A stretch of DNA of 32,922 bases from a virus. The stretch is from positions 1 to 32,922 of IMG/VR virus record IMGVR_UViG_3300045972_000171. One strand, written 5' to 3'. Both the position numbers and the translations under genes were made by a program. This document shows, piece after piece, positions 1-32,922 of this stretch. Positions within the stretch are counted from its first letter, which is position 1. Each line of letters begins with the position of its first letter. The notes under the pieces are model-generated. The model searched no databases. It was not told the origin of the DNA and saw nothing but the letters and a program-made list of their open reading frames with translations.

Positions 1-66
1 CCGCGCGCCGCGCGCGCCGTGGTGCGCCCTAGGCGCCTCGAGGGGCGACGCTGCCGCGATTCCCCT
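1..66. repeat. Terminal overlap with window end (circular closure)
   Basis: These 66 bases match the last 66 bases of the window (32857-32922) at 61 positions. Mismatches are at 2, 6, 13, 30 and 43. The gene open at the right end continues in frame from base 66, so this is most simply a circularisation overlap whose left copy contains errors. The T at position 30 creates an in-frame TAG that is absent from the right copy, which suggests the left copy is the damaged one. A short true terminal repeat is the alternative. Confidence 0.8.
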
Positions 67-245
67 ACGGCATCCCGAAGACGCTCTCGACGAGCGACCG
101 CGACGCCATCCACTATTTCAACGACGACGCCTTCAACGCATGGAAGCGCCTCGGCTTCGAGGTCAAGGTTGGCACGGGCACGCCCGCCGTTGATCGTATA
201 GCCCTCGACGGCCGCAACGTGCGAGTCATTGGGCTCGTGCAATGA
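33..245 (+). CDS. Hypothetical protein, C-terminal part of junction-spanning gene
   Basis: This frame continues the gene that starts at 32664 and runs off the right end. Joining 32664-32922 to base 67 onward gives an uninterrupted 145-aa protein that ends at the TGA at 243-245. In the window as given, the frame is blocked by a TAG at 30-32, caused by a base that differs between the two terminal copies. The C-terminal part reads like a small globular domain and includes YFNDDAFNAWKRLGFEV. The family is not recognised. The next gene starts inside the stop codon (ATGA overlap), so it belongs to the early rightward operon. Confidence 0.7.
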   Translation, partial: APRGATLPRFPYGIPKTLSTSDRDAIHYFNDDAFNAWKRLGFEVKVGTGTPAVDRIALDGRNVRVIGLVQ

Positions 246-451
246 GCGGCCGCAAGCGGCCCGAGGCGCGCCCGGGTGACGTCGTCAAGATCGGGCGTAC
301 CGGGCGGCGGCTCTTCGCCGTCATCGCCGTCGTGCGGCCGCCCGCGGGCGCCTCGAAGCGCGAGCGTGGCGTCGTGGCGTATCTTGGCAACGGTCGCCGC
401 GTGAAGCTCTCGCGGCTCATCGTCGTCAAGCCGAAGGGGGGCAAGTCGTGA
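242..451 (+). CDS. Small basic hypothetical protein
   Basis: A 69-aa, strongly basic protein that starts in an ATGA overlap with the preceding stop and ends in a GTGA overlap with the next start. The segment PGDVVKIGRTGRRLFAVIAV followed by GVVAYLGNGRRVKLSRLIVV looks like a small beta-barrel of KOW or SH3 type, with alternating hydrophobic strands and basic turns. That is only a visual impression. It lies in a tightly packed run of early genes typical of actinophage accessory arms. Nucleic-acid binding is plausible from charge alone. No family name can be supported. Confidence 0.7.
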   Translation: MSGRKRPEARPGDVVKIGRTGRRLFAVIAVVRPPAGASKRERGVVAYLGNGRRVKLSRLIVVKPKGGKS

Positions 452-654
452 AGATCAAGCAAGGGCCCGAGCCCGAGACTCTTATCGTGGCTAACCTTTG
501 GGCGAAGCAATTGCTCGAGGGAGACCTCATCCTCGAGGCGCGAGTCGTAGAGACTCGCTATGGGCCGATAAAACGCTTCACTGTAAAGCGGTCGGTCGCC
601 GCCCACGCTGCCGCGGGCTTCGCTTACGCGCTTGATCTAGAGGCGAGCCGATGA
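448..654 (+). CDS. Hypothetical protein
   Basis: A 68-aa protein with a GTG start overlapping the upstream TGA by four bases, which fixes the start. It ends in an ATGA overlap with the next gene. The sequence is mixed alpha/beta without cysteines or membrane segments. The middle reads ILEARVVETRYGPIKRFTVK, a likely beta hairpin. No recognised family. Its place in an unbroken chain of four-base overlaps shows it is translationally coupled and real despite its size. Confidence 0.65.
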   Translation: MKIKQGPEPETLIVANLWAKQLLEGDLILEARVVETRYGPIKRFTVKRSVAAHAAAGFAYALDLEASR

Positions 655-1241
655 GCACGCTCTCGCTGCCGTGGTCAAAGGTCGAGGCCGGTATGCGCGT
701 CGAGCTCGGCGGCCGCACGTGGTCGGTCGACAAGGTCAAGCTCAAGGGCAAGCTCGTCAAGGTAACAGTCACCTCGAGCGTCGGCACTTTTACGCGCGAG
801 CTCAAGGCGAAGGCCGAGGTGACGATCGCCAGGCCCGAGCCGCTACGCGATAAGCGCGGCGCCCAAACGCGGTGGGCAACCGAGAAAGAGCTCGGCGCCG
901 CCGGGCTCGCCAAGGGCGACCCGACTGCCACGAAGCCACCCACGAAGACGAAGGGCGGCTCGCCGTGGGATAAGCCCGCCGGTCAAGCCGAGCGCGTGCT
1001 TGCCGACGGCTTGCGCGCCGTGCTCGTCGGCGAAGCGGCCGACGAGACCAGGGGCTACTACGTGCCGCCCGTCGACCTCACGACGGTCGCCGCTCACATG
1101 ATGCTCTTTCATGGCGGCGACGCTTGGGCCGAGAAGGGCGAGGCCGAGCTCTTGACCATGCACACGATTCAACACGAGCAAGCCAAGACGACCGGGGCGG
1201 CCTTTGCCGTCAATCACTGGCACACGAAAGCGAGACCCTAA
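651..1241 (+). CDS. Hypothetical protein, 196 aa
   Basis: The N-terminal ~65 residues (VEAGMRVELGGRTWSVDKVK and following) look like a small beta-barrel. They are followed by a Lys/Pro/Gly-rich linker at about residues 90-105 and a helical C-terminal domain with several His and Met residues (AAHMMLFHGGDAW, LLTMHTIQHEQAKTTGAAF). The His-rich C-terminus might bind metal, but no standard motif is visible. The start overlaps the previous stop as ATGA. The TAA stop shares one base with the next start (TAATG). Function unknown. Confidence 0.7.
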   Translation: MSTLSLPWSKVEAGMRVELGGRTWSVDKVKLKGKLVKVTVTSSVGTFTRELKAKAEVTIARPEPLRDKRGAQTRWATEKELGAAGLAKGDPTATKPPTKTKGGSPWDKPAGQAERVLADGLRAVLVGEAADETRGYYVPPVDLTTVAAHMMLFHGGDAWAEKGEAELLTMHTIQHEQAKTTGAAFAVNHWHTKARP

Positions 1242-1447
1242 TGGATACCGACGAGAAGGGCGAAGAGGTAGAGCCCGGAGTTTGGGCCTATTGCGAGCGC
1301 GACTACGGGCAGCATATTGATTCTGTCTACACGACCGAGCTCGAAGCGTTGCGCGTGCTCAACACCATGGGCGCAATTGGCGAGGTTCGCTTCGTACCTT
1401 TCGGCCTCACGCTCACTCAACTAGACGCCCGCGAGGCCGCCAAGTGA
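1241..1447 (+). CDS. Conserved small actinophage-type hypothetical protein
   Basis: A 68-aa protein starting at the ATG inside TAATG, preferred over an upstream in-frame start at 1124 that would lie deep within the preceding gene. The sequence GVWAYCERDYGQHIDSVYTTELEALRVLN and the downstream VRFVPFG resemble a short protein common in actinobacteriophage early regions, in which an aromatic/Cys N-terminus precedes a TELEALR helix and a hydrophobic end. Its molecular function is not known to me. The recognition is by eye, not by search. Confidence 0.7.
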   Translation: MDTDEKGEEVEPGVWAYCERDYGQHIDSVYTTELEALRVLNTMGAIGEVRFVPFGLTLTQLDAREAAK

Positions 1448-1689
1448 GCGTCGCCGACGAGCTCTCGCGCCGTGGTGAGCTCGAGCTCATTGGGCAGCGC
1501 GGCGAGCGCCGTGTGCCGTGGAGCGCGCTCATCGCGGCCGACCCGCTCGAGGTCGAGCTCTTCCAATCGGCGCTCAAGGCCGCGATGCTCAACAACCCCG
1601 GGCTCGAGGTTCGAGTCGTCGATTCGATACTCACGCGAGAGCTCGTCGTGCAATGGCGGCCGCGCCGAAGCGCCACGCCGGGCGCGTGA
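1444..1689 (+). CDS. Hypothetical protein
   Basis: An 81-aa protein with a GTG start in a GTGA overlap with the upstream stop. It is mostly helical, with an acidic/hydrophobic N-terminal half (DELSRRGELELIGQRGER) and a basic tail. It is the last gene before the 74-base promoter-containing gap at 1690-1763, so it probably ends the transcription unit that starts at 32.2 kb. Read-through is possible because no strong terminator is seen. No family recognised. Confidence 0.6.
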   Translation: MSVADELSRRGELELIGQRGERRVPWSALIAADPLEVELFQSALKAAMLNNPGLEVRVVDSILTRELVVQWRPRRSATPGA

Positions 1690-1690
1690 G

Positions 1691-1720
1691 TTGCATGAGT
1701 CGTTGACGTACCACTAGGCT
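1691..1720 (+). promoter_or_regulatory. Rightward promoter with operator-like element in spacer
   Basis: The -35 is TTGCAT (1691-1696) and the -10 is TAGGCT (1715-1720), with an 18-base spacer. The spacer's last 12 bases, TTGACGTACCAC (1703-1714), abut the -10. The promoter at 32219-32248 has the same boxes, spacing and operator-like element and shares the GAGTCG preceding it. The agreement between two distant intergenic regions is strong evidence for function. TAnnnT -10 boxes fit actinobacterial sigma-A promoters. It should drive the genes from 1764 to 6864. Confidence 0.75.
1703..1714 (+). promoter_or_regulatory. Putative operator, TTGACGTACCAC
   Basis: This 12-bp imperfect palindrome fills the promoter spacer next to the -10. 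It matches the 32231-32242 element at 10 of 12 positions and resembles the near-perfect palindromes at 28058-28069 and 32161-32172. Its placement would block RNA polymerase if bound. The ribbon-helix-helix protein at 31845-32147 is the obvious candidate ligand, by inference. Confidence 0.55.
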
Positions 1721-1728
1721 CTACACGT

Positions 1729-1744
1729 GGCCCCGCATGGGGCC
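1729..1744 (+). promoter_or_regulatory. 5'-terminal mRNA hairpin (GGCCCC-GCAT-GGGGCC)
   Basis: A perfect 6-bp stem with a 4-base loop begins 8 bases after the -10 box, so it would form the extreme 5' end of the transcript. The same stem with a different 5-base loop occurs at the same distance from the other promoter (32257-32273). It is followed by the ribosome site GAAAGG and the spacing TCACCCA before ATG. Likely roles are mRNA stabilisation or leader regulation. Confidence 0.65.
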
Positions 1745-1763
1745 CGCTACGAAAGGTCACCCA

Positions 1764-2024
1764 ATGAACGACTCACGATTCACCGATGAGGCGCTTGCCG
1801 AAGCTGCCGCGCTCATCGAATCCGCTTACAAGGCGAGCGGCCGCCAAACGCTCTCGTGCGATTGCGGCGCCGAAGAGGTCTATATCGACGCCGACGCCGT
1901 CGGCTTCGTGCCCGATGCCGAGCGGGTCGCCAGGATGATCGAGCACGCCCGTTACTCGCACGTTGGGCCTCGCTCAATCATCGCAGTGCTGCCCGCCCAC
2001 CTCGTGCTCGAGGTGACTCGATGA
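1764..2024 (+). CDS. Hypothetical protein with Cys pair, first gene after promoter
   Basis: An 86-aa acidic protein. The ATG at 1764 is chosen because it follows GAAAGG at 1751-1756 with the same seven-base spacer as the gene at 32294. An in-frame ATG at 1737 lies within the leader hairpin and is rejected. The sequence has a CDCG motif near residue 34 and a hydrophobic, His-containing C-terminal half. A single CxC does not make a zinc site by itself. It is the first gene of the 1.76-6.86 kb operon. Function unknown. Confidence 0.7.
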   Translation: MNDSRFTDEALAEAAALIESAYKASGRQTLSCDCGAEEVYIDADAVGFVPDAERVARMIEHARYSHVGPRSIIAVLPAHLVLEVTR

Positions 2025-2185
2025 CGCGCCGCGCTCGCCGCGTGGGCGTCACGACGCTCGTGCGCCAACCCCTTGGCGGCTTTCTCACCTACGGCCGCGT
2101 GGGCCTTGGGCCTCACTCGCGCACCGGGTCGCGCCTCTTGCTCATCGCGCACTACGGCGCCCCGACGATTGTGCGCCTCCCGTGA
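2021..2185 (+). CDS. Small basic hypothetical protein, 54 aa
   Basis: The start is fixed by an ATGA overlap with the preceding stop. The end overlaps the GTG of the next gene (GTGA). The protein is Arg-rich at the N-terminus (MTRRARRVGVTTLVRQ) and Gly-rich in the middle, with a hydrophobic end. A much longer in-frame opening starting at 1856 lies inside the neighbouring gene and is not credible. No family recognised. Confidence 0.6.
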   Translation: MTRRARRVGVTTLVRQPLGGFLTYGRVGLGPHSRTGSRLLLIAHYGAPTIVRLP

Positions 2186-2436
2186 CCGGCGAGCGCCGCG
2201 GCACGTATCGCAAGCCGACGACCGAAGAGGCCGCGGCCTTCGCCGCCGTCGATGCCAAGTGGCACAAGTGGCGGGCCGCCCAAGATCGCCGCGAGCTTCG
2301 CGCGTACTACCTTCGCAACGTCGTGCGCGGCATCGCGGCGGGCGTCGTGATTCTCGTGCTCGCGGCCTTCGCGGGCGCCGTGTGCTGGGCCGTCGCTATG
2401 GTCGGAATCTTCACCCTCTCGCTCTTCACTCGCTAG
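2182..2436 (+). CDS. Small membrane protein
   Basis: An 84-aa protein with a GTG start in a GTGA overlap. The first ~50 residues are charged and helical (EEAAAFAAVDAKWHKWRAAQDRRELR). The C-terminal third, from about residue 52, is one long hydrophobic span (GIAAGVVILVLAAFAGAVCWAVAMVGIFTLSLF), long enough for one or two membrane passes. It is likely a tail-anchored inner-membrane protein of the early operon. Similar small early membrane proteins in actinophages sometimes act in superinfection exclusion, but nothing here shows that. Confidence 0.65.
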   Translation: MTGERRGTYRKPTTEEAAAFAAVDAKWHKWRAAQDRRELRAYYLRNVVRGIAAGVVILVLAAFAGAVCWAVAMVGIFTLSLFTR

Positions 2437-2440
2437 ACAA

Positions 2441-2450
2441 CCCCCGAAAG
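2441..2450 (+). promoter_or_regulatory. Start-associated motif CCCCCGAAAG
   Basis: This motif precedes the exonuclease start at 2462. The same ten bases occur on the minus strand upstream of the scaffold gene (21533-21524) and the zinc-protein gene (27074-27065). A CCCCCGAAG form occurs at 16599-16591 and 7332-7324. The GAAAG part is the ribosome-binding core. The fixed C-run in front is unusual and suggests a phage-specific start-associated sequence. Confidence 0.5.
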
Positions 2451-2461
2451 GATACCCACTC

Positions 2462-4162
2462 ATGGGCAAGAAAGATAAGCACGCCAAGGCCGCCAAGGGC
2501 GGCAAGAAAGAGACCAAGGCGCTCAAGGCCCGCGAGGCCGAGCTCGAGGCGAAGATCGCCGAGAAGGGCAAGGCGAAGGTCAAGGCCCCGAAGAGCAAGC
2601 CCGCCGACGAGACCAAGGCGACGGCCGACTACGACGCGCTCTCGAAAGAACAGCGTAAGGCGTACCATCACAACGCCGCGCCAGGCGAGACCGTTACCGA
2701 GTGGCTTGCCCGGGTCGAAGGCGACGAGTCAGTCGTGAGCGCCGACCCGACCGACGAGGCCGCCAAGCGCGTCGCCGCCAAGCGTGCCCTTCGATTCGCG
2801 GGCGTACCCTTCGAGGGCGACGCCGACCGCAAGACGCTCGAAGCCTCGGTCGACCGCGACAACGACGAGCTCGTCGCCGCCTATAACCTCATCATCGGCA
2901 CGAAGACCGGGCACTTGCTCACGAGTAACGTCGAGCGCGCCGCTCGTGATGCTGAGCTCAAGGCCGACCGGCCGACGCCCGAAGAGGCGCCGACGCGACC
3001 GCGCAAGGCAAAGCCCGACGAGCTCGTCGTCGAGGTCGAGACCGAGCACGGCCGCGAATTCGTCGCGGGGCCCGCCGCCGACACCGAAGACGACGAAGAG
3101 CTCGTCGCCGAGGGTGGCGTCACGGTCGACGAAGAGTTCGCCAAGCCGAGCCAGGCGACGCCCGAGCTCGAAGAGGGCCGCAACGGTTACAAGATCATGG
3201 TGCTCAAGGCCGACGGCACACCCGACCCAAAGACGGTGCGCCAGTACACGCGCGTCACCACGTATATTGACAACCTCGAAGACAAGACGATGCTCGAGAA
3301 GTGGAAGCTTCGCACCTTGCTCGAGGGCGTCGCCGTGACCGAGACCGACCCCGACAACGCCGGGATTGTGGCGGCCATCGCCGACCTAATCCACGTGCGC
3401 GACCTCGCACTCGCTAAGGCTCGCAAGGCCGACCGTAAGGGCAAGCTCGAAGAGGGCGAGCTCGCCGACCTCGAGCAAGCCGCTACCAAGGCTTTCAAAG
3501 ATGCGGCCGACCGTATCGCCTACGACGCGCTCGAGACCGGCGGCGTGCACGCCAAAGCGAATCGAGGCACCGATCTACACGCCCTTTGCGACCTCTACGA
3601 CACCGAAGGCATGGGCGCCGTCAACGCATTGCTCAAGGCCGAGACGATCACGAAGAGCGACCACGCCGACGTCGTGGCCTACGCCGAGGCGATGATCGCC
3701 GCGGGCGTCAAGGTGCTCGAGAGCGAGGTCGTGGTCGTGCATGACGGCCTCAAGCGCGCCGGTCGCCTCGACCGTATCGTGCTCGCCAAGCTGCCCGGCA
3801 TGACTCGCGCCGTTCGCATGGTCGCCGATATCAAGACGGGCCGTGTCGACTACTCAGTCGGCAAGATCGCGCAACAACTCGAGGCATACGCCACAAGCTC
3901 GGGCTACGACCTTGCGACCGGCGAGCGCCGAGACCTCAAGCTTTCGAAGACGGCCGCGCTATTGATTCACTTGCCCGCGGGTAAGGCGAAGGCGAGCATT
4001 TACCCGGTCGACCTCAAGCTCGGCGCGAAGGGCAACAAACTAAGCGCCGAGGTGCGCGCATGGCGCAACGAAGGCAAGGCCGCCATCGACTTTGGTAGCG
4101 ACCTAGCCGCTCCACTCGAGGTCATCGAGCTCGAGGTCACGCCCGGCGACGTCGCCCCATAG
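2462..4162 (+). CDS. Cas4/RecB-family exonuclease with long N-terminal extension
   Basis: A 566-aa protein, probably a phage 5'-3' DNA exonuclease for recombination-dependent replication. The C-terminal half carries PD-(D/E)XK nuclease signatures of the RecB/Cas4 type: RGTDLHALCDLYD near residue 368, GRLDRIV near 433, and ADIKTGR then QQLEAYA near 454-476, in which the Asp, the Lys of DIKTG and the Gln-Tyr motif are catalytic or structural. Before it is TRVTTYIDNLEDKTMLEKWK, typical of actinophage exonucleases. The first ~240 residues are extra: a Lys/Ala-rich tail, then acidic low-complexity sequence with DEEFAKPS, a motif repeated in the next gene. Start supported by CCCCCGAAAGGA. Confidence 0.8.
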   Translation: MGKKDKHAKAAKGGKKETKALKAREAELEAKIAEKGKAKVKAPKSKPADETKATADYDALSKEQRKAYHHNAAPGETVTEWLARVEGDESVVSADPTDEAAKRVAAKRALRFAGVPFEGDADRKTLEASVDRDNDELVAAYNLIIGTKTGHLLTSNVERAARDAELKADRPTPEEAPTRPRKAKPDELVVEVETEHGREFVAGPAADTEDDEELVAEGGVTVDEEFAKPSQATPELEEGRNGYKIMVLKADGTPDPKTVRQYTRVTTYIDNLEDKTMLEKWKLRTLLEGVAVTETDPDNAGIVAAIADLIHVRDLALAKARKADRKGKLEEGELADLEQAATKAFKDAADRIAYDALETGGVHAKANRGTDLHALCDLYDTEGMGAVNALLKAETITKSDHADVVAYAEAMIAAGVKVLESEVVVVHDGLKRAGRLDRIVLAKLPGMTRAVRMVADIKTGRVDYSVGKIAQQLEAYATSSGYDLATGERRDLKLSKTAALLIHLPAGKAKASIYPVDLKLGAKGNKLSAEVRAWRNEGKAAIDFGSDLAAPLEVIELEVTPGDVAP

Positions 4163-4165
4163 ACC

Positions 4166-4207
4166 GGGGCGGCCCGAGAGTTATTGACCTTTCGCTCGCG
4201 CCGCCCC
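4166..4207. repeat. Inverted repeat GGGGCGGC / GCCGCCCC in intergenic gap
   Basis: The arms at 4166-4173 and 4200-4207 are 8-bp perfect complements separated by 26 bases. The following CTCCCCTCTCCCCC tract resembles the one after the late-operon hairpins at 16606, 19721 and 21539. It lies in the 100-base gap between the exonuclease and SSB-like genes. It could be a weak terminator, a processing site or part of a translational leader. The loop is long, so folding is less certain than at the other copies. Confidence 0.4.
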
Positions 4208-4262
4208 TCCCCTCTCCCCCGTAGCCACGGGCGAGCAACCGAATAGAGAAGAGAATCGAACA

Positions 4263-4778
4263 ATGGCTAAAGACAAGACCGGCAAGGCCCCCAAGGCCGA
4301 AGCCGCCCCCGAGAAGACCAAGGCACCCAAGGCAGCGAAGGGCAAGGCCGACGACGAGTTCGCCAAGCCGAGCGAGGCCGAGGGTGGCGGCGACGGTTGG
4401 AATATGACCGAAGAGGCCGAAGGTCGCCTCTTGCTCATCACGCCGTTGCGGCAGATCGAGGCCGAGACGAAAGACTACGGCGCCAAGCCCGTCATCGTCG
4501 CCACGGTCGTCGTCATCGACGAGAAGAAGCCCGCTAAGAGCGAGCTTCACGAAGAGGTTTATATCTGGGGGGGCTACCTTCGCGGGGCGCTTAAGTCGTT
4601 CATCGGCGAGCGCCGCGTGCTCGCGCGCCTCGTGCGCGGCACAAAGAAAGAGCGGGGTAACTACCCTTGGCTCTTCGAAGACGCCGACGACGACGAGGTC
4701 GAGAGCGCTCGCGCGTACCTCGCAACGGTCGACCCCTTTGACGTTCCCGGCGGCAAAGGCAAGAGCAAGAGCAAGTAG
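4263..4778 (+). CDS. Putative single-stranded DNA-binding protein (OB-fold-like)
   Basis: A 171-aa protein just downstream of the exonuclease. Residues ~1-35 are a Lys/Ala/Pro-rich tail. The core at ~40-155 has the strand pattern GRLLLITPLR, AKPVIVATVVVID, EEVYIWGGYLRGALKSFIGERRVLARL and NYPWLF, resembling actinophage proteins annotated as ssDNA-binding or OB-fold. The C-terminus is Gly/Lys/Ser-rich (GGKGKSKSK) rather than the acidic tip of bacterial SSB. The motif DDEFAKPS at about residues 30-37 recurs in the exonuclease, suggesting a shared partner. Function is inferred from fold-like pattern and context. Confidence 0.5.
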   Translation: MAKDKTGKAPKAEAAPEKTKAPKAAKGKADDEFAKPSEAEGGGDGWNMTEEAEGRLLLITPLRQIEAETKDYGAKPVIVATVVVIDEKKPAKSELHEEVYIWGGYLRGALKSFIGERRVLARLVRGTKKERGNYPWLFEDADDDEVESARAYLATVDPFDVPGGKGKSKSK

Positions 4779-4795
4779 CTCGAGCTCATCACACG

Positions 4796-4836
4796 GCGCG
4801 GCCCGGTAGCTAACCCGAATAGCCGCCGGGCCGCGC
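4796..4836 (+). terminator. Strong intergenic hairpin between SSB-like gene and next gene
   Basis: An 11-bp perfect inverted repeat, GCGCGGCCCGG at 4796-4806 and CCGGGCCGCGC at 4826-4836, with a 19-base loop, in the 91-base gap after the SSB-like gene. No U-run follows. In actinobacteria, hairpins without a U-run can still attenuate transcription. It may equally be an RNA-processing or stability element, since the operon appears to continue. Confidence 0.45.
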
Positions 4837-4869
4837 TTCGCTTTCCACCCAACCGAAAGAGAGAGACCA

Positions 4870-5526
4870 ATGCTCGACCTAGACCAAGCCGAGAGCGAGC
4901 TCGAAGCGCTCACGCTCGCAATCCGCCACCGAGGCGACAACCCCGCGACGATCGAGGCGATAAAGGCCGCGGCCTTGCTCGACATCGCCGCAAGCCTTCG
5001 CGTGATGCTCACGCCGATCGAGACTACCGAGCTCGAGGGCGTGCCGCTCGAGGTCACGCCCGAGCTCGTCGCCGTCTTCGAGAACACCTTGCACCCCGAC
5101 CTCGAGGTCGGCAACCTTGAGCGCGAGCACCTAGCGACCGGGCTCGCGGCCGTCTTCGCCAAGCTCGCCGAGGGCGCGCCGGTCATCGAGGTCGACGAGC
5201 CTACCGAGCCCGCGTCGGTCATCATCGGCGTCGGCGATTGGGTCTCGCCGCGCCCTACGCCCAACGGTGCGGCGCAACGCGACTTTATCGCCCAAGTGCT
5301 CGACGTCGAATTGCGCGAAGACGAGCCCGCCGTCAAGGTCGAGGGGCTTGGGTGGCTATGGGCCGACGGGCTCGTCGTCGTCGATGCACCCGAGCCGATC
5401 GCCACCGAAGAGCCGCCGACGCTCGACGAGTTCACTGACTCGCTCGACAGTGACTTTGACGGCACGACGGCGCCCGACGCTTTCGCCGCACTCAAGGGCA
5501 AGGGCAAGAAGGGGGCGAAGCCGTGA
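4870..5526 (+). CDS. Hypothetical acidic protein, 218 aa
   Basis: It follows the ribosome site GAAAGAGAGAGACCA and opens a new block of coupled genes. The protein is acidic. The N-terminal ~100 residues are helical (AIKAAALLDIAASLRVMLTP). A middle segment at about residues 115-175 looks like a small beta domain (GVGDWVSPRPTPNGAAQRDFIAQVLDVEL ... VEGLGWLWADGLVVV). The end is Asp/Ser-rich with a short Lys/Gly tail (KGKGKKGAKP) similar in style to its replication-associated neighbours. Family not recognised. The stop overlaps the next start (GTGA). Confidence 0.65.
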   Translation: MLDLDQAESELEALTLAIRHRGDNPATIEAIKAAALLDIAASLRVMLTPIETTELEGVPLEVTPELVAVFENTLHPDLEVGNLEREHLATGLAAVFAKLAEGAPVIEVDEPTEPASVIIGVGDWVSPRPTPNGAAQRDFIAQVLDVELREDEPAVKVEGLGWLWADGLVVVDAPEPIATEEPPTLDEFTDSLDSDFDGTTAPDAFAALKGKGKKGAKP

Positions 5527-5774
5527 CGAGCTTTGACGTGTACCTCGCGCGCAAGGGGCGCCAGAACGGCGACATGCTCACGGTCGAGGCCGAGACGCCC
5601 GACCTCGCGCTCGTGGCGGCGTACCGTGCGGCCGCGGCCGACGTCGGCATCGAGGGCGACGGCGTTGCCGACTTTGACGTTTTCAAGATCGAAGAGACGC
5701 CCCCGAAGCCGCCCGTCGAGCCCGTTGTCGATATCCCGACCGAGCCGCCCGCCGACCCGGCGAGCGCGATATGA
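5523..5774 (+). CDS. Small hypothetical protein with Pro-rich tail
   Basis: An 83-aa protein with a GTG start fixed by a four-base overlap. Residues 1-55 form a compact alpha/beta unit (FDVYLARKGRQNGDMLTVEA, then a helix DLALVAAYRAAAADVGI, then a strand DFDVFKIEE), a pattern often seen in small phage proteins. The remaining ~28 residues are Pro/Glu-rich and probably disordered. It ends in an ATGA overlap with the membrane protein that follows. Function unknown. Confidence 0.6.
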   Translation: MTSFDVYLARKGRQNGDMLTVEAETPDLALVAAYRAAAADVGIEGDGVADFDVFKIEETPPKPPVEPVVDIPTEPPADPASAI

Positions 5775-6061
5775 CCGACGTTGAGCTCGGCGTTAGCCTC
5801 GGCCTCTTGGTTGTCGCTTGCGCTGGGCTCGCGCTCGCTATCGGTGGCTTCGTGCTTTGGTACGGCGACCGCTACGGCGACCCCGAGCGAGCGACAATCC
5901 GCGCCGAGGTACGCCGCCGCTTACGCGCTATCCGCGAGCGAGTGCGTGAGCAAGAGCTCGTCGACTACATGCCCGCGCACGAGCTCGAGGGCGACGACTT
6001 TACCGTCGAGAGCTACCCGGCAATCGAAGAGACGCCGGGCCCGCGGCCCGAAGAGGTCTAG
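5771..6061 (+). CDS. Single-pass membrane protein
   Basis: A 96-aa protein with one N-terminal transmembrane segment at about residues 6-31 (LGVSLGLLVVACAGLALAIGG and on). A basic, helical cytoplasmic stretch follows (RAEVRRRLRAIRERVREQE), then an acidic tail. Charge distribution suggests the C-terminus is inside. The start is fixed by an ATGA overlap. Phage early membrane proteins of this size can be anchors or exclusion factors. The sequence gives no direct clue. Confidence 0.65.
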   Translation: MTDVELGVSLGLLVVACAGLALAIGGFVLWYGDRYGDPERATIRAEVRRRLRAIRERVREQELVDYMPAHELEGDDFTVESYPAIEETPGPRPEEV

Positions 6062-6063
6062 AC

Positions 6064-6864
6064 GTGGCGGGGCGGCAGCCATGCGTAGAGTGCGGCCGCC
6101 GCCCCAAGTACGGGCGGCGACAACGCTGCCACACGTGTTGGCTTCGGCACGAGCCAATCGGTGTGCAAGTCGAAGCCTCGACCATGCGCCGCGCCGCCGT
6201 GCCTCTCGAGCTACGGCGGCCGCGGTCGGCGAAGATCATGCGCCAGGCGCCCAAGGGTCGCGCGTGGTGCGCCGGGTGCCAGTCATGGCGCGATGACGAA
6301 GACTTTGCCAAGGGCGCAACGCAATGCCGCCCGTGTGCCTCGGGTACCCAACATGCCGCGATGATCGAGCGCACCTATGGGCTCACCTCGGCCCAATACA
6401 CCGAGCTCTTGACGTTACAGGGCGGCCGGTGCGCCATCTGCCGAGCTCGGCCCAAGAGCAAGCGCCTCGCGGTCGACCATGACCACGCTAGCGGCTACGT
6501 GCGCGGCCTATTGTGCTCGAGGTGCAATCACGACCTCATGGGCTCGGCTTGGGATTCGATGAGCATGGCGCTCGCGTTGTGGCACTACATGAACACGCCG
6601 CCGGTCTCGGGCTCGTGGGTCGCCCCCGAGCTCGGTCTCGTCGCCCCGGGCGAAGGCTCTGAGCGCCCGTCTAAGACCTCGGGCAATTCCGACGACCTCT
6701 TCGTCACTCTCAGGCGCAACGGCAGCGAGGCCCCCCAAGGCTCGACGATGCGCGGCAATTCGCTGCCCACGCTCGACGAGGTGCGCGTGATGAACGCTTT
6801 AGAGGTCATGCAAGTACTCAACGAGCTCGAGCGTCGACGCGAAAGCGACCCGCCACCTTTCTAG
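6064..6864 (+). CDS. HNH endonuclease, recombination endonuclease VII type
   Basis: A 266-aa protein read from a GTG at 6064, two bases after the preceding stop. It has an N-terminal zinc ribbon (CVECGRR ... CHTC, residues ~7-25), a second Cys set (CAGC ... CRPC, ~70-95), and an endonuclease VII core at about 104-180. The core has YGLTSAQYTELL, CAIC, the DHDH catalytic segment and CSRCNHDL, giving a four-Cys zinc site plus the His-Asp active site. This family resolves branched DNA or nicks duplex DNA. The C-terminal ~70 residues are a Ser/Pro-rich linker and a charged helix. It closes the early operon, suggesting late-stage DNA processing. Confidence 0.85.
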   Translation: MAGRQPCVECGRRPKYGRRQRCHTCWLRHEPIGVQVEASTMRRAAVPLELRRPRSAKIMRQAPKGRAWCAGCQSWRDDEDFAKGATQCRPCASGTQHAAMIERTYGLTSAQYTELLTLQGGRCAICRARPKSKRLAVDHDHASGYVRGLLCSRCNHDLMGSAWDSMSMALALWHYMNTPPVSGSWVAPELGLVAPGEGSERPSKTSGNSDDLFVTLRRNGSEAPQGSTMRGNSLPTLDEVRVMNALEVMQVLNELERRRESDPPPF

Positions 6865-6890
6865 GCGACGGGCCGCTTCGTGAGCTCGAG

Positions 6891-7298
6891 CTAATTTAGC
6901 GGAATTGCGGCCGAGCGCTTCGCCTCGACGGCGGGCGGCGCCACGACGATCGTGCCCGCGGCGTCGGTCACGATTGCCGACGCCGGTACGCTGCCCGCGC
7001 CGATCTTCGTGAGCCAGGCGTTCACGCCGGGAATCGCCATTATTCGAGTGACGACGCCCGAGAGCACGACGATAAAGACGACGACCCCCGCGAGCCATAC
7101 ATAGGTCGAGGGCGGCAGGATGACCTTGAGCTCGTCAAGAATCTGCGGCGCGATGAGCGCGAACGCCGAGAGCGACCCGGCGAGGCCGAGCACGATGGCG
7201 ACGAGCACGGCGAGAACCGTGCGAATCACGCGCTTGGCCGAGTACCATATCGGCGGCATGGTGGCGGCCGTGATAGCCGTCGGCGTTGTGTTGGTCAT
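6891..7298 (-). CDS. Two-pass membrane protein, holin candidate
   Basis: A 135-aa protein starting at the ATG that overlaps the upstream stop as ATGA. An ATG three codons earlier is possible but breaks this pattern. There are two hydrophobic spans, at about residues 24-50 (TVLAVLVAIVLGLAGSLSAFALI) and 65-88 (VWLAGVVVFIVVLSGVVTRI). A short Ala/Val-rich tail follows. It is the last gene of the long leftward late operon and part of a cluster of membrane proteins. The endolysin is far upstream, so this cassette is the most likely source of the holin. Confidence 0.65.
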   Translation of the reverse strand: MTNTTPTAITAATMPPIWYSAKRVIRTVLAVLVAIVLGLAGSLSAFALIAPQILDELKVILPPSTYVWLAGVVVFIVVLSGVVTRIMAIPGVNAWLTKIGAGSVPASAIVTDAAGTIVVAPPAVEAKRSAAIPLN

Positions 7299-7651
7299 TG
7301 TTTGCATGCCTCTTTCTCTCTCTCTTCGGGGGCGCTCGAGTAGCGCTCTCGTAAGTACGTGGTGAGCAAAGCAATCATGCCCAGGGCGAAGAGCGTGAAG
7401 CTTGCGAGCCGATAGACGACCCCCGCGATGTCGGCCGGGTCGTAGTCGTCGCGGCCGCTCTCGGTCATAAATTGCACGAGCCGCAAGCCCGAGCTCACGA
7501 CGACCGTGGCGCCCATGATGATAAGGCCGCGGCCGAGCGGTGTGCGCTCGAAGGGCGAGGTGATTGCGTAGTGAAGCGTGAAGAGCGCGACGGCGATGAC
7601 GCCGAGCGCATAGACGGCCGTGCCGATGTCGTAGAGCAATGCCTCGGTCAC
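7295..7651 (-). CDS. Multi-pass membrane protein, holin or lysis-associated candidate
   Basis: A 118-aa protein with a GTG start in a GTGA overlap. Three hydrophobic helices are visible: ~7-29 (YDIGTAVYALGVIAVALFTLHYA), ~43-60 (GLIIMGATVVVSSGLRLV) and ~83-102 (LASFTLFALGMIALLTTYL). A charged Glu/Lys-rich C-terminus follows. Small proteins of this build sit beside holins in actinophage late arms. It may be the holin, with the next gene as a partner or antiholin, or the reverse. The sequence does not decide. Confidence 0.65.
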   Translation of the reverse strand: MTEALLYDIGTAVYALGVIAVALFTLHYAITSPFERTPLGRGLIIMGATVVVSSGLRLVQFMTESGRDDYDPADIAGVVYRLASFTLFALGMIALLTTYLRERYSSAPEEREKEACKQ

Positions 7652-7851
7652 GTGTCGCCCCTCGTCTGTCTAAAGGCCGCCTCGACCCGAGGCCCCCAAT
7701 GGTTTTCTTGTCGAATCGACCTTAGCCGCTCAATTATGACGTCGGCCTCGGCGAGCATCGGCTCGTCGTCGACGGCTTTAGCGCGGGCAAGCTCGAGGTC
7801 ACGACGTGCCTTGACGAGTGCCGCGCTCGGTAGCGTTTCTGCCATGCTCAT
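7648..7851 (-). CDS. Small helical hypothetical protein
   Basis: A 67-aa protein starting in an ATGA overlap. It is almost entirely helical and charged: LVKARRDLELARAKAVDDEPMLAEADVIIERLRSIRQENHW. It resembles a short conserved protein found between the tail-tip genes and the lysis cassette of many actinophages, with a DEP(M/L)L...A turn and an RxxNHW/F segment. No membrane segment or enzymatic motif is seen. Possible roles are a lysis accessory or minor virion protein, without direct support. Confidence 0.6.
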   Translation of the reverse strand: MSMAETLPSAALVKARRDLELARAKAVDDEPMLAEADVIIERLRSIRQENHWGPRVEAAFRQTRGDT

Positions 7852-8195
7852 TCGCCTAACCCTTCGGGCTTGGGTAGTGCCTCGAGTAGCTTGACCGTCG
7901 AGGCGCCGAGCTCGAGCGCCACGTCGACGAGCCGCGCGCTCGCCCGGTCGGCACGGTCGCGCTCGAGGTCGGCACGTTCGCGCTCAGTATCCGCGCGAGT
8001 GCGCTCGGTCGCTGCCGCGGCACGCTCTCGCTCAATTTCGTCGTCTTTCGCTTTCACTTGCTCACGAGTCCACCCGATCGGGCGAAGCCGCCCGGCGAGC
8101 ATCGCCGCGACCCACGGCGCGGGCGAGAGGCCCAAGACGGCGACCGCGCTGAGCGCGTATTGCCACCACTCGAGAGTCGAGCCCGTGCCGCTCAT
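7848..8195 (-). CDS. Membrane-anchored coiled-coil protein
   Basis: A 115-aa protein. An N-terminal hydrophobic segment at about residues 12-31 (YALSAVAVLGLSPAPWVAAM) is followed by a long charged helix at ~45-100 with heptad-like ERERA/ADTERERADLERDRADRASA repeats, a clear coiled coil. One membrane anchor with an extended coiled coil fits a lysis regulator or a spanin-like role in envelope disruption. Classical spanins belong to phages of outer-membrane hosts, so that analogy is weak here. It opens the lysis cassette behind the receptor-binding protein. Confidence 0.65.
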   Translation of the reverse strand: MSGTGSTLEWWQYALSAVAVLGLSPAPWVAAMLAGRLRPIGWTREQVKAKDDEIERERAAAATERTRADTERERADLERDRADRASARLVDVALELGASTVKLLEALPKPEGLGE

Positions 8196-8237
8196 AGGAT
8201 ACCCCCCGAAGTAGTTACTAGCCGTGAGCTCATCGGC

Positions 8238-9479
8238 TTACAATTCCGCGCTAAAGCCAAGAAAGGTGCCGACCGTGCCGTTGCATCGTAATATCCCGAA
8301 GCTGCCCGACGTTAGCCCGGTCGAGGTGAGGTCGACGGCCCCCATCGACACACTCGTCGCGCCACTAATCGCTATGCCCGAGCCCGCGAAGATTGACGCG
8401 CCGACGCGATATTGGAAGGCCGACCCGGCACTCGCGTCAATCACGGTCGGCGTTGCCCTCATGGTCATCGGGAATGGAATTAGGCACGTGGCGTTAGTCG
8501 TGGTCGATGCGCTGCCGGTGCCAAAATTCATGGCCGAGCTATCGGCGACGAGCCGGTAGTAGTAGCGCTGGCACGCGAGAAGGTCTTGCCCGGCGCTTAG
8601 GCGCTCGAAGGGCGTGAGGTTGAGACCGGCCTCGAGTTGCACGCCGGTAAGGTCGAGCGTGAAAGTCGCGTTGACGGGCAACGCGAGCTCGAGCGCGAGA
8701 AAGCTACCGGCGCCGATCGTCTTACCGGCGACCGAAGGCAGCGCCAACGTGACTGCGTAACGCGCCCACGACGTCGTCAAGGCGACCGCGCTACCGGCGA
8801 CCGAGACCTTCGCCGAGCCGCCCGTGCCGAAGTTTTGAGAGGCTTGCACAGTGATGTTACCGGCGGCCGCGAGCTTCGCCCAGAATGACGCGGTGACAGT
8901 CTCACCCGCGCTAGTTCGCACGTCTTCGATACGTTGCGCCAAGACGTTAGACGTGCCGCCCGTGCCCGCAACCGTTTGGGCGTAACGAAGGTAGAAAGGC
9001 CCGTCGCATAGCTCAGACCCGGCGGCGAAGGCTTGTTGCGATACCGTGCGCGTTGCCCCGGTGCCGTCGTAGGCGACAACGAAGCGGTCGGCCGTATAGG
9101 CGCCGCTCGCCGGGCTTGCGAAGCTCGTGCCACGCTGCCATATGTTCATCGCGCCGTTAGCTATCCGGTTGCGATTGCGCGCCGCGACCCCCCAGAATGA
9201 GCCGCCGCCGACCTTGCCCGCGATGACGTAAGACCGGCCGACCGGCACGAGCAAGACCCGGTCGCTGGGCGATACAGGCTCGAGCACGACGTAGGTACGC
9301 GACCCGGCGACGGTCTCGCCATCGAAGAGCACTTTAGCGTTGCCGGTGCCCGAGTAAGCGGCGTCAACGGTGCCGATGAGCACGGCGCGGTCGGCGCTCG
9401 GCGTGTAGCCGTTGGTCGGTTGGTCGGCGTACCCGGCGACGGCCTCGAGCAAGTCGCGGGCGGCTTCGTTCGCGGTCAT
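8238..9479 (-). CDS. Minor tail protein / receptor-binding tail fibre
   Basis: A 413-aa protein. The N-terminal ~100 residues include a small barrel-like segment (AYSGTGNAKVLFDGETVAGSRTYVV). The centre begins NRIANGAMNIWQRGTSFASP and continues TADRFVV, the hallmark start of a jelly-roll carbohydrate-binding-like domain in phage tail fibres. It then has ERLSAGQDLLACQRYYYRL, another motif of such proteins. The C-terminal ~100 residues are a Gly/Ser/Thr-rich beta domain, probably the receptor-contacting tip. It is the last tail gene before lysis and overlaps the upstream gene by four bases, which fits host-recognition function. Confidence 0.75.
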   Translation of the reverse strand: MTANEAARDLLEAVAGYADQPTNGYTPSADRAVLIGTVDAAYSGTGNAKVLFDGETVAGSRTYVVLEPVSPSDRVLLVPVGRSYVIAGKVGGGSFWGVAARNRNRIANGAMNIWQRGTSFASPASGAYTADRFVVAYDGTGATRTVSQQAFAAGSELCDGPFYLRYAQTVAGTGGTSNVLAQRIEDVRTSAGETVTASFWAKLAAAGNITVQASQNFGTGGSAKVSVAGSAVALTTSWARYAVTLALPSVAGKTIGAGSFLALELALPVNATFTLDLTGVQLEAGLNLTPFERLSAGQDLLACQRYYYRLVADSSAMNFGTGSASTTTNATCLIPFPMTMRATPTVIDASAGSAFQYRVGASIFAGSGIAISGATSVSMGAVDLTSTGLTSGSFGILRCNGTVGTFLGFSAEL

Positions 9480-10585
9480 ACGTTAACAACCCTTCGCACG
9501 GTGTGGCTCATTCTCGCCCCGGCGGCTAGTGGGAGCTCCCACGTGTGCTCGGTAAACTTGTCGCTTACACCGAGGCCGGGTACGCTCAAGCTAATCACGT
9601 CGGCATTAGAGTGCATCGGCATTAGCAGGGTCGAGAACTTGATCGACTCGAAGACTTGGCTCGCCTCGAAGGCCAGGCGAGCGGCTTTGGCGTCGATCGT
9701 GGCTTGGTCGGCGGCCTCTTGCTCGACGCGGAAGTCGACGATCGTGCGGCCGCGGCTCACGGTCGACGTCGGGCTCGCCGGGTTGGCGTTGGTATAGGTG
9801 CCCTTGATCGACGCTTGGTCGGCTTCGCTCTTCACGAGCACCCACTTATTCGGCACGCTATAGAGGTCAAGCGATTGCTCGACGTTGCCCGTGATGACGC
9901 TCAAAGAGTCGGCCGTGTAAGCGTATTCGGCCGACCTCGAGCTCGGTGCGAGGTAGGGGCGGCAGATTAGGCGCCCGAGCTCGTCAAACCATGCGCTCTC
10001 GTAGTTGATCGCGGCGAGCAAGTCGTTGAGAATTCGAAGCTTGGTTACACCGGGCGCCCACTCGAGGGCGGCGGGCAGCGTGAGCGAGCTCGCCGTAATT
10101 ATCGACGTGAAGCCGCCCGTGAGCGTCGCTATCGCGGTCGTGTAGGCCGTCCCGGCGGCTACCGTGTAGCGGTCGGTCACAATGTCTTGCTTGAGGCTCA
10201 AGAGTTGGTCGTAAGCCTCGACGTCGCGCGTGATGAGTCCATTGGTATCGAGCACGCGGCCCGGGGTCGCCAGGATGAACACACCGAGAGGCCACTCGAC
10301 GAAGCCGCCGTCGGGCATCGAGAGGCGAGCCCACGGCTTGAGCCGGTCTTTCAAGTAGTCGACGCCAGTACGGTCGAGCACGCGGAATTTAGCCGTGCGC
10401 TTCACGTCGGCGAGCGCGTTGTTAGTGACCGTGCCACCGACGACAAAGTCGACGGCCTCGACGAAGGTGTTGGCCGAGTTGAGACGATCGAACCTAAAGC
10501 TCATCGTGCGCGTGCCGTTAGCGCCAGTGAGCGCCGCAATGACGGCGGCATTGGTATAGACGCCCGCGGGGTCGAGGGGTTGCAT
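9476..10585 (-). CDS. Minor tail protein, baseplate hub-like
   Basis: A 369-aa protein. The region RTAKFRVLDRTGVDYLKDRLKPWARL, then WPLGVFILATPGR and RDVEAYDQLLSLKQD, matches the pattern of actinophage tail-tip hub proteins, in which a beta-barrel is followed by a GVFI(L)-type strand and a (V/A)xAYDxL helix. These proteins correspond structurally to gp27/Tal hubs at the end of the tail tube. Downstream strands and the closing HTWELPLAAGARMSHTVRRVV suit the second barrel. There is no peptidase motif. It lies between a small Dit-like protein and the fibre. Confidence 0.65.
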   Translation of the reverse strand: MQPLDPAGVYTNAAVIAALTGANGTRTMSFRFDRLNSANTFVEAVDFVVGGTVTNNALADVKRTAKFRVLDRTGVDYLKDRLKPWARLSMPDGGFVEWPLGVFILATPGRVLDTNGLITRDVEAYDQLLSLKQDIVTDRYTVAAGTAYTTAIATLTGGFTSIITASSLTLPAALEWAPGVTKLRILNDLLAAINYESAWFDELGRLICRPYLAPSSRSAEYAYTADSLSVITGNVEQSLDLYSVPNKWVLVKSEADQASIKGTYTNANPASPTSTVSRGRTIVDFRVEQEAADQATIDAKAARLAFEASQVFESIKFSTLLMPMHSNADVISLSVPGLGVSDKFTEHTWELPLAAGARMSHTVRRVVNV

Positions 10586-10587
10586 GG

Positions 10588-11016
10588 CTAGACCGCGACC
10601 GTGTAGTCGACCCGGCGAAGGTCGAGGCCGATCGCCGTACCGGCGCGGCCGTCGACGAAGCCGACGTCGCTCTTGATTGCGAAGTACCCGAGGCGCCGCC
10701 GGTTGTCTCGGTAGCAGATTGCCCGGCGATTCGTGATGATGCCGCGCCAGTATTCGACGGCGGCGTCGTGGTCGCTATCGAAGGGTATGAACACGGTGAG
10801 CTTGAGCCCGACGAGCGTGATGGTGCCGTACTCGACGAGGGGATTGGTACGCCCGACGAGCTCGACCTCGACGGGCTTGGCGCCCATTGATTCGGTACGA
10901 CCGTCGGCGTGCAAGAATTGGCGCTCGGTCGCATCGGGCGAGACCGGGTCGAAGATCCAAACGCCCACGAGCGCGGGCGCGGTTGCCGTGACGATGCTAG
11001 AGCTAGATACGGTCAT
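10588..11016 (-). CDS. Small minor tail protein, distal-tail-like
   Basis: A 142-aa beta-rich protein starting in an ATGA overlap with the large fibronectin-type protein. Repeated strands (VEYGTITLVGLKLTVFIPFD, RRAICYRDNRRRLGYFAIKSDVGFVD, AIGLDLRRVDYTVAV) suggest a single compact barrel of distal-tail or adaptor type. It stops two bases before the hub gene, so the two products are probably co-assembled. There is no membrane segment or repeat. Assignment rests on position and strand pattern only. Confidence 0.55.
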   Translation of the reverse strand: MTVSSSSIVTATAPALVGVWIFDPVSPDATERQFLHADGRTESMGAKPVEVELVGRTNPLVEYGTITLVGLKLTVFIPFDSDHDAAVEYWRGIITNRRAICYRDNRRRLGYFAIKSDVGFVDGRAGTAIGLDLRRVDYTVAV

Positions 11017-13985
11017 GTCGAAGCCACCACTTGATAGTCGTAGGTCTCACCCGAGCGCACGGCGTGGTCGGTATAGGTTGCATTGGGCCCAATGATAGCG
11101 ACGCGCACGAAGGCCGCGCCGCTGCCCGAGACGCGCTTGTAAATTCCGTTAGTAACGGTCGCCGGGCGTGAGCCCGTCGGGGTTGGGTTGGCGACCGTGA
11201 TGACGATGGCCGCGCCGCTTGGGGCTGCCACGAAGGTCGGCGTCATCGGCGCGGCGTAGCTCACGGTCACGAGACGATTGACGAGTACGGTCGGCGTGCC
11301 GGGCGCGTTGGTTACGATCGACACCTCGACCTTGACGGGCACGTCGCTCGGTAGGCCGGTCACGGTGTAGCTACCGACAGTCGAGGCTTGCATCGTCGTG
11401 TCGCTGAGCACGACCGAATCGCTCACGCGAATCACGCGCACCCGGCGTTGGGTCTGTGTGTAGCTATTAGCTTGCACGTAAGACCACGTCACGGTCACGC
11501 TCGACGTATCAATTCCCGCAACGTTGTCGGGCGTCGGATAGGTCACGGTTAGCGTGCCGAGCGCCGACGTTGTGAAAGCTTGGTATGCCGACCACGCGCC
11601 GACGGTGTCGAGCTCGTCGTAGGTTCGCACTCGCCATTGGTAATTTATGCCGTTAGCGAGAGTGTTGGCGGCGACCGACCGTGACATCGTCGCGGTCGTA
11701 ATCTTGCCTGTGTCGACGACGTTGACGAGGTCGCTTACGCGCTGAATTTGTAGCTCGTAAGACGTCTGAATGTCGAGCGAGTTTGGGTCGCCGAAGGCCC
11801 AAGCGAAGACTCGAGCGTTGGCAGCGTCATAGCCGAGCTCGGGCGTGAGCACGGGCGCGTTGGGCACGACGTTGCCCGCCGCGTCGCTATAGACGGCGAC
11901 CGACTTGACGCCCGTGAGCAAGTTGGCGGCCTCGACGATGACGCGGCGCTCGTCGACGACGCCATCGACTACTCGAAGCGTCGAGTTAGTGCTCGAGGCA
12001 GCGCCGAGAGCCGCCGTGACGACCGTGGCGGCGCTTGCGGCGTAGGTCGAGGGGCTAACGGTGATTCGCTCGAGTTGGCGAGCTCCCGCGGCCGCGGCGA
12101 CGTAGTAGACGACGATGAGCCCGCTCGCGCGATTGTAATAGGCATCCCATTGCACGCCCGCGGCGCCGCCTTGAAAGTTAGTGGCGGGGTAGCTGCCCGA
12201 GCCGAGCACGGTGCCGTTAGTGCCATAGAAAGTCCACGCCAGGGCGCCGCTCGAGATTGTGAGCACGGCGAAAGCCGTGGAGCTCACGGCAATAACGCGA
12301 GCCCATGAGCCCGCCGTTGCGGTGCCCGCGGCTGCCTTGCTCACGCCGGTCACGAGCCCGGCAGCCGAGACGTCGACGACGGCGAAGCCATTGGCGATGA
12401 TGGCGACGCGGCCCGTGGTCACGAGGCTCGAGTCGAGCACCCCCGAGTTGAAAGCGGCGCCGACGGGCGGCGTCGAGAGCCATGTCGGGTCGCTGCCGTA
12501 ATCCATGAAGAGCGAGCCCGAGCTCGCCGCAATGTTGGCGAGGTTTAGCGTCGCGTAGCTGAGCGCCCCGGTGCCGACCGTACCGGCACGGCGGGCGAGC
12601 ACGAGCACGGTATCGGTCGACCCGGCGACGAAGATGGCGGCGAATTGCTCGAGCGGGTCGCCCGTTGTGGCGAGCGCTTGGGAAAGTACCCCGGCGGCGA
12701 CCCATGTGCTCGGCGCCGTGTAGGCGAAGCGCTTGACGAGCACGCGGTCGCTATTGTCGCCCGCCGTGCCGATCGCGTAGAGGTTGCCGAGCGTATCGGC
12801 GACGAGCACGACGTTGCGGTCGCCACCCGAAGCGGCGAAGTCGGTGGCGCCCGTGCCGACCGAGAGCGATGCGATTGTCGTGAAGGTCGTGCCGGTGCCA
12901 AAGAGGGTATAGCCGAGCGTGAGCGCTTGGGTATTGGCGCCGTCGCTTCGGATAGCGACGTGCAACCCCTTGACGTTGACGCCCGCGCCCTTGATCGAGT
13001 CGAGGGCCGTGCGCGCCGGGATGGCGCCCGAGGCCGTGCTCGAGGCAGCGCTCGAGCCGATCGGGTTGACGGCCTTGACGCGAAAGTAATACGTCTGACC
13101 GGGCGTGAGCCGGTCGACCGTGAAGGCTCGCGCGGTGTTGCCAACGGTCTTCGTGGCGAACGTAGCGAAAGTGTTGTCGGTTCCGTAGTCGATCGTGTAG
13201 CCCGTGATGGCGACGCCGCCGTCGCTCGCGGGGGCGACCCATGAGAGCGACGCCAGGCCCGAAGCGGTCACGAGCGTCGCCGCCGTCGGCGCGCCCGGTA
13301 CGGTGCCAAGCAAGGCGTTTACAATTGCCGACTTGACAGATTCCGTCGTCGCGGCCGCGGTCACGGCGTTGCGCGCGGCGACCGCGAAGTAGTAGGTCAA
13401 GCCCGGCGTGAGGCCCGTGAGAAGTTGGCTCGTGATGACGCCGACGTCGAGCACGGTCGCGCCCGCGAGGGTTGCGCTCGTGCCGTAGAAGATTCGGTAG
13501 CCAGTGATAGCCGAGCCGCCGTCGTCGGGCGTTGCCCATGTGAGCGTCGCGGTGCCCGCCGTACCGCCAGGCGTTACCGCGGGTGAGCCCGGCACGTCGG
13601 GGGCTTGCGCCCATTGCAACGACCCGGGGATGCTACCGGCCCACGTTGACGAGTCCCCCGCGTCGACGACGACGCCACCGCCACCGCTATTGCGGCCGAA
13701 GGTGAGCGTTCCGCTCGTGTAGCTAATGCGAAAGCGGAAGGCGCCGCCCGAGGTCGATGCGTAGCCGCTGCCGAGGTCGCCGGTCACGCCCTCGATAGAG
13801 CACGAGATACCGCCCGCGCCCGAGGCCGAGACGGCCGACGGCGACCCCATGAAGATAGGCCGGTTGCCGTTGCCCGCGAGGCGTGCCGTCGGCACGGTGT
13901 TGCCGTCATGGTAGACCGAGCTCGGCGCGAAGCTCGTGAAGGGCGAGTTGGTTACGCTGCCGCCGAAGCTATAGCCGTAAGTCAT
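11013..13985 (-). CDS. Large minor tail protein with fibronectin type III and propeller-like regions
   Basis: A 990-aa, Cys-poor, Ala/Thr/Ser/Val-rich beta protein. The N-terminal ~135 residues form a Gly/Ser-rich domain. Two tandem fibronectin type III domains follow at about 132-225 and 226-325, with APDVPGSPAV, SAITGYRIFYG, LTGLTPGLTYYFAVAARN and then VPGAPTAATL, VAITGYTIDYG, LTPGQTYYFRVKAVN. The middle (~330-690) has repeated blade-like strands (VVLVADTLGNLYAIG, VAIIANGFAVVDV, RVIVEAANLLTGVKSVAVY), resembling a beta-propeller. The C-terminal ~270 residues contain two or three more Ig/FN3-like modules. It lies directly downstream of the tape measure. Likely a tail-tip scaffold contacting the host surface. 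Confidence 0.75.
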   Translation of the reverse strand: MTYGYSFGGSVTNSPFTSFAPSSVYHDGNTVPTARLAGNGNRPIFMGSPSAVSASGAGGISCSIEGVTGDLGSGYASTSGGAFRFRISYTSGTLTFGRNSGGGGVVVDAGDSSTWAGSIPGSLQWAQAPDVPGSPAVTPGGTAGTATLTWATPDDGGSAITGYRIFYGTSATLAGATVLDVGVITSQLLTGLTPGLTYYFAVAARNAVTAAATTESVKSAIVNALLGTVPGAPTAATLVTASGLASLSWVAPASDGGVAITGYTIDYGTDNTFATFATKTVGNTARAFTVDRLTPGQTYYFRVKAVNPIGSSAASSTASGAIPARTALDSIKGAGVNVKGLHVAIRSDGANTQALTLGYTLFGTGTTFTTIASLSVGTGATDFAASGGDRNVVLVADTLGNLYAIGTAGDNSDRVLVKRFAYTAPSTWVAAGVLSQALATTGDPLEQFAAIFVAGSTDTVLVLARRAGTVGTGALSYATLNLANIAASSGSLFMDYGSDPTWLSTPPVGAAFNSGVLDSSLVTTGRVAIIANGFAVVDVSAAGLVTGVSKAAAGTATAGSWARVIAVSSTAFAVLTISSGALAWTFYGTNGTVLGSGSYPATNFQGGAAGVQWDAYYNRASGLIVVYYVAAAAGARQLERITVSPSTYAASAATVVTAALGAASSTNSTLRVVDGVVDERRVIVEAANLLTGVKSVAVYSDAAGNVVPNAPVLTPELGYDAANARVFAWAFGDPNSLDIQTSYELQIQRVSDLVNVVDTGKITTATMSRSVAANTLANGINYQWRVRTYDELDTVGAWSAYQAFTTSALGTLTVTYPTPDNVAGIDTSSVTVTWSYVQANSYTQTQRRVRVIRVSDSVVLSDTTMQASTVGSYTVTGLPSDVPVKVEVSIVTNAPGTPTVLVNRLVTVSYAAPMTPTFVAAPSGAAIVITVANPTPTGSRPATVTNGIYKRVSGSGAAFVRVAIIGPNATYTDHAVRSGETYDYQVVAST

Positions 13986-15739
13986 TGGGGCGCCAATCCT
14001 AAGCTCGGGCCGCGGCCGGTGCGCGCGACTTGGGTAAGTGCCTCGACGGTGTCGATGAGGTCTTGCAAGGTCTTGAATTTCGAGGCGTCAAGGGTTATCT
14101 GGCCGATAGTGATATTGCGCGACCCGGCGCCCAATCCTGCCATCGTCTCGGCAGCCGTGTGCACTTGAGAGCCGCGGCCGAGGTTGACGAGCTCGGGCCC
14201 ACGCTCGCCGACGATCGACCAACCCCCCGGCGCGTTGAGCGTGCCTTGGGCGAAGTGCGGCAGCTTGGGCACGCTCCACGTTTGCCCGCCGATACCAGGC
14301 ACCCACCCGGGAATCGTAAGCGATATCTGCCCGAGTGTGCCGTTCCACATATCGACGACCGCGTTGAGTGGCCCCTTGAAAGCGTTGAGGATAAAGGCGC
14401 CGACGCCGCCGAGGGCGTTGCCGATCGCCGCGGGGATGCCGCCGAGAAAGCCGACGAAGCCCGCCCATGTGTCAGAGACGAAGCCGATGGCCCCGGCGAC
14501 GAGATTACCGAAGCCGAGCCAAAGGTCGCTCCACCACTTAGAGAGCGCGGCGCCGATGATCTTGAGGCCGAGCAAGAACTTGCCCCATAGGTCGGTAATC
14601 CACCCAATAAAGCCGTTCCACGTGTCGGTAATGAATCCGCCGAGCCCGGCCCAAAGCGACTGCCACCACGCGGTGTAACCGTTCATCACGTCGACGAACC
14701 AATTGACGAAGCCTTGCCACACGTCGGTCAAGAACTTAACGACGGTATCCCAATTCATCACGAGCGCGACGATGATGGCAATGAGCAAGACGACGGCCGC
14801 GATTATTAGGCCGATCGGGTTGGCGTACATGGCAATGTTGACGGCCCAAACAGCGGCCGCGGCGATGCCGAGGCCGATGGCGAGGGGGATGAGCCACGAC
14901 GTATTTTGACTAACCCACCCGGCGAAGGTGACGAGCGCGGGAATGATATACGTGAGCAAGAATTGCAAGAGGTCTTTCATCACGGGCAAGAGCGCCGTGC
15001 CGATTGTCGACTGCATGTCGCCGATTTGAGCGGTCGCTATGCGGCTCGAGTTGGCGAAGCCGTCGCTCGTGCGCGCAAAGTCACCCATTGCCGTCTTGCC
15101 GTCGGTTTGGATGATGTTAAGCACGGCTTGGGCTTTTTCTTGGGCCGTAAGTTGGGCGGCGTTCTTTTTGCCGGTCTCGATCATCGCCTCATGCTCGACC
15201 CGGGCGGCCGAGATATTGGGGATGACCTTTTGTAGCGCGTCATACTCGCCCCGAAAGGCGCCCGCAATGCGCTCGCTCACGTCGGCCGCATCGAGGTTAG
15301 AGAAAGAGCCGAGGTCGGCTGCCATTTGCACGACCTTCGTGCTCGCCGCGGCCGCCTCGTCGCCCGTGAAGCCGATTTGTGTGAACATATTGCCAAACGA
15401 GCTCGCGTTATCGAGCGCGGCGCTCGAGGTAAGCCCCATATTGAGCGCGGCACGGCTCGCCCACTTTTCGACGGCCGCTTCGTTGGCGCCGAAGATCGCG
15501 GCGCTCTTCGAGGTCGTCTCATTCAAGTCACTCGCGGCCGTGATGCTAACGCCGAGCCATTGGGTCGTCTTGGCGACGAGGCCGAAGGCGACCAAGCCCG
15601 CGAAGAGCGAGCCGCCGATCTTGCGGCCCGCCCCCTCGATCGGTGCTTGGTTACCCTCGATGTCTTTAGCGACCATCGGGGCGACCTTCGTGCCGTCGGC
15701 CGTGACGACGACCTCACCTTCGGCGATGACTACCGGCAT
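13982..15739 (-). CDS. Tape measure protein
   Basis: A 585-aa protein that sets tail length and lines the tail tube before DNA ejection. It has N-terminal helical sequence typical of tape measures (IGGSLFAGLVAFGLVAKTTQ, NETTSKSAAIFGANEAAVEKWA). A membrane-active hydrophobic block lies near residues 260-345 (LLQFLLTYIIPALVTFAGWV, then GLIIAAVVLLIAIIVALVMNW), followed by Trp-rich repeats (DVWQGFVNWFVDVMNGY, DTWNGFIGWITDLWGKF). The C-terminus has the common FAQGTLNAPGGWSIVGERGPELV segment. At ~1.5 angstrom per residue it predicts a tail near 88 nm. It overlaps the next gene by four bases and follows the chaperone genes. Confidence 0.92.
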   Translation of the reverse strand: MPVVIAEGEVVVTADGTKVAPMVAKDIEGNQAPIEGAGRKIGGSLFAGLVAFGLVAKTTQWLGVSITAASDLNETTSKSAAIFGANEAAVEKWASRAALNMGLTSSAALDNASSFGNMFTQIGFTGDEAAAASTKVVQMAADLGSFSNLDAADVSERIAGAFRGEYDALQKVIPNISAARVEHEAMIETGKKNAAQLTAQEKAQAVLNIIQTDGKTAMGDFARTSDGFANSSRIATAQIGDMQSTIGTALLPVMKDLLQFLLTYIIPALVTFAGWVSQNTSWLIPLAIGLGIAAAAVWAVNIAMYANPIGLIIAAVVLLIAIIVALVMNWDTVVKFLTDVWQGFVNWFVDVMNGYTAWWQSLWAGLGGFITDTWNGFIGWITDLWGKFLLGLKIIGAALSKWWSDLWLGFGNLVAGAIGFVSDTWAGFVGFLGGIPAAIGNALGGVGAFILNAFKGPLNAVVDMWNGTLGQISLTIPGWVPGIGGQTWSVPKLPHFAQGTLNAPGGWSIVGERGPELVNLGRGSQVHTAAETMAGLGAGSRNITIGQITLDASKFKTLQDLIDTVEALTQVARTGRGPSLGLAPQ

Positions 15740-15742
15740 GAC

Positions 15743-16572
15743 TCACCCCTTTCGACCTTCGTGCTCTGTCCACCCATCATTAGCGAGTTGCGCGAGCAAG
15801 AGCCCGTCGCTAACGACCGTCGCCCGCTCGCCGCCCGAGCTCGAGCTCGAGCTCGTGGCGCCGCCGTCTTTCGCTTGCTCGAGCGCGATGGCTCGAGCTT
15901 GCATGACGCCAGGGTACGCCGCGAGGCGCGCGGCGAGCATGAAGTAGCGGGGCCCGGGCAGGGTACGCCAGTCGGCGACGCCGTGAACGGCCGAGAGGTC
16001 GCTTTCGATGTCGTCGAGGTAGTCAAGTACCCAATCAATTTGCACGAGCCTTTCGTAGTCAAGGATGGATAGCGGCGCGTCGGCCTCTAGGCTTTTGGGG
16101 CTTCGAGCCCGCCGAGCGCGATGGTCTGAATTTTCTTAGTGATGTCTTGCAAGATTTGAGGCCCCTCGTCGCCCGCTCCCGCGAGCTCGTCGGTTAAGTC
16201 GTCGTAAGCCTCGGCGCCGACGGCGAGCTCGATGAGCCATGAGCCCGCGACGTCGGGGCCTTCGCGGCGGGCACGCTTGAGGTACGCCAGGCCGAGGCCC
16301 GCGTTGGGCTTGCGTGGCATCGTGTGAGTAACCGTGATGGTCGCGGGCTCGTATGTCGCGGGCGACCCGGCGATGAGCTCGCCGTTGTCGCCGACCGAGC
16401 CCGGCGCCTCTTCGGCGATAAGCTGCCCGGCCTTCGGGTTGGGCATCACGACGCTAAAGACGGGCACGCGGTCGGTCGAGTTTTCCCATCGCTCTTCCAC
16501 GTGGTCGAAGACGGCGACGAGGTCGTTGAGGCCGGGCTTCGCGTTGTGCTCGAGTACGTTGGTCTCGCTCAT
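15743..16572 (-). CDS. Tail assembly chaperone G-T fusion made by -1 frameshift
   Basis: The long form shares 160 residues with the short chaperone, then slips -1 on C CCA AAA (16099-16093) just before the short form's TAG. It continues as PKSLEADAPLSILDYERLVQIDWVLDYLDD to the TGA at 15743-15745, giving a 276-aa fusion. The downstream frame has no credible start: its only early candidate, a GTG at 16045, lies 16 codons past the slip site in the same frame and without a ribosome site. The second part is helical with a Ser run before the end. This is the lambda G/GT arrangement, conserved upstream of tape measures. The product binds the tape measure during tail assembly. Confidence 0.85.
16087..16572 (-). 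CDS. Tail assembly chaperone G (short form)
   Basis: A 161-aa protein. The start is at the ATG 16572 (MSETNVLEHN), after AGAGAAAAGAGAG. The longer opening to 16707 runs into the major tail gene and is rejected. It is acidic and helical in its C-terminal half (AEAYDDLTDELAGAGDEGPQILQDITKKIQTIAL). It sits between the major tail protein and the tape measure, the standard place for a lambda G-like chaperone. Its last codons contain the slippery site that yields the fusion form, so ribosomes that do not slip stop at the TAG at 16089-16087. A strong hairpin precedes the gene. Confidence 0.8.
   Translation of the reverse strand: MSETNVLEHNAKPGLNDLVAVFDHVEERWENSTDRVPVFSVVMPNPKAGQLIAEEAPGSVGDNGELIAGSPATYEPATITVTHTMPRKPNAGLGLAYLKRARREGPDVAGSWLIELAVGAEAYDDLTDELAGAGDEGPQILQDITKKIQTIALGGLEAPKA
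16093..16099 (-). promoter_or_regulatory. Programmed -1 ribosomal frameshift site CCCAAAA
   Basis: The heptamer C CCA AAA, read in the chaperone frame, fits the X XXY YYZ rule for tandem -1 slippage. It lies one sense codon (GCC) before the TAG of the short chaperone. The -1 frame runs open for 116 further codons into the second chaperone segment. Position, heptamer and open frame all agree with known tail-chaperone frameshifts. Confidence 0.85.
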
Positions 16573-16605
16573 GGTCTTGCTCTCTTTTCTCTTCGGGGGA
16601 GGGGA

Positions 16606-16632
16606 GGGGCGGCGCCGTAGTGGCGCCGCCCC
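16606..16632 (-). terminator. Perfect hairpin between major tail gene and chaperone gene
   Basis: Arms GGGGCGGCGCC (16606-16616) and GGCGCCGCCCC (16622-16632) form an 11-bp stem with a 5-base loop. It is one of three near-identical hairpins in the late operon, followed on the minus strand by TCCCCTCCCCCGAAGAG and the next start. It sits just after the major tail gene. No U-run follows, so attenuation, RNA processing or 3'-end protection are all possible. Confidence 0.65.
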
Positions 16633-16643
16633 GGGGCTTGCTA

Positions 16644-17183
16644 CTAGCTCGTCGCGTCTTCGATCTTGAAAGGCACGATGCTCGTGGAGACCCAATGAAT
16701 CGACCACGTGACCGGTATAAGCGTCTGCCCGTCTTTCTTGTAGGCGAGCTCGACGCTATCGGTGGCGAGGGTCTTGCGAAGCGTCACGCGGCGGCGGAAT
16801 CCGCCGGGCGCAATGCCGTCGAGCAACACGGCGCCGTAAGCCGGGGCGAAGGCCGTGAGGCCGTCGTCGGCCGTGAGCACTTGCGCGGCCGGGGCCGTGT
16901 TGTTGGTCGCGTAGGCGAGATTGGCGAGTGTCGCCTCGGCGAGATTCGTCTTCACTTGCACGACGCGGTTGGTACGGCGGCGAGCTACCTCGTAGATAAT
17001 TTGATCGACCTCGAGCACGGCGTAGCTGTCATTGACGTCAAGCATGACGCCGTCTTTCGTGCCGCCCAAGTCTGTCCACCCGGTCACGGGGGCCGTGGCG
17101 ATGGTCGCGGGCTCGGTTGCCCCGAAGGCGCCAATGTAGAGCGTCGCGGGGCCTTGAATGAGGTTAGTGCTAGTGACCGGCAT
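16644..17183 (-). CDS. Major tail protein (tail tube subunit)
   Basis: A 179-aa protein. The N-terminus MPVTSTNLIQGPATLYIGAFG is typical of actinophage tail-tube subunits. It is followed by GWTDLGGTKDGVMLDVNDSYAVLEVDQIIYEVARRRTNRVVQVKTNLAEATLANLAYA, the conserved tube-fold region. The C-terminus has RRRVTLRKTLATDSVELAYKKDGQTLIPVTW. Subunits polymerise into hexameric rings around the tape measure. Position before the frameshifted chaperones and length agree with the family. Flanking by a strong downstream hairpin fits the need for high expression. Confidence 0.88.
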   Translation of the reverse strand: MPVTSTNLIQGPATLYIGAFGATEPATIATAPVTGWTDLGGTKDGVMLDVNDSYAVLEVDQIIYEVARRRTNRVVQVKTNLAEATLANLAYATNNTAPAAQVLTADDGLTAFAPAYGAVLLDGIAPGGFRRRVTLRKTLATDSVELAYKKDGQTLIPVTWSIHWVSTSIVPFKIEDATS

Positions 17184-17185
17184 GG

Positions 17186-17395
17186 CTAGGCGCCTTTCGT
17201 TTCGTCGGCGTTGACGGCGGGCTTGCCGTCAACCTTGTCGGGGGTCTTTTCGGGCTCGGGCGTCGGGTCGACGTCGAAGCCCTTGTCGCCTTCGCGCGAG
17301 GCGATAAGCCCCTGTCGGTCGAGGTCGACGAGCTCGGCGTCGCCCACCTCGAGCACGGTGCTCGGTTCGAACGTGGTGCGAATCTTGGTAGCCAA
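17186..17395 (-). CDS. Small hypothetical protein between tail terminator and major tail gene
   Basis: A 69-aa protein. I chose the TTG at 17395 because AGAAAGGGGGCGAGCC immediately precedes it. Longer openings to 17467 overlap the upstream gene without a ribosome site. Residues 1-35 (TKIRTTFEPSTVLEVGDAELVDLDRQGLI) look like a short ordered motif often found in small head-tail region proteins. The rest is an acidic Pro/Glu/Lys-rich tail. It stops two bases before the major tail start. Function unknown; a minor capsid or tail-completion role is possible. Confidence 0.6.
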   Translation of the reverse strand: MATKIRTTFEPSTVLEVGDAELVDLDRQGLIASREGDKGFDVDPTPEPEKTPDKVDGKPAVNADETKGA

Positions 17396-17451
17396 GGCTC
17401 GCCCCCTTTCTGTCGTTGTTTGGTCGCGGCGGGCGCCGCTCTCGCTACCCA

Positions 17452-17913
17452 TTAGACCGGGGCCCAATCAATAGCGAGGTCTAGGGTAAAGCGGGCGTAG
17501 CCGCTTGGGTCGCCGACAACGCGCGTCGGCTCGGTGAGCAAGTACACGGCCCAAACTCGAGCGGGGTCGTAGCCCGTCTTGAGCATGGCGAGCGACTTGC
17601 CGCGCCAGGCCGTGCCGACGGCTTCGGTGGCAGCGCGCACTTGCTCGGCGAGTTGGTTGGCGAGGTTCCACGGCGGATTTTTGCCGTCGGGGTTGACGCC
17701 CCATAGATCGACTTGAATGACGGGCAGCCGCCGCGGCAAGTCAACGTCGGGGGTACGCCCGGCGGCCGCTTGGGCTTGCACGAAGCCCTTGGCGGCCCAA
17801 GCCGACGTGTCGCGCGGCAGGGTCGTGGCGACCATGCTCCCGGTCACGCCCGAGACGTTAGCCGAGAGCCAGGCGACGGCGACGAGCTCACTCGTGGGCA
17901 AGAGGTTAGGCAT
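17452..17913 (-). CDS. Putative tail terminator protein
   Basis: A 153-aa protein. The order LPTSELVAVAWLSANV, LPVIQVDLWG, LANQLAEQVRAATEAV and then YARFTLDLAIDW matches the alpha/beta layout of siphophage tail terminators (lambda gpU type), which cap the finished tail tube and join it to the head. It lies between the gp10-like tail-completion protein and the major tail gene, exactly where the terminator is expected. No single diagnostic residue exists, so this rests on pattern and gene order. Confidence 0.7.
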   Translation of the reverse strand: MPNLLPTSELVAVAWLSANVSGVTGSMVATTLPRDTSAWAAKGFVQAQAAAGRTPDVDLPRRLPVIQVDLWGVNPDGKNPPWNLANQLAEQVRAATEAVGTAWRGKSLAMLKTGYDPARVWAVYLLTEPTRVVGDPSGYARFTLDLAIDWAPV

Positions 17914-17916
17914 CGG

Positions 17917-18282
17917 TTAGCTGCCCTTCGGGTCATCGAGCGTGCCCGTGAAGTTGAGGTCGCCGGTCTTCGATTGGTAGAGCGCCGGGCGCATGAAGGG
18001 TTGGGCCATCATGCGCGACGTACCGCGCTCGACGTTGAGCCCGTAGTTGACTTGCTTGCCGCGAATTTCGCGGCCGCCCTCGTAGACGTGGGTGATGACC
18101 TTACCGTCGACGACCTCGGTGCTCGTGCCGATCGAGTCGTGCAAGCGCCAAGAGCGCTTCGGTACTACGCGCTGAGCTCGGCGGCCGATGGCGTTGCCGA
18201 GGCGTTGCATGGGGGGCTTGATTTCGTTGGCGAATTCACCCGGCGCAATAACGCGGGTAATTCGGATAAACGTCTCGCTCAT
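17917..18282 (-). CDS. HK97 gp10-like neck / tail-completion protein
   Basis: A 121-aa protein. The segment LGNAIGRRAQRVVPKRSWRLHDSIG followed by YGLNVERGTSRMMAQPFMRPAL is the characteristic signature of the HK97 gp10 family (xVExGTSxMxAQPFxRPA). These proteins sit at the head-tail interface and help join tails to heads. Length agrees with the family. The gene ends three bases before the tail-terminator start, forming a compact connector block. Confidence 0.82.
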   Translation of the reverse strand: MSETFIRITRVIAPGEFANEIKPPMQRLGNAIGRRAQRVVPKRSWRLHDSIGTSTEVVDGKVITHVYEGGREIRGKQVNYGLNVERGTSRMMAQPFMRPALYQSKTGDLNFTGTLDDPKGS

Positions 18283-18325
18283 GGCGCCCCCTCTACGGTT
18301 CGCGTCGGTACTACTCGAAGCCCGT

Positions 18326-18679
18326 TTACGGGGCCTTATTGCTCACAATGCTTAGGTCACAAGATAGCTTGCTCGCGCCCGTGATGGTGCGCGGCACGCG
18401 ATTGACGGCGTCGACGTAGTAGACGATTGACGTCGTGAGGTCTTTGAGTCGGTCGCCGACTTGCACGTCACGCCCGGCGTTCTCGAAGCGCGCGACCGAG
18501 TAGCGCTCGCTTCGCCATATGCCGCTCGAAGGGTCTTGCACTCGCTTCGAGCGCTCGACGATGCCGACCGCCCACCCGGCGCCGACTCGCGCCGTATTCG
18601 AGTTGTCGTCGATCGGGTCGCCCGCGGCGTTGTCTTGGGTGCCGCGGAATGTGTCGCACGTCGTGGTCGCCAAGCTCAT
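18326..18679 (-). CDS. Head-tail connector / head closure protein
   Basis: A 117-aa protein. The ATG at 18679 (MSLATTTCDTFRGT) overlaps the upstream stop as ATGA. An in-frame ATG at 18757 lies within the upstream gene. The sequence has strands resembling stopper proteins of the SPP1 gp16 / HK97 gp7 class (RYSVARFENAGRDVQVGDRLKDLTTSIVYYVDAVNRV), a beta-barrel that closes the head after packaging. Assignment depends on position between the adaptor and the gp10-like gene. A 43-base spacer with no clear motif follows. Confidence 0.65.
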   Translation of the reverse strand: MSLATTTCDTFRGTQDNAAGDPIDDNSNTARVGAGWAVGIVERSKRVQDPSSGIWRSERYSVARFENAGRDVQVGDRLKDLTTSIVYYVDAVNRVPRTITGASKLSCDLSIVSNKAP

Positions 18680-19191
18680 AGCCCCGACCAACTTTCGCCG
18701 CCGTCGTAGATCGAGCTCGAGGCGTCGACCGTAATGCCGCCGGTCACGCTTGACCAACGGTGCGAGCGATATGAGTTTGTCGCGTCTTCGTCGACGATGC
18801 CGCGGTCATTGGTCACGGCGCCGACGACTCGAGGGCCGCGGAATGAGAGCCGCTTGAGCGCCTTACGGGCGAGCGGGGCGAGGGTAAGCCAGTCGGGATT
18901 ACCGGCCGTCGCGCTCTCGCCGTCTTGAGTCAGTGAGGCGATGGCGTTTCGGTCGAGGTAGTCGGGCGTCTGAGTAATCCACGCCGCTTGGTAGGCGACC
19001 GCTTGGCGTAGCCAGTAGGCATCACGCCGCGACATGAGAGGCCGCGAGACGGCCTCGATGAGACCAATATGGAGCTCGACGGCGTTGGCGGCGATGTTGC
19101 GAGTCTGAGCGTCGACCGTGCGGCCGGTAACGGTAGCCACGTCGGCAATGGTGCACCACGTGTAAGGGGCTATGGGCTCGGTTGCGGTCAT
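18676..19191 (-). CDS. Head-tail adaptor (gp6/gp15-like connector)
   Basis: A 171-aa protein. The N-terminal half is helical with the adaptor pattern: TWCTIADVATVTGRTVDAQTRNIAANAVELHIGLIE, then RRDAYWLRQAVAYQAAWITQTPDYLDR, in which a helical bundle binds under the portal. The C-terminal half is Ser/Thr/Gly-rich and probably extended. It occupies the first connector position after the capsid genes, as in HK97 and SPP1-like phages. A perfect 11-bp inverted repeat lies just upstream. Confidence 0.7.
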   Translation of the reverse strand: MTATEPIAPYTWCTIADVATVTGRTVDAQTRNIAANAVELHIGLIEAVSRPLMSRRDAYWLRQAVAYQAAWITQTPDYLDRNAIASLTQDGESATAGNPDWLTLAPLARKALKRLSFRGPRVVGAVTNDRGIVDEDATNSYRSHRWSSVTGGITVDASSSIYDGGESWSGL

Positions 19192-19218
19192 GGGTCTCGC
19201 CTCTCAAGAGTTGGGGGT

Positions 19219-19253
19219 TGGGCCGACAACCCCCCCGAAGGATTGTCGGCCCA
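19219..19253 (-). terminator. Perfect 11-bp inverted repeat before connector gene
   Basis: Arms TGGGCCGACAA (19219-19229) and TTGTCGGCCCA (19243-19253) flank a 13-base loop that reads TCCTTCGGGGGGG on the minus strand. It lies between the gene ending at 19267 and the connector starting at 19191. Its sequence differs from the GGGGCGGCG hairpins, but it has the same position between a probable abundant-protein gene and the following low-copy genes. An attenuator or processing site is likely. Confidence 0.6.
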
Positions 19254-19266
19254 TGTCGAGCTCGCG

Positions 19267-19689
19267 CTAGAGGGCGCGGGGCTCGGTCTCGTCGGCCGCG
19301 TCAAACTCGTAAGTCAAGACGTGGCTCGTGCCGTCTTCGAAGAGCTCGTCGCTCACGAAGCGCGGTTCGCCGACCACGACGAGCCCGGCGGCCGTCGCGT
19401 ATTGCTTGGTCGCGCCGATGTTGGCGTCGTGGTCGTATTCGGTGTAATCGCCCGCGCCGAGAATGAAAGCCTTTGAGTGCAACGTGGTCGGCTCGGCGGC
19501 CTCTTCGGTTGCGGTCTCATCGGTCTCGTCGGCGGGGCTCGTGTCGCTCGAGCTCGCGTCGGCCGCGGGGGCAGCTTCGGCGGGCGTCTCGAGCGCGGGC
19601 GTCTCGACCACGGCCGCGGGGGCGACCTCGGTGGGCGTGACCTCGACCGCGGGGGCGGCCTCGGTGGGTGTTACGGCGGCGTCGCTCAT
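19267..19689 (-). CDS. Capsid-associated protein candidate (decoration or head fibre)
   Basis: A 140-aa protein. I start it at the ATG 19689 (MSDAAV), spaced correctly from GAAAGG. An alternative TTG nine bases upstream is too close to that site. The first ~70 residues are a low-complexity Ala/Pro/Thr/Glu tract with repeats such as TPTEAAPAVEV and TPTEVAPA. The last ~70 form a small domain (KAFILGAGDYTEYDHDANIGATKQYATAAGLVVVG ... HVLTYEFDA) resembling a short protein that follows the capsid gene in several actinophages. It is bracketed by strong hairpins and follows the capsid gene directly, suggesting high expression. The decoration role is inferred. Confidence 0.6.
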   Translation of the reverse strand: MSDAAVTPTEAAPAVEVTPTEVAPAAVVETPALETPAEAAPAADASSSDTSPADETDETATEEAAEPTTLHSKAFILGAGDYTEYDHDANIGATKQYATAAGLVVVGEPRFVSDELFEDGTSHVLTYEFDAADETEPRAL

Positions 19690-19720
19690 GGGCGTCAATC
19701 CTTTCGAGGTTTAGGGGGGT

Positions 19721-19746
19721 GGGGCGGCGCCAGGCGACGCCGCCCC
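19721..19746 (-). terminator. Hairpin immediately after the major capsid gene
   Basis: Arms GGGGCGGCG (19721-19729) and CGCCGCCCC (19738-19746) form a 9-bp stem with an 8-base loop, 13 bases past the capsid stop. On the minus strand it is followed by ACCCCCCTAAACCTCGAAAGGA and the next start. It belongs to the family also seen at 16606 and 21539. It probably raises capsid expression relative to downstream genes, by attenuation or by protecting the upstream 3' end. Confidence 0.65.
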
Positions 19747-19759
19747 GGGTGAACGCTAG

Positions 19760-20710
19760 TTAGACGTTCGTGACCTCGAGCACGGCCCATGCCTTTTCGT
19801 GAGCGAGACCGAAGGCGCGACGAGCGCGAACCTTGAGAATCGTCTCATCGGTGAGCGCCGAGAGTCCCGAGCGGCCGTCGATGACGACGCTCTCGGGGCC
19901 CGAGCGCTTGCCGACGATGGCGAAGTCGGGGTTGCCGAAGAAGAGCAAGGCGTTGCCCGCGACGCCGTTGGCGCCACCTCCCGCGACCGCGGCTTGGGTC
20001 GACTGAGCCGTCAAGGTGACGACCGCGCCGTTCGTGAACTTAATCGGGTAGCCGAAGACCGTGTCGGGGTCGCCGACGCGCGGCGACGGCGTGAAGATTG
20101 GCTCGCCGGTCGTGTCTTTGATCTTGCGAATGATGCCCTTGAGGCTCGGGTGACCTACGAACATATCGCGCGAGCCGTCGTCGTAGCCCGCGCCCTCGAC
20201 CTTCGAGGCGAGGTCGCTAATCATGTCGTAAGTCACGACGCCCGCGCTCTTCGCCCAGTTGGCGTCGGCCGTGTAGCCGGTCGCCGCGTTGGTCGTGCGA
20301 AGCGCCTTGTAGATCGACGTGAAGGGCACGGTCGAGCCGTTGGCCGCCGCGTTGACGGCGAAGACCGAGTTGTCAAGCGCGATGCCGAAGCTCGTGACCC
20401 ACCCAACCTTTTTGTTGGTCAGGATGTCGGCGACCTCGTCGTCGATGTCTTCCTCGGCGATACGAAGCGCGCGACCGAACTTGACGGCGGTGAGGTTGAT
20501 CTCATCATTGGCCCCGGCGTCTTCGGTGTATGCCGCGCCCTTGGCGACCACGGCGACATCCATGTCGACCATGCGCGGCTCACTCTTGAGAATGCCGCTC
20601 ATGGGGACAGACCGAAGCAAGGTCTCGGCGACCGAGACTTGAGCCAGTCGACGGATGACCTCTGAACCTTGCTCTTCGCGCATCCAAAGGTCGAGAACGT
20701 TGCGAGCCAT
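19760..20710 (-). CDS. Major capsid protein (HK97 fold)
   Basis: A 316-aa protein from the ATG at 20710 (MARNVLDLWMREEQ). The longer opening to 20731 runs into the folded leader. The N-terminal helix, VDMDVAVVAKGAAYTEDAGANDEINLTAVKFGRALRIAEEDIDDE (E-loop and spine region) and the C-terminal GNPDFAIVGKRSGPESVVI and ILKVRARRAFGLAHEKAWAVLEV are typical of actinophage HK97-fold subunits. There is no long delta domain; a separate scaffold gene lies upstream, as expected. Hairpins lie on both sides, and the leader folds over the ribosome site. Confidence 0.88.
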   Translation of the reverse strand: MARNVLDLWMREEQGSEVIRRLAQVSVAETLLRSVPMSGILKSEPRMVDMDVAVVAKGAAYTEDAGANDEINLTAVKFGRALRIAEEDIDDEVADILTNKKVGWVTSFGIALDNSVFAVNAAANGSTVPFTSIYKALRTTNAATGYTADANWAKSAGVVTYDMISDLASKVEGAGYDDGSRDMFVGHPSLKGIIRKIKDTTGEPIFTPSPRVGDPDTVFGYPIKFTNGAVVTLTAQSTQAAVAGGGANGVAGNALLFFGNPDFAIVGKRSGPESVVIDGRSGLSALTDETILKVRARRAFGLAHEKAWAVLEVTNV

Positions 20711-20711
20711 G

Positions 20712-20806
20712 AAAGGCCCCTTTCTGCCCACTTGGGCAACGGTTGGGTGTGCCGCTTCGCGGGGGCGAAGCCGTACTCGTTGCGAGTGTGGGCCGAAAGG
20801 GGCCTT
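20712..20806 (-). ncRNA. Structured 5' leader of the major capsid gene
   Basis: Arms at 20713-20730 and 20789-20806 pair at 17 of 18 positions. The arm next to the capsid ATG contains the ribosome site AGAAAGGGG, so the stem would hide it. Between the arms are two more hairpins: ACTCG-CAA-CGAGT (minus strand, 20788-20776) and GCTTCGC-CCCC-GCGAAGC (20771-20754). TGGGCA at 20733-20738 can also pair with TGCCCA at 20725-20730, competing with the outer stem. This is a multi-branched leader capable of two states. It may control capsid translation or bind a phage protein. Confidence 0.65.
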
Positions 20807-20827
20807 AGCGGGATAGTAGCAGAACGA

Positions 20828-21517
20828 CTAGCCGCGGCCGAGCAAGATATCGGCTTGCTTTTGGCTCGCGTCTTTCTTTTTGGCCGAGCCCGACTCGCGC
20901 TCGCCGCTGCCGTCTTTCTCCCCCGCGACCGAGCGCTTGCGCTTGGGCGCCGCGAAGAGCGCGGGCATGGTTTTCTTGAGCTCGGCAAGAGCCTCGTCGA
21001 CGGCCTCATCGTCGTCGAGGTCAAACTCGTCGACATCGATCATGCGCGCGAGCGACGGGCGTGCTGCCTTGTCGACGCCCGCGTCGGCGAGAGCCGCGAC
21101 GACCTTGGCGACCTTCGCCGTTTTCTCGCCCGCGCGGATACCCTCGAGCTTCGCGGTCTCCCGAATCGTCTCGATGTCGGGGCCGTCATCGTCTTCGGCC
21201 TTGGCCTTCGGCTTGCCCTTGGGTGCCACGCGCGCCGCGTCGAGCTCGCGCGTTAGCGACTTAATCTTGTCGCGCTTCGCCTTGCTCGAGCCCGATGCCT
21301 TGCTCAACGACTCACGCACGGCCTTGAGCTCGGCGCGCAACTCGTCTTCGGTCTTGCCCTCGTCGGGGTCGTCGTCTTCGTCGTCTTCGTCGTCTTCGTC
21401 GTCGAGGTCGTCATCGTCGGCGCCACCGCCGTCGTCGGCAGCCTTGGCGAAGACGATGCCAGGCCGGGCCCAGTACGGCAGTGCCCACTTGTGTCGGTTG
21501 TCGGGGTTCATGCTCAT
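20828..21517 (-). CDS. Capsid scaffolding protein
   Basis: A 229-aa protein. It is highly charged, with a run of Asp/Glu at about residues 28-55 and a central coiled-coil helix (ELRAELKAVRESLSKASGSSKAKRDKIKSLTRELDAARV). A helical domain with ADAGVDKAARPSLARMIDVDEFDLDDDEAVDEALAELKKTMPALF precedes a basic, disordered C-terminus. This is the standard layout of phage scaffolds, in which the basic C-terminus contacts the capsid shell. It lies directly upstream of the capsid gene. A CCCCCGAAAG motif precedes the start. A second ATG two codons in (MNPDN) is possible. Confidence 0.8.
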   Translation of the reverse strand: MSMNPDNRHKWALPYWARPGIVFAKAADDGGGADDDDLDDEDDEDDEDDDPDEGKTEDELRAELKAVRESLSKASGSSKAKRDKIKSLTRELDAARVAPKGKPKAKAEDDDGPDIETIRETAKLEGIRAGEKTAKVAKVVAALADAGVDKAARPSLARMIDVDEFDLDDDEAVDEALAELKKTMPALFAAPKRKRSVAGEKDGSGERESGSAKKKDASQKQADILLGRG

Positions 21518-21538
21518 CGCTTTCTTTCGGGGGTGGGA

Positions 21539-21564
21539 GGGGCGGCGCCGAGTAGCGCCGCCCC
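21539..21564 (-). terminator. Hairpin between endolysin and scaffold genes
   Basis: Arms GGGGCGGCGC (21539-21548) and GCGCCGCCCC (21555-21564) form a 10-bp stem with a 6-base loop. It lies 11 bases after the endolysin stop and just before TCCCACCCCCGAAAG and the scaffold start. It is a third member of the late-operon hairpin family. It could end some transcripts after the endolysin or create a processed 5' end for the scaffold-capsid message. Confidence 0.65.
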
Positions 21565-21575
21565 GGTGAAACTAA

Positions 21576-22349
21576 CTAGGGGCGCTCGAGGCCGAGCGCG
21601 AAGGCCGCCCACGAGTTGGGGCCGACGAAGGCATCGAGCGGGCCCGAGTAGTCGCCGAAGCGCTGCCCGTACACTTGCACGAAGTAGGCCGTTTGGCGCC
21701 CGGCGTCGCCGTCGATCGGGCCCGAGTATTTGACGTTGGCGACGGTCGTTTGGATGCCCTTGACCGAGTTAGCGCCCCACTCGCCGTCTTCGGGGCCGTC
21801 GTAGCGGCCGCGTGCCTTTAGCGCGGTCTGAATCCGAGCCTGTAATGCCGCGTCGGGCACCCAGAACTCGAAGTCGGCGCCGACCCGGTAGACCGGCGAG
21901 CCCGTCGTGTTGCCGATGACGTCGCCGACCGGCACGCTCGCGGGAGCGGCCGAGCCCGCCTCGGGCTCGTGGGTGGCGTAGTGCCACGGCTCGCGGCCGA
22001 AGTCGGCGCCCGAGAGGTCGATGTTGTGCCACCCGAATTTAGCCATGATGGCCTTGAATCGGTCGATTCCGATAACGTTTTGAATCGCCTCTCGGTTGTC
22101 GATGTCGACGGCCGAGCGCCCGAGGACGTTGTCTTCGTAGTGGTCGCTCGCCGCACCCGCGCCCGCCGCCGATGCTTCGGCGAGATTGCGCGAGCCGCCC
22201 GAGATACCGTCGGGTGCCTCTTGAGCGTTGAGCACGACCGGGGCGATGCCCGAGGCCGAGTGGAGCTCACCGAAGGCAGCCGCAAGGCTCTCGGCGTGCC
22301 CGGCGCGAATTGTGGCATTGCTGCCGATGATCTTGACGAGGTTAGCCAT
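21576..22349 (-). CDS. Endolysin: M15-type peptidase with C-terminal cell-wall-binding repeats
   Basis: A 257-aa protein. Residues ~70-145 carry a D-Ala-D-Ala carboxypeptidase/VanY-like zinc peptidase pattern: SDHYEDNVLGRSAVDID (His and Asp ligands, with a longer loop than the usual SxHxxGxAxD), then FGW and REPWHYA (catalytic Glu and third zinc His). The C-terminal ~95 residues have repeats of the form ALKARGRYDGPEDGEWGANSVKGIQ, with YSGPIDGDAG and YSGPLDAFVG, resembling peptidoglycan-binding domains. Role: cleavage of peptidoglycan peptides at lysis. Its place between MuF and scaffold, ~14 kb from the membrane lysis cassette, is unusual, so a virion-associated entry role is also possible. 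Confidence 0.75.
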   Translation of the reverse strand: MANLVKIIGSNATIRAGHAESLAAAFGELHSASGIAPVVLNAQEAPDGISGGSRNLAEASAAGAGAASDHYEDNVLGRSAVDIDNREAIQNVIGIDRFKAIMAKFGWHNIDLSGADFGREPWHYATHEPEAGSAAPASVPVGDVIGNTTGSPVYRVGADFEFWVPDAALQARIQTALKARGRYDGPEDGEWGANSVKGIQTTVANVKYSGPIDGDAGRQTAYFVQVYGQRFGDYSGPLDAFVGPNSWAAFALGLERP

Positions 22350-22402
22350 TGCTCTCTCTTTTCGTGTCGTTGGTCGGGGGTCTTTCGCGGCGATTCTACG
22401 CG

Positions 22403-23281
22403 CTACGGGCGGCCTCGAGTAGAGAACGCGCCATTAGCGACTGACCGGCGGGCGTAGTCGATGACGCTCTTAGGCGCGTCGACGCCAGGCTCGAGCGTGG
22501 GAATGAGGTGCGCGGCCGCGTCGATTCTGACTCGCATAGATTCGCTCTCGAGACTGAATCCGCGCAACACTGAGCGGTCGGCCTCGCGCCGAAGTGCGGC
22601 CGCGTAGTCGAGCGAGCGCAACGGCTCGACCGTGCAACGGCAATGGGGATGACGCGGCGGGCCTTCGATCGCGTCGGGGTAGTAGCTCTTGGCGCCGTAG
22701 GTGAGGCCGCCCGGGAATCGCTTACCGGGCTTGCACACTCGACCCGAGTACGCGAGGCAATGCACACAAGCGTCGGTCTCGGCTATCCACACGACGGCGA
22801 AGTCGCCCGCGTCTGCCACGGCCGTCGTGCCTTCGTTGCCGCCGCGATTGATAGCGTCGCTCACGCTGCCCGATATCCGATTGGCGGCGGCGAAGATTGG
22901 GGCGACTACGGCGTCGAGGTCTACGCCCGCGGCCGCAAGCTTTTGAGCCTTGACGATGGCGGCCGACACGGCCGAGTCGATGCCAGTAACGGGCGCGAAA
23001 GCCGCCGAGCTCGGTGAGAGTTTGCTCGTAGCGAGCTCGAGCTTCGGGTAGTCGCTCAAGATCGAGAGCGCGTCGGCCCGACCGAGCCCGAAGGCTTGGC
23101 GCACGGCGGCGACGAGGCGCGCCTCGAGCTTCGGGGCGACGAGTGCGAGCACGGCAGCCTTGACGGCCTCGGGTTGGTCGGCGACGATCGCTCGCAAGGC
23201 CGTGACGTTGGCGAGAAAGCCGCCCGCCGTCGCCGCAAGCACTCGAGCCTCGAGCGCCGCGAGCTCGAGCTCGGCGCTCAA
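22403..23281 (-). CDS. MuF-like minor head protein
   Basis: A 292-aa protein from a TTG at 23281, three bases after the portal stop, with GGTAAGG upstream. The N-terminal ~150 residues are helical and Ala-rich. The C-terminal half has the SPP1 gp7/Mu gpF signature: VWIAETDACVHCLAYSGRV, GKRFPGGL and PPRHPHCRCTVEPL, with Cys/His positions conserved in the family. These proteins enter the capsid in a few copies near the portal and influence ejection. No toxin domain is fused after the MuF motif; the remaining tail is helical. Confidence 0.82.
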   Translation of the reverse strand: MSAELELAALEARVLAATAGGFLANVTALRAIVADQPEAVKAAVLALVAPKLEARLVAAVRQAFGLGRADALSILSDYPKLELATSKLSPSSAAFAPVTGIDSAVSAAIVKAQKLAAAGVDLDAVVAPIFAAANRISGSVSDAINRGGNEGTTAVADAGDFAVVWIAETDACVHCLAYSGRVCKPGKRFPGGLTYGAKSYYPDAIEGPPRHPHCRCTVEPLRSLDYAAALRREADRSVLRGFSLESESMRVRIDAAAHLIPTLEPGVDAPKSVIDYARRSVANGAFSTRGRP

Positions 23282-23284
23282 GGG

Positions 23285-24874
23285 CTAAGCCTTACCGAAG
23301 CTTGGCGCGACGACCGGGAGACCGAGCGCGACCGGCACGCCCGGCGTACCTTCGCCGCGGGCCTCGGTGAGTAGCCACGGCAGCGCCGCCGCCACCTCGC
23401 GGTCGGTAATGGCGCCGAGCGTGATAGCCGTGCCGAAGTCTTTGAGCGCCGTGCCGAGCGCCTTGGCGTTGTCGGGCGTGAGGTGCGGGTCGCCGTCGGG
23501 ATACCAAGAATCCACTTGCTCGTCGGTATAGCCCGCCTCGAGCAAGGCGTCGCGCACGGGCACGCCGTTCGCAATCTTGAGGCCGACGAGCTCAATGCCC
23601 TCTTTATCGTTCTCGGTCTCGGTCGGTAGCCAATTGACCGACACGGGCGCCTCGACGCCCATTGTGGCGAGGATTGTGTCGGCAAGATCGAGGTGAGCTC
23701 GACCGAGTGCGCGCTTGACCTTGCGAGCGTGCTTATTGATTCGGCCCGATGCCCGGCGGCGGCTCTCGCCCGAGGGTTGGTCGCCGCCCATGTCGAATTC
23801 AAAGAGCGGCGTGCCCGTCGAGACCGCCATCGCGCGCACGTACCAATCGAGGTTTTTGAGAAAGTTATCACTCGTGGTCGCGTCGTAGGTGCCGGTCGCC
23901 TTGATTCCCTTGAGTATGGCGATAGCGCCCGGCACGGTGTGAACCTTGCTCTTGCCGCTCGTCGGCTTGAGCATCCCATCGGGCCGGTCGTTGACGCCAG
24001 GCCCATCGGTGCCGAAGTCGTCGTCGATGTCGTCATCGAGCTCGGCGAGCGGGTCGGCGAGCGCCCACCGCGCCGGGAATCCTTGAGAGTCGACCGTTGA
24101 GAGGTTGGTCGCGCTTATCTTCGTGATGGCGTCTTGGGGCCCGAAGGCTTTGCGGTGCACGGGCACGCCATAGGGGCGCCCGTCGATCGCGTAGTGCACG
24201 ATGAGCATACGGCCGCCGCTATGGGGCACTCGCTCGCTGCCAGGCGTGCCCTCGGCGTCGAGCGACGGCGCGAATTCGTCGGCCTTGGGCACGATGTCTT
24301 CGTCACGGCTCTCGGCGTCGGCGGCGAGCGACACGGTCGCGTCGTCGTAGTAGACATTGGCGTACCAAGTGCCACCCGAGCGCCACCGCTTGACGCCAAA
24401 GAGCTTCGTGCGGCCGTCTTTGCTCGAGTAGACGACGACCGTGGTGAGCGGTGAGCTCCCGATCGTCTTGATATCGACGGCGTGCCCGGCGGCGTCTTCG
24501 CTTTGGGGGTCGATGATGCCGTAATAGTCGCCGAAGTAAGCGGCCTTGCGGTGCCAGTCGTCGGCCTCGTCTTCGAAGTCGTTGTCGTCGAGCACGGCGG
24601 CGAGTCGGTCGCCGTTAGGCCCGTCGGCGATGACGCTCGAGAGCTCGATCTTGTCGACGAGCGCGTCAACGGGCACGTTGGCGAAGCTAAGTGGGTGCGC
24701 TTGGGCGCTCTTTTCGAGCGCTGCCTTGACCATCGGGCTCGCACTAATTTCGGCGGCCGTGCCGTCGTAGTAAGCCTTGCGAAGCTTGTATGCGGGGCCC
24801 ATGTCGGCGATGAGCGCCAGGCCGCGGCCGAGGTCTCTAAGTACGTCGGCGAGGTCAAGAGGCGCGTCGGTCAT
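23285..24874 (-). CDS. Portal protein (SPP1 gp6-like)
   Basis: A 529-aa protein. It begins with a helical segment (LADVLRDLGRGLALIADMGPAYKLRKAYYDG). It then has FANVPVDALVDKIELSSV, WHRKAAYFGDYYGIIDPQ, FGVKRW, a clip and stem region with DAITKISATNLSTVDSQGFPARWAL, and late AMAVSTGTPLFEFDMGGDQPSGESRRRAS with a long basic helix, all typical of actinophage portals. It forms the dodecameric channel at one capsid vertex and docks the terminase. It lies between large terminase and MuF, as expected. An acidic insert (LAELDDDIDDDFG) is prominent. Confidence 0.88.
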   Translation of the reverse strand: MTDAPLDLADVLRDLGRGLALIADMGPAYKLRKAYYDGTAAEISASPMVKAALEKSAQAHPLSFANVPVDALVDKIELSSVIADGPNGDRLAAVLDDNDFEDEADDWHRKAAYFGDYYGIIDPQSEDAAGHAVDIKTIGSSPLTTVVVYSSKDGRTKLFGVKRWRSGGTWYANVYYDDATVSLAADAESRDEDIVPKADEFAPSLDAEGTPGSERVPHSGGRMLIVHYAIDGRPYGVPVHRKAFGPQDAITKISATNLSTVDSQGFPARWALADPLAELDDDIDDDFGTDGPGVNDRPDGMLKPTSGKSKVHTVPGAIAILKGIKATGTYDATTSDNFLKNLDWYVRAMAVSTGTPLFEFDMGGDQPSGESRRRASGRINKHARKVKRALGRAHLDLADTILATMGVEAPVSVNWLPTETENDKEGIELVGLKIANGVPVRDALLEAGYTDEQVDSWYPDGDPHLTPDNAKALGTALKDFGTAITLGAITDREVAAALPWLLTEARGEGTPGVPVALGLPVVAPSFGKA

Positions 24875-24894
24875 GGCGGGATGCTATCACGAGC

Positions 24895-26442
24895 TCACGC
24901 ATAGCCCGCCGTCTCGCCACCCACTTTCACGCGCTTAGGCCGGTCGAGAAAGTAGGCGATGCCGCTGCCCGTGGCGTCGACCATGTCGTCATGCGGGGCG
25001 TTAGGGAAGGCGACCATTTGAGCCTCGAGCTCGGTGAGCCCGGCGACGTGCTTGACATGCCCGCGTTGGTAGTGGGTGAGCACGTTGGCGGCGCGCACGG
25101 GCTTCGGCACGCTTTGGCTCAACGTCTTCACGGGCACGGGAAGGCCCCAAAGTATCGCCTTCCACGTGTCGCCGCCCTGATTTACCTCGACGAGCACGAG
25201 CGTCTTGTGCCCGCGGCCGAGCGCGTCGCTCGCTTCGTTCATCGCCGTCAAGCGCAAGCTCGCCGGGTCTTGCTTGACTTGTATGCACTTGAGCACAACG
25301 CACCGATTGATCGATTGCGCCCACCCGATGACGGCGACGCCCGTGTAGTCGCTCGAGTCTTTCGTGGTGACGGCAGGGTCGAGGCTAATCACCTCGTGAG
25401 TTACGAGCTCGAGCACGGCGGCCGCGTCTCGATCAAAGTCTTCGAGGTGCCAATAATCGCCGTCGGCGCCGACCGGGTCGTTGGCGTAGTTCTTGGCGTA
25501 GGTGCGAGTGTGCTCGATCGACTCGAGAAAGGTGAGCGACCACTTGGCGGGCCACACCGAGCGGCGCGTGCCGTCGTCGTTGGTCACGATTGCCGGGTAG
25601 TGGTGCACCTCGAAGCGCTCTTCGGCGACCCACTTAAGCGAGTCGGGCAGCGCTTCGTCTTTGGCTAGTAGCTGCCCGGCGTTGACGAGTTGGTGAATGA
25701 TCGAGCCCGCCATCGTGACCGTGCCGACGACGACGACGCGGGCGTACACGTTGAGCGGCAGAATCGCGTCTCGCAACGTGCCGAGCCTTTTCTCGGCGAG
25801 CTTGCTCGAGTACTTAGCCTCTTCGGGCTCGATGTCGTCGAGCACGATGAGGTCGGGGCGCTTGTTGCCGACCTTGAGCCCGAGGTTAGCCGAGTCCATA
25901 CCCGAGGCCGCGAAGACGAAGCCCGAGCGTGCATGGTAGAGGCTCACCCGGTCGGCTTCGGTCGTGCCGCGGCCTCGAGTGCGCGCTTGCACGAGCTCGG
26001 GGTAGTCCGTTCGCAAGAGCGAGTTAGTGTCGAGCTCGGCCTTGAAAGAGGCGAGGTGAGTCTCGGCTTGGGTCGACGTGTGTGCGAAGGCCGCGACGAA
26101 TTCGACGTGACCATGCGCGGCTGCCCATAGCGGCAGGATGAGAAACCACCACGTCGACTTGCCCACCTCGCGCGGGCCCACCTCGACGCGGCGCCCCTCT
26201 TGCGGCTCGCTCGGCGTGGTGCGCCACGTCTTCGCGGCGTCGACCCAAGCGAGGTGCACGTCGCTCAGGGTTATCGGCGAGCCCTCTTGGGTCTTGTCTT
26301 TCAAGTGGTGCCCGAGGTAGAGCACGGCGAAGGCGAGCGGGTCGTTGCGCGTGGCGGCGATACGTGACGCGGGGTAGCTATGCGCGGGCCCCTCGATGTC
26401 GAGCTCGGGCTTCGAGACGTGCGCCTTGAGCCGTGCACTCAC
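24895..26442 (-). CDS. Terminase large subunit
   Basis: About 515 aa. It is the packaging motor ATPase with a C-terminal nuclease. Using the GTG at 26442 as residue 1: Walker A-like GPREVGKST at 89-97, Walker B LIVLDDIE near 198-205, coupling motif VVGTVTM near 239-244, nuclease acidic residues in SLDPA (Asp 355), LVEVN (Glu 419) and HDDMVDA (484-490). The frame is open up to 26514, overlapping the zinc-protein gene. I prefer 26442, just after that gene's stop, but a GTG at 26478 is possible and neither has a strong ribosome site. The lack of a convincing start suggests translational coupling. Confidence 0.88.
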   Translation of the reverse strand: MSARLKAHVSKPELDIEGPAHSYPASRIAATRNDPLAFAVLYLGHHLKDKTQEGSPITLSDVHLAWVDAAKTWRTTPSEPQEGRRVEVGPREVGKSTWWFLILPLWAAAHGHVEFVAAFAHTSTQAETHLASFKAELDTNSLLRTDYPELVQARTRGRGTTEADRVSLYHARSGFVFAASGMDSANLGLKVGNKRPDLIVLDDIEPEEAKYSSKLAEKRLGTLRDAILPLNVYARVVVVGTVTMAGSIIHQLVNAGQLLAKDEALPDSLKWVAEERFEVHHYPAIVTNDDGTRRSVWPAKWSLTFLESIEHTRTYAKNYANDPVGADGDYWHLEDFDRDAAAVLELVTHEVISLDPAVTTKDSSDYTGVAVIGWAQSINRCVVLKCIQVKQDPASLRLTAMNEASDALGRGHKTLVLVEVNQGGDTWKAILWGLPVPVKTLSQSVPKPVRAANVLTHYQRGHVKHVAGLTELEAQMVAFPNAPHDDMVDATGSGIAYFLDRPKRVKVGGETAGYA

Positions 26443-26465
26443 TCGCTCGAGCTCGTCGCGCGGGT

Positions 26466-27053
26466 CTAGAGCTCCCACGTGTGCGGCCCGTCGTGCCCGG
26501 CGAGCAAGACACAACGGCCCCTCGGGATGATGACGCCAGGCACGTCGACGAGCTCACCGGGTATCCATTGCAAGGCATCGCACGCGCCCGCGAAGGTGCC
26601 AGGCTCGACCGTCGGCGGGATGACGAGCACGGGCGGCGACGCGACGGCGCCTTCGCCCACGTGGAAGGCGAGAGGCGCAACGACGGCAAGGTGCCCCGCC
26701 GGGTCGCTAAGCCAACACGGGCACGGCTTGGGCTCGTCGAGGTCGTTGTTCCACGAGTCGCCGCCACAATTGCGATGCTTGCCCGCGGCGCACTCGGGGC
26801 ACGGCGGCGTCGCTTCGAAGTCGGCGGGCAGCGCGTCGGCGACGTCGGTATCGAACGGCTCGTCGGGGTCGTAGCTTTCGGCGAGCTCGACGGGCGTGAC
26901 CTCATCCCAGCGTAGGTGCTCGACGTGTTGGCCTTCGTGCCCGGCGGGCAACATGCAACGCACGAGCCCCTTGGTATTGGCGCCGCCCACGATGAGGTAA
27001 GCCGTGCTCGTGCACGTCTCGGGACTAGTCGTTGGTACGTCACTCGTGGTCAT
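26466..27053 (-). CDS. Cys/His-rich zinc-binding hypothetical protein
   Basis: A 195-aa protein. Two copies of an actinobacterial-style motif CxLxxGHxGxH flank the protein: CMLPAGHEGQH at about residues 33-43 and CVLLAGHDGPH near 181-191. The centre has CPECAAGKHRNCGGDSWNNDL ... CPCW ... GH, a further Cys/His cluster resembling proteins of mycobacteriophages. At least two zinc sites are likely. It lies between small and large terminase, overlapping the small-terminase gene by 14 bases, so a DNA-packaging or early late-phase role is possible. It could also be passenger cargo. Function unknown. Confidence 0.7.
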   Translation of the reverse strand: MTTSDVPTTSPETCTSTAYLIVGGANTKGLVRCMLPAGHEGQHVEHLRWDEVTPVELAESYDPDEPFDTDVADALPADFEATPPCPECAAGKHRNCGGDSWNNDLDEPKPCPCWLSDPAGHLAVVAPLAFHVGEGAVASPPVLVIPPTVEPGTFAGACDALQWIPGELVDVPGVIIPRGRCVLLAGHDGPHTWEL

Positions 27054-27633
27054 GTGCTTGCTCTCTTTCGGGGGGCGAGTCGATTAGGTCAAGTTGGCGC
27101 TCGAGCTCGGCGATAGCGCTCTCGGTGGCGCTCGTCGTGGTGACGCTCACCTCGATCGCGGCGTCGAGGCCGAGTAGCTTGCGACGTTGCACGCCGACCT
27201 CTCTGAGCTCACGCCAGGCCGCTAGGCGCACTTTCTCGTCGCGTAGCGGCACGAGGCGCACCCATCGGGGCTCGGTGAGTAGGGCGTCGATCGTGATGCC
27301 GAGCGCCGCGGCGAGTTTGCGCGCTGCCGCTTCGTCGACGGGCCCGAGAAAGGCGCGTATGCCTTGGGCTTGCTCGGCGAGGTCTTCGAGCTCGCTCTCG
27401 CGCCACTCGTCTCGAGTCGCGTCGTTCTCGGTCGCCCACGTGGTGCGATAATCCTTCGCCCGTCGAATGAGCACGGGGCGGCTTATCGAGTAGCCGAGGC
27501 CCCCTTGGTCGACGGGCAGCTTGACGCGGTCTTCCATGTCGCGGAATGTGACGCGCTCGCGCCAACGATCGAACGCCCACCGCTCTTCGGTGGCGATTTT
27601 CAAGTTGCGAAGCTCGGGTTCACGGCTTGCCAT
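27040..27633 (-). CDS. Putative terminase small subunit
   Basis: A 197-aa protein. The N-terminal ~60 residues (EERWAFDRWRERVTFRDMEDRVKLPVDQGGLGYSISRPVLIRRAKDY) look like a helix-turn-helix DNA-binding domain. The centre is a charged helix, and the C-terminal part (RKLLGLDAAIEVSVTT ... IAELERQLDLID) resembles the oligomerisation end of actinophage small terminases, where a LGLDAP-type motif is common. It is upstream of large terminase with one gene between. It should recognise the packaging site. Assignment is by pattern and position. Confidence 0.7.
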   Translation of the reverse strand: MASREPELRNLKIATEERWAFDRWRERVTFRDMEDRVKLPVDQGGLGYSISRPVLIRRAKDYRTTWATENDATRDEWRESELEDLAEQAQGIRAFLGPVDEAAARKLAAALGITIDALLTEPRWVRLVPLRDEKVRLAAWRELREVGVQRRKLLGLDAAIEVSVTTTSATESAIAELERQLDLIDSPPEREQAHDHE

Positions 27634-27637
27634 GCGC

Positions 27638-28042
27638 TCACTTTAGCTCTCGTAGGCGCGCCGACACGGCGCTAACGCCCACCCAAACGCCGAAGGGCGA
27701 GGCGATGAGCTTGGCGCGCATGCCGTCGACGTAGCCCGTGGGCAGCATCGCGCGAGCGCTACCGGCGCCGTGCATCGCTTCACGCGGGGCGGCTACCGAC
27801 TCGTAGGCAACGCGGTTCTCGTGCCATGTGGCGCCCGTTGTGTGACCGTCGACCCAATACGCGCGAAAGCCCAGGCGCTTAGCTCGGTGGCTGCCCTCGA
27901 GCACGAAGGCGCCACGCTCAGTCATCGCGCTCGAGACCTCGAAGCCGCGAAGGGTGGCGAGCGCGGCGAGGGTCTTGGCGCTCGCGGGGACGACCAAGGG
28001 CGCCGGGCTAGATATGGGCAACGCTAAAGGCGAGGTAATCAC
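27638..28042 (-). CDS. Hypothetical protein, first gene of late operon, possibly leaderless
   Basis: A 134-aa protein from a GTG at 28042, which lies six bases after a TAGCGT -10 box, so the message probably starts at or next to the start codon. The N-terminus is Ala/Pro/Leu-rich. Residues ~25-90 form a small alpha/beta unit (TLAALATLRGFEVSSAMTERGAFVLEGSHRAKRLGFRAYWVDGH). The C-terminal segment has GVWVGVSAVSARLREL. No catalytic motif. It stops four bases before the small terminase start. As first late product it could be a regulator, but that is speculation. Confidence 0.6.
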   Translation of the reverse strand: MITSPLALPISSPAPLVVPASAKTLAALATLRGFEVSSAMTERGAFVLEGSHRAKRLGFRAYWVDGHTTGATWHENRVAYESVAAPREAMHGAGSARAMLPTGYVDGMRAKLIASPFGVWVGVSAVSARLRELK

Positions 28043-28048
28043 TCGACA

Positions 28049-28069
28049 ACGCTACCATTGGCGCGCCAA
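28049..28069 (-). promoter_or_regulatory. Leftward late promoter (-10 TAGCGT) with perfect palindromic operator
   Basis: On the minus strand, TTGGCGCGCCAA (28069-28058) is followed by TGG, the -10 TAGCGT (28054-28049), six bases and the GTG start at 28042. The palindrome is perfect and matches the TTGGCGAGCCAA found in the same position in the regulator's promoter. No good -35 is seen upstream (GGTGGT at 17 bases), so an activator or extra sigma contacts may be needed. It would control the ~21-kb structural and lysis operon. Confidence 0.6.
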
Positions 28070-28086
28070 CGACCACCACTCGACTC

Positions 28087-28297
28087 GCTAAGTGCCGACA
28101 ATCCGCCCCGCTAAGGGCAATTCTCGCTATTCCCGCTTTTTTAGTAACTCTCTACACATGCGCGCGTAAGGGGTTACCAACTGAGTGGGAATAGTGGGAA
28201 TCGGGAATAATTCGCCCTTAGCTCTCGAATTTCGGCGTGCTAAGACGCCCGGGCAGCGCTTCGAGGGCCCTTAGCACGCCCTAAACACGGCGCTAAG
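28087..28297. repeat. Six GCTAAG repeats and GGGAAT cluster: candidate replication origin/iterons
   Basis: GCTAAG or its complement occurs at 28087, 28110, 28217, 28239, 28270 and 28292. Two copies form a 9-bp perfect inverted repeat CGTGCTAAG/CTTAGCACG (28236-28244 and 28270-28278). GGGAAT occurs at 28187, 28196 and 28203, with ATTCCC at 28129. A locally A+T-rich stretch (TTTTTTAGTAAC at 28137-28148) lies inside. The region is intergenic, divergent and next to the replication genes, like iteron-type origins of primase-helicase replicons. Confidence 0.5.
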
Positions 28298-28302
28298 CAA
28301 AC

Positions 28303-28333
28303 TTGCACCCGGCGGCGTGGTGTGCACTAGGCT
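28303..28333 (+). promoter_or_regulatory. Rightward replication-operon promoter without operator
   Basis: TTGCAC (28303-28308) and TAGGCT (28328-28333) are separated by 19 bases. CACTAGGCT is identical to the -10 region of the promoter at 1691-1720. The spacer lacks the TTGACG..CCAC element found in the other two rightward promoters and the 5' hairpin is not present in the same form. This would make it independent of the proposed repressor and suits immediate expression of replication genes. Confidence 0.5.
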
Positions 28334-28426
28334 GCCTCTTGGGTCGTGGAGACTCAACGCACCCGGTGACGTGTAATTAGCAAGAGCGGCCTCTTGGGTT
28401 AGCGGCAGACGAAAGCCGCCGGGTGC
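28305..28426 (+). repeat. Tandem ~54-bp imperfect repeat with inverted ends, upstream of replication genes
   Basis: GCACCCGG starts at 28305 and 28359 (54 apart), and GCCTCTTGGGT at 28334 and 28389 (55 apart), marking two imperfect tandem units. The first unit's GCACCCGGCGGC is perfectly complementary to GCCGCCGGGTGC at 28415-28426. The second unit's GCACCCGG can compete for the same partner. Further hairpins lie inside: CAAGAG-CGGC-CTCTTG (28381-28396) and GCGGC/GCCGC (from 28402). CGTGGAGA at 28345 matches TCTCCACG downstream. It may be a folded leader RNA or part of the origin. Confidence 0.55.
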
Positions 28427-28475
28427 GTGCCCTCCACGCTCGGCAACTCTCCACGATGAAAGGCAGACCCCCCCG

Positions 28476-28778
28476 ATGGCAACGAAGCACGGCAAGCAAG
28501 CCCCCCGCCGCATGAGGTACGCGAAACAACCGCGCAACCGCGAGCGCCTACTCGACGTGAGGTGTGGCGATTGCCATGAGCTCATCGGCACGGCGCGCGA
28601 TATGAGCGAGAGCTCGACGATCTACTTGCAACACCTCAAAGACGAGCACGCCGAGCGTTGGGCCGTGCTCGAGGCCGAAGCCGTCGACGAGCTCGAGCCG
28701 CGCGTTGACCTCGATACCCTGCCCGCCGAGGTTCGCGGCCGCATTGCCGCCGAGACGATCGACGAGGCCGGGCTATGA
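28476..28778 (+). CDS. Small zinc-finger-like protein
   Basis: A 100-aa protein with a basic N-terminus (KHGKQAPRRMRYAKQPRNRERL). Then CGDCHELIGTARDMSESSTIYLQHLKDEHAE follows at about residues 30-60, a CxxC...HxxxxH arrangement like a C2H2-type zinc finger. The C-terminal part is acidic. It is the first gene of the replication operon. GAAAGG at 28456-28461 is 14 bases from the ATG, rather far, with a C-run between. It may bind nucleic acid or act as an adaptor for the primase-helicase. Function unknown. Confidence 0.65.
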   Translation: MATKHGKQAPRRMRYAKQPRNRERLLDVRCGDCHELIGTARDMSESSTIYLQHLKDEHAERWAVLEAEAVDELEPRVDLDTLPAEVRGRIAAETIDEAGL

Positions 28779-29029
28779 GCGCGCCACGTGACCACGATGG
28801 CAACGTCATCGACCTCGACCGGCGCCTCGAGCGCGCTATCGGCCGGGTGCAATGCTCGGCGTGTAAGGCCCCCAAGGCGCTCGCGCCGTGCCGCCACGTC
28901 ATCGTGACCGACGAGCGCATTGTCATATCTAAAGACGAGTGGCGGCGCTTGACCGATGAGCTCGCCGAGCTTCGCACTCTCGAGGCCGACGTTATCGATG
29001 GCGAGATTGCCAAGAGGCTTCGCTCATGA
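28775..29029 (+). CDS. Small hypothetical protein with CxxC motif
   Basis: An 84-aa protein starting in an ATGA overlap. It has CSACKAPKALAPCRH near residues 27-41 (CxxC then a third Cys and His), a possible zinc site. A helix follows (SKDEWRRLTDELAELRTLEADVIDGEIAKRL) with coiled-coil character. It is coupled to its neighbours by four-base overlaps on both sides. Similar short Cys-containing proteins are common before actinophage replication genes. The role is unknown. Confidence 0.65.
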   Translation: MSAPRDHDGNVIDLDRRLERAIGRVQCSACKAPKALAPCRHVIVTDERIVISKDEWRRLTDELAELRTLEADVIDGEIAKRLRS

Positions 29030-29259
29030 AGCTCAAGAATGAGCGCGACCCTTTTTGCTCGCGCTATACGGTCATCGCCGACGACGGGCGCGTGCTCGGC
29101 ACGGTGCACTCGGAGCACTCGAGCAAGGCGCGCCACGTCAAAGGCTCGGGCGGCGTGACGAGGTGGGTGGCGACGACCCCCGAGGGCATGGTCGTCTCGG
29201 AATCGAATACCTACCGACGCATCGACGCGCTCGAAGCATTGCAAGATGCCGATGTCTAA
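29026..29259 (+). CDS. Small hypothetical protein
   Basis: A 77-aa protein whose start overlaps the upstream stop by four bases. Its end overlaps the primase-helicase start by 14 bases, so the two are translationally coupled. It has a beta-rich core (RYTVIADDGRVLGTVHSEHSSKARHV, then TRWVATTPEGMVVSESNTYRRIDALEAL) that looks like one small domain with a terminal helix. No cysteine cluster or enzyme motif. Function unknown. Confidence 0.65.
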   Translation: MKLKNERDPFCSRYTVIADDGRVLGTVHSEHSSKARHVKGSGGVTRWVATTPEGMVVSESNTYRRIDALEALQDADV

Positions 29260-31717
29260 GCGCCGTGAGGGCGACGTCATCGCCTCACCCCCCGAGACCT
29301 TCGAGATTGCCCTCTCGCTCGCTGCCGCCGGTTGGTACGTCTTCCCGGTCAAGCTCGTCGTCGTAACCAAGCCCGACGGCACGGTGGCGACCGATAAGCG
29401 GCCGCTCGTCAAGTGGCTCGAGGGCGCAACGACCGACGCCGAGCAAGTGGCGACATGGTGGGGCAGCGAGTTTACCGGCGCATGGATTGGCGTCAACGCC
29501 GCCCGCTCGGGCATCGTCATCGTCGACGTCGACGCGCCCAAGAGCAAAGACGACGACCGCGACGGCAAGCTCGCGCTCGAGGTTGCCGGTATCAAGCTGC
29601 CCAAGACTTTCCGATACAAGACCCGCGGCGGCGGCAAGCATCACGTCTACCGGGCGCCCGAGGGCCGCGCGTTGACGATTGCGCGCGACGTGCCGGTGCG
29701 CGGCGTGGATATCCGCGCGGGCAATGGGCTCATGGTCTACTACGGCCCGAAGCTCGAGGGAGCACCCGAGCTCGCCAAGGCGCCCAAGTGGGCGTGCCTC
29801 GACTCGAGCTCGAGTGGCAGCGAGAAGACCAAGCACGACATCGCCGTCGACGAGTGGCTTGCCAAGGTGCGCCGCGTCGAGGGCAAGGCGCCCAAGCCGT
29901 TACGCAAGCGCCTCGCGGCTCTCGACTATGCCGGGCTTACCCATGACCCGATGCTCGAGCTCGTCAACGACCTCGTGCGCGAAGGCGCGACCGGCACGCC
30001 AGGCGTCGCCACCCTCGTCGACGAGGCCCGCGGCCGCTACATTGCCGGGCGCCCCGATCGTGCCCGCGATTGGGATAACGCACTAGCGGGCAGCGTGAAA
30101 CACTTTGGCGCGCCACTAACGACCTTCGCCATTGCCAAGCCCGAGCGCAAGGCGCTCGCCGTCAAGGCGAAGGCCGACCTCGAGAGCCCTCCCGTGCGGC
30201 GCAACCCTAACGCGGCTCGAGGTATCGAAGATAACCCTTTAGCCGTCGAGCTCGCCGAGCTCTTGGCGGGTGAGTGGGCCTATACCGAGGCGACCGGGCT
30301 CTTGCAATGGGGCGGCAAGGTGTGGGAGCTCTCGACCTCTATGGCGCTCGTCGAGCGAGTGCGCCACGAGCTTCGCCGTATCGAGACCGAAGAGCACGCC
30401 AAGGCGCTCACGTGGAGCGATGAGACGATGGCTAAGAAACGGCTCGACAAGCTGCCCGGGCTACTGTCGGCGCGCAAAGCCAAAGACGTCGCCGCGCTCA
30501 TCACGGGAATCTTGGCGAAGGCCGGGCTCGAGGTCGACGCTCATCCCGACCTACTCAACACCCAAAGCGGCGTCGTTGACCTTCGCACGGGCGAGCTCAG
30601 AGCTCACGACCCGGCGCTCATGCTCACGAAGATAACGGCCGCGGCCTATGTGCCCGGCGCTGTCTCGGGAGACTGGCAGCGCGCCCTAGAGGCGTTGCCG
30701 CCGAAGGTCGCGGCATGGTTACAAGTGCGCTTCGGGCAAGCCTTTACCGGGCACATGACGCCCGACGACCTCTTGCCGATCTTGGGCGGCTCGGGCGAGA
30801 ACGGCAAGAGTACGGTCATCGACGCCGTGCGCGTGGCGGGCGGCGACTATTCGGTCACGGTTCCCGAGCGCTTGCTCTTGAGCAATCCCGGCGACCACCC
30901 GACCGAGCTAACGACGCTCATGGGCGCGCGCTTCGCCGTCATCGAAGAGCTACCCGAAGGCCGCAACCTCAACGTCAAGCGCCTCAAGGATGCCGTCGGC
31001 ACGCCGGTAATGACGGCTCGAAGGATTCGCCAGGATAACGTCACTTGGCGCGCCACTCACTCGCTTTTCTTGACGACCAACTACCGGCCGATCGTCGCCG
31101 AGACCGACCACGGGACTTGGCGCCGCCTCGGCTATGTGCACTTTCCGTTTACCTTCGTCGCGCCGTTCGATGCCGACGGCGCCCCGGTCAAGCTCAAGCG
31201 TCACGAGCGTCGTGGTGACCGGGGCCTTCGCAAGCGATTGGGTGAGAGCCCCAACGAAGGCGTGCTCGCGTGGCTCATCGAGGGCGCTCGCCTTTGGTAT
31301 GCCGACGGGATGCCGCCCGCGCCCAAGACGGTCGCCAAAGCGACGCTCGAGTGGCGTGAAGAGGCCGACCCGGTGCTCGCCTATTTCGTCGATCGCCTCG
31401 AGCTAGATAACGGCTACGCCATCCCGAGCGCCGATCTTGCGAGCGACTTTGGCGAGTGGCTTAGCGCCCGTGGTCATCGTGAGTGGTCTCAACAAACGGT
31501 TAACGCGCGCTTCGCCGGGCACGAGGTATTCGCCGAGGTCGAGCGCAAGAAAGTCGCCTTTACCGTGAAGCTCATGCCGAGCCGCCCGGGCATGATGATT
31601 AGGCCCGTGCCCGCCAATGCGATGGCGTGGCGTGGCGTGAGATTCAAGACGAGCGACCCAAGCGTAGCGCCGTCGGGCGCCTTCGCCGAGGTCGTCAAGA
31701 ACTACGACGCCGACTAG
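29246..31717 (+). CDS. Primase-polymerase / SF3 helicase fusion
   Basis: An 823-aa protein and the only clear replicase in the genome. The N-terminal ~200 residues are a prim-pol domain: GWYVFPVK, GVNAARSGIVIVDVDAPK (DxD metal ligands), GGGKHHVY and DIRAGNGLMVYYGP. A D5_N-like linker region follows, then an SF3/P4-type AAA helicase with Walker A GGSGENGKST at ~513-522, Walker B RFAVIEEL near 563-570 and SLFLTTNYRP (sensor Asn) near 610. The C-terminal ~150 residues suit a winged-helix DNA-binding end. It probably starts synthesis and unwinds DNA at an adjacent origin, relying on host polymerase. A second ATG lies two codons in. Confidence 0.9.
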   Translation: MPMSKRREGDVIASPPETFEIALSLAAAGWYVFPVKLVVVTKPDGTVATDKRPLVKWLEGATTDAEQVATWWGSEFTGAWIGVNAARSGIVIVDVDAPKSKDDDRDGKLALEVAGIKLPKTFRYKTRGGGKHHVYRAPEGRALTIARDVPVRGVDIRAGNGLMVYYGPKLEGAPELAKAPKWACLDSSSSGSEKTKHDIAVDEWLAKVRRVEGKAPKPLRKRLAALDYAGLTHDPMLELVNDLVREGATGTPGVATLVDEARGRYIAGRPDRARDWDNALAGSVKHFGAPLTTFAIAKPERKALAVKAKADLESPPVRRNPNAARGIEDNPLAVELAELLAGEWAYTEATGLLQWGGKVWELSTSMALVERVRHELRRIETEEHAKALTWSDETMAKKRLDKLPGLLSARKAKDVAALITGILAKAGLEVDAHPDLLNTQSGVVDLRTGELRAHDPALMLTKITAAAYVPGAVSGDWQRALEALPPKVAAWLQVRFGQAFTGHMTPDDLLPILGGSGENGKSTVIDAVRVAGGDYSVTVPERLLLSNPGDHPTELTTLMGARFAVIEELPEGRNLNVKRLKDAVGTPVMTARRIRQDNVTWRATHSLFLTTNYRPIVAETDHGTWRRLGYVHFPFTFVAPFDADGAPVKLKRHERRGDRGLRKRLGESPNEGVLAWLIEGARLWYADGMPPAPKTVAKATLEWREEADPVLAYFVDRLELDNGYAIPSADLASDFGEWLSARGHREWSQQTVNARFAGHEVFAEVERKKVAFTVKLMPSRPGMMIRPVPANAMAWRGVRFKTSDPSVAPSGAFAEVVKNYDAD

Positions 31718-31720
31718 GCG

Positions 31721-31852
31721 CTAGTGGTGGGCGGCAGCGCCCGCGGCGATGATGATGACGACGAGCATGATGGCAGCCACGAAGACGAAGGCGAGCACGA
31801 GCCGCGCCGTCTTGCCAGGCCCGCGGGGGTTGACCTCTCGGCGGTTACGCAA
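31721..31852 (-). CDS. 43-aa single-pass membrane peptide downstream of RHH regulator
   Basis: I read this from the TTG at 31852, which follows GAGGTG with a four-base gap and overlaps the regulator's stop by eight bases. The peptide has a basic N-terminus (RNRREVNPRGPGKTARL) and one hydrophobic helix (VLAFVFVAAIMLVVIIIAAGAAA), ending AHH. Its stop lies three bases past the primase-helicase stop, convergently. A tiny membrane peptide coupled to a ribbon-helix-helix gene could be a membrane toxin, exclusion factor or regulator anchor. A longer opening to 32032 lies across the regulator gene and is not credible. Confidence 0.55.
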   Translation of the reverse strand: MRNRREVNPRGPGKTARLVLAFVFVAAIMLVVIIIAAGAAAHH

Positions 31853-32147
31853 GCGGCACCTCGATCGAGTTTGTTGTCGGCCGCTCGAGCGGCGCGCCGA
31901 CGTCGGGCGGCAAGGTCTCGCGGATTGCGGCGAGGGTTGCGAGCTCGAGCAAGCGGTCGGGCTCGAGACCGTGCTCGGCAGCGATACGCCCGAAGGCGAT
32001 GCCCGCGGCGAGGTAGGTGCGCGAGACCTCACTCATCGAGACGCGGTTATTGATCGCGGCTCGGTCGATAAGCTCGCCGGTCTCGGTCTCGACCATAATG
32101 ACGAGTTGACGGGGGTATCGGGCAGGGGCCGCGGTTTTGGATGCCAT
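31845..32147 (-). CDS. Ribbon-helix-helix transcriptional regulator, probable phage repressor
   Basis: A 100-aa protein. Residues ~12-52 (YPRQLVIMVETETGELIDRAAINNRVSMSEVSRTYLAAGI) have the ribbon-helix-helix pattern: a short strand, helix, a V-S-MSEVSR turn and a second helix. The rest is helical with a short disordered tail. It lacks a ribosome site; a TAGTCT -10 six bases before the ATG implies a leaderless message. Its own promoter carries TTGGCGAGCCAA, related to elements in the other promoters, so I infer autoregulation and genome-wide control. Alternatives are a copy-number control protein (CopG-like) or an antitoxin for the downstream peptide. Confidence 0.75.
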   Translation of the reverse strand: MASKTAAPARYPRQLVIMVETETGELIDRAAINNRVSMSEVSRTYLAAGIAFGRIAAEHGLEPDRLLELATLAAIRETLPPDVGAPLERPTTNSIEVPLA

Positions 32148-32153
32148 GAGGCG

Positions 32154-32183
32154 AGACTACTTGGCGAGCCAACGACGACACAA
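32154..32183 (-). promoter_or_regulatory. Leaderless promoter of the RHH regulator with operator in spacer
   Basis: On the minus strand, TTGTGT (32183-32178) and TAGTCT (32159-32154) are 18 bases apart, and the ATG is six bases further on. The near-palindrome TTGGC-GA-GCCAA (32161-32172) lies in the spacer, one base from the -10. The geometry matches the other operator-bearing promoters. It predicts direct autorepression. Confidence 0.6.
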
Positions 32184-32184
32184 C

Positions 32185-32196
32185 TTGACGCGCCAG
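32185..32196 (+). promoter_or_regulatory. Additional operator-like site TTGACGCGCCAG
   Basis: This 12-mer matches the promoter element at 32231-32242 at 11 of 12 positions. It lies just upstream of the regulator's -35 and between the two divergent promoters. Cooperative binding with the sites at 32161 and 32231 would let one protein control both directions. It is not itself within a promoter spacer. Confidence 0.45.
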
Positions 32197-32218
32197 GCCG
32201 ACACGCCACGATTGCAAC

Positions 32219-32248
32219 TTGCATGAGTCGTTGACGCGCCACTAAGCT
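32219..32248 (+). promoter_or_regulatory. Rightward early promoter with operator in spacer
   Basis: TTGCAT (32219-32224), an 18-base spacer and TAAGCT (32243-32248). The spacer's GAGTCG followed by TTGACGCGCCAC (32231-32242) parallels the promoter at 1691-1720. The hairpin GGCCCC/GGGGCC follows at 32257-32273 with the same 8-base distance from the -10, then GAAAGG and ATG at 32294. It is divergent from the regulator's promoter. Confidence 0.75.
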
Positions 32249-32256
32249 CGTGACAT

Positions 32257-32273
32257 GGCCCCGCCGTGGGGCC
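32257..32273 (+). promoter_or_regulatory. 5'-terminal mRNA hairpin (GGCCCC-GCCGT-GGGGCC)
   Basis: The stem sequence is identical to that at 1729-1744, but the loop is five bases (GCCGT) instead of four (GCAT). Keeping the stem while changing the loop is what a functional RNA hairpin would show. It would occupy the first bases of the transcript, with the ribosome site GAAAGG eight bases beyond. Confidence 0.65.
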
Positions 32274-32293
32274 TCTCCACGAAAGGTCACCCA

Positions 32294-32539
32294 ATGTCTG
32301 TCGAAAGTGAAACAACCCGCCTAAAGGCGCTAACAACCCGCGGCGAGCCTAAGACGCCCGAGAAGATCGAGGCCGTTCTCGAGCTCGTGAAAGCGATACG
32401 AGACCACGCCGACGAGCGGTGTGCTTTCTACGCCGAGGGCGATGTGCCCGTGCTCGCTGAGCTATGGAGCGAGCTCGCCGTGCAAGCCGATTACCGTGCC
32501 GAGAAGATCGCGGCGGGCGAGTGGCCGTGGGTAGCATGA
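32294..32539 (+). CDS. Small helical hypothetical protein
   Basis: An 81-aa protein. The ATG at 32294 follows GAAAGG and TCACCCA, exactly as at 1764. An in-frame ATG at 32255 lies in the leader hairpin and is rejected. The protein is helical and charged (TPEKIEAVLELVKAIRDHADERCAFYAEG, then LAELWSELAVQADYRAEKIAAGEWPW). It is the first gene of the early rightward unit that crosses the contig ends. Function unknown. Confidence 0.7.
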   Translation: MSVESETTRLKALTTRGEPKTPEKIEAVLELVKAIRDHADERCAFYAEGDVPVLAELWSELAVQADYRAEKIAAGEWPWVA

Positions 32540-32667
32540 GCCCCGAGATATGCCCGATGCACCGCGAGGGCTGCCCGGCGTGGCGCGCTATCGCCATCGA
32601 CGACTACGCCGCCGAGGTGCGCGAGCTCGAGCTTATCGAGTCCGCGCTCGAGGGTTACGGCTCATGA
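32536..32667 (+). CDS. 43-aa hypothetical protein with Cys/His motif
   Basis: The start is fixed by an ATGA overlap with the preceding stop, and its own stop overlaps the next ATG the same way. The sequence begins MSPEICPMHREGCPAWRAIAIDD, with Cys and His residues in CPMHREGC that might bind zinc, then a helix YAAEVRELELIESALEGY. Double coupling supports translation despite the size. No family recognised. Confidence 0.6.
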   Translation: MSPEICPMHREGCPAWRAIAIDDYAAEVRELELIESALEGYGS

Positions 32668-32922
32668 AGACGGCGCGCGAGCAAGTCATCGGTCGGCTTA
32701 TGAGCGACCCCCAATTCGACACGGTCGACGACCTCGACATATTGCTCGGGCTCGCCTACGACCTCGGGGCGGCCTCGAAGACCCGGGCGGCAGCTAAGCC
32801 CGCGACCGAGCCCTTCGAGCCCGCTACGGGCAACCCCGAGCTCGACGCTTGGATGGCAGCGAGCCGCGAGCGCCGTGGTGCGCCCAAGGCGCCTCGAGCG
32901 GCGACGCTGCCGCGATTCCCCT
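32664..32922 (+). CDS. Hypothetical protein, N-terminal part of junction-spanning gene
   Basis: The ATG lies in an ATGA overlap with the preceding stop. The frame runs off the window end after 86 codons. It continues at base 67 of the window to the TGA at 243-245, giving 145 aa. The N-terminal part is helical (TAREQVIGRLMSDPQFDTVDDLDILLGLAYDLG), followed by an Ala/Pro-rich linker that crosses the contig ends. It is the same gene as the entry at 33-245. Function unknown. Confidence 0.7.
   Translation, partial: MKTAREQVIGRLMSDPQFDTVDDLDILLGLAYDLGAASKTRAAAKPATEPFEPATGNPELDAWMAASRERRGAPKAPRAATLPRFP

Follow-up and report, generated by a model that had tools for sequence, protein, structure and literature searches.

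A candidate translational control leader that buries the ribosome site of the major capsid gene in a phage related to those of soil actinobacteria

The window, that is, the whole stretch of DNA analysed here, is a 32,922-nt phage contig from a virus record and is related to phages of soil actinobacteria. Its minus strand carries a gene (19760-20710, ATG at 20710-20708) for an HK97-fold major capsid protein (MCP) of 316 aa, which matched Pfam PF05065 (Phage_capsid) with an E-value of 8e-13 and PHROG 10 (major head protein) with an E-value of 8e-19. Among annotated phages, those closest to it are Wyvern, OscarSo and Isperia of Microbacterium, whose MCPs share 62-63% identity with that of the window (63% for Wyvern) and whose annotated gene order of portal, minor capsid protein, endolysin, scaffold and MCP is the same as in the window. 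The gene preceding the MCP gene (20828-21517, minus strand, 229 aa) occupies the same place as the annotated scaffolding proteins of these three phages; its product matched PHROG 8952, which is of unknown function, and has a basic C-terminus (...APKRKRSVAG...AKKKDASQKQADILLGRG). A basic stretch of this kind (KRKRSVAG and similar) was common to the scaffold-like C-termini of the window (20828-20860, minus strand) and of the related loci L025, L030, L031, L034, L035 and L060, all closing with an ASE.QAA.LLG-like end, and could possibly serve as an RNA- or coat-binding tail. The leader of the scaffold-like gene (21518-21575, minus strand) contains a very stable hairpin, GGGGCGGCGC-UACUCG-GCGCCGCCCC, without a GNRA loop. 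The satellite phages Mulchroom (L015) and MiniFlayer (L018) also encode capsid proteins related to the window MCP (32-39% identity), and their MCP leaders showed no GNRA-loop hairpin at the thresholds used.

Folding of the 117 nt minus-strand RNA between the scaffold-like and MCP genes gave an MFE of -56.1 kcal/mol, compared with a mean of -35.1 (sd 3.0) for shuffled sequences, corresponding to a z-score of -6.94 with none of 200 shuffles as good. The plus strand of the same leader also folded well (z -5.05), which is to be expected from an inverted repeat. The original prediction, made from the letters of the window, had described outer arms paired at 17 of 18 positions; the pairing was confirmed but the count was one pair short, as the arms 20788-20806 and 20713-20731 pair at 18 of 19 positions. 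The resulting helix, P0, is bipartite (12 + 6 bp). In the outer helix, the 5' arm AAGGCCCCTTTC (20795-20806), complementary to the SD and hence termed anti-SD, pairs with the 3' arm GAAAGGGGCCUU (20713-20724); after a G20794/A20725 mismatch, the inner helix joins GCCCAC (20788-20793) to GUGGGC (20726-20731). The underlying inverted repeat (29 nt, 83% complementary) ranked first in the window among repeats within 150 nt, and the 3' end of P0 stops two bases short of the MCP ATG. The SD AGAAAGGGG (20725-20717), held by the 3' arm of the outer helix together with A20725, lies inside the P0 region and had an unpaired probability of 0.00 in the partition function of the window leader, so that the ribosome site is indeed enclosed in the outer stem just before the capsid start, as had been proposed.

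The two internal hairpins foreseen in the original prediction are both present within P0. One, Pa (20775-20787, ACUC-GCAAC-GAGU), has a GNRA-plus-one loop, and the other, P3 (20754-20772), comprises the GGCUUCG-CCCC-CGAAGC region and is backed by the fold, by its position and by partial covariation in the alignment of the close set (A4). Pairings that exclude P0, likewise anticipated, were found as well. The alternative 5' hairpin P1 (GGCC-CCUUUC-GGCC, 20791-20804) places the anti-SD in its loop and its columns covary in A4, and a short hairpin beside the SD (UGCCC-AAGU-GGGCA, 20725-20738), exclusive with the inner part of P0, appears once P1 is enforced. In transcript prefixes, P1 was present in the MFE folds of 30-75 nt, P1, Pa and P3 persisted until ~75 nt, and P0 formed only after about 80 nt; at full length, the leader reached -44.0 kcal/mol with P1 enforced versus -55.7 kcal/mol without. 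A further helix, P2, seen in the centroid fold, would join CGUUGC (P2', 20736-20741) to the Pa segment GCAACG (20783-20778). This pairing was weak in the window (p 0.135) and reached p <= 0.05 in 23 of 43 leaders, many of them distant, mostly at invariant sequence; covariation in the close set gave it no support, and P2 was set aside as a general helix and is treated here as putative.

P0 arms were found at matching distances from the MCP start in the window and in L030, L034, L035 and L038 (5' arm at -96 to -90, 3' arm at -21 to -11), even though their letters largely differ. These five leaders represent three lineages. Their pairs were scored by hand alignment, as MAFFT gapped the helix both with whole leaders and with excised arms; all 15 scored pairs were standard in all five leaders, a result that is partly by construction since the arms were located per sequence. 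The compensatory changes and the arm positions are not products of that placement: changes on both sides were observed at 10 of the 15 pairs, including all five scored pairs of the inner helix, so that the compensatory changes sought in relatives do occur in P0 across the three lineages. Shuffling of the 5' arm gave p <= 0.005 for each of the five leaders, and every one of them outperformed its shuffled controls in overall folding (z -5.4 to -6.4 across the set). Because the relatives hold the fold with different letters, the leader very probably represents a genuine control element.

Upstream of P0, and not part of the original prediction, an extended -10 box TGNTANNNT was detected between -90 and -115 of the MCP start in every one of 21 close relatives, at distances of 93-111 nt, where shuffled sequences gave an expectation of 0.13. 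In the window it reads TGCTACTAT (20813-20821, minus strand). An adenine follows the -10 hexamer by about 7-9 nt in all 21 relatives, and this candidate start adenine, 7-8 nt after TGCTATCTT, corresponds in the window to A20806, the predicted transcription start and at the same time the first base of P0. An extended -10 box works without a -35 hexamer. No TTGACA-type -35 box was found upstream of the window MCP leader, and a general sigma-70 scan returned nothing because this hexamer is absent; by direct reading of the sequence, rather than by the pattern scan applied to their relatives, two Zukovirus leaders carry a TTGACA-N18-TANNNT pair in the same interval. Judged from these motifs, the capsid gene is most likely under its own promoter. 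Given the conserved box and a start at 20806, P0 would therefore join the 5' end of the capsid mRNA to its own SD. When leaders were defined by the promoter, 10 of 21 had 8-11 of the 12 bases at their 5' end paired to the SD region, against 3.4 leaders expected past the threshold, and 11 of 21 had few or none of these bases buried there; leaders with P0 were mostly 91-96 nt long (L033, with 81 nt, being an exception) and those without were mostly 78-88 nt.

The surroundings of the promoter differ among loci. Only ~10 nt separate the scaffold stop from the capsid promoter in the window. A strong GC-rich hairpin lies in this interval in nine relatives (L008, 1-3001; L009, L010, L022, L024, L025, L029, L031 and L033), exemplified by AAGCCCCTCCC...GGGAGGGGCTT in Wyvern, and may shield the capsid promoter by acting as a terminator or attenuator. 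At six other loci (L045, L060, L061, L104, L110 and L129) the MCP leader starts with TTGACA...GGTATATTC, which resembles a promoter, and then a palindrome, TTCATCACC-AGGTGAA, possibly a DNA operator.

The most widely conserved part of the leader proved to be the Pa-type hairpin, the second addition to what had been noted before. Alignment A4 contains a near-invariant C.CG..A.GRG that corresponds to Pa, a 4-bp hairpin, which was paired in 19 of 19 aligned leaders and had two pairs changed on both sides. Its loop is always GNRA, mostly with an added pyrimidine (GUGAU, GGGAU, GCGAU, GAGAU, GGAAU and GCAAU; GCAAC in the window). The combined covariation of P1, Pa and P3 in A4 was 0.280, compared with 0.147 in shuffled alignments (0 of 500 as high), and exceeded all slid controls. 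Beyond the close set, in 71 de-duplicated MCP leaders that include those of distant actinophages, a GNRAN-loop hairpin with a stem of at least 4 bp was present in 45, compared with a mean of 6.8 and a maximum of 12 in shuffles; one with the loop GUGAU was present in 28, versus 0.14 expected. When GUGAU sites were chosen by the loop alone, a stem of at least 3 bp was found at 49 of 65 sites in leaders versus 20% of sites outside the leaders of these loci. The control loop patterns subjected to the same stem test in leaders showed no comparable excess. Many Streptomyces prophage MCP leaders have two copies of the hairpin, at about -97 and -56, and further copies, often as a tandem pair, lie just upstream of what is by position the putative scaffold start, where the SD GGGAG overlaps or abuts the 3' strand. 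At L045, L048, L061, L066, L072 and L106, such tandem GNRA-loop hairpins were seen ~800-1000 nt upstream of the MCP gene, immediately before the putative scaffold start, and it is the 3' strand of the second hairpin that carries or adjoins the SD GGGAG.

A conserved loop on covarying stems, as looked for in a protein-bound autogenous operator, is present in Pa, which is probably a docking site or operator for an RNA-binding protein, and the positional counts of hairpins at both scaffold and capsid mRNAs point to a shared trans-acting factor. Two other explanations of the loop were discarded. An upstream ORF starting within it (GUG AUG) is unlikely, as the window and distal hairpins (GGUGAUC) have no AUG there; pairing of GUGAU with AUCAC beside the anti-SD of 16S rRNA is at odds with the variants GCAAC, GGAAU, GAGAU and GCGAU, which keep the GNRA form.

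We propose, with a probability of roughly 0.55, that the region is a translational control element and serves as the ~96 nt 5' leader of a dedicated MCP mRNA. Transcription would start at the extended -10 promoter just past the scaffold stop codon, which would make the anti-SD arm the first 12 nt of the transcript; P1, Pa and P3 would fold first during leader synthesis, and the SD, once transcribed, would be captured by the 5' end to form P0, blocking 30S loading. With P0 closing the SD at equilibrium, capsid translation would be throttled unless the helix is held open. Pa would dock an RNA-binding protein, the leading guess being the scaffold or capsid protein as an autoregulator, which would couple the synthesis of shell protein to assembly; this best guess draws on analogy and on the basic tail of the scaffold-like protein. 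Several points speak against a control leader: a long helix burying the SD is odd for a gene that has to be very strongly expressed, 11 of 21 relatives do without pairing between the 5' end and the SD, and the clade with P0 comprises only five leaders in three lineages.

Both marks of an SD-sequestering leader, an SD within a stable helix and its compensatory conservation, were found here, and several known systems offer parallels. The late-gene leaders of T4 genes e, soc and I-TevI contain SD-sequestering hairpins, and late promoters of gene e yield transcripts without the 5' arm, which allows the late RNA to be translated (PMC3014915). The window shares with them a phage gene whose SD lies in a helix with its 5' arm at the promoter, but the gene concerned is that of the major capsid protein and no start inside or after the 5' arm, as in gene e, was indicated, the predicted start at 20806 being the first base of an arm that would be kept whole. 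In T4 gp43 and gp32, autogenous translational operators consist of a hairpin ~40 nt ahead of the start, and the gene product binds conserved bases in its loop (PMC3014915); Pa is likewise a hairpin upstream of the start with conserved loop bases, whereas the gene it precedes encodes a structural protein and its binder is putative. Translation of lambda N is repressed by N bound at nutL (PMC5725501), that is, by a protein-RNA complex to which a protein bound at Pa would be the counterpart. There, too, a GNRA-like pentaloop hairpin stands upstream of the SD in a phage leader, and by its letters the loop in the window (GCAAC), as in the 45 leaders with GNRA-plus-one loops, would count as such a pentaloop; the differences are the gene, the lack of a boxA visible by eye, and a loop made of GNRA plus a 3' nucleotide, not of GNRA with an internal insertion as in boxB. 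The scaffolding protein of P22 is autoregulated. A protein acting through the window leader would similarly couple the production of both proteins, scaffold and shell, to assembly, the contact between RNA element and protein being in our case a conjecture. No Rfam family was found at the gathering score in the window or in 20 related loci, and for the leader at E up to 5 nothing credible emerged, the best match being at chance level and on the opposite strand; nor did the open-access literature yield a description of this leader.

Each of the rival explanations fits part of the evidence and none fits all of it. The 5' stems of the ompA type stabilise mRNA, and P0 might likewise guard a long-lived capsid mRNA from decay that depends on the 5' end, burial of the SD being a tolerated side effect overcome by ribosomes or a host helicase. 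Long life would be useful to a capsid mRNA and P0 would begin exactly at the predicted 5' end, yet a stabiliser could omit the SD, with which P0 pairs precisely in several lineages, and in the relatives whose leaders are mostly shorter the 5' end does not pair with it; we consider this account unlikely. Less likely again is control by the nascent RNA free of any protein, in which P1 would delay P0 so that only new mRNA is translated. The maturation-gene leader of MS2, in which a transient structure precedes the translation-inactive fold (PMC6733600), is the model for it. There as in the window a 5' hairpin (here P1) competes with a long-range fold burying the SD, although MS2 is an RNA phage and the window leader was compared by static folds. 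We know of no conserved GNRA hairpin in the MS2 leader. The order of folding in prefixes, the energy cost of enforcing P1 and the covariation of P1 agree with such kinetic control; the MFE of prefixes is not kinetics, however, and neither the conservation of the Pa loop in distant phages nor the Pa-type hairpins before scaffold genes would be explained.

By analogy with the lambda N leader, P0 (18 bp and a mismatch) might be an RNase III-type substrate whose cleavage would release the SD by stripping off the 5' arm. RNase III reportedly modulates the translational repression of lambda N, to go by the title of a 2002 paper, and the length and position of P0 would suit the enzyme; we nevertheless find this doubtful, and place it below the nascent-RNA account. 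A transcriptional signal for the downstream operon, either a terminator or attenuator or a boxB-like antitermination site, is improbable. Established targets of phage N peptides include GNRA-like pentaloop hairpins (PMC12550061) and the hairpin sits at the start of the late transcript, but the fold is linked to the SD, no boxA-like motif was seen by eye in the leaders, and no intrinsic terminator (GC stem plus U run) was called on the minus strand, where the stem is followed by just UUUC. A functionless palindrome would be conceivable in a GC-rich genome with many inverted repeats, but the z-score of -6.9, the covariation and the recurrence at the same place in relatives make it extremely improbable, refuting it as far as computation can.

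Beyond the control leader of the window, we tentatively envisage an RNA operator class, so far undescribed, in which one or two GNRA-plus-one hairpins in actinophage capsid leaders, and in Streptomyces prophage scaffold leaders, would be bound by one phage protein to set shell and scaffold stoichiometry, the helix between 5' end and SD acting as the output switch in some lineages. To our knowledge, what has been learned of how tailed phages balance shell against scaffold protein comes mainly from a handful of enterobacterial phages. Here, a compact conserved RNA element precedes the capsid genes of a broad actinophage group, and the putative operator hairpin also occurs in the cultured Microbacterium phages Wyvern, Isperia and OscarSo; should the element prove to be bound by a structural protein, DNA phages would have in it an equivalent of the coat operator of RNA phages, and it would be a ready part for expression control in actinobacteria. 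A search of 296 Streptomyces genomes for an exact 16-base hairpin gave 10 matches, versus 7 with a reversed-pattern control; an MCP homologue was present at 4 of 11 fetched loci (L222, L223, L225 and L226), and the remaining matches look like chance.
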